From Cytophagales bacterium (GTDB lineage Bacteria; Bacteroidota; Bacteroidia; Cytophagales; Thermoflexibacteraceae), in NCBI GenBank assembly GCA_013299115.1, contig JAAFKA010000008.1, positions 1 to 64,000 on the forward strand: 64,000 nucleotides of DNA, given 5' to 3'. A program made the position numbers and the translations under genes. Shown one piece after another: positions 1-64,000 of this stretch. Positions within the stretch are counted from its first letter, which is position 1. The number at the start of each line of letters is the position of its first letter. The notes beneath the pieces were generated by a model that was not told the origin of the DNA, made no database searches, and saw nothing but the letters and a program-made list of their open reading frames with translations.

Positions 1-500
1 CCATCGGCAGGGCAAAAAAGCCACTGCCGAGGTTGCGAACAAAAATCAGCCGCCTCCCAAATTGTGAGATAGAGTTTTGAGGAAAAGAGGAGTTTTTTTA
101 ACCTCGGCAGTGGTTGCAAACCCTGCCGATGGTTTGTAGAAATAACCATCGGCAGGGCAAAAAAGCCACTGCCGAGGTTGCGAACAAAAATCAGCCGCCT
201 CCCAAATTGTAAGATAGAGTTTTGAGGAAAAGAGGAGTTTTTTTAACCTCGGCAGTGGTTGCAAACCCTGCCGATGGTTTGTAGAAATAACCATCGGCAG
301 GGCAAAAAAGTCCCTTTGAGGTTGCGAAAAAATCCGCCTCCTCCTCCCAAATTGTAAGATAGAATTTTGAGGAAAAGAGGAGTTTTTTTAACCTCGGCAG
401 TGGTTGCAAACCCTGCCGATGGTTTGTAGAAATAACCATCGGCAGGGCAAAAAAGCCACTGCCGAGGTAAAACAAATACTGATGGTTTGTAGAAATTTTT
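1..500. repeat. 145-bp tandem repeat, about 3.4 copies
   Basis: Units start at 1, 146, 291 and 436, a period of exactly 145 bp. Each unit carries an imperfect inverted pair: one arm begins CCATCGGCAGGGC and ends CCACTGCCGAGGT, and the other arm runs back as ACCTCGGCAGTGG then CCCTGCCGATGG, so each unit can fold into a long hairpin. The third unit differs around 310-345 and the fourth is cut short near 497. Related GGCAGTGG/CCCTGCC pairs recur near 43380-43475 and 56240-56480. Open frames across this stretch are repeat artefacts. Confidence 0.9.
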
Positions 501-529
501 TATATATTTAAGCACCTAAAAACAATTTT

Positions 530-1534
530 ATGAATAGTCCTTTTTATGACGATATTTTACAGATTTTAGTGTCGGCACGCCAAAAAACATATACAGCCAT
601 TCATTCGCAAATGGTGCAGGCGTATTGGTTGTTGGGCAAACGGATAGTAGAAGAAGAACAAGAAGGCAAAGAAAAAGCCCAATACGGTGAGGCTTTACTC
701 AAAAAATTGTCTATTGCCCTTAGCCAAGACTTTGGCAAAGGCTTTTCATATAGCAATTTGCGTAATTTCAGGCAATTTTATTTGACTTATCCTAATGCGG
801 CGATTTGCTACACACTGTGTAGCAAATTGACTTGGAGTCATAATAGGTTGATAATGCGAGTTGAAAATGAAAAAGCAAGAGAATTTTATCTCAAAGAATG
901 TGGTGAACAAAATTGGAGTGTGCGAACACTTGAACGAAATATCAATACTTTTTACTACCAACGGTTGTTATCGACTCAGCAAACTGTTGGTTTATCTCAT
1001 GCAGCCAAAAATCCACCGCAGGATTTTATCAAAGACCCCTATATTTTTGAGTTTTTGGGTATTCCCGAACCTTTTTCGTTTAGCGAAAAAGAATTGGAAA
1101 CAGCTTTAATTCAAAATTTGCAGCAATTTCTGCTCGAATTAGGCAAAGGCTTTTCTTTTGTAGGCAGGCAATTTCGGATAAGTACCGAAACCTCGCATTT
1201 TTATATTGACTTGGTTTTTTACAATTATATTCTCAAATGTTTTGTCTTGTTTGACCTCAAAACAGACAAACTTAGCCATCAAGATACAGGGCAAATGGAT
1301 ATGTATATTCGTATGTTTGACGACCTCAAAAAACAAACTGACGACAACCCTACACTTGGGATTATTCTCTGTACTGAAAAAGACGAAACCATAGTCAAAT
1401 ATAGTATTTTGCAGGAACACCGACAACTTTTTGCGAGCAAATATATGCCTTTTTTGCCCACCGAAACTGAATTGATAGCAGAAATTGAAAGGGAAAAAGA
1501 TGTTTTAAAAAGGCTTTTGGAAGAAAGAAAGTGA
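530..1534 (+). CDS. YhcG/DUF1016-family PD-(D/E)XK nuclease-like protein
   Basis: This 334-residue protein has the two-part layout of the YhcG family: a helical DUF1016 N-terminal domain (about 10-150, with a typical YSNLRNFRQFY stretch and the WSHNRLIM motif) and a C-terminal PD-(D/E)XK fold (about 170-325). Candidate catalytic residues are D227 (FYIDLVFY) and D242/K244 (FDLKTDKL), followed by GQMDMY; D-x-K in place of E-x-K is common in this family. Members occur alone or beside restriction-modification and mobile loci. Here it is solitary, between tandem repeats and MITE-like elements. Its biological role is not established. Confidence 0.85.
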   Translation: MNSPFYDDILQILVSARQKTYTAIHSQMVQAYWLLGKRIVEEEQEGKEKAQYGEALLKKLSIALSQDFGKGFSYSNLRNFRQFYLTYPNAAICYTLCSKLTWSHNRLIMRVENEKAREFYLKECGEQNWSVRTLERNINTFYYQRLLSTQQTVGLSHAAKNPPQDFIKDPYIFEFLGIPEPFSFSEKELETALIQNLQQFLLELGKGFSFVGRQFRISTETSHFYIDLVFYNYILKCFVLFDLKTDKLSHQDTGQMDMYIRMFDDLKKQTDDNPTLGIILCTEKDETIVKYSILQEHRQLFASKYMPFLPTETELIAEIEREKDVLKRLLEERK

Positions 1535-1773
1535 AAAATCTGTAAACTCCCCCCAAATTGCAAGATAACATTTTGAGGAAAGAGTTTAAGGTGTAGCGTT
1601 GGCTTTAGGCAGCCCCGCTTTAGTCCAATGCTGTTAAGTTAAGGTGCTTTGGGTCGGCAGTTCGCCACTGTGCTACAATATAAAGTGCGTTGGGGTTGTA
1701 GCACCTCAACGCACAGTGTTTTTTCTTAGGACTTGTTTAGTTGGAAAACCTATAACGTCTTTTGCACACAGAT
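1535..1773. other. Intergenic region with hairpin remnants
   Basis: No gene is supported here. The stretch holds part of a dispersed repeat (CCAATGCTGTTAAGTTAAG near 1633-1651, seen again near 37935 and 40540) and a pair GTGCTACAA / TTGTAGCAC around 1670-1707 that can form a hairpin downstream of the YhcG-like gene. Confidence 0.5.
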
Positions 1774-1891
1774 TAGAGGTTATTACGATTTGTACCGTAT
1801 CCTTTGGCGGGAGTTGCCTCCAACTGCAAGGTCAATTAGCTGAAAATCAACAGATTAATTTTCTGTACAAAAATTATCGTAATAACCTCTA
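1774..1891 (-). mobile_element. MITE-like element, family 1, copy 1
   Basis: A 118-bp element with inverted ends TAGAGGTTATTACGAT / ATCGTAATAACCTCTA. It shares its whole length with the elements at 4171, 8681 and 34802 but lies in the opposite orientation. The TA at both ends would fit TA target duplication, as in IS630/mariner-type elements. No transposase is encoded. Confidence 0.8.
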
Positions 1892-1982
1892 ATAAGACAA
1901 AATAAAAGTAAATTTTGGATTTCCTATTGTTGATAATCAAATTAATTGCCTAAAGGCAACTCTCTTTCTATTTTGTCTTATT
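1891..1982. mobile_element. MITE-like element, family 3, copy 1
   Basis: A 92-bp element with inverted ends AATAAGACAAAATA / TATTTTGTCTTATT and the core ATTGCCTAAAGGCAACT. It abuts the preceding family-1 element directly. A second copy is at 13110-13204. Both copies lie just 3' of a minus-strand gene. Confidence 0.75.
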
Positions 1983-2011
1983 ACTTACAATCTCAAATTT
2001 TCGACTACTTA

Positions 2012-3109
2012 TTAAAAGCTGCTTTTAATTTTTGCCATGTCTTTAATACGTTTCAAGGCTATTTCCATTGCCACTTCTTGGGCATTTTTGCCTTCACGCA
2101 TAGATACCTCTAAAATGTGCAAAGTTTTGTCATAAATACTTTCTACTTGTGCCGTTGCCCATGTAGGATTGTAGCCTCCACTCACTTCAGTAGCAATATT
2201 GATAACTCCCCCTGCATTAATCAAGAAATCAGGAGCATAGACAATGCCTTTTTCCAAGCACAATTTGCCATGTTTTCTTTCGTCTTTGAGTTGGTTGTTG
2301 GCACAGCCCGCAATGATTTGACATTTCAGACGATTGATAGTCGAGTCATTGACCGTAGCACCCAAGGCACAAGGCGAATAAATATCTACATTCAGGTCGT
2401 AAATCTCATCGAGGTCGACCACCGTAGCCCCAAATTTTTGAGAAACAGCCTTCAATCTGTCTTCGTAAACATCTGATATATAGACCTTTGCACCTTCTTT
2501 GGTAAGGTGTTCTACCAAATATTCGCCTACATGACCCACGCCCTGCACAGCCACAGATTTACCCGCCAAGCTGTCGTTTCCGTAGGCTTTTTTGGCTGCT
2601 GCCTTCATGCCCATATACACACCCAAAGCCGTAAACGGCGAAGGGTCGCCACTGCCACCTTTGCTTTCTGGCAAACCGCAAACGTGAGAAGTTTCATAAG
2701 AAATGTACTCCATATCTCTGGAAGTCATGCCTACGTCTTCTGCCGTAATGTATTTGCCATTGAGGTTGCGGACAAATTTACCAAACAAACGAAGCAAAGC
2801 CTCCGATTTGTGTTTGCGGGCATCGCCTATGATAACGGCTTTGCCACCACCCAAATTAAGACCTGCCACCGAATTTTTAAAAGTCATACCTCTCGATAGA
2901 CGCAAAACGTCATTCAAGGCATCTGCTTCTGATTTGTAGCTCCACATACGAGTACCGCCAAGGGCAGGACCCAAAACTGTATTGTGAATACCAATAATGC
3001 CACGCAAACCTGTTTCGTTGTCGTTGCAAAATACTACCTGTTCGTGTCCGAGTTCGTCCAGCTGGTCGAAAACGGAAATAGTTTGAGGTTCTAAAACGTC
3101 TGATAACAT
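2012..3109 (-). CDS. Leucine dehydrogenase (Glu/Leu/Phe/Val dehydrogenase family)
   Basis: This 365-residue enzyme should catalyse NAD-dependent, reversible oxidative deamination of leucine and other branched-chain amino acids to 2-oxo acids in the cytoplasm. The N-terminal substrate domain shows GPALGGTRMW and AGLNLGGGKAVI, the latter containing the catalytic lysine of the family. The C-terminal Rossmann domain has the dinucleotide motif GVGHVGEYL, followed by SPCALG and AGCANNQL. Length is normal for LeuDH. The gene is monocistronic, with a good Bacteroidota promoter about 85 bp upstream of the ATG. Confidence 0.93.
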   Translation of the reverse strand: MLSDVLEPQTISVFDQLDELGHEQVVFCNDNETGLRGIIGIHNTVLGPALGGTRMWSYKSEADALNDVLRLSRGMTFKNSVAGLNLGGGKAVIIGDARKHKSEALLRLFGKFVRNLNGKYITAEDVGMTSRDMEYISYETSHVCGLPESKGGSGDPSPFTALGVYMGMKAAAKKAYGNDSLAGKSVAVQGVGHVGEYLVEHLTKEGAKVYISDVYEDRLKAVSQKFGATVVDLDEIYDLNVDIYSPCALGATVNDSTINRLKCQIIAGCANNQLKDERKHGKLCLEKGIVYAPDFLINAGGVINIATEVSGGYNPTWATAQVESIYDKTLHILEVSMREGKNAQEVAMEIALKRIKDMAKIKSSF

Positions 3110-3194
3110 AATGCTGTGTGTTAATGTGTTGGTTAATGGTTAAAGAAAAATGAGGTAGGTAATGTGTTTATCTTGGTACTTTAAATAACAACGG

Positions 3195-3225
3195 CAAAAG
3201 TATAAAAAGTGTTCGGTTTTACAAA
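3195..3225 (-). promoter_or_regulatory. Bacteroidota-type promoter of the leucine dehydrogenase gene
   Basis: Read on the minus strand, TTTG (3225-3222) is followed after exactly 19 nt by TACTTTTG (3202-3195), matching TTTG-N19-TAnnTTTG. The predicted start of transcription leaves a leader of about 80 nt before the ATG at 3109. Confidence 0.75.
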
Positions 3226-3258
3226 AAAATATAGAGGGTTTAGTTTTGTCCACTATTT

Positions 3259-4062
3259 CTAAATAGACAATTTTTTAAAATACTCTGCAGCCAAAGCCAA
3301 CCGACTACCATACCATGAAAACATTTCGCCATCAACTAATAAAATTTTAGATTGGGGCAATAGTTTTTGTAATTCGAGTTCGTGTTTGGGTTTAAAAGGA
3401 TAAGGTTCTGACGACAATAATAAATATGCAGGATTGAGTTGTTTTAACTGTTCTAAACTGAGTGTGGGGTATCTTCCTGTAATTTCTTGCGTTGCTTGTG
3501 TAGTGGGGCTCAAAACATTTTGAAAACCTGCCATTAGTAGCATTTGGTCTATGAAAGTAGGTTGGGCTGCTGCCATATAAGGCTCACGCCATATAAGATA
3601 CAGTGCCGTAGGCAAAGGCAAAGGCTTTGCAGCCAATTCTGCAAAACTTTGCTGAATAGCAGTAATTATTTTAGTAGCCTTAGAAGTTTGGGCTGTGATT
3701 TCGGCAAGTTGCCAAAGCATCTGATAGGCATCAGGCAAGGTGTAAATATCACTCAACCAAACGGGGTACTTGGTTTTGAGTTGATTGATACCTTGCTCAT
3801 AGTTTTCCTCTTTGTTGCCAATGATAAGGTCAGGTTGCAAGGCATCTATTTTGCCAAAATTAAACTGTTTAGTGCCACCAACTTTGGTAGTTTGCTTAAA
3901 AAACTCTTTAGGATGTATGCAAAATTTGGTAATACCCACCACACATTCTGCCAAGCCCAAGTCCACCAAGTATTCAGTTTGCGAAGGCACTAAGGACACT
4001 ATTCTTTGGGGTGGCTTATCAAAATATAAAGAATAACCCAATTGGTCGGTAAAAAGAGGCAT
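3259..4062 (-). CDS. BtuF-like helical-backbone metal/corrinoid-binding protein
   Basis: This is a substrate-binding protein of the ABC-transporter class that binds iron chelates or cobalamin. The fold is recognisable from RIVSLVPSQTEYLVDLGL, CVVGITKFCIHP, ALQPDLIIGNKEEN, the central long helix region, and SLEQLKQLNPAYLLLSSEPYPF near the C-terminus. I chose the ATG at 4062 (MPLFTDQLG), giving 267 residues; the longer frame to 4155 adds residues unlike the family. No signal peptide is visible, which is frequent among Bacteroidota members. No permease or ATPase gene is nearby, so the ligand cannot be inferred. Confidence 0.8.
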   Translation of the reverse strand: MPLFTDQLGYSLYFDKPPQRIVSLVPSQTEYLVDLGLAECVVGITKFCIHPKEFFKQTTKVGGTKQFNFGKIDALQPDLIIGNKEENYEQGINQLKTKYPVWLSDIYTLPDAYQMLWQLAEITAQTSKATKIITAIQQSFAELAAKPLPLPTALYLIWREPYMAAAQPTFIDQMLLMAGFQNVLSPTTQATQEITGRYPTLSLEQLKQLNPAYLLLSSEPYPFKPKHELELQKLLPQSKILLVDGEMFSWYGSRLALAAEYFKKLSI

Positions 4063-4170
4063 AATTGTAACTAATTGTTTATTTTCAAGTTGGTGTGCGG
4101 ATTCAACCAAGTAACTTAAAACAATTTTGGAATTTTTAACTCTGTAAAATAACAAAGTAAAGCCAAATAA

Positions 4171-4284
4171 TAGAGGTTATTATGATAATTTTTGTATAGA
4201 AAAATAACTTCTTGATTTTCAACTAATTGACCTTGCAGTTGGAGGCAACCCCAAAGGGTACGGTACAAATCGTAATAATCTCTA
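4171..4284 (+). mobile_element. MITE-like element, family 1, copy 2
   Basis: A 114-bp element beginning TAGAGGTTATTATGAT and ending TCGTAATAATCTCTA, with the same internal sequence as copies at 8681 and 34802. It sits upstream of the BtuF-like gene and beside a second palindromic element. Confidence 0.8.
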
Positions 4285-4295
4285 AGCAAATAGAT

Positions 4296-4389
4296 TAGAG
4301 TTTATGAATAATTTTCGAAAGATGTCATTTTTCAAAAAAATGACATCTTTTTTTAAAACCTCATAACAAAAATTTATTCATAAACTCTA
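4296..4389. mobile_element. MITE-like palindromic element, family 2, copy 1
   Basis: A 94-bp element with inverted ends TAGAGTTTATGAATAATTTT and its complement at 4370-4389, and an internal hairpin GATGTCATTTTT / AAAATGACATC. A shorter relative is at 18892-18967, and the core hairpin recurs at 57335-57391. Confidence 0.75.
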
Positions 4390-4451
4390 TTAATTTTTTT
4401 CAATTAAACCTTGCCCCATTTTTTTTATCAAACCAACAAACAAAGTTCACA

Positions 4452-5843
4452 ATGGAAATCAACTACCTCAATGCCTTGCGATTAGGTTTTTCGACCAAAG
4501 AAGGCGAAAACATTAAGAAAATGGGCATTGCAAGTTACCTAAACAGCCAACTCCAAGCAAAAAATCCGTTGGCAGAGCCTGATTTCATAAGCAAAAGCCC
4601 GAAAAATATTAGCGAATTAAAAGAGTTGAGAGAACTCAAAAAAAATTCGGAAAAAGAGGGCAAAGAATTGGAAAAATTAGCAAAGGATTTTATCAAAAAT
4701 AACTTTGAGTGGAAGGCATTTATCTTGCAGCGTTGCTATGAAACCAACTATCCGTTGCGTGAAAAAATCAACTTGTTTTTCCAAAACCATTTTGTTGCCA
4801 CCATGCAAGGCGTAAAAGTGCCGTATTGGATTTTTCAATACTACAACACAATTAATACTTTTGCTTTGGGCAATTACAAAACCTTAGTAAAAGAAATTGT
4901 TTATTCCAATGCCATGATAAAATACCTCGATAACCAAAAGAATAGAGAGGGCAAAATCAATGAAAATTTGGGTAGAGAATTATTAGAATTGTTTACTTTG
5001 GGTGAAGGCAATTACACAGAAAACGACATTAAAAATACAGCTTTAGCCTTAGCAGGTCTTACTTTTGGAGAGGAAAAAGGGCAATACAGACCATTTTTTA
5101 AAGACAACTCAACCAAAACTGTATTCGGAAAATCTGGAAACTTCATCATCGATGATGTGATTGACATTATTTTCGAACAGAAAAATACGCCTTATTTTTT
5201 GGCTGAAAAAGTCTTGAAATGGTTTTTTTATGACAACCCCAGCCAAGAATTGATTGTGAAATATGGCGACTTATTGAAGGCAAACCAATTTGAATTGCTA
5301 CCTTTTTTCACTCAATTATTTACAGAAGAATGTGCAAAAAGCAAGGGAGGCAACCAAATTAAAAACTCTTTGGTGTTTCTTTTTCAGGTTTTTAAAGACC
5401 TAAATCTGACCCCAAATTATAAGTTAATGGCTTTTTTTCTGAAACAGCAAGCCATGGATATATACGACCAGCCCAACGTGAAAGGCTGGAAAGGTGGGCA
5501 AAATTGGCTCACTTCACAAAGCTATGCAGACCGACAACAATTAGTAACTTTCCTTATTTCGGGCAATGAAAGATATGAAAAGATGCTCAATAAAAGATTG
5601 GAACAGTTTGACATAGAGCCAATTAACTTTACTCCTTCTTTGCTTATTGCCAATAAAACCAATGCCCAAGCTATTTTGGAAGAAATGACGCAACGAATGA
5701 TTTTTGAAACCAACGAGGAAATGCAAACCGAATTGAGCCAACTGTTGAAATATGATTTTGACCCCAAAGCCGAAAATGCAGACAAAAGTATTTTGAGAGT
5801 TTACCAATACATAGCCCATAGTCCTGAATTTCAAATTATCTAA
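4452..5843 (+). CDS. DUF1800 family protein
   Basis: A 463-residue protein recognised as DUF1800 by the conserved blocks NYPLREKINLFFQNHFV, NRELLELFTLG-like NLGRELLELFTLGEGNY, IKNTALALAGLTF, and a C-terminal segment with WKGGQNWL and a long helical tail. DUF1800 genes almost always sit next to a DUF1501 gene, as here, with only 4 bp between stop and start, so the pair is co-transcribed. No signal peptide is evident in this copy. The molecular function of both families is unknown; the partner is probably exported. Confidence 0.85.
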   Translation: MEINYLNALRLGFSTKEGENIKKMGIASYLNSQLQAKNPLAEPDFISKSPKNISELKELRELKKNSEKEGKELEKLAKDFIKNNFEWKAFILQRCYETNYPLREKINLFFQNHFVATMQGVKVPYWIFQYYNTINTFALGNYKTLVKEIVYSNAMIKYLDNQKNREGKINENLGRELLELFTLGEGNYTENDIKNTALALAGLTFGEEKGQYRPFFKDNSTKTVFGKSGNFIIDDVIDIIFEQKNTPYFLAEKVLKWFFYDNPSQELIVKYGDLLKANQFELLPFFTQLFTEECAKSKGGNQIKNSLVFLFQVFKDLNLTPNYKLMAFFLKQQAMDIYDQPNVKGWKGGQNWLTSQSYADRQQLVTFLISGNERYEKMLNKRLEQFDIEPINFTPSLLIANKTNAQAILEEMTQRMIFETNEEMQTELSQLLKYDFDPKAENADKSILRVYQYIAHSPEFQII

Positions 5844-5847
5844 CTTT

Positions 5848-7017
5848 ATGAATCGCAGAACATTTTTGCAACTCGCAGCTACCAAAACAGGTGGTTTGTT
5901 GCTTTTACCCAACTTTTTAACAGCTTTGCCCTTCGCACAGCAGCAGGCAGCTATCAACGGCAATGTGTTGGTATTTATTCAACTCAACGGAGGCAATGAT
6001 GGGCTGAATACCGTTGTGCCTTTTGAGAATCCCCTCTATTATGCCAGCCGACCTACGATTGGAATTGCCAAAGACAAAATAATTAATCCAATGAATGGTA
6101 TGGGCTTGCACCCCGCCTTGAAAGATTTTGCGACTATTTCCCAAGAAGGAAATTTGAGTATTATCCAAAACGTGGGCTACCCAAATCCGAACAGGTCGCA
6201 TTTTAGAAGTCAAGAAATATGGCAAACCGCAGCAGACAGCCACCAATACGTGGATTATGGATGGTTGGGTCGTTTTTTGGATATTCAATGCAAAGACGAC
6301 CTATTGCCCTCACTAAACGTGGACTCTATCGACAATTTGGCACTGAAAGCCACTAACGCCAACGGCTTGACAATCAAGGACTTCAAGAGAGTGAAAGACT
6401 ATGCAGACTCCGACAGCCAACTCCAATTATCGGACAATCCGCAATTAGATTTTGTGCGAAAATTGCAATATGATTCCTTAGAAGGAATGGAGGAAATTAA
6501 CAAGGCTTTGCAAAATGCCAAAAAATATACAGAAACTTATGCTACCAATCCATTGGCAAAAAATTTGGAATGGATAGGCAAATTGATTAAAGGCAATTTG
6601 GCTGCTAAGGTTTATTACACTTCGTTGGGCGGATTCGATACGCACAACAACCAACTGCAAAGCCACCAAAGGCAATTAACTGTATTGAATGATGCCGTTT
6701 ATTCGTTTTATAACGATATGAAAATCAACAACTTACTTAGTCAAGTTACGCTGGTGGTCTTTTCTGAATTTGGGAGGCGAATAAAAGAAAATGGTTCGGG
6801 TACAGACCACGGCACAGCAGGCGTATTGTTTGTGATTGGTGGCAACACCAAAGGCAAAATAATAGGCAAAAATCCCGATTTGAGCAACACAGACAAAGGA
6901 GATTTGCTATATGAAATTGATTTTAGGAGTGTTTATGCCACTTTGTTGCAAAAAAAATATAACTTTGACCCCACCCTTATCAATATCAAAAATGAGGTAA
7001 TAAAAGATTTGTTTTGA
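5848..7017 (+). CDS. DUF1501 family protein, probably exported
   Basis: A 389-residue protein with the DUF1501 landmarks VFIQLNGGNDGLNTVVP near the N-terminus, GLHPALKDF, NRSHFRSQEIWQTA, YTSLGGFDTHNNQ and VVFSEFGRRIKENGSGTDHG; the last resembles metal-binding motifs of the alkaline phosphatase/sulfatase superfamily to which DUF1501 is related. The N-terminus MNRRTFLQLAATKTGG followed by a hydrophobic run fits a Tat signal peptide. It directly follows the DUF1800 gene. Substrate and activity are unknown. Confidence 0.87.
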   Translation: MNRRTFLQLAATKTGGLLLLPNFLTALPFAQQQAAINGNVLVFIQLNGGNDGLNTVVPFENPLYYASRPTIGIAKDKIINPMNGMGLHPALKDFATISQEGNLSIIQNVGYPNPNRSHFRSQEIWQTAADSHQYVDYGWLGRFLDIQCKDDLLPSLNVDSIDNLALKATNANGLTIKDFKRVKDYADSDSQLQLSDNPQLDFVRKLQYDSLEGMEEINKALQNAKKYTETYATNPLAKNLEWIGKLIKGNLAAKVYYTSLGGFDTHNNQLQSHQRQLTVLNDAVYSFYNDMKINNLLSQVTLVVFSEFGRRIKENGSGTDHGTAGVLFVIGGNTKGKIIGKNPDLSNTDKGDLLYEIDFRSVYATLLQKKYNFDPTLINIKNEVIKDLF

Positions 7018-7023
7018 GGTTGT

Positions 7024-7785
7024 TTAGCAATACCCCATCAATTTATAGACGCAATAGCCCAATAATTCTTGAAATAAACGACTACTTTGAGCAAAGGCAT
7101 CTTCGCGTGGAATGAAGTAAATAGGATTCCAACTTCTATTGTGTGTAGTAAAATCGACACTAAAAGTATCTACTTTCAGTCCAACTTTGTCAAAACAGCC
7201 TTTGGCACGTCTAACATGGAATGCAGAAGTTATAACCAAATATCTTTGATTAGGAAATTTATTTGTCAAAAACCCTTTACTCAATAAGGCATTTTCGCGT
7301 GTGTTGCGTGAGTGTGGTTCTACAAAAATAGCAGAATCAGGGATTCCTGCTTGAATAAAAATTTCTCTGGCACTGCGGTAGTCAGGCGTGGTTTCTATGT
7401 CCAATTGATACTCTGCTCCGCAAATCAAAATGGCTTTAATCTTGTGCTCTTTGTATAATTTAATGGTATGTATTACCCTATCAGCAGCTTTGTTTAAATA
7501 AACTCTATCTGTTGGTTTTCGTCCTTCTTGAGCAAAACCTGTTAAGACAATTCCTACCTCATAGTTTTTAACCTCCAAAAAAGGCGTAGCAGGTATTTCC
7601 CACCACAGAAATAACTCATTTGCTAAAAAAGGGTTACTCAAAATTAACAAGCTACCAAATAAAAAAAGGAGTATTTTTTTTCTCCGTCTTTCATATTTGG
7701 TAAGCACAGCCCAACATAAACCCACCACCAACCAAGTCATAGGCATTATCAAAAGATATAGAGTTTTTGAGAGAAAAAAAAACAT
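7024..7785 (-). CDS. YdcF/SanA-like (DUF218) membrane protein
   Basis: This 253-residue protein starts with two hydrophobic segments (about 8-28 and 37-55) and continues with a DUF218 domain: VGIVLTGFAQEG, AADRVIHTIKLYKEHKIKAILICGA, the acidic/Arg stretch, EPHSRNTRENA, and YLVITSAFHVRRA near 190. Related proteins (ElyC, SanA, YdcF) influence envelope integrity in enterobacteria; the enzymatic reaction is not established. It converges on the DUF1501 gene with 6 bp between the stops. Confidence 0.85.
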   Translation of the reverse strand: MFFFLSKTLYLLIMPMTWLVVGLCWAVLTKYERRRKKILLFLFGSLLILSNPFLANELFLWWEIPATPFLEVKNYEVGIVLTGFAQEGRKPTDRVYLNKAADRVIHTIKLYKEHKIKAILICGAEYQLDIETTPDYRSAREIFIQAGIPDSAIFVEPHSRNTRENALLSKGFLTNKFPNQRYLVITSAFHVRRAKGCFDKVGLKVDTFSVDFTTHNRSWNPIYFIPREDAFAQSSRLFQELLGYCVYKLMGYC

Positions 7786-7880
7786 AAATTTTATCTGCTT
7801 ACTTAATTGGTAAATTTAGGCAATAAATTTGGAAAATGTAGTTTTTTTATAACATTTGTGATAACAAATCCAAAATTTTT

Positions 7881-8612
7881 ATGTTGATTTCTATCCAAAC
7901 AGCTCACAATGTAACCATAGAATATGCCATAGCCAGCGTAGCCGACCGTATCTTAGCAGTTTTGATAGATGGCTTGGTACAACTGGCTTATGCTTTGTTG
8001 CTTTTCTTTTTATTCGAATATTTAGATAATTGGGCAAACCTCAATATGCCAACTTGGATTTGGCTTACTGTTATTTATCTTCCTATTTTGCTTTATGAAG
8101 TCATTTCTGAAATAGCCTTGCAAGGGCAAACTTTGGGCAAAAAAGCCATGAACATCAAGGTCATACAATTAGATGGTAGCCAACCTTCGGTTTCTTCATT
8201 TATCATTCGTTGGTTGATACGGCTTTTGGAAGTTTCTACAATGGGAGGCTCTATAGCCTTAGTAGCCTTGTTTGTTTCCTCCAAAGGGCAACGGTTAGGC
8301 GACATAGCTGCCAATACAACAGTAGTCAAATTGCGACCATTGAATAAAATCAAAAAACCTACAATTTCTGAAATAGAAGATAAAGAAAGTTATTTGCCAC
8401 TTTTCCCTGAAGTAATAAAATTAACAGACAAAGATGTAAATGTAGCTCGTGAAGTCTTGCAAAGTTATAGAATAACAAATAACACAGAATTGGTAAAGAC
8501 CATGAACTACAAACTCAAAGAGTTATTGGGAATTTATCATACACCACTTAATGACATAGATTTTTTGAGGCAGTTGATTAAAGACTATGACAATTTAACA
8601 GCACATAGCTAA
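7881..8612 (+). CDS. RDD family membrane protein
   Basis: A 243-residue protein with an RDD domain in residues 1-150: the first transmembrane segment carries the Arg and Asp signature (ASVADRILAVLIDGLVQ), then a second hydrophobic segment (WIWLTVIYLPILLYEVI), the motif GQTLGKKAMNIKV, and a third region ending GQRLGDIAANTTVV. The C-terminal 90 residues are soluble and helical. RDD proteins are associated with ion transport or with spoIIM/DUF4129/MoxR clusters; here no such neighbour is adjacent, although a MoxR gene lies 5 kb away. Confidence 0.85.
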   Translation: MLISIQTAHNVTIEYAIASVADRILAVLIDGLVQLAYALLLFFLFEYLDNWANLNMPTWIWLTVIYLPILLYEVISEIALQGQTLGKKAMNIKVIQLDGSQPSVSSFIIRWLIRLLEVSTMGGSIALVALFVSSKGQRLGDIAANTTVVKLRPLNKIKKPTISEIEDKESYLPLFPEVIKLTDKDVNVAREVLQSYRITNNTELVKTMNYKLKELLGIYHTPLNDIDFLRQLIKDYDNLTAHS

Positions 8613-8680
8613 CTTGTATTTCGAGATTCTAATAATCAACTGCCAAAGCAAGCCACTTATTTTCAAGTAAATTTATATCA

Positions 8681-8798
8681 TAGAGGTTATTACGATAATT
8701 TTTGCATAGAAAATTAACTTGTTAATTTTCAGCTAATTGACCTTGCAGTGGGAGGCAACCCCCGCCAAAGGGTACGGTACAAATCGTAATAACCTCTA
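8681..8798 (+). mobile_element. MITE-like element, family 1, copy 3
   Basis: A 118-bp element with ends TAGAGGTTATTACGAT and ATCGTAATAACCTCTA. It lies between the RDD gene and the 3' end of the B12-binding gene, 18 bp from the latter's stop codon. Confidence 0.85.
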
Positions 8799-8816
8799 AT
8801 GGTAGCAAAATAGGGC

Positions 8817-9287
8817 TCAAATCCCCAATTTTTGTTTGAGGTCTTGGGCATTAACCGTTGCAAAGTCGCAGCGTTGGAGTAGGTCATTAATCATACCTTG
8901 TAAGCCCATAGCCCTGCCATCATCGGGCGAATAAATGCGTGTGATGCCATAGTTGTGCAGTTCTTGTATTTCAGTGGGCAAAATAGTGCCACCACCACCA
9001 CCAAAGAGTTTGATATGTCCACAGCCTCTTTCTTTGAGCATATCGTGCATATACTTAAAGTATTCTACGTGTCCGCCTTGATACGAAGTTACGGCTATGG
9101 CTTGTGCATCTTCTTGAATGGCACAGTCCACCACTTCTTTTGCAGCCCTGTTATGCCCCAAATGTATGATTTCGGCGCCCGAAGCCTGCAAAATTCTCCG
9201 CATGATATTGATGGCTGCATCATGCCCATCGAAAAGGGCTGCCGCCGTTACTATTCTAATTTTATGTGTAGCCTTGTAGGGTTGCAT
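8817..9287 (-). CDS. Free-standing cobalamin-binding domain, IcmF N-terminal-like
   Basis: A 156-residue protein with a complete B12-binding Rossmann-like domain: the lower-ligand histidine motif FDGHDAA (residues about 18-24), [13 protein letters not shown], and FGGGGGTI. It most resembles, as I recall the family, the N-terminal domain of the fused isobutyryl-CoA mutase IcmF, where DGHDA and NIMRRILQ also occur and where [17 protein letters not shown] leads into the GTPase domain. Here the protein ends shortly afterwards, with no GTPase or mutase domain and with a MITE-like element just downstream. It may be a true small protein or the remnant of a split icmF. Confidence 0.82.
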
Positions 9288-9429
9288 AGGAATAGATATG
9301 AAATAGATTGTATGAGGTATGAAATGAAATATTGGCTTGTAAAGCCCCTAATATTAGTAATTTTTTTACAAAAAAAGCCTATTCTCCCCAAACTTCTCTA
9401 ATTTTTTGTTATTGTTGCTAAAAGAAATT

Positions 9430-9472
9430 TTAGCTAAACCTATAAGGTTTTAAAAAACTTATAGGTTTTTGC
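9430..9472. terminator. Bidirectional hairpin terminator
   Basis: AACCTATAAGGTTTT pairs with AACTTATAGGTT and is followed by a T run. It lies downstream of the small membrane-protein gene (minus strand) and upstream of the B12-domain gene. Confidence 0.65.
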
Positions 9473-9504
9473 ATCAAAAAATATTCTCCTAAGTCGAATA
9501 CACA

Positions 9505-9705
9505 TCAGACCAACCTTTTGACTATCAAGAAAATAACTCCCAGCAAAAACATAATGATAGAGATTTTGTTGATGCCATGCATCATGCGAAGGTTAAAATT
9601 GGTCTTGCGAGTGGGGTCTTTTTTGCGAAAAAAATAACCCAAAACTTCACCAAAACCGAAATAATCTGCAAAGGTATTTTTTTCTCTTTTAGGACGTTGT
9701 TCCAT
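9505..9705 (-). CDS. Small single-span membrane protein, conserved-looking
   Basis: A 66-residue basic protein with a soluble N-terminal half containing FADYFGFGEVLGYFFRKKDP and one transmembrane helix at about 46-62 (ISIIMFLLGVIFLIV). Short proteins of this shape occur in many Bacteroidota and have been given a DUF name, but I cannot confirm the family. A hairpin terminator follows the gene. Function unknown. Confidence 0.6.
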   Translation of the reverse strand: MEQRPKREKNTFADYFGFGEVLGYFFRKKDPTRKTNFNLRMMHGINKISIIMFLLGVIFLIVKRLV

Positions 9706-9929
9706 ATTTTTAGATGGTTTGATAGATAAAATTGCCTTTCAATCTATGTTATATACTTCTGTAACCTATAATTCTATAAAAAGGTTTAGCTTACTCCGCC
9801 AACTCTCTAAGTTTTTTATAAATTTTTGAAAAAATAAAAAAGGTTAAGTGTAGTGCCGCCCAGTTTTATCATATTTTATGTCTATTTTTGAATTCCAAGA
9901 ACTATATTTTATTTTGCTGTAATGAATCT

Positions 9930-9960
9930 GTTGCAAAAGAGCAGCAAGTCTATATCTTTG
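9930..9960 (+). promoter_or_regulatory. Promoter of the small TPR gene
   Basis: GTTG (9930-9933), a 19-nt spacer and TATCTTTG (9953-9960) match the Bacteroidota -33/-7 consensus. The position favours the ATG at 10009 over the upstream in-frame ATG at 9922. Confidence 0.6.
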
Positions 9961-10008
9961 TTTATAAGGTGTGCTTTACCCTATTTTTCAAGACAATACA
10001 AGTTACAA

Positions 10009-10332
10009 ATGAAAAGAATAGAACAATTATTGGCTATGCTCGAAACAGAGCCAAATGATACTTTTTTGCTATATGCCCTTGCGTTGGAATACCAAAACAA
10101 GGGCGAAGTTGTACTTGCAGAAAAATATTTTGATATGTTGCTTATCAATTACCCCCAATATTTGGCTACTTACTATCCTGCTGCTGCTTTCTATGCCGAA
10201 AAACAAGAGGTGCAAAAAGCAAAAAAAATTTATGAAAAAGGAATAGAAGTTGCTTTATTTCAAAATAATATCAAAGCCTTAGCCGAACTTCGCAGTGCGT
10301 ACAATAATTTTTTGATTTTGGAGGACGAATAA
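10009..10332 (+). CDS. Small tetratricopeptide-repeat protein
   Basis: A 107-residue cytoplasmic protein made of about two to three TPR units: TFLLYALALEYQNKGEVVLAEKYFDMLL, then ATYYPAAAFYAEKQEVQKAKKIYEKGIEVA. The start is set at MKRIEQLL because a promoter lies inside the longer frame that begins at 9922. Such proteins mediate protein contacts; no partner is suggested by the context. Confidence 0.75.
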   Translation: MKRIEQLLAMLETEPNDTFLLYALALEYQNKGEVVLAEKYFDMLLINYPQYLATYYPAAAFYAEKQEVQKAKKIYEKGIEVALFQNNIKALAELRSAYNNFLILEDE

Positions 10333-10366
10333 AAACCTGTTGGGTTTGCCTCATCAAAATTTTTAG

Positions 10367-10455
10367 CTTTTTACCACTCAGCTACTAAGGAACACTAAGC
10401 TTCATCAAGAAATTCTTAGTGAAACTTAGTGTTTCTTAGTAACTGAGTGGTAATT
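10367..10455. terminator. Long hairpin between convergent genes
   Basis: TACCACTCAGCTACTAAG at the left pairs with CTTAGTAACTGAGTGGTA at the right, with a further internal pair AACACTAAG / CTTAGTGTT. The hairpin ends in TTTTTTT and sits between the convergent TPR and PorP/SprF genes, so it can terminate both. Confidence 0.7.
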
Positions 10456-10474
10456 TTTTTTGATTTATCAAATT

Positions 10475-11446
10475 CTAAAACCTAAATCTCGGTGTGCGGA
10501 TAACAGAAGGAATAATAGGTACAGGCATTGGAATATTATAACGCAAAATGATTTCAGATGAGGTTGGTGCTTTGGCAGATACGCCGCTGATGACATAATC
10601 GAAAGAATAGCCCAAATGAAAATCTTTGAAAAATCTAATACCTACAAAAGCTATGGCATCATCTACACCAAAAGAATTTCGCATACCTACACCAAAATTA
10701 AGCAAGTCGTTGTAAGTTGCCATAACACTTACTTGTCCAGATATGGCTTTGGTATCTGTGCGGAGAATAACCGAAGGTTGCACTTTAAAAGTTGGACTAA
10801 GGTCGAAGTTTAAGCCACCCGTTACGTTGAAGTGATAATTGAGGCGAAAAGCATCTGCCCCACCAAAATTAAAGGTAGGACGGGTAAGGTGATTGATTGC
10901 CAACCCTACATAGTATTTTTTCTTGGTTAGTTGCACACCAAAACCTACATCGGGTCTGATTTGGCTTTGGTCTCTGCCTAATAAGGTTGGGTCGTTTTGT
11001 TCTCTTGGGCGGAGCATACTCCAATCGATGGAGAGGTTGTATAAACCTACTTGCACGCCACCCGACAACGTACCATTTTTTACTTCTTCGTGAAAAGCAT
11101 AAGACAAAGAAGCTGCAAAATTATTCTGTGCTGCTATTCTGTCGTTTTGCACAAACAACCCAATGCCACCATGCAAAAATTTGACAGGTACAGAGCCGTA
11201 GGCTAAAGTGGTAACAGGAGAGCCACCAGGGTCGTTGGTGGCTGCATAGCCCATCCACTGTTGCCTGTGCGTGATACCTACTTCTGCATATTTTGGGTTC
11301 ATACCCGCAACAGCAGGATTTACATAGAGTTGGTTATACATATATTGACTGTATTGTGCATCTTGTTGGGCAAGGGCTTGGTTTGCCCACAACAAGGTGA
11401 CTATGGCACAAATACTGCTGAATTGGCTTTTGGTAAATAGTTTCAT
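10475..11446 (-). CDS. PorP/SprF-family type IX secretion membrane protein
   Basis: A 323-residue outer-membrane beta-barrel protein of the PorP/SprF family. After a signal peptide ending ALAQ comes the family hallmark DAQYSQYMYNQLYVNPAVAG, then GITHRQQWMG, and repeated strands such as FGGADAFRLNYHFNVTGGL and LGYSFDYVISG near the C-terminus. PorP/SprF proteins assist T9SS secretion and attachment of gliding adhesins. Genomes carry many paralogues, usually beside a large adhesin gene; none is adjacent here. The start at 11446 is preferred because it gives a proper signal peptide. Confidence 0.92.
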   Translation of the reverse strand: MKLFTKSQFSSICAIVTLLWANQALAQQDAQYSQYMYNQLYVNPAVAGMNPKYAEVGITHRQQWMGYAATNDPGGSPVTTLAYGSVPVKFLHGGIGLFVQNDRIAAQNNFAASLSYAFHEEVKNGTLSGGVQVGLYNLSIDWSMLRPREQNDPTLLGRDQSQIRPDVGFGVQLTKKKYYVGLAINHLTRPTFNFGGADAFRLNYHFNVTGGLNFDLSPTFKVQPSVILRTDTKAISGQVSVMATYNDLLNFGVGMRNSFGVDDAIAFVGIRFFKDFHLGYSFDYVISGVSAKAPTSSEIILRYNIPMPVPIIPSVIRTPRFRF

Positions 11447-11596
11447 GTTACTTAGTGTTATCAAAGTATGCTGCAAAATTAGACAACTTTTGATAGATAA
11501 AAACAAAGAACTGTAAATTTATTTTATAAGACAATTTTGCAAATAGATAAAAATAAGTAATTACCTTTGAAACTTCAATAGACTGCATTTAAAAAC

Positions 11597-11621
11597 CACA
11601 CGCTAAAGCGTATGTTACATT
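11597..11621 (+). repeat. REP-like repeat upstream of hslU
   Basis: A copy of the dispersed 25-bp sequence containing ACACGCTAAAGCGTATGTTA, found also at 16897, 54827, 56533 and 61848, always 40-130 bp upstream of a plus-strand gene. A possible -7 element TACCTTTG is at 11562-11569. Confidence 0.75.
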
Positions 11622-11662
11622 GAGGCAGCCTATAAAATAAAAGCCAATTCAAACATTATTCT

Positions 11663-13012
11663 ATGTTAGACCCAAAATATTTGACTCCGCGACAAATAGT
11701 AGAAGAATTAGACAAGTACATCATAGGGCAGCACGAGGCAAAACGCAATGTAGCCATAGCTTTACGCAATCGTTGGCGTCGAATGAATGCCAAGCCTGAT
11801 ATTCGCAACGAAATTGTGCCTAACAATATCCTCATGATAGGCTCTACGGGTGTGGGCAAGACCGAAATAGCCCGCCGTTTGGCTAAAATAGCCGATGCCC
11901 CTTTTACCAAAGTAGAAGCCTCTAAGTTTACCGAAGTGGGCTATGTGGGTCGTGATGTGGAGAGTATGGTGCGTGATTTGGTAGAGCAGTCGGTTAGTAT
12001 GGTGAAGGCAAAAAAGACAGAGGAAGTAAAAACCAAAGCAATGGACATCGTGGAAGACATTATTTTAGATGCCCTCATACCACCTTTGCACGCCGACAGC
12101 AACAGTGCTGATGCCGAATTGAACGAAAAGACAAGGGAAAAATTTAGGCAAAAAATCAAGAATGGCGAATTGGAAGACCGCAAAATAGAGATAGAAGTAG
12201 AGCAAAACACTTCGGGCAATGTGGGAGTGATTGGCGGGGCAGTAGATGAGGTTTCTATGATGAATATTCAGGAAATGATAGGCAATTTAATTCCTCGCAA
12301 GAGTAAAAAACGCAAGGTTACGATTGCAGAGGCTCGCAAATTGTTGTTGGAGGAAGAAGCAACCAAGTTGATAGACATGGACGAAGTGAAGTTGATTGCT
12401 ATTCAAAAAGCCCAAGATACAGGTATTATTTTTATAGACGAAATAGACAAAATAGCCTCGTCGAGCAAAAGCAGTGGAGGTCCCGATGTGAGTCGTGAAG
12501 GCGTGCAACGAGATTTGTTGCCCATAGTCGAGGGCAGTGCCGTAGGTACAAAATACGGCATAGTGCATACAGACCACATTTTGTTCATAGCTGCTGGGGC
12601 TTTTCACATCTCCAAACCTTCGGATTTAATCCCCGAATTTCAAGGTCGTTTTCCTATTCGGGTGGAACTAAACAGCCTGACCAAAGACGACTTCCGACAG
12701 ATTTTGCAATCGCCAAAAAATGCTTTGACTAAGCAATATGCTGCTTTGCTCGAATCTGAAAGTGTGTCGTTGAGTTTTCAAGATGAAGCCTTAGAGGAAA
12801 TTGCAGAAATTGCTTTTCAAATCAATACAGAAGTCGAAAACATAGGGGCAAGACGTTTGCATACAGTCATGAGCCACTTGCTGAACGAATTTTTGTTTGA
12901 CATTCCCGACAAAATTCCTGCAAATTCCAAATTGGTGGTAAACAAAGAAATGGTACATCAACGATTGAGTAAGTTGTTGAATAACAGGGATTTAAGCCAA
13001 TATATTTTGTAA
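11663..13012 (+). CDS. hslU: HslU, ATPase subunit of the HslUV protease
   Basis: A 449-residue AAA+ unfoldase that feeds proteins to the HslV peptidase. It shows the N-terminal LTPRQIVEELDKYIIGQHEAK, Walker A GSTGVGKTE at about 60-67, the GYVGRDVE loop that contacts substrate, the variable I-domain (about 115-245), Walker B GIIFIDEID near 253, sensor residues in the IGARRLHTVM region, and a C-terminal tail ending LSQYIL, the segment that docks into HslV. Length is normal. hslV is not in this window, so the two genes are separated. A hairpin terminator follows. Confidence 0.96.
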   Translation: MLDPKYLTPRQIVEELDKYIIGQHEAKRNVAIALRNRWRRMNAKPDIRNEIVPNNILMIGSTGVGKTEIARRLAKIADAPFTKVEASKFTEVGYVGRDVESMVRDLVEQSVSMVKAKKTEEVKTKAMDIVEDIILDALIPPLHADSNSADAELNEKTREKFRQKIKNGELEDRKIEIEVEQNTSGNVGVIGGAVDEVSMMNIQEMIGNLIPRKSKKRKVTIAEARKLLLEEEATKLIDMDEVKLIAIQKAQDTGIIFIDEIDKIASSSKSSGGPDVSREGVQRDLLPIVEGSAVGTKYGIVHTDHILFIAAGAFHISKPSDLIPEFQGRFPIRVELNSLTKDDFRQILQSPKNALTKQYAALLESESVSLSFQDEALEEIAEIAFQINTEVENIGARRLHTVMSHLLNEFLFDIPDKIPANSKLVVNKEMVHQRLSKLLNNRDLSQYIL

Positions 13013-13028
13013 GAAAGGATAGGTTTCC

Positions 13029-13066
13029 TAACCTCTCAAGTACTAAAAGCCCTTGTGAGGTTTAGT
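13029..13066 (+). terminator. Hairpin terminator of hslU
   Basis: AACCTCTCAAG pairs with CTTGTGAGGTT just after the hslU stop codon, followed by a T-rich stretch. Confidence 0.65.
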
Positions 13067-13109
13067 TTTGGTAGCACCCTCTACGAAAATTTACCAACCT
13101 AATATCAAT

Positions 13110-13204
13110 AATAAGGCAAAATAATCAAATTAATTGCCTAAAGGCAACTAATTTGATTATCAAGGACTTATAAAATCAAAAATTTACTTTTATTTTGTTT
13201 TATT
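13110..13204. mobile_element. MITE-like element, family 3, copy 2
   Basis: Inverted ends AATAAGGCAAAATA / TATTTTGTTTTATT enclose the shared core ATTGCCTAAAGGCAACT, as in the copy at 1891. The core is itself flanked by AATCAAATTAATT / AATTTGATT. It sits just 3' of the MoxR gene. Confidence 0.75.
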
Positions 13205-13215
13205 ACTTACATCGA

Positions 13216-14196
13216 CTATCTTGGCACTTCTACTTGTGCTATGAGTTGTTGCAAAATGGTATCTACGGGGATTCCTTCCATCTCTTTTTCGGCAGTGAGC
13301 ATAATTCGATGGCGGAGAACAGGAATAGCAACAGTTTGAATATCCTCTGGTGTAACAAAATCACGACCTTTGATAGCTGCATACGCCTTAGAACTACGCA
13401 AAATGGCAAGGGAAGCACGAGGCGAAGCACCCAAAAAGATAGCAGCATTTTGGCGAGTTTTGTTTACAATTTGGGCTATGTATCTGAACAAGTTGGGTTC
13501 TATGTGCAGTTCACTTACCCGTTGGCGGTAGGCTTTAATTTGCTCTGCACTCAACAAAGGCTGTATCAAAGTCAAGTCGTTTTGGTCATTTCGGCGATGA
13601 AAACCTGCCAACATCAGCATTTCGTCTTCCAAAGTTGGGTAGCCCACTTCTATTTTAAAGAGAAAACGGTCGAGCTGGGCTTCGGGCAAACGATAAGTAC
13701 CTTCTTGCTCCACAGGGTTTTGCGTAGCCACGACTATAAACGGCGGCGGCATGGCATAGCAAGTGCCATCGATAGTAACTTGTCTTTCTTCCATTATCTC
13801 GAACAAAGCAGCTTGCGTTTTGGCAGGCGACCTGTTAATTTCGTCTATCAGCACCAAATTAGCAAAGACGGGTCCCTTGCGGAAACTAAACTCCGAAGTT
13901 TTGAGGTTAAAGACCGAAGTTCCCAGCACATCAGAGGGCATGAGGTCAGGCGTAAACTGAATACGCGAAAAATCTATGGCTAAAATTTTTGATAAAATCT
14001 TGGCAGTCAAGGTTTTAGCTACACCCGGCACACCTTCTATCAAGACATGACCATCTGCCAAAATAGCCGTAATGAGCAAGTCTACCATTTTGGCTTGCCC
14101 TATTACCAATTTGCCAATTTCATTGCGAATACCCTCAACAGTTGTTTTGAGTTCGGTTAAATCTATACGGTTTTCGAAAATAGGAGTTTGTTCCAT
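13216..14196 (-). CDS. MoxR-family AAA+ ATPase
   Basis: A 326-residue MoxR ATPase with Walker A GVPGVAKTL (about 56-64), Walker B LVLIDEINRSPAKTQAALFEIMEE, sensor NPVEQEGTYRLPEAQLDRF, and the C-terminal lid with LGASPRASLAI. MoxR proteins act as chaperone-like ATPases and normally sit at the head of a cluster with DUF58 and von Willebrand (BatA/B) genes. None of these follows here: the gene ends at a repeat element before hslU. Its target is therefore unknown. Confidence 0.92.
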   Translation of the reverse strand: MEQTPIFENRIDLTELKTTVEGIRNEIGKLVIGQAKMVDLLITAILADGHVLIEGVPGVAKTLTAKILSKILAIDFSRIQFTPDLMPSDVLGTSVFNLKTSEFSFRKGPVFANLVLIDEINRSPAKTQAALFEIMEERQVTIDGTCYAMPPPFIVVATQNPVEQEGTYRLPEAQLDRFLFKIEVGYPTLEDEMLMLAGFHRRNDQNDLTLIQPLLSAEQIKAYRQRVSELHIEPNLFRYIAQIVNKTRQNAAIFLGASPRASLAILRSSKAYAAIKGRDFVTPEDIQTVAIPVLRHRIMLTAEKEMEGIPVDTILQQLIAQVEVPR

Positions 14197-14457
14197 TACA
14201 CAAGATAGGAGTTTATGGGTACGAAAGTAAGAAAGTTTTAAAGAGTTTGCAATTTTGTTTTAGCATAATTCAAAAAAATTACGTTCTTTTGTAAACTACA
14301 CCTCCACATATTTGGTAAAAATATGACTTACACAATAGGTTTGAAAGAATTGGCTTTGTTTAAGCTATAATATTTAGAGGTAATATTTTTTTAAAAATGT
14401 TACTTCTAATGAGGTTGCAGCATCACTCATTTTTAAATCCCAATTAACTCTTACAAC
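14197..14457. other. Divergent intergenic region
   Basis: An AT-rich region between the divergent MoxR and PP2C-like genes that must hold both promoters. A weak inverted pair (TTAGAGGTAATATTTTT / AAAAATGTTACTTCTAA) lies at about 14372-14410, close to the PP2C start. I see no gene. Confidence 0.4.
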
Positions 14458-15177
14458 TTGAAAATTTACACTACCATACAACGAGGACATTTACACAAAG
14501 TTTTCTGCGAAGACTTTTTGTGGACAGCCATCCCTCACCCCAACTGGGTCATTGGGGCAGTAGCCGATGGTTGTTCTTCGGGGCAAGATTCGCACTTTGC
14601 CTCTGCCCTCACGTGCAAAATTTTGCGAAAACAAGTTGAAAAAACTAAATTTGAGCAAGCAAAATCTCCTAAAGAAGTAGCCCTTGATTTATTACATAGT
14701 TTTATGGCAGATTTTCGGCAGACCATAGACCAATTAGCATTGAATATCTTAGAGGTGTTGTCTACTTTGCTATTGGTAATCCATGATGTAAGAAATAAAC
14801 AAACATTTATTGTTATTTTAGGAGATGGGGTAGTAGCAATTAACGACCAGATTTACAACATAGACCAAGAAAATTCGCCAAATTATCCTGCTTATTATAG
14901 AGAAGAGAGCAAAGAAAATTTGGATATTTACTTTTTAAAACATTACTTTGAGGTAGAAAATGCAAAACAAATAGCCATAGCTACTGACGGCGTGTTGAAA
15001 TTTCAAAATGAAAAAAATCTACTCGAAACCAATTTGCATGATGTAGTGGTGTATTTGCTTACAGACCATGCCTTGCAAAATGTGGAAAGTATGCTAAACC
15101 GCAAAATGAATTTGCTGGCTATCAAACAACACACCGTACCAATTGATGATGTGGCAATTGTGCGTTTTATTTTTTAA
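14458..15177 (+). CDS. PP2C-like serine/threonine phosphatase domain protein
   Basis: A 239-residue cytoplasmic protein with the metal-binding motifs of PP2C phosphatases: GAVADGCSSG (about 32-41), STLLLVIHD, VILGDGVVAI, IAIATDGVLKF and DDVAIVRF at the C-terminus. No ATG is available before the first conserved motif, so the start is the TTG at 14458 (protein begins KIYTTIQRGH). It could dephosphorylate proteins modified by a Hanks-type kinase, but no kinase is adjacent. The first catalytic motif and the final D-D-x-A are intact, so activity is plausible. Confidence 0.75.
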   Translation: MKIYTTIQRGHLHKVFCEDFLWTAIPHPNWVIGAVADGCSSGQDSHFASALTCKILRKQVEKTKFEQAKSPKEVALDLLHSFMADFRQTIDQLALNILEVLSTLLLVIHDVRNKQTFIVILGDGVVAINDQIYNIDQENSPNYPAYYREESKENLDIYFLKHYFEVENAKQIAIATDGVLKFQNEKNLLETNLHDVVVYLLTDHALQNVESMLNRKMNLLAIKQHTVPIDDVAIVRFIF

Positions 15178-15187
15178 CTCTTTAAGT

Positions 15188-15352
15188 GCGTGCTTTCGGT
15201 TTCTCAAAACCGAAAGCAAGGGGTAGTGTGGGTTTCAACCCACATCCTTCGTTTCGGTTTTGAGAAACCGAAACCATTTTGTAGTGTGGGCTTCAGCCTA
15301 CACAATATTACATACTTTCGGTTTTGAGAAACCAAAAGCACAATAAATTTTA
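15188..15352. repeat. Cluster of short palindromic repeats
   Basis: Three copies of a hairpin of the form CTTTCGGTTT-CTCA-AAACCGAAAG (about 15190, 15255, 15315) alternate with GTGTGGGTTTCAACCCACA-type hairpins (15219, 15283). The first type recurs at 60967-60990 upstream of the arsN-like gene; the second resembles the array at 26870. Confidence 0.8.
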
Positions 15353-15367
15353 ATTACAGAAAAAAAT

Positions 15368-15901
15368 ATGAGCCAAATAATAGTTGCTTTTATTGATTTT
15401 GCCAAAATCTTATTGCCCGCAGCCTTAGTGCTGTATGGTATGTTTTTGACAACAAGGTCTTTTTTAAACAAAGACTTCGAGAAAAAATTATTGGAACTCA
15501 AAATCAAACATTTTGATACCACCGTACAAATTCGTCTGCAAGCCTACGAAAGAATGGCTTTGTACTTAGAAAGAATAACACCAACCAATCTTTTGACAAG
15601 GCTCAACGACAACGACTATGCAGTAGCCCAGTTGCACGCCATTTTATTGACCGAAATCAGGCAAGAATATAATTACAATCTTTCGCAACAGATTTATATG
15701 AGTGATGACGTATGGCAAAAAATAAAAACAGCAACCGACCAAGTTACTTCTGCCGTTAATGACGCAGCAGCCGAAGTAGCCCCCGATGCCCCTGCGTTGG
15801 AATTAGTGAGAAAAATATTCGAAATTGTCATCACAGGCAACAACCATTTTACAACCGAAGCCTTAGTAGCCCTTAAAACCGAGTCGCAACTTTTGTTTTA
15901 G
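15368..15901 (+). CDS. Membrane-anchored helical protein of unknown function
   Basis: A 177-residue protein with one N-terminal transmembrane helix (about 5-28, IVAFIDFAKILLPAALVLYG) followed by a predicted helical cytoplasmic part, including FEKKLLELKIKHFDTTVQIRLQAYERMALYLERI and QLHAILLTEIRQEYNYNLSQQIYMSDDVW. I recognise this as a shape common in Bacteroidota but cannot name a function. It ends 14 bp before the nucleoside phosphorylase start and is probably co-transcribed with it. Confidence 0.7.
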   Translation: MSQIIVAFIDFAKILLPAALVLYGMFLTTRSFLNKDFEKKLLELKIKHFDTTVQIRLQAYERMALYLERITPTNLLTRLNDNDYAVAQLHAILLTEIRQEYNYNLSQQIYMSDDVWQKIKTATDQVTSAVNDAAAEVAPDAPALELVRKIFEIVITGNNHFTTEALVALKTESQLLF

Positions 15902-15915
15902 TCCACACCAATCTT

Positions 15916-16773
15916 ATGACACAATTTCCTGCTTCCGAACTCATTTTAAATGCCGATGGCAGCGTCTATCATTTGGGTTTAAGACCCGAACAGTTAGCCC
16001 ACAAAATTATCACAGTTGGCGACCCCGATAGAGTGCCAAAAATATCACGTTACTTCGACGCCATCACACACGAGGTAAGACGCAGGGAATTCGTAACACA
16101 CACAGGCACGTACAAGGGCAAAAACTTGTCCGTTGTTTCTACGGGCATGGGGACAGACAACATAGAAATTCTGATGTACGAACTCGATGCCTTAGTAAAC
16201 ATAGACCTCCAAAGCCGCACAGCCAAAACCGAATTAACTCCACTAACCATTGTCCGAGTTGGCACTTCGGGCAGTTTGCGAGCCGAAATTCCTTTGGGAA
16301 GCCATTTGGTTTCGGTGGCAGCCATTGGTTTCGATACTTTAATGGCGTTTTACAACCTCAAACAAAACGAATCGGAGTATTATGTTTCCAAAAGATTGCA
16401 AGACTCTATTGGTTTGTCCTTCCAACCTTACTGCGTAAAAGGCTCAACGGCTTTGTTGGAGAGCATAGGTTTTGATATGGTGCAAGGCAATACTTTAACT
16501 TGCCCAGGATTTTATGCACCGCAAGGCAGACAGTTGCGTGTGCCTTTGCGTTTCCCCGATTTGGTAGCAAAACTCAACCAATTTTGCCCTTTTGGTTTCA
16601 AACTAACCAATTTTGAGATGGAAACCGCAGGTTATTATGCAATGGGCAGGTTGCTGGGGCATGAAGTTTTATCTCTCAACGCCATAGTAGCCAATCGGAT
16701 AACCCACCAATTTGACACCCAAGCCGATGCCACAGTAGAAAGTTTAATCCAAAAAGTATTGGAAAGAATTTAG
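15916..16773 (+). CDS. Nucleoside phosphorylase (uridine phosphorylase-like)
   Basis: A 285-residue member of the PNP/UDP family that cleaves nucleosides with phosphate to base and ribose-1-phosphate in salvage. Visible features are the phosphate loop VGDPDRVPKI (about 35-45), VVSTGMGTDNIEILMYEL, TIVRVGTSGSL, and FEMETAGYYAMGRLLGH, whose Glu-Met-Glu binds ribose. The sequence is closest in layout to uridine phosphorylase, but the base specificity is not settled by what I can see. It follows a membrane-protein gene by 14 bp. Confidence 0.87.
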   Translation: MTQFPASELILNADGSVYHLGLRPEQLAHKIITVGDPDRVPKISRYFDAITHEVRRREFVTHTGTYKGKNLSVVSTGMGTDNIEILMYELDALVNIDLQSRTAKTELTPLTIVRVGTSGSLRAEIPLGSHLVSVAAIGFDTLMAFYNLKQNESEYYVSKRLQDSIGLSFQPYCVKGSTALLESIGFDMVQGNTLTCPGFYAPQGRQLRVPLRFPDLVAKLNQFCPFGFKLTNFEMETAGYYAMGRLLGHEVLSLNAIVANRITHQFDTQADATVESLIQKVLERI

Positions 16774-16804
16774 ATTAGTTGTAAATTGTGAGTCGTAAAA
16801 ATGC

Positions 16805-16921
16805 AACATACGTTTTAGCGTGTGGCATTTTGCGTTGTTGTCTAAAAAAATTGCAAAATATTTTGATTTAACTTACACTACAAATTAAGGCAAAATCACA
16901 CGCTAAAGTGTATGTTACATT
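16805..16921. repeat. Inverted pair of REP-like repeats
   Basis: The ACACGCTAAAG...GTATGTTA sequence is present on the minus strand at about 16805-16825 and on the plus strand at 16897-16921, forming a long-range inverted pair upstream of the Uma2 gene. Confidence 0.75.
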
Positions 16922-16939
16922 CGCTAAATAACAAATCTT

Positions 16940-17680
16940 ATGAAAACTTACACAACTAATATAGAAACCGAAACCGAATTGTCTGTTCAGGAAACAGCAC
17001 CTACTTATCTTGTTGCCAAAAATATGGGCAAAACGAAACAGGAAATAGACAGGGAAATTAACGAGCAAATAGAAAAAAATATTGCCTCTGCCCAGCCGTA
17101 TCTTCATTTTGTGCTAAGGTTTGAGGAATTGTTAGATTGTAATGATAGCCATGTGTTAGCTACACTTTCCTCTTTAAACCCACATTTACGTTTAGAAACT
17201 GATAGAAAAAATAACTTAATTATACTCATGCCGACTTACGACACAACAGGGAATCATAATGCAGAGTTAGTTACAGATGTAAACATTTGGAACAGACAAG
17301 AAAAATTAGGTAAGGTTTATGATTCCAGCACAGGTTTTCAACTACCTGTTACCAATGCTGTAAAATCTCCTGATGTTTCGTTTATCTTACATTCACGTTT
17401 GGAAGTTTTAAAAAATCAAGAACAATTTAGAACTATTGCCCCTGATTTTGTGATTGAGTTAAGGTCAAGCACAGACAGATTGAAAGTTGCCATTGCCAAA
17501 ATGGAGGAATACATAGAAAATGGTGTTCGGTTGGGTTGGTTGATAGACCCACAAACCGAAAATGTGCATATTTATAGACTAAATGGAAATCATACAATAC
17601 AAGATTTTGATGAAACCTTATCGGGAGAAGACGTATTGCCAAAGTTTGAATTGAAGTTGAGAACTATTTTTAAGAAATAA
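16940..17680 (+). CDS. Uma2 family (DUF820) PD-(D/E)XK nuclease-like protein
   Basis: A 246-residue protein with the Uma2 fold: DSSTGFQLPVTNAVKSPDVSFI, APDFVIELRSSTDRL (the E-x-R/K-type active-site strand), KMEEYIENGVRLGWLIDPQTENVHIYR, and a C-terminal GEDVLPKFELKL. The family is very abundant in cyanobacteria and some Bacteroidota; nuclease activity is predicted but unproven. An N-terminal extension of about 70 residues precedes the core. It is followed after 4 bp by an outer-membrane protein gene. A second, broken Uma2 gene is at 34930-35547. Confidence 0.85.
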   Translation: MKTYTTNIETETELSVQETAPTYLVAKNMGKTKQEIDREINEQIEKNIASAQPYLHFVLRFEELLDCNDSHVLATLSSLNPHLRLETDRKNNLIILMPTYDTTGNHNAELVTDVNIWNRQEKLGKVYDSSTGFQLPVTNAVKSPDVSFILHSRLEVLKNQEQFRTIAPDFVIELRSSTDRLKVAIAKMEEYIENGVRLGWLIDPQTENVHIYRLNGNHTIQDFDETLSGEDVLPKFELKLRTIFKK

Positions 17681-17684
17681 CAAA

Positions 17685-18827
17685 ATGCAGCCGACTAAAA
17701 AACTTTTACTAATTTTTTCTTTGTTCTTGCTCTTTTTGGGGCAAGTGCCTTGTGTGTTGTTTGCCCAAGACCAAGATACCACAAACATAGGTGATGATAA
17801 CGACAACAACAGTAGTCCTGTTGTAGCTACACAGACAGACCTTAGCAATTTGCAAGAAATCTTACATAGACAGGAACAAGCCGATATTTTTTACCAAAAT
17901 GGCAAGTTGGATTCTTCTCTTAAAGTGCTAAGACCTTATTTGAAAGACAAGAGATTGCTGAAAAGGTATGACAAAAGTGGCAAAGCCGAACTCTATCGTT
18001 TGGCAGCTTTAAACTATATTTTGTTAGATAGTTTGGGGGAAGCAGGCAAAAATATAAAAAAAGTATTAGGGGCAAAACACGACTACGAAGTACGACAAGG
18101 AGATTTGTTGAGTTTCAAAGCCTCCTTAGATACGCTGTATATTTCGCCACGCATTACCATTGGTATCAATCTGGGTTGGACAGGCAGCATTACCACCAAA
18201 ACCAATAGCTATTCGGTGCTTTACACAGCCGAAGAAAATGTAAAAGAAGATTATTTGGTAAATTATACAGGCTCTACATTTGGCTTTAAGGGTGCTTACT
18301 ATCTTAACCGCCACTTTTCCATTGCTACTTCTCTCAACTTTACTACGGCAAATTTTAAATATCAAGCCATTTACAATCCGATTAGTACCTCAGCCATTTA
18401 TGAATACAACAATGTATTGAATTACATAGACATTCCATTGGTCTTGAAGTATAAAGTATTGCCAAAACCTTATTTTACGCCTTATTTCTTTTTGGGAGGT
18501 TTTTACAGATTTGCAGCAGCAGCCACCAAAACCGTAGGGGCTACTTCCATAGATATTCGCCAAATGATAGAAAATCACAGCTATGGAGCCACAGCAGGCG
18601 TAGGTTTGTCTAAATCTATGGGCAAAAGGTGGCAAATTTCAATAGACGGGCGGTATTTGTATAACTTTGGGTTGATAAACAAACCAAACAAAAGGTTTGT
18701 AAACAATGGAGAGGGCAATATAGATTTTACTACTTATGCTGCCTATGATGCCTTAGACGACCTCCGTATGCAAAATTTTCAGGTGGTTTTGGGTATTTCT
18801 TATTTGTTGAGGTACAAAGTTTTTTAA
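17685..18827 (+). CDS. Outer-membrane beta-barrel protein with helical N-terminal region
   Basis: A 380-residue exported protein. A signal peptide (about 1-27, ending VLFAQ) precedes an acidic linker and a TPR-like helical stretch (residues 50-130), then a C-terminal barrel with alternating strands such as ITIGINLGWTGSI, FGFKGAYYLNRHFSIATSLNFT, YFTPYFFLGGFYRFA and the terminal FQVVLGISYLLRYKVF. This suits the PorT/OMP_b-brl families of Bacteroidota. It starts 4 bp after the Uma2 stop, so the two are transcribed together, though a functional link is not obvious. Confidence 0.75.
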   Translation: MQPTKKLLLIFSLFLLFLGQVPCVLFAQDQDTTNIGDDNDNNSSPVVATQTDLSNLQEILHRQEQADIFYQNGKLDSSLKVLRPYLKDKRLLKRYDKSGKAELYRLAALNYILLDSLGEAGKNIKKVLGAKHDYEVRQGDLLSFKASLDTLYISPRITIGINLGWTGSITTKTNSYSVLYTAEENVKEDYLVNYTGSTFGFKGAYYLNRHFSIATSLNFTTANFKYQAIYNPISTSAIYEYNNVLNYIDIPLVLKYKVLPKPYFTPYFFLGGFYRFAAAATKTVGATSIDIRQMIENHSYGATAGVGLSKSMGKRWQISIDGRYLYNFGLINKPNKRFVNNGEGNIDFTTYAAYDALDDLRMQNFQVVLGISYLLRYKVF

Positions 18828-18891
18828 AACTTTTGTGTCGTTGTAATTGCACCCTCTCTCGCAATATGACTTAATAAATTTTGATTTTCAA

Positions 18892-18967
18892 TAGAGTTTA
18901 TAAATAATTGTTAGAAGATGCCATTTTTTTAAAAATGACATCTTTTTACAATTATTTATAAACTTTA
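18892..18967. mobile_element. MITE-like palindromic element, family 2, copy 2
   Basis: A 76-bp element with ends TAGAGTTTATAAATAATTG and CAATTATTTATAAACTTTA and internal hairpin GATGCCATTTTT / AAAATGACATC. It is a shorter relative of 4296-4389 and lies between convergent genes. Confidence 0.75.
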
Positions 18968-19006
18968 ATTCTTAAACAAACTTGTAAGTTTATGTCAAAT
19001 AAAATT

Positions 19007-19627
19007 TTACTTAATCAACCCCAATCCTTCCAATGCTGAACTGTTGTTTGGACGGTTAAGTAGCACTTTTTGGAATAGCACTTTGGCATCTTTTTGATTA
19101 CCCAAAAAATACAAAGTCCAGCCACTCATCAACATAGCCTCGTAGTCAAAAGGATAGAGATTAAGCACCACGTCAAAGTATTTTTTGGCTGCGGTGTAGT
19201 TTTTTCGGTAGTAATAAATCAAACCTAACTTATAATTGGCAGATGAATTTTTGCTGTCGATAGCCAAAATAGCCAAATAGGTTTTTTCAGCATTTGCCCA
19301 ATCATTTTTGGCTATTTGTGGGTTCAGTACGCCCAAGAGAGGCTCAACGGCAGTGGTCATCAAGGCTGCACTTTTATTGTAGTAGCCTATGGATTTGTCG
19401 TATTGTCCCGCCAAATAATTGAGCCAACCCAAACGGAGATTGGTTTCGTAGCTGTTTTCAGTGTAGGCAACTTCAAGGGTTTTGATTGCCTCAAAATACT
19501 TTTTCTCTGCCTCTAATTGGTAGCTTTTGCTAAATGCTGCCAATAGTTCTGCCTGAATTTGGGCAAAAGTCAAATGACCAAACAAGACCAACAAAAAGGT
19601 CAAACTAATTTTTCTTAAAATTTCCAT
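19007..19627 (-). CDS. Exported tetratricopeptide-repeat protein
   Basis: A 206-residue protein with a signal peptide (MEILRKISLTFLLVLFGHLTFAQ) and about four TPR units, for example YEAIKTLEVAY-like FEAIKTLEVAYTENSYETNLRLGWL, ANYKLGLIYYYRKNYTAAKKYFDVVLNLYP and AMLMSGWTLYFLGNQKDAKVLFQKVL. Its ATG lies inside the end of the upstream gene (13-bp overlap, different frame), so translation of the two is coupled. With the upstream TPR/barrel protein it probably forms one envelope function. Confidence 0.82.
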   Translation of the reverse strand: MEILRKISLTFLLVLFGHLTFAQIQAELLAAFSKSYQLEAEKKYFEAIKTLEVAYTENSYETNLRLGWLNYLAGQYDKSIGYYNKSAALMTTAVEPLLGVLNPQIAKNDWANAEKTYLAILAIDSKNSSANYKLGLIYYYRKNYTAAKKYFDVVLNLYPFDYEAMLMSGWTLYFLGNQKDAKVLFQKVLLNRPNNSSALEGLGLIK

Positions 19628-20964
19628 TGGATTGTGCATTTTATTAAGTGATTGTGATAAAAATTATTAATTGTGTTTACTTCACTTACCCCTCTGATTT
19701 GCAAGTAATTAGCTTCTCTGAGTTGATAAGTATAGGCTGGTATGAATTGCAAGTTTTTGAAACTCACAACCAAACTACTGCCTGCTGTTGCCAAAATAGG
19801 CTCTATGGTGTTGTAAGAAGATAGCCCATCTTTTGACAAGTAATTTTGGTGGTTGCCATAGCTCCCACTAATTTCATACCCTAATTTTTTTGTCAATTTG
19901 CCTCCGATTGTCTGCAAAATCACAAATTGGTGCTTTTGGTTGTTGTTAAGGTAGGCTGCGGTGGTTTGCGTATAAAAATTGGTGTTGCCCAAGGGATACC
20001 ATAACCAACCAATTTCGGTTTGTAGTTGTTGCACCTTACTCAAATTACCTGCCGAAAAAGCAAACTGAAAACCCATATTTTTGTGTCTTTTAGCCAGATA
20101 TACCCCTCCTGACCACGCCTGATGTCTATAAGGCTTGTCTATGTAGGTCAAACGAAAAGCAGCAGGATTGTAAACTGTGGAAAAATAGTTGGAATTTTCT
20201 TGGTAAAAACTTCCAAAACCTCCCAAAGTCCAGCCTTTTTGCAGGGCGTAATTGCCACCCAAAACATAGCTAAAATTTGGATTATCATAGTTCCGTTTTT
20301 GCGTTGGTTCAAAGGCACTTTGCACCACGCCCAAGCCTTGCACCTGAAAAAAACTAAGGTTGTGATATAAATTTAGCCTGTTGCCTATTTTGGTATTCAG
20401 ATACAAATTGCCCAAATAAGCCCCGCCTTGTAATGTATTTTCTGCATAAACATTGCCTTGCCTGAAATCTTGATTTTGGAGGTTAAAATTATTGTTCAGA
20501 AATACGCCACCTGTTAAACCAATGGTTTCAAAAGCAAACTTTTTTGTCTTGTTAGTTTCAAAACCTACTTTTTGTTGCATTTCGGGTTGCATTTTAGCTG
20601 CCAAAGTTACTGCATCGGCAGTTCGCAAAGTAAATTGCAAAGCCCAATAGTAATATTCTTGCCCCAAGGTATCGGCAGGATTCATTTGATATGCTCTTTC
20701 GAAGTGTGCCAAAGCCCTTTCATAATTTTGCTCTGCATAATAGACTGCACCCAACCGCAACCGCAAATCATAGCCATCTAAGCCTTGTTTCAAAGCCTGT
20801 TGTGCGGTGGTTTTCAGGCTTTTATAGTCTTTTGTTACCCACTGCCAATAGGTCAATTCTACTACCTCATCATATTGCAAAGGCTGTTGAGCCAATGCAA
20901 AGAAAGAGGAGCAAAAAAAGCAAAAAAACGATAAAAAAAGTGTTTTTTGTGTTTTTAGGCACAT
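19615..20964 (-). CDS. TPR plus beta-barrel outer-membrane protein
   Basis: A 449-residue protein with a signal peptide ending ALAQQ, two TPR-like units (GYDLRLRLGAVYYAEQNYERALAHFERAYQMNP) in residues 60-110, and a C-terminal barrel of about 280 residues with repeated strands (GNLYLNTKIGNRLNLYHNLSFF, GWTLGGFGSFYQENSNY, NMGFQFAFSAGNLSK) ending in IQWKF. It overlaps the start of the TPR gene downstream. I do not recognise a named family; the layout suggests an outer-membrane protein with a periplasmic interaction domain. Confidence 0.75.
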   Translation of the reverse strand: MCLKTQKTLFLSFFCFFCSSFFALAQQPLQYDEVVELTYWQWVTKDYKSLKTTAQQALKQGLDGYDLRLRLGAVYYAEQNYERALAHFERAYQMNPADTLGQEYYYWALQFTLRTADAVTLAAKMQPEMQQKVGFETNKTKKFAFETIGLTGGVFLNNNFNLQNQDFRQGNVYAENTLQGGAYLGNLYLNTKIGNRLNLYHNLSFFQVQGLGVVQSAFEPTQKRNYDNPNFSYVLGGNYALQKGWTLGGFGSFYQENSNYFSTVYNPAAFRLTYIDKPYRHQAWSGGVYLAKRHKNMGFQFAFSAGNLSKVQQLQTEIGWLWYPLGNTNFYTQTTAAYLNNNQKHQFVILQTIGGKLTKKLGYEISGSYGNHQNYLSKDGLSSYNTIEPILATAGSSLVVSFKNLQFIPAYTYQLREANYLQIRGVSEVNTINNFYHNHLIKCTIQWKF

Positions 20965-21129
20965 AAGTAGTTTGTTTAGTTTATATTTTAAAAAATAGCT
21001 TGTTATTGTTTTAAAAGCACTTAAAATTTTGTTTTATTTGTATTTTTATACGTATATTATTTTGTTAAAGTTTCAAAAAGTATAAAATTTTTATTTTTTG
21101 TAGAATAAAATTACATTTAAAATAAACTT
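20965..21129. other. AT-rich upstream region
   Basis: A very AT-rich stretch upstream of the minus-strand TPR/barrel gene, probably its promoter region. No clear consensus promoter and no gene were found. Confidence 0.4.
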
Positions 21130-21605
21130 TTAAATTCGTTTAATCTGTGTTATCTGTATGCTTGACGTGATTACGTAGTGGCACGCTGATAATACGGATT
21201 TTGCAGATTTACACCGATTTTTTTAATCCGTTTAATCCGCAAAATCTGTGTTATCTGTGTGCTTGACGTGATTGCGTAGTTGCACGCTGATAATACGGAT
21301 TTTGCGGTTTCACACTGATTCTTTTAATCCGTTTAATCTGTGTGCTTGACGTAATTGCGTAGTTGCACGCTGATAATACTGATTGTGCTGATTCGCACTG
21401 TTTTTTTTAATCCGTTTAATCCGCAAAATCTGTGTTATCTGTGTGCTTGACGTAATTGCGTAGTTGCACGCTGATAATACGGATTGTGCGGATTCGCACT
21501 GATTTTTTAATCCGTTTAATCCGCAAAATCTGTGTTATCTGTGTGCTTGACGTGATTACGTAGTTGCACGCTGATAATACGGATTTTGCGGATTCGCACT
21601 GATTT
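21130..21605. repeat. Tandem ~100-bp repeat, five copies
   Basis: The landmark CTTGACGTRATTRCGTAG occurs at 21161, 21262, 21345, 21446 and 21546, giving spacings of 101, 83, 101 and 100 bp. Each unit pairs AATCCGCAAAATCTGTGTTA on the left with GATAATACGGATTTTGCGGA on the right as an imperfect hairpin. A single copy in the opposite orientation is at 23897-23968, on the other side of the urea-transporter fusion gene. Confidence 0.88.
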
Positions 21606-21606
21606 C

Positions 21607-23850
21607 TTAGTAAAGATACTCACACAAAAAAGTTGTTTTTTCGTTAATTACCCACTCTTTTAGGCTATTTTCTTCAAAATGCAGTGCATAATTTCTTTGT
21701 AAGTGTGTAGTTTTGCCAATTTTATTGGTAACAAAAGTTTTTAAAGCTACTTGTTTGGGATTGAAGGCTGCATCAACTTTCTGGACAGCCGAAGTATAGG
21801 CATTGGTGCTGAATAGAAAAAAAGGTGCTGCAAAATCCTGCAAACCAGCCAAAGCCCAAGGTCGCAAAAAGTGCAGAGGTACAGTGTCTTGCACCTCCAA
21901 ATTGGTGTAACAAGCCAACAAAATTTTGTAGTTTGCTAAGTAAAAATCAAATAACAAACTATTGGTATCTCCCTCATAATCATAGCAATAGAACATCGTG
22001 CCATCGTTGGCAAACCACAAAGTAGCTTTGCTTTTTGGGCAGTAGAAATAGCTTCGGTTGTAAGCATCTGTGTAAACAGTCCATTCCCAAATTTCGGCAG
22101 GGTTGGCTTTGTTCGTCAGTCGCAGGCGGCGGCTGGGTTGCCAATCGTAGGCAGCCACCAACAAAGGACTAACCTCTACGTTGCTAATACGGTCATTTTT
22201 TTGTGGCACTTCAAAAGTTTTGAGTTCCCAACTCGGTGCTTGTCCGTTTTGCTGCCCTTTATTTTGCTTACTAACTTGCTCACCAACTTGCTCATGATTT
22301 TGCTCTTTATTTTTCCGTTTGAGGTAGTAAGCAAGTGGATAAGGATAAGTTTTTTCTCCAATTCTTGGCGAAAGTTGCAACTGAAAGTGAATGTGTGGCT
22401 CTGGCGACCTGCCCGAATTGCCACAAGTAGCCAACATTGCACCTTTATACACATAGTCACCTATTTTTACCCGAATACTGTCTTTTTTGAGGTGAGAAAG
22501 TTGCGAAAACAATCCGTTTTGGTGGTTGAGAATAATAGTATTCCCCCAATTTTTTTGCGTATCTACCGAATTGATTGGATTTTCTTCTACTGTATTCACA
22601 ATATCGTAAACATAACCATCATGTGGGGCAAGCACAGGCTTGTTGTAACAATAAAAATCTTGCAATTCTGTCCCGTAATTCTGAAAAGTGGTGTGTCCGT
22701 CTTCGGTTATCACAAAATCCAGTGCCTTACTCCATTCGCCCAAGTGCGTAATTTCGCCATCGTATGCCTGACTTACAGTCCATTCGCCCCAAAAAGGCAG
22801 AGCAAACCTCGCCAAGTTGATATTTTTAAACCTCAATGTGGTAGAAAGGTGCTTGTAAATGGTTTTTTCGGGTGAATAATATTGCAAACTCACTAATTGA
22901 ATGGTGTTGTGCCATTTGTAGTGGTGGGCAAAAAACAAAAACAAGTGCGTAAGCAAAGTGAATGACAAGGTAAAAGATTTGAGTTGAAAAACAGCCAATA
23001 TTTGGTTGATGCTGACCATAAAGACGCACAAAATAGGCACTAACAGCACCACAAAACCATAACTCCATCGACTTGGAATGAGAAAAAAGCCTCCCACTGC
23101 AATAGCCAAAAATATAAAATTGCTACCAACCAAATAATCTGTAAGCCAAATCATGGGCATACCCAATAGCTTAAATGTGAGAACAGCCAGATAAAAACCC
23201 AACAAAGACAAGCTAAATGCAATGCGTGAAAAATAGAGCAAACCCAAACTAATCAACAGCCCTGCCAACACTGAATTTTGGAAAAAAGTAGAGGCAAGGG
23301 TTTTAAAGTAGCTGCTCAACAATTCGTGCAGGGGCAAGTTGTCTAAGCTGTGTGCCAACCAATAAACGAAAGAGGAGGAAACTTTTGCTTTGTAATTTTC
23401 TACAAAAATCATTTCCTCTTGCAACAAAACGTATTCGAAAGCACCTGCCGAGAGGTAAACCAACCAATAGGTAAACAAAAACGGCAAAGCCAAAAACGGC
23501 AAGCCGTAGTTGCCTAATTGGTGGCTTAACCAAACAGTGAGCAACAACAAAAGCAAAGCAGCCACCAAAAACAAGACGCAAAAAGCCAAATTGAATTGGT
23601 ACTCATGCCCCAAAGCCAAACCCAAAAGCAAGGCATTGAAACTGTATGAGCCTTGTGCTATGGCTGTTTTGTCTAACCTAAACAGCACTGCCAATCCATT
23701 GACCAAGACTATACAAGCCAAACCACAAGCCCCCAAAAAAGGGCTGATAAATGTTACCAACAAGACAACAACTGCCAAGACCTTGTTTTGCGAAAAAAAG
23801 ATTTGGGCATAGCTATTTAAAATGCTGTTGAGAAAAAATTTAATGGTCAT
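21607..23850 (-). CDS. Urea transporter fused to an M23-family peptidase domain
   Basis: A 747-residue inner-membrane protein. Residues about 1-310 are strongly hydrophobic and resemble the urea transporter family (LACIVLVNGLAVLF, GSYSFNALLLGLALG, LALPFLFTYW, and a second related half around 190-290). Residues about 350-520 form an M23 (LytM-like) domain: HLGEWSKALDF near 366, APHDGYVYDIV, HLKKDSIRVKIGDYVYKG and the zinc motif PHIHFQ near 485. A Gln/Asn-rich linker and an uncharacterised 190-residue C-terminal domain follow. Urea-channel/M23 fusions occur in other Bacteroidota. The combination suggests a channel with a periplasmic wall-binding or cutting domain. Confidence 0.85.
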   Translation of the reverse strand: MTIKFFLNSILNSYAQIFFSQNKVLAVVVLLVTFISPFLGACGLACIVLVNGLAVLFRLDKTAIAQGSYSFNALLLGLALGHEYQFNLAFCVLFLVAALLLLLLTVWLSHQLGNYGLPFLALPFLFTYWLVYLSAGAFEYVLLQEEMIFVENYKAKVSSSFVYWLAHSLDNLPLHELLSSYFKTLASTFFQNSVLAGLLISLGLLYFSRIAFSLSLLGFYLAVLTFKLLGMPMIWLTDYLVGSNFIFLAIAVGGFFLIPSRWSYGFVVLLVPILCVFMVSINQILAVFQLKSFTLSFTLLTHLFLFFAHHYKWHNTIQLVSLQYYSPEKTIYKHLSTTLRFKNINLARFALPFWGEWTVSQAYDGEITHLGEWSKALDFVITEDGHTTFQNYGTELQDFYCYNKPVLAPHDGYVYDIVNTVEENPINSVDTQKNWGNTIILNHQNGLFSQLSHLKKDSIRVKIGDYVYKGAMLATCGNSGRSPEPHIHFQLQLSPRIGEKTYPYPLAYYLKRKNKEQNHEQVGEQVSKQNKGQQNGQAPSWELKTFEVPQKNDRISNVEVSPLLVAAYDWQPSRRLRLTNKANPAEIWEWTVYTDAYNRSYFYCPKSKATLWFANDGTMFYCYDYEGDTNSLLFDFYLANYKILLACYTNLEVQDTVPLHFLRPWALAGLQDFAAPFFLFSTNAYTSAVQKVDAAFNPKQVALKTFVTNKIGKTTHLQRNYALHFEENSLKEWVINEKTTFLCEYLY

Positions 23851-23871
23851 GGTTTAAGTTTGTTTTGACAA

Positions 23872-23968
23872 AGAATCTGTGAAAATCTGCAAAATCCGTA
23901 TTATTAGCGTGCAACTACACAATAACGTAAGCACGCAGCTAACGCAGATTTAGCAGATAAAAACGGAT
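23872..23968. repeat. Single copy of the ~100-bp repeat, reversed
   Basis: AATCCGTATTATTAGCGTGC and the following sequence to 23968 are the reverse complement of the unit found five times at 21130-21605. It separates the transporter fusion from the LysA-like gene. Confidence 0.8.
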
Positions 23969-23975
23969 TGAAAAA

Positions 23976-25331
23976 TTATCCTATTTTCTCCAAATGTTCA
24001 GGCAGTCTTTCATAGCGGAGCATAGTATCCAAACTTTCTTTTTCTCTGATAACGTGTGGTGTGCCGTCCATACCAATCATTACAATTCGAGGACGCATCT
24101 GAATAAATTGCATCCACTGGGTCATATTGTAAGCTCCTACGCGGTGAACTACTACTTGGTCGCCTTTGTTGAGCAAGGGCAAATTGATACTTTCCCGCAC
24201 CACATCAATATTCATACACAAAGGACCATATAAAACCATATCTTCTGTTTGTGATGAAATTTCTTGAGCAGGCGAAATGCGGTGATTGTACCAAAAAGAA
24301 GTAAACAACAAATTCACGCCAAAGTCCATAATAGTTGCTCGTCTGCCATCACTCAATCTTTTAATGGCAATGACACTGCCCAACAAATAACCTGCATCAT
24401 CTATCAAAGCCCTACCTGTTTCTAAAAACAAAGTTGGCAATTCGTCCATCTTGAAACCATAGTTCAAAATGGTGCTGGTAATAGCCTCTGCATAGTCGTC
24501 CATCGTTGGAATGATGTCGCCGCCTTGCAAATAAGACCCTTTCAGCGTATTGGCAGAGGCAAAACCACCGCCCAAATCCAAATATTCTATGTTTTTGCCG
24601 TATCTATATTTCACGTTGATAGCCAAATCGCAAAGTTTACTTGTGGCTACGCTGTATGCGTGTGCAGTGAGCATATATGTACCTATGTGGCAGTGCAAAC
24701 CAACCAATTCTAATTCAGGGTGAGCAAAAATCTTGTTGATAGTAGCCCAAGCAGTACCATTTTCATAGTTAAAGCCAAATCTGTCCCACATGGGATATAC
24801 ACCTGTGTCCATATTGACCCGAATGGCTACCCTTGCTTTTTTCTTAATTTTGCCCAATACTTCAACTAACATATACAACTCGTCTGAGTGGTCTATGTGA
24901 ATTAAAGAGTTGTTTTCAACGGCTTTGATTAGGTCCTCCTCCGATTTGTCGGGTCCATTGAAAATAATTTTTTCGCCTGCCACACCATTTCTAAGGGCTT
25001 TTTCATACTCAAAAATAGATACGACCTCAGCCCACGAACCTTCTTGGTGAAAGACATTGCAAACGGCATTGAGGTAGTTGGTTTTATAACTCCACGCAAA
25101 CTGCACTTTGGGGTATCTGGTTTTGAATGCCCGCACTGCATTGCGATAGGTGTTGCGGATAGTCCTCTCCGAAATCACAAAACAAGGAGAGCCATAATCT
25201 GCAATCAATTTTTTGACAGACACGCCGTCTATGTGGGTTACAGGAGCAAATTCTGTTCTTGTCCCAAATTTATTCATTGTACCAGTGTTTAACTTCGTAA
25301 TCACTGGTCTTTCATAAGATATTTTTGCCAT
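23976..25331 (-). CDS. LysA-like PLP-dependent decarboxylase with leader-like N-terminal extension
   Basis: A 451-residue fold-type III PLP enzyme of the diaminopimelate/ornithine decarboxylase group. The PLP lysine is K83 (FAWSYKTNYL), followed by LVGLHCHIGTY, IEYLDLGGGFA, FLETGRALIDDAG, and the substrate/catalytic cysteine segment YGPLCMNIDV. An extension of about 35 residues precedes the barrel and contains SYERPVITKL (5-14), similar to the YxxPxL motif in RiPP leader peptides that binds PqqD-like RRE domains. It lies downstream of PqqD-like and ATP-grasp genes. The substrate may be a carrier- or peptide-linked amino acid rather than free diaminopimelate; that is inference. Confidence 0.83.
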   Translation of the reverse strand: MAKISYERPVITKLNTGTMNKFGTRTEFAPVTHIDGVSVKKLIADYGSPCFVISERTIRNTYRNAVRAFKTRYPKVQFAWSYKTNYLNAVCNVFHQEGSWAEVVSIFEYEKALRNGVAGEKIIFNGPDKSEEDLIKAVENNSLIHIDHSDELYMLVEVLGKIKKKARVAIRVNMDTGVYPMWDRFGFNYENGTAWATINKIFAHPELELVGLHCHIGTYMLTAHAYSVATSKLCDLAINVKYRYGKNIEYLDLGGGFASANTLKGSYLQGGDIIPTMDDYAEAITSTILNYGFKMDELPTLFLETGRALIDDAGYLLGSVIAIKRLSDGRRATIMDFGVNLLFTSFWYNHRISPAQEISSQTEDMVLYGPLCMNIDVVRESINLPLLNKGDQVVVHRVGAYNMTQWMQFIQMRPRIVMIGMDGTPHVIREKESLDTMLRYERLPEHLEKIG

Positions 25332-25351
25332 TGTTGTTATGTTTTTTGGTT

Positions 25352-25525
25352 TACGTTGGCAATGGTCGCAGACCTTGACAATCGTATATTTAGTTTTTTT
25401 TCTATGTTAGCAACAACTTAGTTTATACGGTTGTCAAGGTGCAAAAGCACCATTGCCAACGTACTTAAATAATCGTAGTTTTTTCGTTAGTACGATTGTC
25501 AAGGTCTGCGACCATTGCCAACGTA
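25352..25525. repeat. Three hairpin-arm repeats
   Basis: TACGTTGGCAATGGTCGCAG... at 25352-25386 is followed by reverse-oriented relatives at 25426-25463 and 25491-25525 (TACGATTGTCAAGG...CCATTGCCAACGTA), so the group folds into long hairpins. The same family occurs at 32680-32759 and 63599-63685. It separates the LysA-like and ATP-grasp genes. Confidence 0.88.
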
Positions 25526-25565
25526 CTTTCAGTTCCCCCTTTGGGGGTTAGGGGGCTTTTGCTTT

Positions 25566-26621
25566 TTACAGTTCCCCTGTTGTTGATATTTTTTCAAACT
25601 CCGAAAGATTGACTATTTGGTCGTAGCTATAACGAATAAACATTTTGCCTACCTCGTAGTCTTTAAAAGGCTTTACTTTCTTGCCCAACGCCATTTTTAC
25701 AAGGGCTTCAGGGTGATTTTGCCCACAACCTACAGCCAAATAGACCCAGGCAGGAAAACGAGGATTCATTTCCAAGAGGTAATATTCTCCATCTTTTGAT
25801 TTGATAAATTCCAATTCGCAACCTCCTTTCCATTTGGAATTGGCAATGACAGTTTGGGCAATTTCTACCAATTTTTCGTCTGCCAACGAGATGCCAGCCC
25901 AAGCCTTGCCTTTATCTGTAATGTAGAGTTTTCGCATAGGAACAGCCCCCATGCAGTTGCCTTCGCCATCGCCAACGGCTGTTACGTTTACCTCATTGCC
26001 CGAAACAAATTCTTGAATAATGACAGGCAAGCCCCACTTTGCCGATATTTTGTAAAAATAATTGACAGCTTGTTCGGGTGTAGAGGCAATTTGGGCATCA
26101 TAATATTTGCCCTTCACTGCCACAGGATAGGTAAATTCACTGCCTAATTGGTAAATGTCGTTAGGCGAAAACACCATTTTTGCAAAGGGGACTTTCACGC
26201 CATTTTCTTTGCCAAATTCATACAAAACCGACTTGTGCCTTGACTCAAATTGTTTTTGGGTGGGCAAAAAAGTTGCAATGTTGTACGCATTTTTCAAAAT
26301 ATCTGCTACTTTGATAAAATTGTGCAGTTCGGCATCAAAGTTTGGAATAATTACATCTAACTTTTCCTGTTGGTGAATATAGTGCAGCCTTTCCAACAAA
26401 GGTTGCGTACCCACCGAAGGCATAGGAATTTGGTAGGATTTGTCCACCAAGTCGTGCATATACAGCCCTGGCTCTAAGGTTTCGTAGCTTAGTCCAATGA
26501 TTCTGACCTCAAAGGCTGTACTTTCTTTCAATGCTCGAATAACAGGAATACCCGGTCCTGGCGAGTCTATATTGTTCAGCCCTGTTACGGCAACGGTTAT
26601 TTTTTGCTTTTTCGTACTCAT
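25566..26621 (-). CDS. ATP-grasp ligase (CarB/PylC-like)
   Basis: A 351-residue ATP-grasp enzyme. The N-terminal pre-ATP-grasp domain begins ITVAVTGLNNIDSPGPGIPVIRAL, and the ATP-grasp core shows TYPVAVKGKYYDA (ATP-binding lysine), GLPVIIQEFVSGNEVNVTAVG, GCELEFIKSKDGEYYLLEMNPRFPAW, the last with the Mg-binding Glu/Asn. ATP-grasp ligases join a carboxylate to an amine through an acylphosphate. Its ATG overlaps the stop of the PqqD-like gene in ATGA, so they are translated together. The partner substrate is probably presented by the PqqD-like protein. Confidence 0.88.
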   Translation of the reverse strand: MSTKKQKITVAVTGLNNIDSPGPGIPVIRALKESTAFEVRIIGLSYETLEPGLYMHDLVDKSYQIPMPSVGTQPLLERLHYIHQQEKLDVIIPNFDAELHNFIKVADILKNAYNIATFLPTQKQFESRHKSVLYEFGKENGVKVPFAKMVFSPNDIYQLGSEFTYPVAVKGKYYDAQIASTPEQAVNYFYKISAKWGLPVIIQEFVSGNEVNVTAVGDGEGNCMGAVPMRKLYITDKGKAWAGISLADEKLVEIAQTVIANSKWKGGCELEFIKSKDGEYYLLEMNPRFPAWVYLAVGCGQNHPEALVKMALGKKVKPFKDYEVGKMFIRYSYDQIVNLSEFEKISTTGEL

Positions 26622-26863
26622 ACTTCAATGAGGATTTGGTAACTTTTCAAGACCATAAAAAAGTCGGCAAGGTCTTTTTCTGCCGTTGCTTTGTCCACCG
26701 AAAACGTATCGGTGAGATGTTTGTAGAGGTCGTCTATGGAAGCCCCTTTTTGGAGTTGCCTCAAAATCTCCTGCCCCACCCTGTTGGTGTTGAAAGAGTC
26801 GCCTGTGAGGGGGTTAAACACAAACCCTGTTTCGCTGATGGCTATATTTTTGTTGATGTTCAT
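26618..26863 (-). CDS. PqqD-like peptide-binding (RRE) protein
   Basis: An 81-residue protein (start at MNINKN; the longer frame enters repeat DNA) with a PqqD-like winged-helix layout: strands IAISETGFVFNPLTGDSFNTN, then helices VGQEILRQLQKGASIDDLYKHL and VDKATAEKDLADFFMVLKSYQI. PqqD-like RRE domains bind leader peptides or protein tails and deliver them to modifying enzymes. It is the first gene of the cluster with the ATP-grasp and LysA-like genes. It also resembles PqqD proteins of HPr-related systems, but no kinase is present here. Confidence 0.82.
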   Translation of the reverse strand: MNINKNIAISETGFVFNPLTGDSFNTNRVGQEILRQLQKGASIDDLYKHLTDTFSVDKATAEKDLADFFMVLKSYQILIEV

Positions 26864-26869
26864 ATTTGC

Positions 26870-27066
26870 TGTAGTGCGGACTTCAGTCCGCATTAAAAAG
26901 TTCCTGTAGTGTGGACTTCAGTCCACACCAATTTATTTTAGTGTGGACTTCAGTCCACACCAATTTATTTTAGTGTGGACTTCAGTCCACATCAATTTAT
27001 TTTAGTGTGGACTGAAGCCCACACTACATTTTTTTATTTAGTGTGGACTGAAGTCCACACTAAATT
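26870..27066. repeat. Array of six short palindromes
   Basis: Palindromes of the form TAGTGTGGACTTCAGTCCAC recur with a period near 36 bp (about 26873, 26915, 26940, 26976, 27005, 27041), the first being a TGCGGACTTCAGTCCGCA variant. It lies between the divergent PqqD-like cluster and a sensor kinase. Each unit is its own inverted repeat, so it is not a CRISPR array; it may terminate transcription or be a proliferating REP-type hairpin. Confidence 0.88.
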
Positions 27067-27209
27067 TTAACTTCAGATTACTTAAACAAAGGTGCAAAGA
27101 ATATACAAGACAAGAAAAAAAACTCGGAGAATGGGGAAAATGTGTCGGAGTTTGGAAATATAAACAATTTTTTTAGTATTTTTGGGTAGCCAAAGTAAAG
27201 CATAACCAA

Positions 27210-28382
27210 ATGATGTTAAGCACAGACCGCCAACCTTTATTGATTAAATGGAGTATTTTTATTTTTGCCTTGCTCATAGGCGTAGTTTCTATTGTCTATA
27301 CCAATATTTTGGTGGACAACCTAATGGAAAGAGAAAAACGACAGATAGATTTGTTCGCCAAAGTGCAGTCTTTTACTGTTACTTCCAATGAAAATACCAC
27401 TTTTTTGCTTACCGAATTTTTGCAAGCAAATCATTCCATTCCTGTAATTTTGGCTGATGACAAAAACAATCCGTTGAGTTTTAAGAACATAGAAATTCCA
27501 AAAGAGGCAAACGAAAGAGAATTTTTATTGGCAGAAATAGAAAAAATGAAAGCCCAACATCAGCCGATTGTGGTGCAAATAGACGCAAATTGGAAGCAAT
27601 ATATCTACTACAAAAACTCTGTTCTCATAGACCAGTTGCGTTATTTTCCTTACATTCAATTAACCATTATTGGTATTTTTTTCGTGGTGGTTTACTTTAT
27701 TTTCATGTCGGCTCGCAAGGCAGAGCAAAACAGAGTTTGGATAGGGCTTGCCAAAGAAACAGCCCACCAATTAGGCACGCCGCTGTCGTCTTTGATTGCG
27801 TGGGTGGAGTATCTCAAAGCCGATGATACTTTCGACCAAAGCATCACCACCGAACTCCAAAAAGATGTGCAACGCCTCGAAATGATTACTGCACGTTTTT
27901 CTAACATTGGTTCTGTACCTGCTCTCAAAACAGAAGATGTTTATGATGTGGTAACAGCTATTGTGGCTTATCTCCAAAAACGAATTTCTACCAAAGTCAA
28001 GATTGATATTTTGACCGAAAACGACAACCAATTAAGTTTAGAAACCATACTCAACCGTCCTTTATTCGAGTGGGTCATCGAAAACCTTTGCAAAAATGCC
28101 GTAGATGCCATGAGTGGCACAGGGCAAATTACCATAGCCATTGCCAAAGTGAAGAACAATACCCAAATTCAGTTAGACATTACAGACACAGGTAAAGGAA
28201 TGACTGCCAAACACGCAAAACAAGTTTTTCAGGCGGGGTTTACTACCAAAAAAAGAGGCTGGGGTTTGGGCTTGACCTTAGCCAAACGGATTGTAGAAAA
28301 CTACCACAACGGCAAGATTTGGGTGCTAAAATCTGAACTCAACGTAGGCACTACGTTTAGGATTTTGATACCAAAAAAATAG
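27210..28382 (+). CDS. Sensor histidine kinase, membrane-bound
   Basis: A 390-residue kinase with two transmembrane segments (about 13-35 and 150-170) flanking a periplasmic sensor of about 110 residues. The dimerisation/phosphoacceptor helix contains GLAKETAHQLGTPLSSL (His near 188), and the ATPase domain shows the N box ENLCKNAVDA, G1 DITDTGKGM and G2 GWGLGLTLAKRIVE. No response regulator gene is adjacent, so it is an orphan. A possible -7 element TATTTTTG lies at 27177-27184. Confidence 0.9.
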   Translation: MMLSTDRQPLLIKWSIFIFALLIGVVSIVYTNILVDNLMEREKRQIDLFAKVQSFTVTSNENTTFLLTEFLQANHSIPVILADDKNNPLSFKNIEIPKEANEREFLLAEIEKMKAQHQPIVVQIDANWKQYIYYKNSVLIDQLRYFPYIQLTIIGIFFVVVYFIFMSARKAEQNRVWIGLAKETAHQLGTPLSSLIAWVEYLKADDTFDQSITTELQKDVQRLEMITARFSNIGSVPALKTEDVYDVVTAIVAYLQKRISTKVKIDILTENDNQLSLETILNRPLFEWVIENLCKNAVDAMSGTGQITIAIAKVKNNTQIQLDITDTGKGMTAKHAKQVFQAGFTTKKRGWGLGLTLAKRIVENYHNGKIWVLKSELNVGTTFRILIPKK

Positions 28383-28434
28383 GGGGCTTAATCAAACTTC
28401 CAAAAAGAGAATAAAATTGTTTGAAAATTTCTTG

Positions 28435-28464
28435 TTGTTTTTTTCAAAATAGTACATAGCTTTG
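28435..28464 (+). promoter_or_regulatory. Candidate promoter of the second sensor kinase
   Basis: GTTG at 28435-28438, an 18-nt spacer and TAGCTTTG at 28457-28464 approximate the Bacteroidota consensus, 24 bp before the ATG. Confidence 0.5.
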
Positions 28465-28487
28465 CTCGTAAGAAAACTTTTGTTTTT

Positions 28488-29864
28488 ATGCTCATTACCC
28501 ACCGATTGACTATTAAATTTACTATTTTAGTAGCCTTCATTTTACTAACCTTGTCGTTGAGTTTCTTGTATTTTTACAATTCTTTTCGCAACAAAGAGTA
28601 CCAAACACAGTTAGCTGCCAAAGTTGCCTTAACTTCTGAATTGCTGATAAAAAAAGACACCATCAATGACGAATTATTGCATTTGATTAATAAAAATTCT
28701 CTCAATAAACTTTTTTTAGAAAAAATTACAATTTTTGACAACAATAATCGTATTGTTTATACGACTAATGACCTTATACCCAACCGAGTGAATGATTCTT
28801 TACTGAACTTGATTAGGCGAAGTGAACAGTTAGCTTTTAAATATGAAGAAAGAGAAGGCTATGGAATTTTGCATAAAGGCAAAAAGCATCAATTTGTGAT
28901 TACGGCAACTGCCAAAGATATTCATGGCTACAATGAACTACAAAACTTATTGACTTCTTTGCTCTTTGCCAACTTGATTGGGCTGTTGATAATGATTGTA
29001 ACAGGTTGGGTTTTTGCCAAACAAGCCTTAGAACCCATAGCAGAGATAGTGCAGCAGGTCAAATACATTTCGCCCTCACAGTTAGACGTAAGGTTGTATG
29101 AGGGCAACCGCACAGACGAAGTAGCAAAATTGGCAATGACTTTCAACGAAATGCTGGACAAAGTACACTATGCTTATGAAATGAAAAAGACTTTTGTTGC
29201 CAATGCTTCCCACGAATTGCGAACTCCGCTTGCCAATATGTTAGGTACATTGGAAACTTCTTATCTTTATGACGAAACCTTAGATAAAAGCAAGGTGGGC
29301 ATAGCCTCTGCCATAGAAGAAATCAAAGAATTGATAGACTTGACTAATGAATTGTTGAAACTGACCAAATTTGAAAGTGAAAATGATGTACCTATTCCAC
29401 CCAAACCCGTCCGTTTAGACGAGGTGGTATTACAAGCTATTTCAGAGGTAAAACGCAAATATTCTTCGCAAAAGATAGAAATGAACTTTGTGATGCCTGA
29501 AGAGGCTGATAGTATGACCGTCATGGGGGCTATCCACTTATTCAGAACTTCGCTGCTCAATATCATAGACAATGCTTGCAAATACTCCGAAGGGCAACCT
29601 GTAAAGGTCGACTTGTGGTGCGAAGACCAAGGCACTATTAAGTTTAGAGTTACAGATACGGGTATAGGAATCTCCGAAGACGAAATGCGGCTGATTATCA
29701 ATCCAATGTATCGAGGAAGTAATTCAAAAGGCGTAGCTGGTTTTGGTGTAGGGCTGGCACTAACCAAAACTATTTTGGAAAAATACAACGCCAAGTTTTT
29801 TATAGACTCCAAATTAGGGAAGGGAACAAAAGTTACTGTGATTTTTCCACAGATAAAAAAATAG
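28488..29864 (+). CDS. Sensor histidine kinase with HAMP domain
   Basis: A 458-residue kinase with transmembrane helices at about 10-30 and 160-182, a periplasmic sensor between them, a HAMP linker (KQALEPIAEIVQQVKYI...), the H box FVANASHELRTPLANMLG (His about 244), N box NIIDNACKYSEG, G1 VTDTGIGISEDE and G2 VAGFGVGLALTKTILE. It resembles typical OmpR-partner kinases, yet no response regulator is beside it. It is separate from the preceding kinase by about 105 bp and probably has its own promoter. Confidence 0.92.
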   Translation: MLITHRLTIKFTILVAFILLTLSLSFLYFYNSFRNKEYQTQLAAKVALTSELLIKKDTINDELLHLINKNSLNKLFLEKITIFDNNNRIVYTTNDLIPNRVNDSLLNLIRRSEQLAFKYEEREGYGILHKGKKHQFVITATAKDIHGYNELQNLLTSLLFANLIGLLIMIVTGWVFAKQALEPIAEIVQQVKYISPSQLDVRLYEGNRTDEVAKLAMTFNEMLDKVHYAYEMKKTFVANASHELRTPLANMLGTLETSYLYDETLDKSKVGIASAIEEIKELIDLTNELLKLTKFESENDVPIPPKPVRLDEVVLQAISEVKRKYSSQKIEMNFVMPEEADSMTVMGAIHLFRTSLLNIIDNACKYSEGQPVKVDLWCEDQGTIKFRVTDTGIGISEDEMRLIINPMYRGSNSKGVAGFGVGLALTKTILEKYNAKFFIDSKLGKGTKVTVIFPQIKK

Positions 29865-29912
29865 GAATAAATTATGACTTTTCACACCACCATTTTGGGT
29901 GGTGCTACCATG

Positions 29913-30052
29913 CCTGCCAAAGCCAATGCAAAAAATTGCTAACAGGGCATTTTTCGGTTCGTTATTGGGGATTAGACAACCTGTTGCAAGAAGCACAAAG
30001 AGTCTTTCTTGCTACGCAGTTGGCAATAGAAGGCGAAACTTTTGATGTGTAA
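29913..30052 (+). pseudogene. Possible C-terminal gene remnant
   Basis: A short frame without an ATG, ending in TAA at 30050-30052, encodes a protein-like stretch including FSVRYWGLDNLLQEAQR and FLATQLAIEGETFDV. It has no start and lies between the kinase and convergent nuoK. It may be the tail of a deleted gene; I could not identify the parent family. Confidence 0.3.
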
Positions 30053-30136
30053 AAATAATTGTAATTGGTTAGTGTTATAGATACAATTATTTGCAACTAT
30101 CCTAAACAATTAACAATTATTTTATTATACTACTGT

Positions 30137-30460
30137 TTACCACTTCAATTTGTTCATCAGCCCTACGTCTATGGTACGCATATAACGGTACATCATCACG
30201 ATAATAGCCAAACCTACGGCTACTTCGGCGGCGGCTACTGCCATGATAAAAAAGACAAAAATCTGTCCTGCGGGGTCTGAACGGTAAGCCGAGAAAGCTG
30301 TTAAGAGCAAATTCACCGCATTGAGCATGAGTTCTACGGACATGAAAATGATAAGGGCATTGCGGCGAGTCAATACGCCAATAACGCCAATAACGAACAA
30401 GGTGCTACTCAAAAATAGGTAATAATTGAGTGGAATGGTTTTGATTATTTCGGGTATCAT
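30137..30460 (-). CDS. nuoK: NADH-quinone oxidoreductase subunit K
   Basis: A 107-residue membrane subunit of respiratory complex I with three transmembrane helices. [37 protein letters not shown] contains the conserved glutamate (in SVELMLNA) used in proton transfer, and a second conserved glutamate lies in [12 protein letters not shown]. It follows nuoJ by 28 bp. The other nuo genes are not in this window, so this pair is detached from the usual operon. Confidence 0.95.
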
Positions 30461-30488
30461 ATCTTTTATGCCAACTAATTGTAAATGA

Positions 30489-31004
30489 TTAGAAAGTATT
30501 TCTTTCGCCTTCTTCTTTTTTGCCCAACATCACTGCCCCTACCATAGCGGAGAGGAACAAAACAGAGGCTAACTCGAAGGGTAATAAATATTGTTTGAAT
30601 AAAACTTTGCCCAAAGTTGTTACCAAACCAATTTGCGAATTAAAGCTGGCTTCGTCAGGCGTAATGGTTTGCATAGATTTGAAGGCTGCCACAAAAATAA
30701 CCAACAACATTCCGCCTGCTATGACTCCTGCCACTTTGGCAAGGGCGGGGATGTGCTGCTCCGATTCTTTTTTGAGGTCTAAAAACATGATGACAAACAA
30801 AAACAAAACCATTATAGCCCCTGCATAGACTATGATATTGACGGCAGCCAAAAACTGGGCGTTGAGCAAGATGTAATGCCCCGAAATGGTAAAAAAGGTC
30901 AATATCAAGTACAAGACGCTATGAATAGGATTTTTTGAGAAAATCACCATCAAGGCACTGAGCAAGGTAAGAAAAGTCAGGAAATAGAATAAGTTTTGTA
31001 CCAT
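30489..31004 (-). CDS. nuoJ: NADH-quinone oxidoreductase subunit J
   Basis: A 171-residue complex I membrane subunit with five predicted helices. The family signature is visible in [55 protein letters not shown], followed by a loop and [21 protein letters not shown] at the C-terminus. It sits directly upstream of nuoK and about 100 bp downstream of the end of guaA on the same strand. Confidence 0.95.
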
Positions 31005-31103
31005 GTTTTAAATAAATTGGTCTTTTGGATTACAACTTGCGAATTAAAGGTAAAAACTTGTATTTGCAAACTAAAATTGTAAAAATGTGAAAGTAAGCTC
31101 ATT

Positions 31104-32633
31104 TTACTCCCACTCAATCGTAGCTGGTGGTTTGGAACTAATATCATAAACCACTCGGTTGATTCCTTTTACTTTGTTAATAATTTCATTGGAAACCTTA
31201 GCCAAAAATTCGTAGGGCAAATGACACCAATCGGCAGTCATGCCGTCTATGCTGGTTACGGCTCGCAAGCAAACTGCATTTTCATAAGTCCTCTCATCAC
31301 CCATGACACCTACCGACTGCACAGGCAAGAAAATTGCCCCTGCTTGCCAAACTTGCGAATAAAGGTTGTCTTTTTTGAGATTGTCTATAAAAATAGCATC
31401 TACTTCTTGCAAAATTGCAACTTTTTCGGGTGTAATTGCCCCCAAAATCCGAATTGCCAGCCCAGGTCCAGGGAAAGGGTGGCGTTGCAAAATAGTATCG
31501 GAAATTTGCAAGGCTTTGCCCACCAACCGAACTTCGTCTTTAAACAAGGTATTCAACGGCTCTACTACTTTCATTTTCATTTTTTCGGGCAAGCCCCCTA
31601 CGTTATGGTGCGACTTGATAGTAGCCGAAGGACCTTTAACTGATACAGATTCGATGACATCGGGGTAAATAGTGCCTTGCCCCAACCATTCGGCTTGGTC
31701 TATGGTCTGTGCTGCCTTGTCAAAAACTTCTATAAATACTCTGCCTATTGCCTTGCGTTTCTTTTCGGGGTCTGTCAAACCATCGAGGGCTGCATAAAAT
31801 TCAACTTTTGCGTCTATGCCTACCACATTCAAGCCCAAATTTTGGTAAGAGTGCAGCACTTCTGCATATTCGTTTTTGCGAAGTAAACCATTATCTACAA
31901 AAATGCAGTGCAAACGACTACCAATGGCTTTGTGCAGCAAAACCGCAGCTACTGACGAGTCGACTCCACCCGATAAACCCATAACGACTTGACTGTTGCC
32001 AACTTTTTCTTTCAGTTGCTTAACAGTGGTTTCTATAAAAGAGTCGGGTGTCCAATTTTGGGTGCATTGGCAAATACCAACCACAAAGTTTTGGATAAGT
32101 TGCTTGCCTTCTGTGCTGTGCGTAACTTCGGGGTGAAACTGTATGCCGTAAACAGGCAACTTTTGGTGGCTAAAAGCTGCCACTTTTACAGAGTCGGTGC
32201 TTGCCAAAATTTGGTAGTCTGCCCCCACTTGCGTAATGGTATCTCCATGCGACATCCAAACTTGCGACCCTGTGCTGATAGTTTGCAACAAGGGATTGGT
32301 TTGCTGCACTGTTACCAAATTTGCCCTGCCGTATTCTCTTATTTTGGAGGGCAATACTTCGCCGCCATTGCGTTGTGCCAATAGCTGCGCCCCATAACAT
32401 ACGCCCAAAACAGGTACTTTGCCCATGATGGCTTGCAAATCTACAGTAGGGGCTGCTTCCTCGCGTACAGAATGTGGACTGCCCGACAAGATAATACCCT
32501 TGACCGTAGAATCTATTTGCAAAGGTTGATAATAAGGCTGAATTTCAGAATAAACATGGAGTTCTCTGATGCGGCGGGCGATGAGTTGCGTGTATTGCGA
32601 GCCAAAATCAAGAATAAGGATTTTTTCGGTCAT
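31104..32633 (-). CDS. guaA: GMP synthase (glutamine-hydrolysing)
   Basis: A 509-residue enzyme converting XMP, glutamine and ATP to GMP. The N-terminal class I amidotransferase shows [19 protein letters not shown], the nucleophile in [12 protein letters not shown] (Cys about 78) and HPEVTHS; the synthetase domain shows the PP-loop [12 protein letters not shown] near 222 and HHNVGGLP; the C-terminal dimerisation domain ends with KPPATIEWE, the canonical terminus. Full length and intact. Confidence 0.98.
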
Positions 32634-32679
32634 GGGTTGGTAAGTTTTTTGATAACCTCACTCTCTACCTCTACTTTTG

Positions 32680-32759
32680 TACGATTGTCAAGGTGCAAAA
32701 GCACCATTGCCAATACTTTTGTACGATTGTCAAGGTGCAAAAGCACCATTGCCAACGTA
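32680..32759. repeat. Two direct hairpin-arm repeats upstream of guaA
   Basis: Two copies of TACGATTGTCAAGGTGCAAA...CCATTGCCAA in the same orientation, 42 bp apart; each has the internal palindrome GGTGCAAAAGCACC. Same family as 25426-25463. Confidence 0.85.
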
Positions 32760-32822
32760 CTTAAAATTAATCTTTGACGAGGTATTGCCACAAAACTAAA
32801 AGAAAACTGAGAAACTACAAAA

Positions 32823-33737
32823 TTAAATTTCAGGACATTGCTTAATGTTCCCCAACTTTTCCAAGCCTTGCTCAAAAGTATGTGGTTGATAACCAATTAA
32901 TTGTTTTGCTTTGGAGGAATCTAAGCCTGTTTTGAGAGGACGAGTGGCAATTTCTTTAAACTCTGCTGCATCTGTAGGCGAAATAAGGTGGAGAGGCAAA
33001 TCAAATTTTTTGGCAACGAGCAAAGCCATTTGGTAAGGCGTAACTTCGCCCTCGCCACCTATGTGCCAAATGCCTTCGAGTTCCTTAGTAGCAAGTTGCA
33101 AGCAAGCCCAAGCCAAATCATCGACCCAAGTTGGAGTGCGAAATTGGTCGTTTACCACCCGAATAGCTTTGTTTTGCCTCAAATTATTACATACCCACGA
33201 TACTATATTCGGTCTGCTAAGGTAAGGGTGTATGCCATAAACCAAGCAAGTTCGCACCGTAGCATAACGCAGCCCCACACAGTTGGCAAGCACTTTTTCG
33301 CCTTCCCATTTGGTATGACCATAAAAATTAACAGGATTTGGTGTTGCCTGTTCGTGATAGTTTCCTATTTTGCCATCAAAAACAAAATCAGTCGAGAGAT
33401 AGACCAGCAAACTGCCTTGTGCAGCACAAGTTGTTGCTAAATTTGCCGTAGTTATTACATTCTGCACAGTAGCATTGAACTTGTCCGTTTCGCAAGCATC
33501 AGGTTGGGTAAGGGCTGCTGTATGAATCACAATAGTTGGCTGCAATTTTGCAAGTAAAGCCTCGACATGGTTTTTTTCGGTTAGGTCTGCCTGAAAAAAC
33601 TGAACAGTCGGCGGCAAAGGTAGTTGGTTTGGACTTTTGGAAGTAGCACACCAATCTACAAAAGTATAATGTGGTAGTTGGGAACAAATACTTTGCCCTA
33701 ACAAGCCGTTAGAACCTGTAATTAGAATTTTTTGCAT
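32823..33737 (-). CDS. RmlD-like NAD-dependent epimerase/reductase
   Basis: A 304-residue short-chain dehydrogenase of the dTDP-4-dehydrorhamnose reductase (RmlD) type. The Rossmann motif is GSNGLLGQ (8-15), followed by VIHTAALTQPDACE, LVYLSTDFVFDG, the catalytic YGHTKWEGE (Tyr-x3-Lys) and VRTCLVYG. No other deoxysugar genes are adjacent, so the exact substrate (nucleotide-linked sugar) cannot be inferred; Bacteroidota have many stand-alone RmlD-like proteins. Confidence 0.87.
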   Translation of the reverse strand: MQKILITGSNGLLGQSICSQLPHYTFVDWCATSKSPNQLPLPPTVQFFQADLTEKNHVEALLAKLQPTIVIHTAALTQPDACETDKFNATVQNVITTANLATTCAAQGSLLVYLSTDFVFDGKIGNYHEQATPNPVNFYGHTKWEGEKVLANCVGLRYATVRTCLVYGIHPYLSRPNIVSWVCNNLRQNKAIRVVNDQFRTPTWVDDLAWACLQLATKELEGIWHIGGEGEVTPYQMALLVAKKFDLPLHLISPTDAAEFKEIATRPLKTGLDSSKAKQLIGYQPHTFEQGLEKLGNIKQCPEI

Positions 33738-33885
33738 ATTTTTTGCAATTTATTAAAAAGTTCTTACATTTACTTATTCATTTCGTACAACTCAAACAAC
33801 TTGTTAATTAAGTGTTTGATTATCAATTAATTAGTAGTTTTAAAAAGTATTTCAATTATTTTTAATTACATAATCACAAACAAAT

Positions 33886-34773
33886 ATGACAAATTTCTTG
33901 AAATTTATTACTTGTGTAATAGCTTTTTCTATTTGGTCTTTTTCGGCTTCTTCACAAGACAAACCAGCTAACAAAGAAAAAGATGATTCGTACAAAGCTA
34001 AACAATCTGCTGACGAAGCCGAACTTCGCAAACAATTTGGCGAATTTATTAATGCTTATTCTAATTTGGAAACAACCAAAGATAAATATGCTGTTTTGAA
34101 ACACATGGCAAAAGAAGTGCAATCTACGATTGTATTCTTTTATGTTGGCGGTAGAGCAAGTTCTATTGTAGGGGACTATGCAGGTTTTTCGAGTTTTATG
34201 GACAAACTCATCAACACACAAGGTTTGGAAATCAAATATGAAGTTACCAATGTGCCGCGTGTCTATGTGAGTGGCGAGCAGGGCGTGGTGGTGTATATAG
34301 TGGAGTATGAGGTGCAAAAAAACGGCACAAGCTGGTCGAAAGGCAACGAAACCGTAACCTTAACCTACAAAAGAATGAATGGCGAATGGAAAATTTTGCA
34401 GTATTCTATTGTAAACATAGAAGACGAAAAACTGCGTGGGGCTTGCCTTTGCGAATTATATGGCGATGGCACAGGAGATTATGTAGCCAAAACCACCATT
34501 CCAAACGGCAGAACTTACGACACAGACCTCAATACCTTTGAGTTTACCAAGATTGCAGACAACCGCATTATCAAAGCTGGTAAATACGTCTATCGTTGGG
34601 ACAAAGACGGCACGGTTTACTTACGTGAACACGCCTTAGCAGGTGTAGAGGCAAAGGAAATAAAGGTAGGCACTGGAGATACGTTTAACAAGCAAAATAT
34701 TATTTCTCTTATCTTGCATAAACACATTTACGTGGAGTCTTGCACAGATATAAAAATAACGGAGAAAAAGTAA
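33886..34773 (+). CDS. Exported protein with NTF2/SnoaL-like domain
   Basis: A 295-residue protein with an N-terminal signal peptide (cleavage likely after SASS-Q). Residues about 45-185 resemble an NTF2/DUF4440-type fold: helices LRKQFGEFINAYSNLETTKD, then strands VYVSGEQGVVVYIVEYEV and GTSWSKGNETVTLTYKRMNGEWKILQYSI. The C-terminal 100 residues are of unknown fold. No enzymatic residues can be named. A MITE-like element follows. Confidence 0.65.
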   Translation: MTNFLKFITCVIAFSIWSFSASSQDKPANKEKDDSYKAKQSADEAELRKQFGEFINAYSNLETTKDKYAVLKHMAKEVQSTIVFFYVGGRASSIVGDYAGFSSFMDKLINTQGLEIKYEVTNVPRVYVSGEQGVVVYIVEYEVQKNGTSWSKGNETVTLTYKRMNGEWKILQYSIVNIEDEKLRGACLCELYGDGTGDYVAKTTIPNGRTYDTDLNTFEFTKIADNRIIKAGKYVYRWDKDGTVYLREHALAGVEAKEIKVGTGDTFNKQNIISLILHKHIYVESCTDIKITEKK

Positions 34774-34801
34774 TTTTGAATTTTGAATGTTTAGTTTTGA
34801 A

Positions 34802-34904
34802 TAGAGGTTATTACGATAATTTTTGTATAGAAAATTAACTTGTTGATTTTCAGCTAATTGACCTTGTACCCTAAAGGGTATGGTACAAATCGTAATAACC
34901 TCTA
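34802..34904 (+). mobile_element. MITE-like element, family 1, copy 4
   Basis: A 103-bp copy with ends TAGAGGTTATTACGAT and ATCGTAATAACCTCTA. It lacks the GCAGTTGGAGGCAAC segment present in the other copies, so it is an internally deleted version. Confidence 0.85.
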
Positions 34905-34929
34905 ATGTCTGATAAATTTGTCTTACCAC

Positions 34930-35547
34930 TTAACAATCAATTTCCTCATCTTTTGGTGGAGGAAATACTACATTTTCATAAAGTTGTGCCAACGAAATAC
35001 TGCCTCAGTCTTTTAGAGTTAGCGTATTGTCTATGCCCTGAATAATTTTTAACATAAAAAAATCATTGTTTCTTTCATACACCTCCACCACTGCTCTGTC
35101 TTGGTGAACTTGGATATAATATTGCAAGGATTTGAGAGCCAAATAGTCTATTTTTTTCACATGGTTATCTACATAGCTTGTACGATTAGACAAAACTTCT
35201 ACAATGATTGTAGGCTCTTTTTTTATCAAAGCCGAGTCTTTGTCTGCTTCGCTGCACGTTACAAACACATCAGGATAGTAATATTTGCGGTCTTTGGCTA
35301 CTTCCAATTTCACATCACTTACATAAGTCCTGCAAGGTTTGCCTTGTTCTTTAGCAATTTGGCGAAAGAAAAAAGCTAAATTCAAAGCTATTTCATTGTG
35401 CGTGTCTGTGCGACCGACTCTGCTATAAATTTCTCCGTCATTAAATTCATACAAAGTTTCAGCATTTTCTTGTTCCATAGCCAAATAATCTGCCAATTTA
35501 TAGCGAATTCTGGAAATAGGCTGGTTGTAAATTGGTAAAGCTGACAT
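34930..35547 (-). pseudogene. Uma2 family gene interrupted by an in-frame stop
   Basis: The open part (35547-35005, 180 residues) shows a Uma2/DUF820 core: YEFNDGEIYSRVG, RTYVSDVKLEVAKDRKYYYPDVFVTC, EPTIIVEVLSNRTSYVD (active-site Glu) and KSLQYYIQVHQDRAVVEVY. It stops at TGA (35007-35005) after NTLTLKD. The same frame continues for 24 codons, encoding SISLAQLYENVVFPPP, a tail typical of Uma2 proteins, to a TAA at 34932-34930. I read this as a recent nonsense change near the C-terminus; the truncated protein may still fold. Confidence 0.75.
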
Positions 35548-35607
35548 AAACGTAGTGTTTTGTATATTCGCCTTTAGGCGAATCTACCTACAAACTTGAC
35601 AACAACT

Positions 35608-35636
35608 TTTGTAACTAATATTTTTTTTTATCTTTG
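35608..35636 (+). promoter_or_regulatory. Promoter of the AAA/HNH gene pair
   Basis: TTTG (35608-35611), a 17-nt T-rich spacer and TATCTTTG (35629-35636) fit the Bacteroidota consensus. This supports the ATG at 35653 as the start. Confidence 0.6.
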
Positions 35637-35652
35637 TAAAAAAAATTACGTT

Positions 35653-37107
35653 ATGTTGCCAGAAAATAAACCAGTAGCCGAATTAGAAGCTATTCAAAAA
35701 CTTATAGAAACTTATAAAGATAGTTTAACCTGTGTTCAAAAAGACAATGGCTATTATTTTACAGAAAAAAATAGAGATAATGGTTTTTATTTTTGGATAA
35801 AATACATTACTACTTCTTTAGACTTTGATGGATTTGGCGAACCAATATCAAATCCTGATATACTTGATATTTCTTTTAGTAGTAAACCTTTTAGCAAGTT
35901 TAATTTGGAAGAAGGTAATAGAAAAATTCAAATAGGGGCAAATGAATTGTTCAAATCTTTATATAGATTATTATTTGATTGGCTTAATGTAATAGAAGCT
36001 GAACGGAGTTTTGATTACACAAAATTTGATAAACTTGTTCCCAAAACATTTAATACTTCATTGGCACCATTGCTTACTACTGATACATTAAAACAACTTC
36101 AAATTTCCAACTTCAAAGGCATTTCCGATTTAACAATTAATTTTGACGAACAAGTTACCATCATTTTAGGCAAAAATGCTTCGGGCAAAACAAGTGTTTT
36201 GCAGGCTTTGGCTTTGGCTTTGTTGCCTGATGACAATACAGACAAAGATAGAGAATTTGAAAAAATGATTAAAATGGGTTGTCCCTATGCAAAAATTAAT
36301 AACTTTTTTTCAAAAAATGACTTTTTTGACCAAGTTATTATTATTGAACAAAATAGAAAACGAGGTAATTCGCCAACCTATATTTGTCCAATACTATTAG
36401 GCTATGGAACAAATATGTTTTATGACAAAAGAGAAAAAAATAAGTACCAAGATTTTGTAAAACTTATAATTGCGGGCAATGCCAAACATTACTTTACGAG
36501 GTCTTTGTTTCGCAATTTTGATGATACTTTTTTAGATGTTTTAGATGTTCTCAACCATTTGTATTATGAGGAGCCACGAGAAAAAGAAGAAACTATACGC
36601 AATAATTCCAAAGAAATAAGAACTGTGGTTGCCCAAACAATCAATAGTTTGTTGCCAAAAGATTTGATACAAATAAAATTAGTAGAGGAAAGAAGTTATT
36701 ATTTTGTCAATCAGGCAGGAGATAATTTAGATACAGACCAATTAAGCGAAGGTTACAGAGCAAACGTAATTTTGTTGGGTGATATGCTGTGCAGGCTCAT
36801 GGCTATGCGTAAGTACGTGCAAGAAACAACGCCTATTGCCGAAGTTTTTAAGGAAATGCGGGGCGTGGTGGCAATAGACGAATTTGATAGGCATTTGCAC
36901 CCAAGCTGGCAGAAAGTTTTTGTGGATAATTTGTTGGCTGTGTTGCCCAATATGCAGTTTGTTTTGACAACGCACAACCCAATGGCAATTCTGAACCGCA
37001 AGGAAAACGAAGTGTTGAAATTAGTTTTCGATTATTGTGGGAAAAACAAGGTCAGAGATGTGCCATTTGTGAGAAAACTTTACAAGGTAGAGGTGGTGCA
37101 GATGTAG
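35653..37107 (+). CDS. AAA ATPase, PtuA-like (Septu defence candidate)
   Basis: A 484-residue P-loop ATPase of the RecF/OLD-like group. An N-terminal region of about 150 residues precedes LQISNFKGISDLTINFDEQVTIILGKNASGKTSVLQALA (Walker A in GKNASGKTS); the ABC-type signature is QLSEGYRANVILLGDM, and Walker B is GVVAIDEFDRHLHPSWQ, followed by VLTTHNPMAIL. An HNH nuclease frame follows directly, the arrangement of the two-gene Septu (PtuA-PtuB) anti-phage system. The last 28 residues after ENEVLKL do not look conserved and overlap the HNH frame by 73 bp, suggesting a frameshift or deletion scar. Assignment to Septu is by analogy. Confidence 0.8.
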   Translation: MLPENKPVAELEAIQKLIETYKDSLTCVQKDNGYYFTEKNRDNGFYFWIKYITTSLDFDGFGEPISNPDILDISFSSKPFSKFNLEEGNRKIQIGANELFKSLYRLLFDWLNVIEAERSFDYTKFDKLVPKTFNTSLAPLLTTDTLKQLQISNFKGISDLTINFDEQVTIILGKNASGKTSVLQALALALLPDDNTDKDREFEKMIKMGCPYAKINNFFSKNDFFDQVIIIEQNRKRGNSPTYICPILLGYGTNMFYDKREKNKYQDFVKLIIAGNAKHYFTRSLFRNFDDTFLDVLDVLNHLYYEEPREKEETIRNNSKEIRTVVAQTINSLLPKDLIQIKLVEERSYYFVNQAGDNLDTDQLSEGYRANVILLGDMLCRLMAMRKYVQETTPIAEVFKEMRGVVAIDEFDRHLHPSWQKVFVDNLLAVLPNMQFVLTTHNPMAILNRKENEVLKLVFDYCGKNKVRDVPFVRKLYKVEVVQM

Positions 37108-37646
37108 AACATTATAGACCAAAAGAGGAATATTGGTGGCTGGCTTACGTGCCTGAAAATTATTATGTAACTTGTGATGAATGTAACCGTTATGAAAAAG
37201 GTACACAATTTCCTTTTGCAATAGATTCATTACAAGTGAGTCATGAAACAAAAGATAAAATTGCAGAGGAAATTCCTTTGTTAATTAATCCTTTGCTTGA
37301 AAATCCATACCAATATTTTAAAGTAGTTTTTGATACACACGCCGCCACTAAAAAACGTATTATTCGGCTCGAACCCTTAGAAACCTTAAAAAAAGGTAGC
37401 ATTGTGTATGAAAAAGCAATGAAAACTACCGAGGTTTTTAATATAAATTTAGACAAATACGAAACAGCTAAACACTATATGAAGATTACGGTCAATATGG
37501 AATTTCATCAATACCTTTACGAATTAGCACAAAAGGTTGTTTGTCAGGAAGACGATAGATTAGAATTTTATCATCAGTTGGATAGCAAATACAAAAACTT
37601 AGGCTATACAGCCATGATTATGGCAGGAAATGTGGAAATTATTTAA
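37035..37646 (+). CDS. HNH endonuclease, PtuB-like
   Basis: About 203 residues with an HNH/zinc-knuckle nuclease core: CAICEKTL, ADVEHYRPK (catalytic His region), and VTCDECNRYEKGTQFP, followed by LINPLLENPYQYF, typical of HNH proteins partnered with AAA ATPases. The frame is open from 36930, with no ATG or GTG; the only start before the motif is the TTG at 37035. Similarity to HNH proteins seems to begin earlier (FRLLWEKQGQRC). So the N-terminus is missing, or translation enters by a -1 shift from the ATPase gene. Confidence 0.75.
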   Translation: MWEKQGQRCAICEKTLQGRGGADVEHYRPKEEYWWLAYVPENYYVTCDECNRYEKGTQFPFAIDSLQVSHETKDKIAEEIPLLINPLLENPYQYFKVVFDTHAATKKRIIRLEPLETLKKGSIVYEKAMKTTEVFNINLDKYETAKHYMKITVNMEFHQYLYELAQKVVCQEDDRLEFYHQLDSKYKNLGYTAMIMAGNVEII

Positions 37647-38068
37647 CGTAAGTTGTGTAGTGCTGTGGCTGCGGGCTTTATGCTATTAAGCTAAGAAATT
37701 GTTTTTAAGTGGGGCTGCCTAAGTGCCGTTAGGCACGAAATATTTATAGCAAGTCATATTCCTACACTTCAAAGTGCCGTAGGCACGATATATTTTGCCC
37801 GCAGTGGAACTGCTACGGCACTTAGGGGAGTAGAGTCGCACTTTTGCTATAAATATTGCAGTCCTACGGACTTAAAAAGAAATTTAATTGATTGATAACC
37901 AATTAATTAAAACTTTACTTGTTTTACTTTTTTAGCTTAATAGCATTGGGCTAAAGCCCAATGCTACAGTTTCACTACGCAACTTATGTTACTCAGATTC
38001 AAAATTCAAAACTAACAATTCAAAACTAAAAATTCAAAACTAAACATTCAACATTCAAAATTACTTTC
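37647..38068. repeat. 422-bp intergenic region of composite repeats
   Basis: Holds hairpins GTGCCGTTAGGCAC and GTGCCGTAGGCAC, an outer inverted pair AATATTTATAGCAA / TTGCTATAAATATT (about 37740 and 37845), the hairpin GCATTGGGCTAAAGCCCAATGC near 37945, and at 38000-38060 four degenerate copies of AATTCAAAACTAA. No gene was found; the promoter of the TonB receptor probably lies in the right part. Confidence 0.75.
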
Positions 38069-40489
38069 ATGGCTTTTCGTTTGCTTTCTTTCTTTTCTCA
38101 TTTTTTTGTTGGCTGTTGTTTTTTACTCCACTCTTTGGTTTTGGTGGCACAAACCAAACCTACTGCTACCATAAAAGGCAAAGTAGTATCCGAAAATGGT
38201 ACGGCTTTGGAGTTGGCAACGGTGGGTATTTTGGGTACTTCTCTTGCCACTACCACCGACTCGCAAGGTTTTTTTCAGTTGGAAGTACCAGCCATGCAGC
38301 CTTTGGTGTTGGTAATCAAATACTTATCTTACAAAGACGAAAGGCGAAGTTTGCAACTGAAAGACAAAGAAATTTTGCAAATTACTTTTCGGTTGCAAGA
38401 GCAAACCAACAGTTTAGACTCCGTAGAAGTTACCAACAAAGACGAACAACGGGGAGAAGCCAGCACCATCATTATCAATCCTTTGCAAGCCCGAAAAACC
38501 CCTACGCCTTTTGGCGATGCTATGGATTTGGTAAAAGGAATAGGGTTGGGTGTAGTAACAACTTCCGAATTATCGTCTGCTTATGCGGTGCGTGGGGGAA
38601 GTTTTGACGAAAATTTGGTTTATGTCAATAATATGGAGGTTTACCGACCTTTTTTGGTTACGGCAGGACAACAAGAAGGGCTGAGTTTTCCAAACCCCGA
38701 TTTAATCAAAGAAATTAAGTTTTCGGCAGGAGGTTGGCAACCAAAATTTGGCGACAAACTCTCGTCTGTACTGAACATAGAATACAAAACTCCCACCAAA
38801 TTTGCAGCCTCTGCCTCGGTTAGTTTGTTGGGGGCTACAGCTCATTTGGAGGCTACCACCAAAAACAAACGCAGCAGTTTAATCATAGGGGCAAGGCACA
38901 AATCTGCCCGATATTTTCTCAATACACTGCCCACACAAGGCTCTTATTTGCCCCAATTTACTGATATTCAGACCATTGCAAACATAGCCATAGGCAAACG
39001 GCAATCTCCACACCGCAAAGCCGAACCGCAAACAATGCTTACTTTGCTGTTGAGTTATGCCCAAAATCGTTATCAGGTAATACCTCGATTTCGCAAAACC
39101 GAATTTGGAACTTTCAATCAATCCTTGTCTTTGTCCATAGATTTCGAAGGGCAGGAAATGATGAATTATGATACTTGGCAGAGCAGTTTGCGACTAACCC
39201 ACCATTTTTCACGCCAGTTTACTTCCAACTTGATTTTGTCGGGTGTGAACACACAAGAACGTGAATACTCCAACGTAGAAGCATTTTATAGGCTTTGCGA
39301 CATCAATACGCAAGTGGCAGTAACAAGTGGGCAAGACCGTTGCAGTGTGGTGCGGGGTTTAGGCACACTGTTCGACTACCGCCGCAATGCCCTGAATGCC
39401 AATCTGTTTGCCGTAGAAACTCGCAATGAATACCGCCAAAGTGCCGACCATACCTTAGAGTTTGGGGCAAAATACAATGCCGAATTGATAGAAGACAATA
39501 TTTCGGAGTACAGTTTTTCAGACTCGGCAGATTATGCAAAAATTAGCAACCGTTTGCAAACGACCAATATCCTGAATACCAACCGTTTGAGTGGCTATGT
39601 GCAGCAAAATCATCGTTGGGGCAACCACACCTTGACCTACGGCTTTCGGCTGAATTATTGGAATTTAAACCAACAAACTCTGTTTAGTCCTCGTGTGCAG
39701 TATGCTGTCAAACCAAATTGGAAAAAAGATATTGTGTTCAATTTGGCGGCGGGCTACTACCAACAACCTCCTTTTTACAGAGAATTGCGTGATTTTGAGG
39801 GCAGAATCAACCGCAATTTGAAAGCCCAAACCTCCATTCACTTTATTGGCGGCTTGACTTGGGATTTTCTATATTGGGGCAGACCTTTTCGCCTCTTGTC
39901 CGAAGGTTATTACAAGTATCTCGACAATGTAGTACCTTATGACGTGGACAATGTACGCCTGCGATACTACGCCCAAAATAGTGCCGTTGCCTTTGTTTCG
40001 GGCATAGATACCCGACTCAGTGGCGAATTTATCAAAGGAACAGACTCGTGGATAGGCATCAGTTTGATGACTGCCCAAGAAAAATTAGATGGAGATTCGC
40101 GTGGGTTTGTCCGCCGCCCTGTCGACCAGAGATTAACGGCTACACTAAGTTTTGAAGACCATTTACCCAAAAATCCGACTATTCGTATGAATATGCGTAT
40201 GCTGTACGGCACAGGTTTGCCCTTCGGTGTGCCTAACCAACCGCAATATCGAGCAGCTTTGGCGGGGTCGTCTTATTGGCGGGTGGATATTGGTTTTTCC
40301 AAAATATTTTATGTCAAAGGCAACAAAGACCGCAGCATTTGGGTAGGTTTGGAGGTGCTTAATTTGTTGGGCAACAACAACGTGATTTCTTACCTCTGGA
40401 TAAAAGATTATGCCAGCAACAGTTATGCCGTACCTAATGACCTTTCACAACGATTTTTTAACTTGCGGGTGATTGGGAGGTTGAATTAG
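38069..40489 (+). CDS. TonB-dependent receptor with carboxypeptidase-regulatory-like domain
   Basis: An 806-residue outer-membrane receptor. A signal peptide (to about residue 28, LVLVAQ) precedes a CarboxypepD_reg-like beta-sandwich (ATIKGKVVSENGTALELATVGIL, about 33-115), then a plug domain (GDAMDLVKGIGLGVVTTSELSSAYAVRGGSFDENLVYVNNMEVY) and a 22-strand barrel ending LRVIGRLN. No SusD partner follows, so it is not a SusCD pair. The ligand is unknown. It converges with a second receptor gene downstream. Confidence 0.9.
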   Translation: MAFRLLSFFSHFFVGCCFLLHSLVLVAQTKPTATIKGKVVSENGTALELATVGILGTSLATTTDSQGFFQLEVPAMQPLVLVIKYLSYKDERRSLQLKDKEILQITFRLQEQTNSLDSVEVTNKDEQRGEASTIIINPLQARKTPTPFGDAMDLVKGIGLGVVTTSELSSAYAVRGGSFDENLVYVNNMEVYRPFLVTAGQQEGLSFPNPDLIKEIKFSAGGWQPKFGDKLSSVLNIEYKTPTKFAASASVSLLGATAHLEATTKNKRSSLIIGARHKSARYFLNTLPTQGSYLPQFTDIQTIANIAIGKRQSPHRKAEPQTMLTLLLSYAQNRYQVIPRFRKTEFGTFNQSLSLSIDFEGQEMMNYDTWQSSLRLTHHFSRQFTSNLILSGVNTQEREYSNVEAFYRLCDINTQVAVTSGQDRCSVVRGLGTLFDYRRNALNANLFAVETRNEYRQSADHTLEFGAKYNAELIEDNISEYSFSDSADYAKISNRLQTTNILNTNRLSGYVQQNHRWGNHTLTYGFRLNYWNLNQQTLFSPRVQYAVKPNWKKDIVFNLAAGYYQQPPFYRELRDFEGRINRNLKAQTSIHFIGGLTWDFLYWGRPFRLLSEGYYKYLDNVVPYDVDNVRLRYYAQNSAVAFVSGIDTRLSGEFIKGTDSWIGISLMTAQEKLDGDSRGFVRRPVDQRLTATLSFEDHLPKNPTIRMNMRMLYGTGLPFGVPNQPQYRAALAGSSYWRVDIGFSKIFYVKGNKDRSIWVGLEVLNLLGNNNVISYLWIKDYASNSYAVPNDLSQRFFNLRVIGRLN

Positions 40490-40859
40490 GCTGATTTGTT
40501 AGAAGTTATTAGAGTTTGTAACATAGACTTTAATCCAATGCTGTTAAGCTAAGGAATCGTATTTACAACCCTGAAAGGGTTGTAGGTTGTTTCTTAGCTT
40601 AACAGCATTGAAGTTTAATCCATGTCATTAAGTTAAGAAACCATATTGATAACCTCGAAGAGGTTAAACAGCAATAGCCCTAAAAATAGGCTTTGTGCAA
40701 ATAAGCAATTAAACTATCGTTGCAACAAAGCCTCTGCTTACTATAAACTAAGTAGTTAGATTTAAATAAACTCTAATATTTTAAACCTTATATAGCTGAT
40801 TATCAGATTTATCCGACACCTTTGAGGTGTCGGATAATTAAGTTCAATTACTTAATAAT
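40490..40859. repeat. Intergenic hairpins between convergent receptors
   Basis: CCAATGCTGTTAAGCTAAG (from 40540) pairs with CTTAGCTTAACAGCATTG (to 40609) around an inner hairpin ACAACCCTGAAAGGGTTGT; a partial relative follows at 40618. TTATCCGACACCTTTGAGG... at 40809-40838 is a palindrome found also at 59802, 60333 and inside the gene at 58771. These can terminate both genes. Confidence 0.8.
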
Positions 40860-43328
40860 CTAAAAACTCACCCTCACCGCCACTGTTGCATTTCGCCCCG
40901 CAGCACTGATGCCCGAAGCAAAATAACGATAGTGCTGGTCAAAAATATTGTCTAAACTGCCTTGCAACTGCACAAAACGATTGATTTGATAGGAAGCACG
41001 CAAATTGAACGTAACCCACGAAGGCATACCGTCTTTTGTGGCATATTGCAAATTATCCTCGCCCGACTTGCTATAATCTGCCAAATATTTCCAACCATTA
41101 TACATACTCCACACTTCTGCACGCAGCTTTTTTGCCTCAAAAACCAAAGAAGTCATGCCATACAAAGGCGGAATGTGGTCAAGTGGCGTATTTTGCACAC
41201 TTGCAATATCTTTTGTAACAGTGCCGACTGTGTAGGTCAAATTGGTTTTGAAAGACAAAAATTTGCTAAATTTTGCTTTAATTGTTCCCTGAAAACCATA
41301 AATATTGGCATCAGACGCATTTTGCATAGCTTGAATAGGCGTTGGTCTGCCCCCAAAGGTGATGGTGGTTTGTCCGTTGTAAGTAATTGGTCTGACCACC
41401 ATTGCATCTGTAAACCAAGTGTAAAAAGCCGTACCTTCTATCAACAATTTGTTTTCTATTTGGTAGGCAACACTCAATTCGCCTGTAGTGGTGTATTCGG
41501 GTTTCAAGTTAGGATTAGGCACTGTAACCGAAGTACCTGCTGCCGACTCAAATATCTTGCCTACATCATCTACATTAGGTGCGCGAAAACCTGTGGACAA
41601 CATACCCGAAATTTTTAGGTTTCGGTGGGGCAAGGCAACCAAACCCACATAACCATTGAGGGCGGTGTTGCTTTGGTTGAGGGTTTTGTCAAACGTAAAC
41701 GGATAAGTGCCGTCTGTAAACCTTGCATCTTGCGACTGCAAACCAACATAGTTCATTCGCAAACCCGAACTAAACACAAAATTTGTTCTGGTTTTGCCCA
41801 TTTCCCAGCTATAATTGGCGTAGGCTGCTGCACTTGTCATAGACGAGCCTTGATTGGGATACCGAGTAGTGCCTCCTGCTACAACTGTATTGGTGTTCAC
41901 ATTCCACCTCTCCACCGAAGACTGCACATCATTGTAATAGACCTCTGCCCCATAACGCAATTCGTGGCGAAGTGCCAAATTTTTACGCAAATCGGCATTA
42001 AAAGCATAGACTTTCACTTTTTCTATGCGGTTGGTACGAGTTGCAGAGTTGAAACTTCTTGTAATTCGGCTTTCCTCTATGTCTTGATAAGAGCCAATCA
42101 GGGTAGCATTGTCAAACAAAGCATTTTTGCGGTTAAACTCTGCTCTCAAACTCCCAAACAAACGGTTTTGAGGGCCGTATTCCCAAGTCGCAAAATTCGG
42201 TAATCTTAAACCTGCTGCATTAGTAGCCACTTCGCCCAATCTGTCTGTACGTGGCACATTTGAACTGGTGGAATATTGCAAATTGGCAATAAACCTTGTG
42301 TTTTGGGTGGCTTGAAACAAGATTTTTTGCGTAAAATCTGACTGCACATAACCCGAACCATATTGGCGGTTTACATTGTCGGCTTTGTTTGCCACATCAC
42401 CTGTATTGTCGGGTTTGCGGGTTACAAAAAACTCACGTTTAAACAGTTCGGGGTAGTCGGTTGGTCGGTTGCTGCCCGCCACCACATCATCAAAGTTTTT
42501 TTGCGTAAAGTTAGTCAAGAAGGCAAATTTTCGCAGCCCAAAATTGAGGTTGAGGTTTGCCATATTTTCGTTGGCAGCCGAACCATATTTATAAAAAGCA
42601 CCGCCTTTTACCAGTGGTTTTTGGCTGCTGCTTAGTTCGGGGTTGCGGGTGAAAAAGTGCATCACACCACCCAAAGCATCGCTGCCATACATCACCGAAC
42701 CATTGCCAAACAGGACTTCGGTTCTTTCGAGCATATAAGGGTCTATGGTTATCACGTTTTGCAAATGCCCACCTCTGTAAATGGCGTTGTTCATCCGCAC
42801 CCCGTCCACCACCAAACTCACTTTGTTTGCCTCAAAACCCCGAATAATAGGGCTGCTACCGCCAAATTGTGAAGTTTGCACATATACATTGCCTGTATTT
42901 CGGAGCATATCTCCTGCCGTTTGAGGATTGGTAAAGGCAATTTCTTTGGCATCAATCACCTCTATTTTGTGTGGAATATCCAATTTGGATTCCTCCCTGC
43001 GGTTGGCAGAAAATACTGTTTCTGACAAGTTGAATACCTTATCTGCTAAGTTAATGGTTTGATTATCAGCAATATCTTTCTTTTCTATGCTTAGTTTTTG
43101 GAAAGAAATGTGATAAATCGTAAGCACCGCCTCAGCCTCAAATTCGGCAAGATTTGCCCTTCCTTTGGCATCACTCACTGCGGTTTTGCTGCGGTCTTGG
43201 TTTTGGATAACTGCCTGTGCAACAGGTTGCAAGGTAGTTTGGCTACGCAACATAATAGTTTGGGCGTAGCTGCTAGTGGCTGTTGCCCATAGCAAAGCAG
43301 CCAATAGAAAAATATTGGATAGTTTCAT
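40860..43328 (-). CDS. TonB-dependent receptor, haem/haemoglobin-receptor-like
   Basis: An 822-residue receptor with a signal peptide ending SSYAQ, a short beta-sandwich domain (QPVAQAVIQNQDRSKTAVSDAKGRANLAEF), and a plug with NPQTAGDMLRNTGNVYVQ, GGSSPIIRGFEANKVSLVVDGVRMNNAIYRGGHLQ and GSVMYGSDALGGVMHFFTR, a pattern like the HmuR/TonB haemoglobin-receptor group. The barrel ends in AGRNATVAVRVSF, with the terminal aromatic. A small membrane-anchored protein gene lies about 150 bp upstream on the same strand. Iron or haem uptake is likely but not proven. Confidence 0.88.
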   Translation of the reverse strand: MKLSNIFLLAALLWATATSSYAQTIMLRSQTTLQPVAQAVIQNQDRSKTAVSDAKGRANLAEFEAEAVLTIYHISFQKLSIEKKDIADNQTINLADKVFNLSETVFSANRREESKLDIPHKIEVIDAKEIAFTNPQTAGDMLRNTGNVYVQTSQFGGSSPIIRGFEANKVSLVVDGVRMNNAIYRGGHLQNVITIDPYMLERTEVLFGNGSVMYGSDALGGVMHFFTRNPELSSSQKPLVKGGAFYKYGSAANENMANLNLNFGLRKFAFLTNFTQKNFDDVVAGSNRPTDYPELFKREFFVTRKPDNTGDVANKADNVNRQYGSGYVQSDFTQKILFQATQNTRFIANLQYSTSSNVPRTDRLGEVATNAAGLRLPNFATWEYGPQNRLFGSLRAEFNRKNALFDNATLIGSYQDIEESRITRSFNSATRTNRIEKVKVYAFNADLRKNLALRHELRYGAEVYYNDVQSSVERWNVNTNTVVAGGTTRYPNQGSSMTSAAAYANYSWEMGKTRTNFVFSSGLRMNYVGLQSQDARFTDGTYPFTFDKTLNQSNTALNGYVGLVALPHRNLKISGMLSTGFRAPNVDDVGKIFESAAGTSVTVPNPNLKPEYTTTGELSVAYQIENKLLIEGTAFYTWFTDAMVVRPITYNGQTTITFGGRPTPIQAMQNASDANIYGFQGTIKAKFSKFLSFKTNLTYTVGTVTKDIASVQNTPLDHIPPLYGMTSLVFEAKKLRAEVWSMYNGWKYLADYSKSGEDNLQYATKDGMPSWVTFNLRASYQINRFVQLQGSLDNIFDQHYRYFASGISAAGRNATVAVRVSF

Positions 43329-43349
43329 AAAAGTTTTTGAGTAAAAAAG

Positions 43350-43480
43350 CCTGTAGAACGGACTTCAGTCCGTTCAGTTCATAACTTTGGCAGTGGCTTT
43401 TTTGCCCTGCCAATAGTTATGAACATAGTTTTTTGAACTACAAACTATTGGCAGGGTTTGCAACCACTGCCAAAGTTTTA
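43350..43480. repeat. Hairpin repeats upstream of the receptor gene
   Basis: GAACGGACTTCAGTCCGTTC (about 43356) is followed by a long inverted pair: AACTTTGGCAGTGG...CCCTGCCAATAGTT and its complement running to about 43473. The second is a relative of the 145-bp repeat at the start of the window. Confidence 0.8.
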
Positions 43481-44023
43481 TAGTTCAAAAAACTTCGGTG
43501 GCTCTTTTTTTTCACTCAACAACTGAGATTTGTAGAGATTTTGGTAGGAACTATAAAAAACAGACAAGTAAAGGGGCAAAAGCAAAAAAGGTTTTTCGGT
43601 TGCTTGCGTGTATGTATAGGTAGGGATATAAGCAATTTTTTTGGCAAACTCCCATTGTAAGATAGAATTTGCATTACTATCTGTTTGCTTTTGCTGTTCA
43701 AAACTTTTGACTACTTGGGTTTCTTTGGTGTCTTGCAAACAATAGTAAATAGTTGATTTTGAGGTAGTTGCAACTTTCACTATATCATATAATTTGCCTT
43801 GATACCAAAATTCTTTGTTGGCTTTTTCCCAAACCAACAGCTTTTCGTTTTCAGGCGTAATTGTAACTTTTTCCAATATTGCTTCGGGCAGTCCTTGGGC
43901 TATGAGTTTTTGCGTTTGCGTATAGATATGGTGTTGCCAGACTACCAAAACAGGAGCATAGTTTAGCAGTTGTAGCAGTGCAAAAATGAGCAAGGATATG
44001 GTAAGAAGTTTTTTCACTATCAA
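43478..44023 (-). CDS. Membrane-anchored protein of unknown function
   Basis: A 181-residue protein with one N-terminal hydrophobic segment (about 7-27, LLTISLLIFALLQLLNYAPVL) and an extracytoplasmic part containing LLVWEKANKEFWYQGKLYDIVKV and STIYYCLQDTKETQVV. Proteins of this shape occur beside TonB-dependent receptors in other Bacteroidota, as here. Its start overlaps the end of the upstream nuclease-like gene by 4 bp. Function unknown. Confidence 0.65.
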   Translation of the reverse strand: MIVKKLLTISLLIFALLQLLNYAPVLVVWQHHIYTQTQKLIAQGLPEAILEKVTITPENEKLLVWEKANKEFWYQGKLYDIVKVATTSKSTIYYCLQDTKETQVVKSFEQQKQTDSNANSILQWEFAKKIAYIPTYTYTQATEKPFLLLPLYLSVFYSSYQNLYKSQLLSEKKEPPKFFEL

Positions 44024-44643
44024 AACATATCAAATTTTTCGGCAGTTTTCACGCAGTCTGCAAAAATAAAATCCAAAATACCTAAGAGTTTATTGGCATT
44101 GTCTAAGCCTACGCCAATCGGGTGGCGGTAGATAATTTTGCCGTCTAATTTGCCAAATTCCCAACCTTTGCCTATGCTAACCAAGCCATAAATAGGAATT
44201 TCGGGGTTTTTATTGAGCAATTGTGCCACAATTAACTGTTTGTAAGCATCAGACCAACCCAAATCATAGTCGTCATGTTTTGCCTCCACTGTTATCAACA
44301 AAGGTTTACCAAATACATCTTCGCCTGTTTTATTTTTTGGGGCTACTACATAATCTGGAACTAAAATCAGGTCTTCGTATTTAATTTGGGGGTGGCTGTA
44401 TAGTTTGGCTCGTGGGTTGCGTTTCCACGCCTCTTTTAGCAAAGGAGAAATCAAAAACTCACAAGCGTAGGCTTCCATATCTGTATCTCCTCTGTTGGAG
44501 AGTACAAAAGATAAATCAGCCTCCAAATGTGCAGGTATTGGTAATTCCTGTATAGTTTTCAAATCAATAAACTTCTCTTTTTGCACCTGTAAGCCAAAAT
44601 AGGTTAATAATTCGGCATTGTTCTTAAAATCACTAAATTTCAT
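44020..44643 (-). CDS. PD-(D/E)XK nuclease-like protein, gene B copy 1
   Basis: A 207-residue protein (start at MKFSDFKNN) with a recognisable PD-(D/E)XK core: MEAYACEFLISPLLKEAW, LYSHPQIKYEDLILVPDYVVA (acidic residue), PLLITVEAKHDDYDLGWSDAYKQL (E-x-K and a downstream Gln), then IYGLVSIGKGWEFGKLDGKIIYRHP. About 45 bp separate it from the upstream gene A. It is nearly identical in its middle to the protein at 45349. Related proteins in cyanobacteria and Bacteroidota are of unknown role; a restriction or defence function is only a guess. Confidence 0.7.
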   Translation of the reverse strand: MKFSDFKNNAELLTYFGLQVQKEKFIDLKTIQELPIPAHLEADLSFVLSNRGDTDMEAYACEFLISPLLKEAWKRNPRAKLYSHPQIKYEDLILVPDYVVAPKNKTGEDVFGKPLLITVEAKHDDYDLGWSDAYKQLIVAQLLNKNPEIPIYGLVSIGKGWEFGKLDGKIIYRHPIGVGLDNANKLLGILDFIFADCVKTAEKFDMF

Positions 44644-44688
44644 AGCAGTTTTGTGTTTGGGCAAAGATAGGAAAAAATTATGATAGCC

Positions 44689-45300
44689 TTAACTTATCTG
44701 AGGAATATAAAAATCTACAATGGCTTGCAAAACTCCCAACAGCGAAGGTAAATCATTGATATAATATCTTTTATCGTCTATCGAACAAATTTTGTTTTCT
44801 AACTTCAAAAACTGCCATTCCGTACCTGTTGTTACGCAACCATAAATGACTGTAATATTTTTACCTTCATTTTGGTTATAAATCCTTGCACCTTCCATTT
44901 GGGCTATGCACTGCGGAATATTTTTTTCTATGTCGTTATCTTCTGCCTCTATCATGCAAAATAGGGGCGTAGTCATTTCAAAACCTTGTTTGCCACTGCT
45001 CAAAATAAAATCACATTCGCCATTTAAGCCCTGTTTTTCATCGGCAATCAGTACAGCACCCGAATACAAAGAGGCGTGGTAAGCATTTTTTTCCACAATT
45101 TCCAATAAAATGGGAAAAACAATCCCCTCAGACCTTGATTTTTCACTAAACAAAGCCAATCTTGTAGCTTTATGCAAGGTTTGTTTTAGCCATTCACTTG
45201 CATTAAAAGGCAGGATAGTAGGAAATAAGTTTCTTACTTGTTCATTTTCAATGCCTAATTCGGTGCGTACTTTTTTGTAATTAAATTGGCTATATCCCAT
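44689..45300 (-). CDS. PD-(D/E)XK-like protein with altered active site, gene A copy 1
   Basis: A 203-residue protein, MGYSQFNYKKVRTELGI at the start, KSRSEGIVFPILLEI, GLNGECDFILSSGK (acidic residue), PLFCMIEAEDNDIEKNIPQCIAQMEGARIYNQ, and VIYGCVTTGTEWQFLKLENK. The relatives I recall in cyanobacteria carry VEAKNENI at the active-site strand; here the lysine is replaced (IEAEDNDI), so catalysis may be lost. It pairs with gene B (44020). A near-copy of the pair lies directly upstream. Confidence 0.7.
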   Translation of the reverse strand: MGYSQFNYKKVRTELGIENEQVRNLFPTILPFNASEWLKQTLHKATRLALFSEKSRSEGIVFPILLEIVEKNAYHASLYSGAVLIADEKQGLNGECDFILSSGKQGFEMTTPLFCMIEAEDNDIEKNIPQCIAQMEGARIYNQNEGKNITVIYGCVTTGTEWQFLKLENKICSIDDKRYYINDLPSLLGVLQAIVDFYIPQIS

Positions 45301-45348
45301 AATCTTGTGTAATTATTATCAAAGATAGGTATTTTAGTCTAATTTTAA

Positions 45349-45972
45349 TCAAAACATATCAAATTTTTCGGCAGTTTTCACGCAGTCTGCAAAAATAAAA
45401 TCCAAAATACCTAACAATTTATTGGCATTGTCTAAACCAACAGCTAAGGGGTGTTTGTAAATAATTTTACCATCTAATTTGCCAAATTCCCAACCTTTGC
45501 CAATACTAACAATGGCATAAATAGGAATTTCATTGTTTTGATTTAAAAAACGTGCCACCACTAATTGTTTGTAAGCATCAGACCAGCCCAAATCATAGTC
45601 GTCATGTTTTGCCTCCACTGTTATCAACAAAGGCTTACCAAATACATCTTCGCCTGTTTTATTTTTTGGGGCTACTACATAATCTGGAACTAAAATCAGG
45701 TCTTCGTATTTAATTTGGGGGTGGCTGTATAGTTTGGCTCGTGGGTTGCGTTTCCACGCCTCTTTTAGCAAAGGAGAAATCAAAAACTCACAAGCGTAGG
45801 CTTCCATATCTGTATCTCCTCTGTTATTTAGCACAAAAAGCAAATCTTCTTTGAGGTGAGTAGGAATGGTGATTTCTGGAATGGCTTGAAAGTCGAGAAA
45901 CTCTTGTTTTTCAACTTTTAAACCAAAATATGCCAGCATTTCTGAATTATTCTTAAAATCACTAAATTTCAT
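45349..45972 (-). CDS. PD-(D/E)XK nuclease-like protein, gene B copy 2
   Basis: A 207-residue paralogue of the protein at 44020. DTDMEAYACEFLISPLLKEA through VEAKHDDYDLGWSDAYKQL is essentially identical at protein and DNA level, while the N-terminal 50 residues and the segment after YKQLVVARFLNQ differ. The active-site E-x-K is intact. The mosaic of identical and divergent blocks suggests gene conversion between copies. Confidence 0.7.
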   Translation of the reverse strand: MKFSDFKNNSEMLAYFGLKVEKQEFLDFQAIPEITIPTHLKEDLLFVLNNRGDTDMEAYACEFLISPLLKEAWKRNPRAKLYSHPQIKYEDLILVPDYVVAPKNKTGEDVFGKPLLITVEAKHDDYDLGWSDAYKQLVVARFLNQNNEIPIYAIVSIGKGWEFGKLDGKIIYKHPLAVGLDNANKLLGILDFIFADCVKTAEKFDMF

Positions 45973-46016
45973 AGCAGTTTCTTGTTTGGGCAAAGATAGG
46001 GAAAATAGGGAAGAAA

Positions 46017-46625
46017 TTAACTTATCTGCGGAATATAAAAATCTACAATAGCTTGCAAAACTCCAAACAGCAAAGGCAAATCATTGATATAGTAGCGTTG
46101 TCTATCTACCCAGCAAGTTTTGTTTTCTAACTTCAAAAACTGCCATTCCGTACCTGTTGTTACGCAACCATAAATGACTGTAATATTTTTACCCTCATTT
46201 TGGTTATAAATCCTTGCTCCTTCCATTTGGGCTATGCACTGCGGAATATTTTTTTCTATGTCGTTGTCTTCGGCTTCTATCATACAAAACAGGGGGGCAT
46301 TCATCTCAAAATCTTGCTTGCCACTGCTCAAAATAAAATCACATTCTCCATTTAAGCCCTGTTTTTCATCAGCATTGAGAATAGCACCCGAATAAACAGA
46401 TAAATTATTGGAATATTTCTTTCGCAATTCTATTAAAATAGGAAACACAATGCCCTCTGACCTTGCTTTTTCACTAAACAAGGCTATATCTTTCATTGCT
46501 GACAAGGTTTCTATTAGCCATTCACTTGGTGTAGCCAACTCAACGGTTTCAAACAAGATAGTACGTATATTTTCAATGCCCAATTCGGTGCGTACTTTTT
46601 TGTAATTAAATTGACTGTATCCCAT
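46017..46625 (-). CDS. PD-(D/E)XK-like protein with altered active site, gene A copy 2
   Basis: A 202-residue paralogue of the protein at 44689. The first 20 residues and the block from LNADEKQGLNGECDFIL onward match closely, and residues about 22-85 diverge. It also has IEAEDNDI, so the Lys-to-Glu change predates the duplication. It is followed by gene B copy 2 after 44 bp. Confidence 0.7.
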   Translation of the reverse strand: MGYSQFNYKKVRTELGIENIRTILFETVELATPSEWLIETLSAMKDIALFSEKARSEGIVFPILIELRKKYSNNLSVYSGAILNADEKQGLNGECDFILSSGKQDFEMNAPLFCMIEAEDNDIEKNIPQCIAQMEGARIYNQNEGKNITVIYGCVTTGTEWQFLKLENKTCWVDRQRYYINDLPLLFGVLQAIVDFYIPQIS

Positions 46626-46672
46626 GATCTTGTGTAATTATTATCAAAGATAGGTATTGTAGGGAATTTTTA

Positions 46673-47066
46673 ATCAAAACATATCAAATTTTTCGGCAGT
46701 TTTCACGCAGTCTGCAAAAATGAACAGGTCTTGAGCAAAAATTATACAACAATAATCAATGGGCTTAAAATGCCTTACGATTCAACACTATATACATCAG
46801 AAAGTGGTTTTGGGGTTTTAATTTCAAAAATACAGCATAAAAGTAACAGTTCTTTAAGAACTGTTACTTCTCAAATCCCAAAACCACTTTCCGATGTGTA
46901 TATTTATGATTTCATGGTCAATAAACCTCTTTTTCTTAACCTGCAAGCTAAAGTATGTTAGCAGTTCTGTATGGTTCTTAAAATCACTAAATTTCATAGC
47001 AGTTTTTTGTTTGGGCAAAGATAGGGAAAACTGTGGTAAAATTGACTGTATCCCATAATTTTGGGT
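46673..47066 (-). pseudogene. Decayed third copy of the A-B module with an insertion
   Basis: Read on the minus strand: a gene A start (MGYSQF, near 47055) is cut after six or seven codons and joined to the A-B spacer; gene B starts at 46997 (MKFSDFKNHTELLTYFSLQV) and runs about 26 codons to near 46921; then about 200 bp of unrelated sequence; then the last 15 or so codons of gene B (46718-46673, matching the 3' ends at 44023 and 45349). Confidence 0.8.
46719..46920. mobile_element. Palindromic insertion inside the decayed gene B
   Basis: About 200 bp replacing the middle of gene B. ATACATCAGAAAGTGGTTTT at 46793 pairs with AAAACCACTTTCCGATGTGT ending near 46900, and the centre is AAGTAACAGTTCTT / AAGAACTGTTACTT. 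It has no coding potential I trust. It may be a non-autonomous element or a rearrangement product. Confidence 0.5.
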
Positions 47067-47139
47067 AATTTTTACCAAAAATAAGTACTTTGTGTGTAAA
47101 AATTAAAGATAGTGGTATAATAAAATATTAAAGACAGCA

Positions 47140-48126
47140 CTATTTTAATTGATACCACCCATATAATCTCTGCAAGGGAATTTTGCATTTTGCAGCCCAA
47201 CGCCAGCACTGGTCTTGCCAAGTAAGCGGCGTTATTTTTTGGAGAAGTTGCAAATAAATAGGCACTAAATCATAATTGGAAGTGTAGCAACAAAGTCGAA
47301 TGTGATACCGCAAACGGTGGCAAAGTGCTTTGCCTTCGGTTGCGTTTTGCTGTTGGGCGTAGGCTTTTTGGCAAACAGTTAAAGTAGACTCTAAAAACGG
47401 AAAAGCCTCCTTGCCATAAAATTTTGTGCCTAAGGAATGGGCAACTTTGCGTTTATGCACCAGCACCTCGTCTGCGTAGGCATAGGCATAGTGGCGGGCA
47501 GACCTCACCCAAAAATCAAAATCCTCGTAACTTAAAGTTTCGTCATAGCCTTGCAAGGTATCAAAAACCTCTTTGCGACTAAGCATCGTAGGCGTACAAA
47601 TGAAAGAATGAGTCAAAATATCAGCATAAATGTCGTAAGGTTGTTCGTATTTTTGCATAGTTTTTGGCTGGTGATGTAGGTGCAAAGGTTGCCCTATTTC
47701 ATTGATAAACAAGGCATTGCTGAACACTACACCACAATTTTTGCCCAAGTTTTCAAAATTATCAAATTTTGCGACTTGCGTGGCTATACACGCAGGCACT
47801 AATACATCATCAGCAGCCAAATCCATCACAAACTGCCCCGTGGCGTGGCTTAAACCCAAATTAAAGGCTTTGCAGTTGCCCAAATTTTGCGACAAAGGCA
47901 ACCAAACGACCTGCCTCACAAAAGTTCGTTGGTGGTGGGCAAGCCAATTTTCAATGACTGCCTGACTGCCATCGGTGCTGCCATCGTCCACTATAATCAA
48001 CTCTATTGCCTCGTAAGTTTGGGCGGCTACCGACTGCAAAGCTGCCTCCACAAACCGAACTTGATTGTAACACAAACAAATGATACTCACTGTTTTGGAA
48101 GTAGCAAATAAATTTTTCTCTATCAT
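47140..48126 (-). CDS. Family 2 glycosyltransferase
   Basis: A 328-residue GT-A fold enzyme: VSIICLCYNQVRFVEAALQSV, IELIIVDDGSTDGS (nucleotide-sugar binding Asp residues), LGNCKAFNLGLSHATGQFVMDLAADDVL (DxD-like), and GYDETLSYEDFDFWVRSAR (ED catalytic-base region). Likely involved in cell-surface polysaccharide or protein glycosylation. No other glycan genes are adjacent. Confidence 0.88.
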   Translation of the reverse strand: MIEKNLFATSKTVSIICLCYNQVRFVEAALQSVAAQTYEAIELIIVDDGSTDGSQAVIENWLAHHQRTFVRQVVWLPLSQNLGNCKAFNLGLSHATGQFVMDLAADDVLVPACIATQVAKFDNFENLGKNCGVVFSNALFINEIGQPLHLHHQPKTMQKYEQPYDIYADILTHSFICTPTMLSRKEVFDTLQGYDETLSYEDFDFWVRSARHYAYAYADEVLVHKRKVAHSLGTKFYGKEAFPFLESTLTVCQKAYAQQQNATEGKALCHRLRYHIRLCCYTSNYDLVPIYLQLLQKITPLTWQDQCWRWAAKCKIPLQRLYGWYQLK

Positions 48127-48230
48127 TTCGCAATTAGCAAGGCTTTTTTTTATACTTTTATATCAAATTGAAAAAAATATACAATTTTTGCAAAAGCATT
48201 TTGAAACCCATATTTAAGCAAGATTTTTTT

Positions 48231-49430
48231 ATGCTTACACAACAGAAATTAGACGTAAAAGGGAAAAAAAGAGCCAATTTATTTAATTGGCGAGGTCAAT
48301 TTACGCCTGAATTAGTAGATTATCTATTAAAAGAGTTTGGAAAAGAAAATCAAACAATTTTAGACCCTTTTGTAGGGAGTGGAACAGTGCTAATAGAAAG
48401 TGGGCGAAAAAATATGAATAGTGTGGGTTTTGAAATCAACCCCTCAGCCTATTCAATGGCTCAATTTTATACTTTATTAAACCTATCTTTTGCCGAAAAA
48501 CAAGAATACTTAAATGAATTAAAGCAAAGAATAAAAATTATTTTGGCAGACAAAGAAAACTTACCTTTATGGGAAAATAGTGAAGATTACAGACTAAAAT
48601 ATAAAAACCTGTTAGATTTTACGAAGGATATATTACCATTAATTTTTTGTGCTACTGAAAGGATTTTATTAATGAACTTATTATTTATTGCGGAAAATAG
48701 CAAGTTAAATCATTTAAAATCAACCATTTATAATGCTTTTGATTACATAGAAGAAGCCCTACTTTCTATTCCAGAAAAGAAAATAAATGTTGAAGTACGT
48801 TTGGCTGATGCTCGTGCAACAGACAAGTTTTTACAAAATGAAGTAGATATTATTTTAACAAGTCCACCTTATATCAATGTTTTTAATTATCACCAGAACC
48901 ATAGGGCTATTGTGGAGGCGGCAGGTTGGAATATTTTAAAAGTAGCAGAAAGTGAAATTGGAGCAAATCGTAAAAATAGAACTAACCGTTTTCGTACTGT
49001 CGTGCAGTATGCCTTAGACATTGAATTAGCTTTGCAAAGTTTTTCTAAATCTTTAAAAAACAATGGTTTATTAATAATGGTAGTTGGTAATCAATCTAAT
49101 GTTAGACAAGTACCATTTTATAACGGAGAAATGGTAAAAGATTTGATTAGTGAACTGGGTTGTTTTAGCGAAATGAGTAATCACGAAAGAACTTTTAAAA
49201 ACAAATTTGGTAATGACATTAAAGAAGATATTATTATTGCCTCAAAAATTAAGAATTGTGATATTTTAGTGTCAAAGGCAAAAGTTATAGCCCAAAAACA
49301 TTTAGAATTAGGCTTAGGCTTTACTAATGAAGAAATACAAAAAAACGAAATAAAAGATGTTTTGAATACTATTGATAGTATAAAAGCATCACCAATTTTA
49401 AACTTAAACGATATTTTTGCTAATGCCTAA
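48231..49430 (+). CDS. DNA amino-methyltransferase of a type II restriction-modification pair
   Basis: A 399-residue methyltransferase (start MLTQQKLDVKG; a TTG at 48168 would add 21 residues). Motif I is TILDPFVGSGTVLIESG (about 44-60), and the catalytic motif IV is ILTSPPYINVFNY near 210; SPPY is typical of N4-cytosine and some N6-adenine enzymes. QFTPELVDYLL lies ahead of motif I. The stop overlaps the endonuclease start by 8 bp (ATGCCTAA). Base use is more AT-rich than flanking genes, which suits horizontal acquisition. Confidence 0.87.
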   Translation: MLTQQKLDVKGKKRANLFNWRGQFTPELVDYLLKEFGKENQTILDPFVGSGTVLIESGRKNMNSVGFEINPSAYSMAQFYTLLNLSFAEKQEYLNELKQRIKIILADKENLPLWENSEDYRLKYKNLLDFTKDILPLIFCATERILLMNLLFIAENSKLNHLKSTIYNAFDYIEEALLSIPEKKINVEVRLADARATDKFLQNEVDIILTSPPYINVFNYHQNHRAIVEAAGWNILKVAESEIGANRKNRTNRFRTVVQYALDIELALQSFSKSLKNNGLLIMVVGNQSNVRQVPFYNGEMVKDLISELGCFSEMSNHERTFKNKFGNDIKEDIIIASKIKNCDILVSKAKVIAQKHLELGLGFTNEEIQKNEIKDVLNTIDSIKASPILNLNDIFANA

Positions 49431-50313
49431 AACTCCACATAAAGATAAGCTATTGGCTGCTATTGAAAATCCTAAATGCCAAGCAGATGTTCTTCTGCTG
49501 AAAGAGGCTTTGCAAGCCTATCAAATTTGGGTTGCAAACTTAAATTCTTTACAAAATAAAGGTAAAGAAAGAGTTTTTGAAATGGTAAAATTACTCAACG
49601 AATATAAGGATTTTGTAGAAGTAGATTTAATTGCAACCAAAGGTACTGATTTTATAAAAAGGCAAAAAGGACAATTAAAATTGGACAACTCTATTTTAGA
49701 AGAATTTTTGATTTATTTGCTAAGTCCTGATATTTTGGATAATCTACCAAAATATAATTTAGAAACAGGGACACAAACAGCTTTTATGTCTTTGTCATTT
49801 ATGCCTAATAATGTAAATGAATTAGGCAATAAGCCCAACGTAATTATTAAAACTAAAGACCAAGATTTTACGATTGGCAAAACAGTTCATTACAAATTTT
49901 CATCGGATAGCAGTTTTGATAAAACTAAAACAACAGAAGGCAATCTATTTTTGGCAGTTTTTGCTACCGAATGTAAAATTAATTATGATAAAACAATGTT
50001 TCAGGAGTGTGCAGCCACAGCACAAAGACTAAAACAAGGTTGCCCGATTGCGAAGTATTTTGCCTTAGTAGAGTATTTAGATATGACACCCGAAGATTGC
50101 CGTTTGACTGAAATTGATAATGTTTTTCTTATTCGCCACGCCAAAAGATTGCCCTTCGAAAAACGGAATAATTTGGAAGAAGTAAGAAAACAACATCAGA
50201 ATTTTCCAATTAGCAATGAAGTAATTTGGAACTACGTGCAAGAAATTCAATTATTCATCAATGCTGTTTGGTATGACCCTGAACAAGCACTAAAAAGAGG
50301 CTCTTTTATATGA
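49423..50313 (+). CDS. Type II restriction endonuclease, Bpu10I family-like
   Basis: A 296-residue protein starting at MPKTPHKDKL. The core has FLAVFATECKINYDKTMFQECAATAQRLKQGCPIAKYFALVEYLDMTPED, where E-C-K is the likely PD-(D/E)XK active site; this block resembles the Bpu10I family as I remember it. Bpu10I itself works as a heterodimer and recognises an asymmetric site, but only one endonuclease subunit is present here. It overlaps the methyltransferase gene by 8 bp and is AT-rich like it. Confidence 0.7.
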   Translation: MPKTPHKDKLLAAIENPKCQADVLLLKEALQAYQIWVANLNSLQNKGKERVFEMVKLLNEYKDFVEVDLIATKGTDFIKRQKGQLKLDNSILEEFLIYLLSPDILDNLPKYNLETGTQTAFMSLSFMPNNVNELGNKPNVIIKTKDQDFTIGKTVHYKFSSDSSFDKTKTTEGNLFLAVFATECKINYDKTMFQECAATAQRLKQGCPIAKYFALVEYLDMTPEDCRLTEIDNVFLIRHAKRLPFEKRNNLEEVRKQHQNFPISNEVIWNYVQEIQLFINAVWYDPEQALKRGSFI

Positions 50314-50448
50314 TTTGGGAACTCAAACGTAAGATATTAATCGTAGCTAATGATGAGTACCTATCAAATAAAAAAACAGCAAAAAATCAAAGTAACCTAA
50401 GTTTTTCAATTTTCAGTTCTTAATTTTCAACTTCCAATACCTACCTAT

Positions 50449-53400
50449 ATGCTTGTGTATTCACGTAGTTTGTCATTTTTAGTTTTATTTTTTGGGCTGT
50501 TCTTGTCGCCTATTGCCTCTGCACAGGTCTATGAACCTTTGTTCGAAACCTGCGAAAGGTATTATGACGATGGCGACTACCAAAAAGCCTTAGAAGAATG
50601 TAACCGAATTATCAAAGACCTCAAAAAAAAGTCTTTGGGTTTTAAGGTTGCCACAGGTGAGTTTTATCAGGCAAAATATTTGGAGGCTGTCGGCGACTTC
50701 ATCGTCTTCGAGCAAGTCTTAGGCGATGCCCTGAAAAACAAACGCACAAGTGGCGAAAAATCAATTACTTACGGCACTGCCCTGTTAGATGCTGCCTACT
50801 TGTACCTCATTTACTCCAACACCCAACGTGCCGAAGGACTCTACAAAGAAGCCTGCCAAGTGCTGGATATTGCCATAGACCCAAACGGCAAAATCTCCAA
50901 AGCACCCGACAATTTGTATATTCGTTCACAGGCTTTGTATGTGTTGGCAAAAATTTATTACAATCGTGGGCAAATAGACCAATTTGAAACCTTAGTTCCT
51001 GAATTGTTGGCATACAAACAACGCCGTTTGAATGGCGTAGCCACTTATTTTGACGATACGCAAAACCAATTTGTTACTGTCAATCTTACGCCTATTGCCG
51101 AGTTAAGACGCAAAGAGGAATATGCAGAAATATTGACCCTCCGAGCCGATGCCCAAGCCATAAAAGGAGATTACAAACAAGCCCAAAAATACCTGAATGT
51201 GGCAGATGGTTGGATAAAAGCCAATCTTTCTACCCGAACTACGTCTTACATTCGCAACCAACACGCCCAAACTTTGCTTGCCATAGATAGAGGGGACGAC
51301 ATCAGCAAAATTCGTACTTTGCTCAAAGAAAATTTATACAGAGCCGAAAGAAAATTGACTACTGTGCATAAATTGTATATGCAAATTCACGAGGCACAAA
51401 TTACGGATTATTTGGAGCAAAAAAATTTTTTCAGAAGTGATTTTCAGTTGTGGGAAATTCGCCAAAATGCAAGGAAATATTACGGCACGCAGAGGTTGCA
51501 ATTTGGCGTTTCGCAAAGTTTAGATGCCAAGCAAGATTTTGTGCAGCAAACCAAATCTTACGACATCATTAACACCAAGTTGCAGGAATTGTATGCAGAT
51601 ACGCAAAAAATTCCTGTCAATCACACCCGCCGCATAGCTCTTATCGAGCAACTTTATGATGTAGCCATTGCAAAAGACGACTACCGCAGAGCCTTGACTT
51701 TGGGCAAAGAATTGGTTGCGACCCACGAACAAGTAAACGGCAAAAACTCTTTGGGCTACTACTACGCCCAAATGAATTTGGCTACTTACTACACCACTTA
51801 TACTGCCGATTTCAAAAAAGTAGATACTTTGGTACAAAATAATTTCTATCAAGGTGTTGCCAAATTTATAAAACCTCAACACAAATTATACACAAGTTTT
51901 CTCAACCATTTGGCAGATTTTTATAGCATTACCGACCGTTATGACTCGGCAAGGGTGCAAATAGAAAAAGCTGTAAGCATTACCAAAACCGAATACGGCG
52001 AGTCGGCAGTGCGGTATGCCGTAGAGTTAAACAAGTTGGCTAAATTCCAAATTGCTCAGAGTAATTATAACGAGGCTTACCAAAATATAGAAACTATGCT
52101 TTCTATTTTTGAGAGCAACAACAACAAAATTTACAACCGCAACTATGCAGAAGCCTTAGAAACCGCAGCCAATTATTACGTTACGCTGGGTTTATACACT
52201 TCGGCAAGGGAGGCTTTGGCAAAAGCTGCCACACTCAACCGCAGGTCTAACAAATCCATAGCCAATTCGGAGGCAACAGACGACTTGGCTTTTCTTTATA
52301 TCAAAATGGGTAGGTATGACGAAGCCGAAGAAATTTTGCTCGAAGCCGTCAAATTGCGGTTGGAAAGATACGGAGAAAAATCACGTTTTTTGGTTAATCC
52401 TTACAACCAATTAGCAAGGCTTTTCTTGCTCGAAGGCGAATACAACAGAGCATCTGAATATGCAGAAAAAGCATTGAAATTGTCTAATGAATTATTTGGC
52501 GAAAACTCTTTGCAAAATTCTGAAAGCACGACTATCATAGCCGAATACAACGGGGCTATTGGTGATTATGAAAAAGCAAAAACCGAAATTTCGCAAGTTA
52601 TTCAGAAACAACAGAGTATTTTGGGCAAAGAACACATCAAAATAGCTTCTTCTATCTCTCAATTAGGCAATTTTAAGTTCAATAACCAAGAACCTTTGGC
52701 ACAAGTCGAAAACCTATTTTTGGAGGCTGAAAGATTGATTGCCCAAAACTTAGGCAAAGAAAACCCAATTTATGCAGAGGCGTTGAAAAACCTTGCCTTA
52801 GTTTACACCGAAAACAAGAAGTATGAAGAGGCAACCGATGCCCTGAATGCAGCCCAAACTATTTGGCTAAAAACTTACAAAACACCAAAAAACTTACACA
52901 GTGCAGAAATTTATAAATTGCTTGGCGATATTGAAACCAAACAAAATAAATTTTCGGCTGCTACGGTGCAATACAATACTTCGATGAAAATTATTGCTGC
53001 CAAACTAAGCAAGCAAAGTGAGGAATACACCAAAAGTTTGTCTGCCCTTGCACGTATGTATTACACATCGGGCAACCTCAATCAAGCCGAAAAATACATA
53101 GAATTGGCACTGACCGAATACAAAAACTATATCAACAAGTTTTTTGCTGCTGCCAGCGACAGAGAAAAAACCAAATATTGGGCAAAAATCAGGAATGACT
53201 TTGAGTTTTATAACAACCTCATGGTGCGTAAGGCAAAGACAAAACCTGCTTTGTTGGGCAAATTGTACGACAATGCTTTGCTTACCAAAACCCTGCTCAT
53301 TGGTTCTTCTATCAAGGTGCGGAGTTTGATTTTGTCCAGCCCCGACTCTACGCTAAGAAAAACTTATGCAAAGTGGGAAAACAAAAAAGAGGAACTGACC

Positions 53401-54717
53401 GAAGCCATTGCATTGAGTCCAGAACAACAGAAAGAGGAGAACAAAGAACCCAAAAAGTTGGAAAAAGAAATTGACGATTTGGAAAAAACTTTGTTGAAAA
53501 ACGAAATTTTTAAGCAACAACAGGAAGTAGTGGTAACGTGGGAAGATATTAAAAAACAACTTAAAACAGACGAGGCAGCCGTAGAAATGTTGGCTTATCG
53601 TTATTTTGACCGCAGTTTTACTGATTCTTTGGTTTATATTGCCTTAGCCGTTACGCCCAATACGCCAAGCCCAATTTTAATAGAATTGAAAGAAGGCAAC
53701 GACCTGCAAAATAAGTATTTCAAGTTTTACAAAAATAGTATCAAGTTTGCCCTCAAAGACCTCCAATCTTACAGCCGTTATTGGAAACCAATAGATGATG
53801 CCTTAGGATTTGGCAAAAAAATATTCTTTGCAGGGGAAGGTGTTTATACGCAGCTAAATCCAGAAACTTTGTTGATAGAGGAAGGTGTGTATTTGCTTGA
53901 TAAACAGCAAGTTGTAGGTTTGAATACAACCAAAGACTTGATAACAAAAGGCAATACAGAGGCAACTATGAAGGGCAAGGCAAACAAAATTTTGTTGATT
54001 GGCAACCCTGCCTTTTACAGTGATTTGACCAAAGAAGACATGGCTCGTGTTACCAGCCGCCGCATTCCGCAGTTGCCCGGCTCTCAAAGAGAAGTACAGG
54101 CTGTATTTAAGTTGCTCAAAGAGCAAAATATAGAAGTGGAAATGGTCTTGAACTTCGATGCTATAGAGGACAGCCTGAAAAAGAGAATCAACAAACCGCA
54201 AATTTTGCACTTTGCTACCCACGGTTATTTTGCCTCTGATGCCGTTGCCTCTACGGACAATGCCCTGAACAACCAAAAAATAGTGAATACGCCTTTGCTC
54301 AATTCGGGTTTGCTTTTATACAGAGCAGGGGAATTGATAGCAGGGGGAAGTATTTACAATTACAACAAATTTGGCGGTATTCTTACGGCTTATGAGGCAG
54401 CAAGTTTATCTCTCGATGGCACAGAGTTGGTTATTTTAAGTGCTTGCGAAACAGCAAGAGGTGATGTAAAAGTAGGCGAAGGGGTTTATGGTTTGCAACG
54501 TGCTATACAAGTGGCGGGTGCTAAGTCCCTGATTATGAGTCTATTCAAAGTTTCTGACGAAGCTACCGAACTGCTGTTATCTTATTTTTACAACAATGTT
54601 TACAAAAAAGGAATGGAAAAAAGGGCAGCTTTCATCGAAGCTAAAAAACAACTCCGCAGCAACAGCAAGTTTAAAGACCCTATCTATTGGGGGGCTTTTG
54701 TAATGGTGGGAATTTAA
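50449..54717 (+). CDS. Secreted TPR-CHAT protein (caspase-like peptidase)
   Basis: A 1422-residue protein with a signal peptide ending ASAQ, about 900 residues of TPR-type repeats (for example YDEAEEILLEAVKLRLERYG, YNRASEYAEKALKLSNELFG), a coiled-coil near 985-1020, and a C-terminal CHAT domain. The catalytic pair is visible: H1258 in LHFATHGYF and C1333 in ILSACETARG, followed by GEGVYGLQRAIQVAGAKSLIMSLFKVSDE. CHAT proteins are caspase-like proteases; this one is exported to the periplasm or beyond, unlike the cytoplasmic defence CHATs. Substrate unknown. Confidence 0.9.
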   Translation: MLVYSRSLSFLVLFFGLFLSPIASAQVYEPLFETCERYYDDGDYQKALEECNRIIKDLKKKSLGFKVATGEFYQAKYLEAVGDFIVFEQVLGDALKNKRTSGEKSITYGTALLDAAYLYLIYSNTQRAEGLYKEACQVLDIAIDPNGKISKAPDNLYIRSQALYVLAKIYYNRGQIDQFETLVPELLAYKQRRLNGVATYFDDTQNQFVTVNLTPIAELRRKEEYAEILTLRADAQAIKGDYKQAQKYLNVADGWIKANLSTRTTSYIRNQHAQTLLAIDRGDDISKIRTLLKENLYRAERKLTTVHKLYMQIHEAQITDYLEQKNFFRSDFQLWEIRQNARKYYGTQRLQFGVSQSLDAKQDFVQQTKSYDIINTKLQELYADTQKIPVNHTRRIALIEQLYDVAIAKDDYRRALTLGKELVATHEQVNGKNSLGYYYAQMNLATYYTTYTADFKKVDTLVQNNFYQGVAKFIKPQHKLYTSFLNHLADFYSITDRYDSARVQIEKAVSITKTEYGESAVRYAVELNKLAKFQIAQSNYNEAYQNIETMLSIFESNNNKIYNRNYAEALETAANYYVTLGLYTSAREALAKAATLNRRSNKSIANSEATDDLAFLYIKMGRYDEAEEILLEAVKLRLERYGEKSRFLVNPYNQLARLFLLEGEYNRASEYAEKALKLSNELFGENSLQNSESTTIIAEYNGAIGDYEKAKTEISQVIQKQQSILGKEHIKIASSISQLGNFKFNNQEPLAQVENLFLEAERLIAQNLGKENPIYAEALKNLALVYTENKKYEEATDALNAAQTIWLKTYKTPKNLHSAEIYKLLGDIETKQNKFSAATVQYNTSMKIIAAKLSKQSEEYTKSLSALARMYYTSGNLNQAEKYIELALTEYKNYINKFFAAASDREKTKYWAKIRNDFEFYNNLMVRKAKTKPALLGKLYDNALLTKTLLIGSSIKVRSLILSSPDSTLRKTYAKWENKKEELTEAIALSPEQQKEENKEPKKLEKEIDDLEKTLLKNEIFKQQQEVVVTWEDIKKQLKTDEAAVEMLAYRYFDRSFTDSLVYIALAVTPNTPSPILIELKEGNDLQNKYFKFYKNSIKFALKDLQSYSRYWKPIDDALGFGKKIFFAGEGVYTQLNPETLLIEEGVYLLDKQQVVGLNTTKDLITKGNTEATMKGKANKILLIGNPAFYSDLTKEDMARVTSRRIPQLPGSQREVQAVFKLLKEQNIEVEMVLNFDAIEDSLKKRINKPQILHFATHGYFASDAVASTDNALNNQKIVNTPLLNSGLLLYRAGELIAGGSIYNYNKFGGILTAYEAASLSLDGTELVILSACETARGDVKVGEGVYGLQRAIQVAGAKSLIMSLFKVSDEATELLLSYFYNNVYKKGMEKRAAFIEAKKQLRSNSKFKDPIYWGAFVMVGI

Positions 54718-54898
54718 GTTCTACTATTGAGCTTTTAAGTTTGCCTGACAAGGTGTGCTTAAAGTAAGTTGCGTGGCATGAATTTGATATGCTTTAGCGT
54801 GTGTAGAGAAATAACTAACAAAAAATTACACGCTAAAGCGTATGTTACACTCTGATGCCTTTGCTTGGGTCCTCGCAAGCACAAAACAACTCAACTTT
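54718..54898. repeat. REP-like inverted pair upstream of the metalloprotease gene
   Basis: GCTTTAGCGTGTGTAG at 54791 and TACACGCTAAAGCGTATGTT at 54827 are inverted copies of the dispersed REP-like sequence. No gene is present between the CHAT gene and the promoter at 54899. Confidence 0.75.
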
Positions 54899-54928
54899 TT
54901 TGAGATTTCAAAATAAATTCTACCTTTG
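54899..54928 (+). promoter_or_regulatory. Promoter of the metalloprotease gene
   Basis: TTTG (54899-54902), an 18-nt spacer and TACCTTTG (54921-54928) match the Bacteroidota promoter consensus, 48 bp before the ATG. Confidence 0.65.
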
Positions 54929-54976
54929 CCCCATCATTTTACACCTTGATAGGGCATTTTTTGTTTACAAAAACTT

Positions 54977-56239
54977 ATGAAAACCCAAATTCTAATCTTT
55001 GCAATTTCTCTATTTTTTTCTTTTGCCACCCAAGCCCAAGAAAAAAGATGTGGTTTTATGCACAAACCCAACTTACAACAAGAGCAAATTATTAGACAAC
55101 TAATAAACCAAAAAGAACAAAGCAATGCTCGAACAGAGGATAAAACCTATACAATTCCTGTGTTATTTCACATCATACAAACCAGCAATCCGAATGATGA
55201 GGTAAATAAAATTACCTCTGCAAAAATAAAAGAGCAAGTGAAGGTTATCAACGAGGATTTTAACAGACTCAACACCGATAGTGTGCGAACTCTCACAGTT
55301 TTTAAAAATGTAGCTGGAAAAATAAGTATCAATTTTGTGTTGGCAAAAATAGATAGCAATGAAGTGAGGTTGCAAGAAGAAGGAATTGTAAGACATACCA
55401 AATTTGATAAAAGTAGGTGGCAAAAAGATGATTTTGAAAGAGAAGTAAAGCCTCAAACTATTCGCAATCCATACAAGTATCTCAATATTTGGGTAGTTAA
55501 TGCAATGGAGGGTCGGCTTGTAGGTTTTGCCCAGTTTCCCGATTTTTCTACCTTGCAAGGTTTGCCTGCACTTGGCGGACAAGCCAATACAGATGGCGTA
55601 ATCATAATTGCCCCAACTTTCAATATTATAGAGCAACGCAAAACTATCTTGTTTCCTGAAAATTATAATTATGGTTTTGGGCGTACTTTAACCCACGAAA
55701 TAGGGCATTTTTTGGGTGTTTTGCATACTTTTAGTGATGTGATTGGCGGTTCTTGTGATGATAATGACTTTTGCGAGGATACACCACGTTTAAGAAATCA
55801 AAGTAGTGGTTGTGGCATAGTAGCATCAGCTAACAAATGTGAAACTCTTGCCATGCCCGAAAATTTTTTGGATTATACCAATGATGCTTGTATGAATTTG
55901 TTTACCAAATGCCAAGTGGAGAGAATGAAATTGGTTTTGGAGAAATGCCCAAGACGAAAAGAATTGACAACTTCAACCGTAACAAGTGCCAGAGAGGAAA
56001 ATTTGACTACGCTGATAACTATTTTTCCTAACCCAACAAACAGCAGTTTTTCTATCAAAACAGAAAGTTTGCCTATCAAAACCCTAAAAATCTATTCAGT
56101 TTTAGGGCAGCAAGTTTATCAAAACATTGATATACAGGCAAATACAAGTATTGATATTTCTCATTTGCCAAAAGCTATTTACATTTTGCAAATAGAAACA
56201 ACAAGAGGTATCGTAGTAAAAAAATTGGTGATTGAGTAA
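54977..56239 (+). CDS. Pappalysin-like (M43) zinc metalloprotease with T9SS sorting tail
   Basis: A 420-residue secreted protease. A signal peptide (FFSFATQAQ) precedes a propeptide-like segment and an M43 catalytic domain: TIPVLFHIIQ, VKVINEDFNRLN, YLNIWVV, the zinc motif HEIGHFLGVLH starting at H240, DDNDFCEDTPR, and FLDYTNDACMNLFTKCQVERM with the Met-turn region. Residues about 345-420 (TIFPNPTNSSFSI ... LKIYSVLGQQVYQ ... GIVVKKLVIE) form a type A T9SS sorting domain, so it is exported by T9SS and anchored or released at the surface. Confidence 0.92.
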   Translation: MKTQILIFAISLFFSFATQAQEKRCGFMHKPNLQQEQIIRQLINQKEQSNARTEDKTYTIPVLFHIIQTSNPNDEVNKITSAKIKEQVKVINEDFNRLNTDSVRTLTVFKNVAGKISINFVLAKIDSNEVRLQEEGIVRHTKFDKSRWQKDDFEREVKPQTIRNPYKYLNIWVVNAMEGRLVGFAQFPDFSTLQGLPALGGQANTDGVIIIAPTFNIIEQRKTILFPENYNYGFGRTLTHEIGHFLGVLHTFSDVIGGSCDDNDFCEDTPRLRNQSSGCGIVASANKCETLAMPENFLDYTNDACMNLFTKCQVERMKLVLEKCPRRKELTTSTVTSAREENLTTLITIFPNPTNSSFSIKTESLPIKTLKIYSVLGQQVYQNIDIQANTSIDISHLPKAIYILQIETTRGIVVKKLVIE

Positions 56240-56532
56240 GTGAAACTTTGGCAGTGGTGATTTTCACACCCTACCAATGGTTGAACGGAAACCACAACAA
56301 CGTCGTTTGTGAGGACACAAACAACGGCAAAAGTGAAAGTGAAACCTTGGCAGTGGTCGATAGACCCTGCCAATGGTTGAACGGAAGCCACAACAACGTC
56401 GTTTGTGCGGACACAAACAACGACAAAAGTGAAAGTGAAACCTTGGCAGTGGTCGATAGACCCTGCCAATGGTTGAACGGAAACCACAACAACGTCGTTT
56501 GTGCGGACACAAAAAACAGCAAACAAGAAATT
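56240..56532. repeat. Tandem ~97-bp repeat, three copies
   Basis: GAAACYTTGGCAGTGG occurs at 56242, 56341 and 56437. Each unit contains CCTRCCAATGGTTGAACGG, then CAACAACGTCGTTTGTG, another small hairpin. It is a relative of the 145-bp repeat at the start of the window. Open frames in all phases are repeat artefacts. Confidence 0.85.
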
Positions 56533-56556
56533 CACACGCTAAATCCTATGTTACAC
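56533..56556 (+). repeat. REP-like repeat upstream of rplU, degenerate
   Basis: TCACACGCTAAATCCTATGT is a diverged copy of the dispersed REP-like sequence, 108 bp before the rplU start. Confidence 0.65.
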
Positions 56557-56596
56557 TTTGCAATGATACAAAAATAAATAAATTTTGCGTTGTTTT

Positions 56597-56628
56597 TTTG
56601 CTTTTCCCAAAAGAAAATAATAGATTTG
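56597..56628 (+). promoter_or_regulatory. Promoter of rplU-rpmA
   Basis: TTTG (56597-56600), a 20-nt spacer and TAGATTTG (56621-56628) match the Bacteroidota consensus, 36 bp before the rplU ATG. Confidence 0.7.
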
Positions 56629-56664
56629 CAGCCATTTTAAAATCTAAAACAAGTAATTCTTATC

Positions 56665-56976
56665 ATGTACGCAATTGTAGAAATCGCCGGACAACAGTTC
56701 AAGGTAGAAAAAGACCGTTTTGTGTATGCACACCGTTTAGAAGCAGCTGAAGGCGATGTATTGACCTTCGACAAAGTGCTTTTAACTGAAGCAAACGGCA
56801 CCGTAAGCGTTGGAACACCGACAGTAACGGGTGCGAAAGTAACAGCCAAAGTGCTTGGTCACGTAAAAGGCGACAAAGTGCTGGTTTTCAAGAAAAAACG
56901 CCGTAAAGGTCACGTGAAATTGAATGGTCACCGCCAACAATTCACTAAAATTATGATTGAAAGCATTACGCTATAA
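56665..56976 (+). CDS. rplU: 50S ribosomal protein L21
   Basis: A 103-residue ribosomal protein with the canonical start [45 protein letters not shown] and [13 protein letters not shown] at the end. It binds 23S rRNA in the large subunit and is followed 88 bp later by rpmA, the usual order. Confidence 0.98.
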
Positions 56977-57064
56977 GTTTTTTATAGTTTTCTGCAAAAA
57001 AAATTCAAGCATAACAAATTTTTGATTTTTCAAACAGTATTCACAAATTAACTGAAAAAATAAA

Positions 57065-57322
57065 ATGGCTCATAAAAAAGGTGCTGGTAGTTCCAAAAAC
57101 GGTAGGGAATCACATAGCAAAAGATTGGGTGTTAAAGTTTTTGGTGGGCAACCCGTAATAGCTGGCAATATCATAGTCAGACAAAGAGGTACGCAACACC
57201 ACCCTGGTACGAATGTAGGCATAGGCAAAGACCACACGTTGTTTGCTTTGACCGAAGGCGTAGTAGAGTTTAAAAAAGGTTTCAAAGACAGGTCTTTTGT
57301 ATCTGTGGTTGCACCCAAATAA
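57065..57322 (+). CDS. rpmA: 50S ribosomal protein L27
   Basis: An 85-residue protein starting [16 protein letters not shown], with [38 protein letters not shown]. The N-terminal tail reaches the peptidyl-transferase centre. There is no cleavable N-terminal extension, so the Firmicutes-type processing does not apply. A palindrome and a terminator follow. Confidence 0.98.
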
Positions 57323-57334
57323 TTTGGTAGTGGT

Positions 57335-57391
57335 ATAAAATCTTATAAAGATGACATCTTTTTAAAAGATGTCATCTTTATAAGATTTTAT
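57335..57391. repeat. 57-bp near-perfect palindrome, family 2 core
   Basis: ATAAAATCTTATAAAGATGA and its exact complement flank the centre CATCTTTTTAAAAGATG. The GATGACATCTTT core is shared with the elements at 4296 and 18892, but the outer arms differ. Confidence 0.8.
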
Positions 57392-57396
57392 TTGTA

Positions 57397-57436
57397 AAAC
57401 AGCCTCTAATGATAAATTAGAGGCTGTTTTTTTGAA
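57397..57436 (+). terminator. Intrinsic terminator of rplU-rpmA
   Basis: AACAGCCTCTAAT pairs with ATTAGAGGCTGTT and is followed by TTTTT, a strong Rho-independent terminator. Confidence 0.9.
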
Positions 57437-57469
57437 AAGCAAACTATTCAATGTGAGTCGCATACTATC

Positions 57470-57592
57470 TGTAGAACGGACTTTAGTCCGTTTTTTTTGA
57501 ATTTTGCAGCAAAAAACACCTTTTTTGGTTCAAAACTCTGATTTTCATTTACGAAAAACGGACTAAAGTCCGTTCTACAGATACTACGCAAT
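57470..57592. repeat. Inverted hairpin pair
   Basis: TGTAGAACGGACTTTAGTCC at 57470 and its complement near 57562-57585 enclose an unrelated 60 bp. Each arm is itself a palindrome (CGGACTTTAGTCCG), of the same kind as the one at 43356. Confidence 0.8.
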
Positions 57593-57627
57593 TTACGTTA
57601 ATTATAAAAACACAAAATAAACTTCCA

Positions 57628-58731
57628 ATGAAAATGAACCGCCGACAATTATTAGCTGCTTTGCCTACTGCTGCTTTGGCGGGAACATTGGCGTATCATA
57701 CTTACGAAACTATGCAACCAAACACAATTAGTTACGAATACAATCCCAAACTGCCTATCATCAAAGAAGGTTGGCGGGGAAATGCCTTAGTAGGCAATCA
57801 ATTTGTGATGCAACCTTTGACTTTGCCCAAGTCTTTTGCTGATATTTTGAAGTGGCAACTTTCGCCCAATCCGCAAAAGGCGGAGAAAAAAGCCGAAAAT
57901 TTTAAACTTCAAACAGAGGCAAACCCCGATATTTTTACGAGCAAAGAAGACTGTTTGGTTTGGTTGGGTCATTCGAGTTTTTTGATAAGGCTCAACGGCA
58001 TTACTTTGCTTACCGACCCTGTGTATTCGCCTATTCCTCTGACCAAACAACTCAATTTGCCTCCTTTCCAAGCAAAAGCTATTCGAAACATAGATTATTT
58101 GCTGATTTCTCACGACCACCGCGACCATTTTGACGAGGCTACCATTGCCACTATCTTAGCCAATAACCCACAAGCCGAAGTGTTGATGCCCTTGCGAATG
58201 GAAAACTTGTTGAGAAGTACCTACACCCAAGCCAAATTTCAGATGGCGGGTTGGTATCAAACTTTTGCTATTAAAGATTCTGCTTTGGAGATTACCTATT
58301 TGCCCGCCAAGCATTGGTGCAGACGAGGTTTGACTGACGTGAATCAAATTTTGTGGGGGAGTTTTATGATTAATACGCCAAAAAGTTCGCCAAGAGGAGC
58401 ATATACAATCTATTTTGCTGCGGATACAGGCTACCACACCCATTTTGCCGAAATTGCTACCATGTTCCCACACATAGACATAGCCCTTATGCCTGTGGGT
58501 GCGTACAAACCTCCATTTATTATGCAGGAAGTCCACACCAATCCTTATGAGGCAGTGCAAGGTTTTCACGACCTCAAAGCCAAGACTTTTATTCCTATGC
58601 ACTACGGCACTTTTGATTTGAGTGACGAACCCGCAGGTGAGCCACCAAAAATATTGACTACGCTGCACCAAGAAGGTAAACTTAATGGTTTGCTGAAAAT
58701 GCCTTATTTGGGGGAGGTGGTGAAAGTTTGA
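57628..58731 (+). CDS. MBL-fold metal-dependent hydrolase, probably Tat-exported
   Basis: A 367-residue metallo-beta-lactamase-fold protein resembling NAPE-PLD/UlaG-type hydrolases. The N-terminus KMNRRQLLAALPTAALAG suits a Tat signal. The zinc ligands lie in WLGHSSFLIRLNGITLLTDPVYS, DYLLISHDHRDHFDEATI (HxHxDH) and YFAADTGYH, with a final His in FIPMHYGTFDL. The likely reaction is phosphodiester or amide-type hydrolysis, but the substrate is unknown. Confidence 0.88.
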   Translation: MKMNRRQLLAALPTAALAGTLAYHTYETMQPNTISYEYNPKLPIIKEGWRGNALVGNQFVMQPLTLPKSFADILKWQLSPNPQKAEKKAENFKLQTEANPDIFTSKEDCLVWLGHSSFLIRLNGITLLTDPVYSPIPLTKQLNLPPFQAKAIRNIDYLLISHDHRDHFDEATIATILANNPQAEVLMPLRMENLLRSTYTQAKFQMAGWYQTFAIKDSALEITYLPAKHWCRRGLTDVNQILWGSFMINTPKSSPRGAYTIYFAADTGYHTHFAEIATMFPHIDIALMPVGAYKPPFIMQEVHTNPYEAVQGFHDLKAKTFIPMHYGTFDLSDEPAGEPPKILTTLHQEGKLNGLLKMPYLGEVVKV

Positions 58732-58770
58732 CACAAACTTGATAAATCAAGTTCCTACACAGTTCTGGTT

Positions 58771-59556
58771 TTACAAATGCAAATAGTAGGGTTTCAATAA
58801 ATCGACAAATTCTTTGGTGTAATTCCCTTCTTCGTCTTTGATTACTAAATGTTCTTGTGAAGGCAAAATCTGCGAATGATTGGTAGTTTTTCTCCCAAAA
58901 ACTGCAATTTTTCGGTGTGGTTTGTGTTTGATACTGTCTTGTATAGTCAAACTTTGCAAGACCTCAAAGCCTTGTGTATTGCCAATTTTTTCAAACAAAT
59001 TCATTTCTTGAATAGGCAGTAAAACAGCAAATTGTCCATCGGTGGTCAATAAGAGTGCAGTGCTTTGCCACAAGTCCTCAAAAGAAAGTGCAATCGTATG
59101 GTGTGCCACTTGTTGGGCGTGAGCAGAGGGCAAAGTGGCTTTGTTGAAAAAGGGAGGGTTGCAGATAGCAAAATCAAACGACAAACTTTTTGTGAAAGTA
59201 TTAAAATACTTATTAGACACCTCATGGGTGTCTGATAAATGGTGTTTTTGGTGCAAAGCAAAATACTGAATAGCCTGTTGTACTATTTCTATCCTGCTTG
59301 CCCAAGGGCTGGCTTGAAAGTTTTGATGGGCTTGGGCTGCTGCTGCTGGTTCTATTTCTACGGCTGTGATTTGGGCAGTGCTTCGTTGGGCAAGCATCAA
59401 CGCCAACAAGCCTGTGCCTGTGCCTATGTCTATAATGCGTTGTGCTGGTGTGGGATTAACATAACTACCCAAAATACAAGCATCTGTGCTTATTTTCATG
59501 GCACATTGAGCTTGTTCCACTCTAAATTGTTTGAATTGGAAATAAGAGTTAGGCAT
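58771..59556 (-). CDS. tRNA1(Val) (adenine-37 N6)-methyltransferase-like (TrmN6)
   Basis: A 261-residue Rossmann-fold methyltransferase: FRVEQAQCAMKISTDACILG, SAM motif IIDIGTGTGLLALMLAQ, AVEIEPAAAAQAHQN, and the catalytic NPPF motif in FAICNPPFFNKA, typical of adenine-N6 methylation. It would modify A37 of tRNA-Val. Unusually, residues about 107-117 (LSDTHEVSNKY), just before the NPPF strand, are encoded by a palindromic genomic repeat (59210-59238), giving an extra loop of roughly 15-20 residues. Confidence 0.87.
   Translation of the reverse strand: MPNSYFQFKQFRVEQAQCAMKISTDACILGSYVNPTPAQRIIDIGTGTGLLALMLAQRSTAQITAVEIEPAAAAQAHQNFQASPWASRIEIVQQAIQYFALHQKHHLSDTHEVSNKYFNTFTKSLSFDFAICNPPFFNKATLPSAHAQQVAHHTIALSFEDLWQSTALLLTTDGQFAVLLPIQEMNLFEKIGNTQGFEVLQSLTIQDSIKHKPHRKIAVFGRKTTNHSQILPSQEHLVIKDEEGNYTKEFVDLLKPYYLHL
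59210..59238. repeat. Palindromic repeat inside the TrmN6-like gene
   Basis: TTATTAGACACC / GGGTGTCTGATAA around TCAT. It is of the same type as the intergenic palindromes at 40809, 59802 and 60333. It is in frame and encodes part of a surface loop. Confidence 0.75.
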
Positions 59557-59938
59557 AGCAAAATATGTATGGTTTACCTGAGTGTGTAAAGAACGAATAA
59601 TCTCTGCGTAATTTGTAGTCGAATATAGTTTATTAATAAATTAAATTGTCCGACAATTTTTGTGGAATGGAAAGAATGTACATTATCTGCTTTCAAAAAA
59701 ATTATCAAACAACCATTTTTCTTTACGGAAAAAATTACCAAGCATCTCAAAATGTTTGGTAATTTTTTTTAACAGCCTTAGATTGTAAGTAGTTGAACCT
59801 AATTATCCGACACCTTTGAGGTGTCGGGTAATTCTGATAATCAGATACTTAGTGCTTGAAATATTATCGATTATTTAAGTTTAACTACTTAGGTTAAAAA
59901 TTTTGATACGAAAAATGTAAATATTTTTGGTATTTTAA
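59557..59938. other. Intergenic region with two hairpins
   Basis: No gene seen. AAAATTACCAAGCATCTC... / ...AATGTTTGGTAATTTTTT at about 59729-59769 forms a hairpin ending in T residues. ATTATCCGACACCTTTGAGG at 59802-59832 is the dispersed GACACC palindrome, flanked by CTGATAATCAG. Confidence 0.65.
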
Positions 59939-59939
59939 T

Positions 59940-59966
59940 TAATATATCGTAATATTGCAATATAAT
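59940..59966. promoter_or_regulatory. Candidate ArsR operator
   Basis: ATATCGTAATATTGCAATAT is an imperfect palindrome (about 16 of 20 positions symmetric) 13 bp before the arsR ATG. AT-rich palindromes at this place are usual for ArsR autoregulation, so it is likely the arsenite-responsive operator of the operon. Confidence 0.6.
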
Positions 59967-59978
59967 AATTTAAATATT

Positions 59979-60308
59979 ATGGGAGCTACCAAAACAGACC
60001 ATTTTAGCACACACCAAAATCAAATGGCAAACCTAAGCAAAGCACTTGGGCATCCTGCTCGGATTGCCATTTTGGAATATTTATTACAAGTGAACTCGTG
60101 TATTTGTGGCGACATTGTGGACAAATTGCCACTGGCACAACCCACTATTTCGCAACACCTAAAAGAACTCAAAAATGCTGACCTTATCAAAGGAACAGTG
60201 GAAGGAACTGCCATTTGCTATTGTCTGAATGAAAAAACTTTGGAACTACTGCAAAACTATTTTGCTACAATTATAGAAACCATAAAGCAAAAAAATAGCT
60301 GTTGCTAA
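59979..60308 (+). CDS. arsR: ArsR-family metalloregulator
   Basis: A 109-residue winged-helix repressor: NLSKALGHPARIAILEYLLQVNSCICGDIVDKLPLAQPTISQHLKELKNADLIKG. The recognition helix is AQPTISQHLKEL. Cysteines in NSCICGD and the terminal CC are candidate arsenite ligands. The ATG at 59979 is chosen over a TTG at 59955, which lies in the operator. It heads an arsenic gene set and probably represses it until As(III) binds. Confidence 0.88.
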   Translation: MGATKTDHFSTHQNQMANLSKALGHPARIAILEYLLQVNSCICGDIVDKLPLAQPTISQHLKELKNADLIKGTVEGTAICYCLNEKTLELLQNYFATIIETIKQKNSCC

Positions 60309-60332
60309 TAGATATAAGTAAGTGGACAAACC

Positions 60333-60360
60333 TATCGGACACTTTTAAAGTGTCCGATAA
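60333..60360. repeat. GACAC palindrome between arsR and arsI
   Basis: TATCGGACACTT / AAGTGTCCGATA, a member of the palindrome family also at 40809 and 59802. It may attenuate or stabilise the transcript between arsR and arsI. Confidence 0.75.
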
Positions 60361-60432
60361 TTGATTTTCAAGGAGTTACAAAAATAAAATGCACTTTTAT
60401 AATTCATAATCTCTAATTAAACCTCAAAAAAC

Positions 60433-60954
60433 ATGAACACTACCGTATTTCCTCGTATGCACGTGAGCCTCTATGTGAGCAACTTGCAAAAATCTGTAGC
60501 TTTTTACACCAATTTTTTTGGTCAAGAGCCAAGCAAAGTAAAACCTAACTATGCAAAATATGTTTTAGACAGTCCTTCGCTAATCATTTCTTTTGTAGAA
60601 AACAAAGAAAGGGTGCAAGAAAACTTTGGGCATCTGGGCTTTCAGGTAGAAACCTTAGCCGAACTAAAAAGCCGAATGGAAAAAGCAAAGGCGAAAAATC
60701 TCATCAGCAAAGAAGAAGTAGGCACAACTTGCTGCTATGCTCGCCAAGATAAATTCTGGGCAAATGACCCTGATGGCGTGCAATGGGAAGTCTATTATTT
60801 TCACGAAGATGCAGCCTTTAACGACCCACATTACGAAATGGCGGAGGCATCAGCCTGCTGCACTGTGAGCAATGAAGTTGCGAAAACTGAATGTGGTTGC
60901 AGCACTGCCAAAGTAGAAACAGGAAGTAAAGAGGGCAAAGCTGTTTGTTGTTAA
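60433..60954 (+). CDS. arsI: ArsI/CadI-like VOC-family protein (C-As lyase candidate)
   Basis: A 173-residue vicinal-oxygen-chelate protein. Metal ligands expected in ArsI are visible as H10 (MHVSLYVSN), H67 (GHLGFQVE) and E119 (WEVYYF), and the vicinal pair C100-C101 (GTTCCYARQDKFW) that binds trivalent organoarsenicals. Known ArsI enzymes cleave the carbon-arsenic bond of methylarsenite with O2. The C-terminal 30 residues are Cys-rich (ACCTVSN, CGCS, final CC), possibly a metal-binding tail. It follows arsR by 124 bp with a hairpin between. Confidence 0.83.
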   Translation: MNTTVFPRMHVSLYVSNLQKSVAFYTNFFGQEPSKVKPNYAKYVLDSPSLIISFVENKERVQENFGHLGFQVETLAELKSRMEKAKAKNLISKEEVGTTCCYARQDKFWANDPDGVQWEVYYFHEDAAFNDPHYEMAEASACCTVSNEVAKTECGCSTAKVETGSKEGKAVCC

Positions 60955-61010
60955 GAAAAACTAAGGCTTTCGGTTTTGAGAAACCGAAAGCACCTAAAAC
61001 TTATCAAAAC

Positions 61011-61240
61011 ATGAAATTCATTAACATCACCGAGCAAAATTATACCGAAGTAGCCGAAATTTATCGGCAGGGCATTGCCACAGGCACAGCCACATTTCAA
61101 AACTCAGTACCTTCGTGGGAAGAATGGGACAGCAGCCACCTTGCTCACAGCCGAATTGCCTTGTTTGAAGCCGACAAAATGTTGGGATGTGGAAAGATAT
61201 TGTTTTTATGGAAAAACGCAGTAAGACAATAGGGCAATGA
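61011..61240 (+). pseudogene. Internally deleted arsN-like GNAT acetyltransferase
   Basis: The first part encodes a GNAT/phosphinothricin-acetyltransferase N-terminus: MKFINITEQNYTEVAEIYRQ, GTATFQNSVPSWEEWDS, ALFEADKMLG. After about 62 codons the frame runs into a different phase that encodes DIVFMEKRSKTIGQ and ends in TGA at 61238-61240, which looks like the genuine C-terminus of the same family. Roughly 90 middle codons, including the acetyl-CoA site, are missing. ArsN acetyltransferases commonly accompany ars genes. A CTTTCGGTTT hairpin lies just upstream at 60967. Confidence 0.78.
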
Positions 61241-61374
61241 AAGAGCAAATCAAAACTTTTGTAATTCGTTACAAAAAACAAATCATCATTACAACGGGTA
61301 TCATCATTCTCAATCTTATTTTTGGATTTGATGCAAGATTTACACTTATTAACCTTTTATGGCTTTTGGTATGA
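61237..61374 (+). CDS. 45-residue membrane protein in the ars operon
   Basis: A short gene with start and stop both in 4-bp ATGA overlaps: its ATG overlaps the TGA of the arsN remnant, and its TGA overlaps the ATG of arsC. The product, MKEQIKTFVIRYKKQ followed by IIITTGIIILNLIFGF, has a basic N-terminus and one transmembrane helix. The tight double coupling argues that it is a real gene. Function unknown. Confidence 0.65.
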   Translation: MKEQIKTFVIRYKKQIIITTGIIILNLIFGFDARFTLINLLWLLV

Positions 61375-61784
61375 AAAAATTTTTGGTACTCTGCACAGGC
61401 AATAGCTGCCGAAGTCAGATAGCAGAAGGCTATTTGCGACATTTTGCCAACGGAACAATTGAAGTTTACAGTGCAGGCATAGCCACGCATGGGGTAAACC
61501 CAAAGGCAATAACCACGATGCAAGAAGACGGTATAGCCATCAGTGGGCATACGTCTAACCACATAGACGAATACAGGGACATCAATTTTGATTGGGTACT
61601 TACAGTTTGCGACCACGCCAAAGAAAATTGCCCTTATTTTCCGACTAATGCCCAAAAATTTCACTACAATTTTCCAGACCCCGCCAAAGCCACAGGTACG
61701 GAGGAGGAAATTCGCCAGCAGTTCAGGGCTGTTCGCCAGCAAATCAAGGACTATTGTCAGCAATGGGTGAAAGAAAATTTGTAA
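61371..61784 (+). CDS. arsC: Arsenate reductase, low-molecular-weight phosphatase type
   Basis: A 137-residue ArsC of the thioredoxin-dependent class. The P-loop CX5R is C8-TGNSC-R14 (LVLCTGNSCRSQIAEGYL); FDWVLTVCDHAKENCPYFP carries the further redox cysteines near 81 and 88; and HYNFPDPAKATGTEEEI matches the DP loop. It reduces arsenate to arsenite. The start at 61371 is chosen for the ATGA overlap; a nearby ATG at 61359 would add four residues. No arsenite exporter gene is present. Confidence 0.93.
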   Translation: MKKFLVLCTGNSCRSQIAEGYLRHFANGTIEVYSAGIATHGVNPKAITTMQEDGIAISGHTSNHIDEYRDINFDWVLTVCDHAKENCPYFPTNAQKFHYNFPDPAKATGTEEEIRQQFRAVRQQIKDYCQQWVKENL

Positions 61785-61847
61785 GATAGTTTCTGTTGTT
61801 TTGTTTGATAAATTGCCAAAAAAATGCCTACTTTTACTTAAATCTTG

Positions 61848-61872
61848 CACACGCTAAAGCGTAGGCTACATT
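61848..61872 (+). repeat. REP-like repeat upstream of the PolX-like gene
   Basis: CACACGCTAAAGCGTAGGCT is a copy of the dispersed REP-like sequence, 18 bp before the chosen ATG. It would be coding if translation began at 61845, which argues for the later start. Confidence 0.75.
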
Positions 61873-61889
61873 CGACTTACAACCATAAA

Positions 61890-63590
61890 ATGACCAACGA
61901 AGAAATCATTGCCCAACTAAAACTAACTGCCCAGCTTTTGGAACTACACGAGGCTAATGCCTTCAAAGTCAAGGCTTTCACAGGGGCAATTTACCAATTA
62001 GACAAATTGGCGGAGGAAACAGCCGACAAAACTGCCCACGAACTCGAAAGAATGGGTTTTACTTCGGGCATGGCTACCAAAATTGTGGATTTGCACCAAA
62101 CCCAAACTTTACAAGAGTTGAACGAATTACTTGCAAAAACTCCCGAAGGTTTGTTGGAAGTGTTGCAAATTAAGGGTTTAGGAGCAAAAAAGGTGCAAAC
62201 TCTTTGGAAAGAACTTAATTTGACTTCTATCAACGAATTGTTTGAGGCTTGCAAAAATAACCAAGTGGCTGCACTCAAAGGTTTTGGAGAAAAAACCCAA
62301 GAAAATATACTAAAAGAAATTAGTTTTAAGGAGGCAAACGCCAAAAAATTGCGGTACGACAAAGCCGAAAAAATAGTTGCTCATTTGCTTCAATCACTCA
62401 AAACTTTTGCTGCCTGCCAACAGATAGAAGTGGTTGGGGAGTTTAGGCGTTGTCTGGAGATTGTAGAACAGCTGCAATTTGTCGTTGCCACCACCAAAAT
62501 AGAGGAAGTACGCCAATTTATCAATGTTGAAATTGCAGAAATTCGTTACCTGCCCCAAGAGTCGGGAGTTTTTGTGTGGAGAGGACAAATTTTGCCTTTC
62601 GAAATGCCTTTAGAGTTTCATTTTCGCCACCCCGATAGTTTTGCCAATCAGGTTTTTATTTTGACTGCCCACGCCAAACATCTCCAAACCAACGTACAAA
62701 AAGACAAAAACCTGTTGCAAGTGGCACGCAGCCGACCTTTTGAAGACGAAACAGCCCTCTACAAAGCTGCCAATCTGCCTTACATCACCCCAGAATTGCG
62801 CGAGGGAACAGACGAAATAGAAAAAGCCTTTCAAAATAAATTGCCTAACTTGTTGGTTTACAAAGACTTAAAAGGCTGTTTGCATAACCACTCCACATAC
62901 AGCGATGGCAAACACACTTTGTTGGCTATGGCTACTGCCACCCGAAACATGGGCTTGCAATATTTTGGTATTTCAGACCATTCGCAAACCGCAAGTTATG
63001 CTGGGGGTTTACCTCCTGTGCGTGTGAAGGAGCAGCACCAAGAAATAGACCAACTCAACGCCCAATTTAAGGACTTCAAAATTTTCAAAGGCATAGAATC
63101 CGATATTTTGGGTGATGGTAGTTTAGATTATGAGCCTGATGTACTCAAAACCTTCGACTTTGTAGTTGCTTCTGTTCATGGCAACCTCAAAATGGACGAG
63201 GAAACAGCTACCCAACGGCTCTTAACAGCTATTGCCAATCCGTACACCACCATTTTGGGACACCCCACAGGCAGGTTGCTACTCCAACGGCAGGGCTACC
63301 CGATAGACCACAGGGCTATAATAACGGCTTGTGCTAAACACCAAGTAGCCATAGAGATTAACGCCAGCCCCTACCGTTTAGATTTGGATTGGCGTTGGGT
63401 GCAATACGCAGTCAATTTGGGTGTACTCATTGCCATTAACCCCGATGCTCACGACACAGAAAGCCTTGCAGATATGCACTACGGCGTATTAGTAGGCAGA
63501 AAAGGAGGCTTGACTGCCCAGCACACCCTCAATGCAATGGATTTGGAAACTATAACAACGTATTTTGATAAAAGGAAAGAGAAAATTTAG
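61890..63590 (+). CDS. PolX-like protein with PHP domain
   Basis: A 566-residue protein with the PolX layout: N-terminal helix-hairpin-helix regions (MTNEEIIAQLKLTAQLLELHEANAFKVKAF; LLEVLQIKGLGAKKVQTLW), a nucleotidyltransferase-like region, and a C-terminal PHP domain (LHNHSTYSDGKHTLLAM, YFGISDHSQTASYAGG, KGIESDILGDGSLDY, ASVHGNLKM, LGHPTGRLLL, INPDAHDTESL). The PHP metal ligands look complete, so 3'-5' exonuclease or phosphoesterase activity is likely. In the polymerase motif, GEFRRCLEIVEQLQFV replaces the expected GD-x-D aspartates, so DNA synthesis is probably lost. Confidence 0.85.
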   Translation: MTNEEIIAQLKLTAQLLELHEANAFKVKAFTGAIYQLDKLAEETADKTAHELERMGFTSGMATKIVDLHQTQTLQELNELLAKTPEGLLEVLQIKGLGAKKVQTLWKELNLTSINELFEACKNNQVAALKGFGEKTQENILKEISFKEANAKKLRYDKAEKIVAHLLQSLKTFAACQQIEVVGEFRRCLEIVEQLQFVVATTKIEEVRQFINVEIAEIRYLPQESGVFVWRGQILPFEMPLEFHFRHPDSFANQVFILTAHAKHLQTNVQKDKNLLQVARSRPFEDETALYKAANLPYITPELREGTDEIEKAFQNKLPNLLVYKDLKGCLHNHSTYSDGKHTLLAMATATRNMGLQYFGISDHSQTASYAGGLPPVRVKEQHQEIDQLNAQFKDFKIFKGIESDILGDGSLDYEPDVLKTFDFVVASVHGNLKMDEETATQRLLTAIANPYTTILGHPTGRLLLQRQGYPIDHRAIITACAKHQVAIEINASPYRLDLDWRWVQYAVNLGVLIAINPDAHDTESLADMHYGVLVGRKGGLTAQHTLNAMDLETITTYFDKRKEKI

Positions 63591-63598
63591 CATTTCAG

Positions 63599-63685
63599 TA
63601 CGTTGGCAATGGTCGCAGACCTTGACAATCGTACTGATGTTTTCTTTCATACGATTGTCAAGGTCTGCGACCATTGCCAACGTAT
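63599..63685. terminator. Long inverted repeat between convergent genes
   Basis: TACGTTGGCAATGGTCGCAG... (63599-63633) pairs along 35 bp with the arm at 63650-63685. Both arms belong to the repeat family at 25352. It lies between polX-like and fabD genes, so it can terminate both. Confidence 0.75.
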
Positions 63686-63774
63686 AAAAATTGCACGCAG
63701 GGCTTTATTGTTCAACCCACAATGGCATTGCTCTTCGAGGTTAGAAGGAATTTGTAATTTACAACTCCCAACAT

Positions 63775-64000
63775 TTACACCGACTCCGCCAAGGCATCTT
63801 TGTGTATTTTTTTCACTAATCCTTGCAATACTTTGCCCGGTCCGCACTCTACAAAATTGGTCGTGCCATCAGCTACCATGTTTTGTATCGTTTGTGTCCA
63901 ACGAACAGGTGCGGTAAGTTGTGCCACCAAATTGCGGCGAATATCGGCAGCTTGCGTGTAAGGTTTGGCATCTACATTTTGGTAAACAGGGCAAATAGCT
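63775..64000 (-). CDS. fabD: Malonyl-CoA:ACP transacylase, C-terminal part (partial)
   Basis: Only the last 74 codons lie in the window; the start is beyond 64000. The residues visible, PVYQNVDAKPYTQA, LTAPVRWTQTIQNMV and FVECGPGKVLQGLVKKI, are the C-terminal part of FabD, which transfers malonyl groups to acyl carrier protein in fatty-acid synthesis. The frame ends in TAA at 63777-63775. Confidence 0.9.
   Translation of the reverse strand, partial: AICPVYQNVDAKPYTQAADIRRNLVAQLTAPVRWTQTIQNMVADGTTNFVECGPGKVLQGLVKKIHKDALAESV

Follow-up and report, generated by a model that had tools for sequence, protein, structure and literature searches.

RREs guide genome mining for peptide pathways, and an RRE that is found without a precursor gene is difficult to interpret. 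The window analyzed here, i.e., a stretch of 64,000 nucleotides from a Cytophagales bacterium (GCA_013299115.1, contig JAAFKA010000008.1, positions 1 to 64,000), raises the question of what such an RRE might recognize. It carries co-oriented genes for a PqqD-like protein, an ATP-grasp ligase, and a LysA-like decarboxylase (Table 1). An initial annotation had assigned these three families and noted a 4-base overlap between the PqqD-like and ATP-grasp genes, and our Pfam matches and coordinates agree with it on both counts; the genes further down the operon and a leader-like motif at the LysA-like N-terminus had escaped that first reading. An ATG at position 26893 lies in frame with the PqqD-like gene and would, if used, extend its product by ten residues.

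Table 1. Features of the cassette in the window.
Feature	Coordinates	Strand	Basis or details
PqqD-like discrete RRE, 81 aa (91 aa with the ATG at 26893)	26618..26863	-	Pfam PqqD PF05402
ATP-grasp ligase, carbamoyl-phosphate-synthase-like branch, 351 aa	25566..26621	-	Pfam and PDB profile matches
LysA-like alanine-racemase-fold PLP decarboxylase with N-terminal tail, 451 aa	23976..25331	-	Closest structure 7kh2
Leader-like tail motif of the LysA-like protein	25263..25316	-	Y6-E-R-P9-V-I11-T-K-L-N-T-G-T-M-N-K21-F-G23
Codon of the RRE Asp, D74 (91-aa form), covarying with the first tail residue	26672..26674	-	
Urea-transporter/M23-peptidase fusion	21607..23850	-	PF03253, PF01551
TPR protein, apparent signal peptide and probable outer-membrane barrel, 449 aa	19615..20964	-	
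TPR protein, apparent signal peptide, 210 aa	19007..19639	-	Pfam TPR over cut-off

The three genes are real and form one unit. Among 296 genomes drawn from the phylum Bacteroidota, 27 carry an ortholog of the LysA-like protein (E ≤ 1e-40), and the other 26 orthologs are 47-69% identical to that of the window. An ATP-grasp ortholog lies directly upstream of the LysA-like gene at all 27 loci, and a PqqD-like gene lies farther upstream, detected by tblastn at 26 of them and by profile at all 27; the order PqqD-like, ATP-grasp, LysA-like is kept throughout. Since these 27 genomes carry the LysA-like ortholog together with both partners, the grouping is not due to chance; this neighborhood survey bears out the earlier proposal of a single unit and speaks against a failure of the other two genes to co-occur with the LysA-like gene. 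Within the window's class, the cassette was found in 75 of 395 genomes, six of which were left out (G778, G650, and G786, with partial matches, as well as G772, G658, and G718). The 197 loci compared below represent 184 sequences that are distinct over their last 380 residues, so some genomes are counted twice. Eight of them yielded no PqqD-like ORF (L066, L077, L080, L100, L109, L136, L154, and L208), most of which are contig ends or short stretches; at L080, the LysA-like gene, with its tail intact, stands apart from the PqqD-like and ATP-grasp genes near a contig end. Locus L037 has an extra gene between the PqqD-like and ATP-grasp genes, and the ATP-grasp gene of L091 is present, with an over-long LysA ORF running into it. 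A plasmid-borne ortholog was not seen, since all 121 plasmid records that match the window LysA-like protein at E ≤ 1e-20 do so at less than 60% identity (27-31% among the ten listed of these 121).

The unit is larger than three genes, as the operon runs on downstream. A fusion of a urea transporter (UT) with an M23 peptidase domain follows the cassette in 27 of 27 survey genomes, and the whole fusion was detected in no other of the 296 genomes among the best three candidates per genome. Where enough sequence was available, the family of the 210-aa TPR protein is present at 23 of 25 survey loci and at 53 of 58 contig loci (taken from the best-scoring 80), and the family of the 449-aa TPR/barrel protein follows downstream on the same strand at 11 of the 25 and 56 of the 58. 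This set of about six genes is widespread in Bacteroidota and apparently unstudied; we recognized no published description of it in a literature search without preprints and with few subscription journals.

The PqqD-like protein of the window scores 41.8 bits against PF05402 (cut-off 23.4) and is the only match to this family in the genome at E ≤ 0.001. When a profile built from 20 family members was compared with the PDB, it matched TbiB1 (E 8.2e-13), TfuB1 (4.2e-9), 9x90 (3.7e-5), and 9x8z (0.0046). These data identify the protein as an RRE domain that is kin to the lasso RREs. The usual role of an RRE is to present a leader, which leads to modification of the segment that follows it. Discrete lasso RREs recognize the motif [Y/W]xxPx[L/V/I/F/A], and D70 of LppB hydrogen-bonds the leader Tyr (PMC13381572). 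With the numbering offset taken as 18, D74 of our RRE (91-aa form) aligns with the column of LppB D70 and PbaB1 Q79. The Tyr-selecting Asn position is occupied by Asn in 187 of 189 RREs, the other two having gaps, and the Tyr-selecting Asp position by Asp in 167 of 168 intact loci with a Tyr tail and by Asn in the remaining one.

A matching motif resides on the decarboxylase. Its N-terminus bears a conserved and disordered tail with the consensus [YF]xxPx[ILV]...K; in the AlphaFold model, residues 7-25 have pLDDT values under 50 and the fold itself is confident. The tail motif is present at 107 of 107 loci and at 196 of 197, with the remaining one deviating only at the F of KFG. Its first residue is Tyr at 177 and Phe at 20 of the 197 loci, while the Pro and the Lys are found at every one; the recognition motif of the lasso RREs fits the tail except at the 20 loci with Phe in place of Tyr. 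The RRE appears to serve the tail of an enzyme in place of a peptide leader, and its client is likely the decarboxylase itself. If so, some precursor-less RRE loci would be small-molecule assembly lines, and the tail motif would offer a direct handle for finding further loci.

The initial annotation had reported no visible precursor gene, and our searches likewise yielded none. Within a reach of about 5.5 kb, no family of small ORFs recurs at more than 5 of 107 loci, and a tail profile run against the 27 cassette genomes recovered the LysA-like proteins (E ≤ 1.4e-9), with the next match of any kind at 1e-3 and no second tail-bearing protein above noise, although a precursor that is distant or has a quite different leader would escape both tests. 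Weak matches to the tail profile from E 0.035 upward were taken as noise. On these grounds, a separate precursor peptide is not supported as the client, and neither is the part of the initial annotation in which the RRE presents such a precursor. A conventional RiPP-like pathway, in which the RRE would serve a separate precursor that is distant or so short that gene calling would miss it, with the decarboxylase tail as a secondary anchor, conforms to the finding that discrete RREs are encountered mostly in clusters for lasso peptides and PQQ (PMC12710340); given that neither a shared small ORF nor a second tail-bearing protein was detected, we regard it as quite improbable.

The contact between tail and RRE can be approached through covariation. 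In a scan of tail and RRE residue pairs across 125 loci, the first tail residue and the RRE Asp ranked at the top (Z 6.8), followed by the pairing of this Asp with tail position 14 (Z 6.3). The score of the second pair nearly equals that of the first, which points to a purely lineage-based share in the signal. Across the 197 loci, the pairs read Y-D 167, Y-N 1, F-Y 18, F-H 1, F-F 1, and Y-S 1, the last of which lies at an assembly gap; counted over distinct pairs (n = 177), they read Y-D 155, Y-N 1, F-Y 18, F-H 1, F-F 1, and Y-S 1. A careful tree, built from all 20 rows with Phe plus 38 rows with Tyr that were hand-picked for diversity, places two Tyr/Phe switches, only one of which is forced by the well-supported branches alone, and a quick tree of 125 rows likewise has two changes (L126, in which an assembly gap interrupts the PqqD-like gene, was left out of the pair scan and of both trees). 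Ortholog searches in 92, 98, 245, and 395 genomes revealed only more members of the Phe clade and no third switch, and an independent-pairs test had too few pairs for significance. Covariation at the RRE contact residue is a computed result with two switches only. With so few switches, and with tail position 14 correlating almost equally with the same Asp, one might argue that tail and RRE co-occur for another cause (e.g., a tail needed for stability or localization) and that the match between Tyr and Asp arose by coincidence in two lineages. However, the RRE column had been named by a crystal contact in another system (PMC13381572) and afterwards emerged as the top pair of the scan; moreover, the nearest relatives of this RRE family are RREs whose structures were determined together with YxxP-type leaders. 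We therefore consider such a coincidence improbable.

The LysA-like protein matches Orn_Arg_deC_N (110 bits, cut-off 23.4) and Orn_DAP_Arg_deC (47.5 bits, cut-off 23). Its closest solved structure is the N-citrylornithine decarboxylase 7kh2 (E 7.9e-61 by sequence, 3.7e-88 by profile), which occupies Foldseek ranks 1-4; the match begins past the tail motif. The fold and the PLP-binding motifs are held in common with enzymes of ordinary lysine and polyamine metabolism, so that the gene might be an additional lysA or might encode an ornithine decarboxylase. Yet the protein scores 220.4 bits against the LysA model TIGR01048, below the curated cut-off of 297.9, and the genome possesses a genuine lysA elsewhere (399.7 bits against the same cut-off), which reads IRP and CES; the LysA-like gene is therefore not the only lysA candidate of the genome, and an objection that the initial annotation had raised against its own reading falls away. 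In addition, the DAP-binding Arg of diaminopimelate decarboxylase is replaced by Thr344, a Thr also found in FigC, and the acidic residue expected in LysA beside the catalytic Cys is replaced by Met373, which is invariant in 26 sequences. The protein is not LysA, its active site is non-DAP, and the notion of a second lysA was discarded; a role in ordinary lysine or polyamine metabolism is extremely improbable. Against the FslC model, the protein reaches 238.3 bits, below the curated cut-off of 500. Since it resembles N-citrylornithine decarboxylase and is without the diaminopimelate-reading residues, its substrate is probably a conjugated amino acid, as judged by homology. That an amino acid is ligated to a carrier and decarboxylated there had been suggested before; the nearest relative supports the decarboxylation of a conjugate, the presentation of a separate peptide by the RRE being the part that found no support.

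The ATP-grasp protein matches ATPgrasp_Ter (PF15632; 42.2 bits, cut-off 29.1), and its profile finds 2pn1 as the best PDB entry (E 5.4e-16), followed by carbamoyl phosphate synthetase. On balance, and with modest confidence, we favor the view that the cassette is a tethered biosynthetic unit in which docking by the RRE brings the decarboxylase to the ligase. The lasso-type RRE would grip the free tail (YxxPx[I/L/V]) of the decarboxylase and, to judge from gene order and analogy, may also touch the ATP-grasp ligase and thereby keep both enzymes together. Acting via the side chain of an amino acid, the ligase would form an amide or join the amino acid to an acceptor, and the decarboxylase would then strip the α-carboxylate from the conjugate in the manner of FigC, SbnH, and BtrK. 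The cassette probably makes and exports a small-molecule product, which would pass to the urea-transporter-like channel, to which an M23 hydrolase domain is fused, and then leave via the TPR/barrel proteins.

The fusion protein scores 150.5 bits against PF03253 and 56 bits against PF01551, and its model matches UT (3k3g) and M23 structures. The metal and catalytic His and Asp residues of the M23 domain (H369, D378, H453, H486, and H488) are kept in 18 of 18 family rows. Charge counts place this domain on the cytoplasmic side; it may be periplasmic, however, because inspection by eye suggests secretion for 8 of 10 unfused M23 relatives. The best Pfam TPR match of the 449-aa protein (27.8 bits) stays below its cut-off of 32.7, and the protein has an apparent signal peptide and, as predicted from its sequence, probably an outer-membrane barrel.

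Simple docking does not explain why the distal half of the tail (G, K, FG) is conserved as strongly as the RRE motif. The decarboxylase might itself be the modified substrate, with the RRE presenting the tail and the ATP-grasp enzyme ligating a group onto it, most likely at Lys21, to yield a carrier arm or an adduct that regulates the enzyme; the M23 domain may later hydrolyze the bond. Lys21 does not vary across the 197 loci despite the predicted disorder and sits just past the RRE motif, where RREs would direct a modification, and the operon of every survey genome includes an M23 domain with a computed cytoplasmic location. Weighing on the other side are the possible periplasmic location of this domain and the position of Lys21 only about a dozen residues from the folded domain, and we hold this alternative to be rather unlikely. 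In a self-carrying enzyme, the RRE would present the tail, the ATP-grasp ligase would charge Lys21 with an amino acid via its side chain, the PLP site of the same protein would decarboxylate the charged residue, a cytoplasmic M23 domain would free the product, and the fused channel would export it. That all these steps apply jointly is doubtful, and we assign it a low probability. If true, RiPP recognition would have been diverted from the maturation of peptides to the assembly of small molecules on the arm of an enzyme.

The components of the cassette have counterparts in several known systems. The fusion protein shares fold and Pfam match with urea transporters (dvUT, SLC14) and differs from them by its attachment to M23 and a further domain and by the replacement of the Glu of the GEVIFQ motif, seen in an unfused UT (L185), in all seven rows printed of the 18. 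In butirosin biosynthesis, BtrJ loads BtrI. BtrJ-like enzymes are ATP-grasp proteins that group with carbamoyl phosphate synthases (PMC4431377), and BtrK, a homolog of our decarboxylase, uses glutamate attached to the carrier BtrI as its substrate (PMC7857480); in contrast to that pathway, an RRE is present here, and no acyl-carrier protein was recognized among the families common to at least 4 of 27 loci. In rhizoferrin biosynthesis by FigA/FigC (FslA/FslC), a ligase conjugates the amino acid first, and the conjugate is then the substrate of an alanine-racemase-fold decarboxylase (PMC7857480). FigC shares with our protein the Met by the catalytic Cys, the Thr replacing the Arg of diaminopimelate decarboxylase, and the nearest solved structure, whereas the ligase is a NIS synthetase there and an ATP-grasp enzyme here; H357 and R387 of FigC, proposed from docking to bind the citryl moiety (PMC7857480), correspond to I375 and Q405 if an offset of 19 is applied. 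Unlike a lasso peptide cluster, the conserved neighborhood has no recognized asparagine-synthetase-like cyclase or leader protease among the eight scanned of the ten families common to at least 4 of 27 loci. The discrete RREs of lasso and LPP systems (TbiB1, FusB1/TfuB1, LppB, and PbaB1) are nevertheless the nearest relatives with solved structures; the LysA-like tail fits their motif and the Tyr-favoring Asn and Asp are kept, but the motif that they read on a precursor peptide is here borne by a 450-aa enzyme.

Positions, shared orientation, the overlap of the first two genes and the domain assignments of the PqqD-like, ATP-grasp and LysA-like proteins are all as the initial annotation had them.

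Positions of the cassette genes and adjoining repeats in the window
Feature	Position	Strand	Remark
PqqD-like (RRE) gene	26618-26863	minus	
ATP-grasp gene	25566-26621	minus	4-base overlap with PqqD-like gene
LysA-like gene	23976-25331	minus	
Palindromic units	26885-27075		near-identical, in a run (TGTGGACT...AGTCCACA); directly 5' of PqqD-like gene
Inverted copies	25340-25530		of TACGTTGGCAATGGTC...; within the 234-base ATP-grasp/LysA-like gap

We drew 296 genomes from the phylum and recovered a LysA-like ortholog (E<=1e-40) in 27 of them, spread over 14 family codes; 12-20 kb surrounding the gene were read in each. This gene-neighbourhood survey, of the kind that the initial annotation had suggested, placed the ATP-grasp gene immediately 5' of the LysA-like gene in 27/27 loci and the PqqD-like gene beyond it in 26/27 by tblastn and 27/27 by profile; at one locus (L037) an extra gene separates PqqD-like from ATP-grasp. 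In a second set, the best 80 of at least 581 stretches from named species contigs encoding a LysA-like relative at E<=1e-3, the ATP-grasp gene was found in 72/74 and the PqqD-like gene in 70/71 of the loci whose upstream sequence sufficed. Of the two loci that seemed to lack ATP-grasp, L091 does so only through an overly long ORF, an artefact, and at L080 the genes are parted near a contig end. Further surveys at a threshold of E<=1e-80, whose draws overlap with the first, recovered the LysA-like gene in 4/92, 1/98, 25/245 and 75/395 genomes. These data demonstrate that the cassette is a conserved single unit. The LysA-like gene of L080 (6717-8075) keeps its tail intact away from RRE and ligase, close to the contig end, and adjoins an ORF that by reading of its sequence resembles dnaA. 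A contig titled Bifidobacterium breve (L119), most likely a mislabelled bin, bears the Bacteroidota operon, and its LysA-like protein is 76% identical to that of the window.

Residues 1-32 of the LysA-like protein lie ahead of the first strand of its AlphaFold model and carry Y-E-R-P-V-I followed by G...N-K-F-G, a pattern present in 107/107 loci. Among 197 loci (184 distinct sequences over the last 380 residues), the first residue of this tail is Tyr in 177 and Phe in 20, and both Pro and Lys are invariant. The mean pLDDT of the model is 88.2 and falls below 50 at residues 7-25; the tail is thus predicted to be a conserved disordered stretch, as would be expected of a docking peptide. A tail profile searched in 292 genomes found the LysA-like gene of all 27 cassette genomes at E<=1.4e-9, by construction, since it was built partly from these same proteins. 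The next match of any kind lay at 1e-3, others in cassette genomes began at 0.035, and no protein but the LysA-like enzyme carries the leader above noise in these genomes. The initial annotation saw no precursor gene, and among neighbouring ORFs between 20 and 130 aa long there was likewise no family common to more than five of 107 loci.

The RRE family profile matches TbiB1 (8.2e-13) and TfuB1 (4.2e-9), then 9x90 and 9x8z. According to one study, discrete lasso RREs recognise [Y/W]xxPx[L/V/I/F/A], Asp70 of LppB hydrogen-bonds the leader tyrosine, and PbaB1 accepts a tyrosine leader once it carries G42N/Q79D (PMC13381572). These LppB and PbaB1 positions probably correspond to Asn37 and Asp74 of the window RRE (91-aa numbering; LppB Asp70 and PbaB1 Gln79 both align to Asp74), as judged from profile alignments in which the numbering of each deposited chain is shifted by a constant 18. 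TbiB1 and TfuB1 likewise have Asp at the Asp74 position, and the Asn37 position is Asn in 187/189 RREs, with two gaps. The first tail residue varies together with the RRE residue at the Asp74 position, the pairs being Tyr-Asp (167), Tyr-Asn (1), Phe-Tyr (18), Phe-His (1) and Phe-Phe (1); the single Tyr-Ser row is a locus (L126) whose RRE gene has an assembly gap. Counted as distinct pairs (n=177), these are 155, 1, 18, 1, 1 and 1, respectively. In a scan of tail-RRE pairs over 125 loci, the Tyr/Phe-Asp pair ranked first (Z 6.8), and the Asp column is the sole RRE column that sorts Tyr and Phe tails with no misassignment; the second-best column explains 59%. This Asp has a nearly equal partner in tail position 14 (Z 6.3), so lineage contributes to the signal. 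On a carefully built tree of 58 rows, two changes are needed to account for the Tyr/Phe label, and one change suffices on none of 200 bootstrap trees; the well-supported branches by themselves require only one. A test on independent pairs had no power. We give the covariation the weight of two concerted changes in a pair of residues named by a crystal structure.

A urea-transporter/M23 fusion lies 3' of the cassette genes in 27/27 survey loci. Its profile (E<=1e-30, three best candidates scored per genome) matches 34/296 genomes, namely the 27 with the cassette, where the fusion is whole except in two (split or shortened in G005 and G255), and seven others, in which only the transporter portion or only the M23 portion matches. 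The fusion model (mean pLDDT 86.3) matches urea transporters and M23 peptidases, and the M23 site retains five His/Asp residues in 18/18. The Glu of the GEVIFQ motif of an unfused urea transporter (L185) is replaced in 7/7 family rows listed, of 18, which suggests that the cargo is likely other than plain urea. Urea transporters have a known membrane orientation; taken with the concentration of basic residues in N-terminal loops and past the last membrane helix, this would put the M23 domain on the cytoplasmic side. The opposite is suggested by 8/10 unfused M23 relatives read (L176-L184, L186), which have, by eye, an apparent signal peptide; the domain may thus lie on either side. In the 25 survey loci whose sequence extends far enough, a TPR protein follows in 23, and TPR-plus-barrel proteins and stand-alone barrels occur in 11 each; neither barrel type was found downstream at three survey loci (L038, L045, L054). 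The TPR-plus-barrel type occurs in 56/58 sufficiently long loci of the best 80 of at least 581 contig stretches. Pfam reports TPR and, in one case, a porin match below cut-off for the downstream proteins, whose barrels we read as putative outer-membrane barrels.

Upstream, the palindromic unit gives 86 genome matches at E<=0.001, its own copy counted, and is hence a dispersed repeat. The ATP-grasp/LysA-like gap is below 25 bases or an overlap in 21/26 survey loci by ORF calls, compared to 234 in the window. A further family, lying 5' of the PqqD-like gene at L050-L058, occurs in 13/27 loci, in several of them directly upstream of the cassette; both scanned members (L052, L044) contain a type IX secretion sorting domain, and the family may represent cargo or a surface partner.

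Most likely, the RRE would grip the tail of the decarboxylase and, as the operon structure suggests, bring it to the ATP-grasp enzyme, which would form a side-chain conjugate; on this the LysA-like enzyme would act, and channel and envelope proteins would carry the product out. Docking leaves the conserved Lys21, past the grip, without account. On this residue a bolder reading can be built, in which the enzyme is its own carrier; we consider it improbable.

The decarboxylase itself is no LysA, with 220.4 bits against a lysA cut-off of 297.9. A gene on another contig (C12) of the same genome reaches 399.7 bits, so the LysA-like gene is not the genome's sole lysA, which the initial annotation had named as part of what would refute its reading. 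Against the FslC cut-off of 500 it scores 238.3 bits. By sequence, profile and fold its closest solved structure is N-citrylornithine decarboxylase (FigC). In that enzyme, as its description states, the catalytic cysteine is flanked by Met355 in place of an acidic residue, and threonine and tyrosine stand in for the substrate-holding arginine of diaminopimelate decarboxylase; FigC, SbnH, AcsE, MccE and BtrK, which act on conjugated amino acids, belong to a clade that also includes the diaminopimelate decarboxylases and D-ornithine decarboxylase (PMC7857480). In a profile alignment numbered by constant offset, the window protein resembles FigC in having Met373 (at the Met355 place, invariant in 26 aligned orthologs) and Thr344, and differs in having Ile and Gln where FigC has His357 and Arg387. 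We infer that its substrate is a conjugated amino acid with an uncharged distal part. Our literature search recognised no publication describing the cassette, which consists of known parts in a new arrangement.
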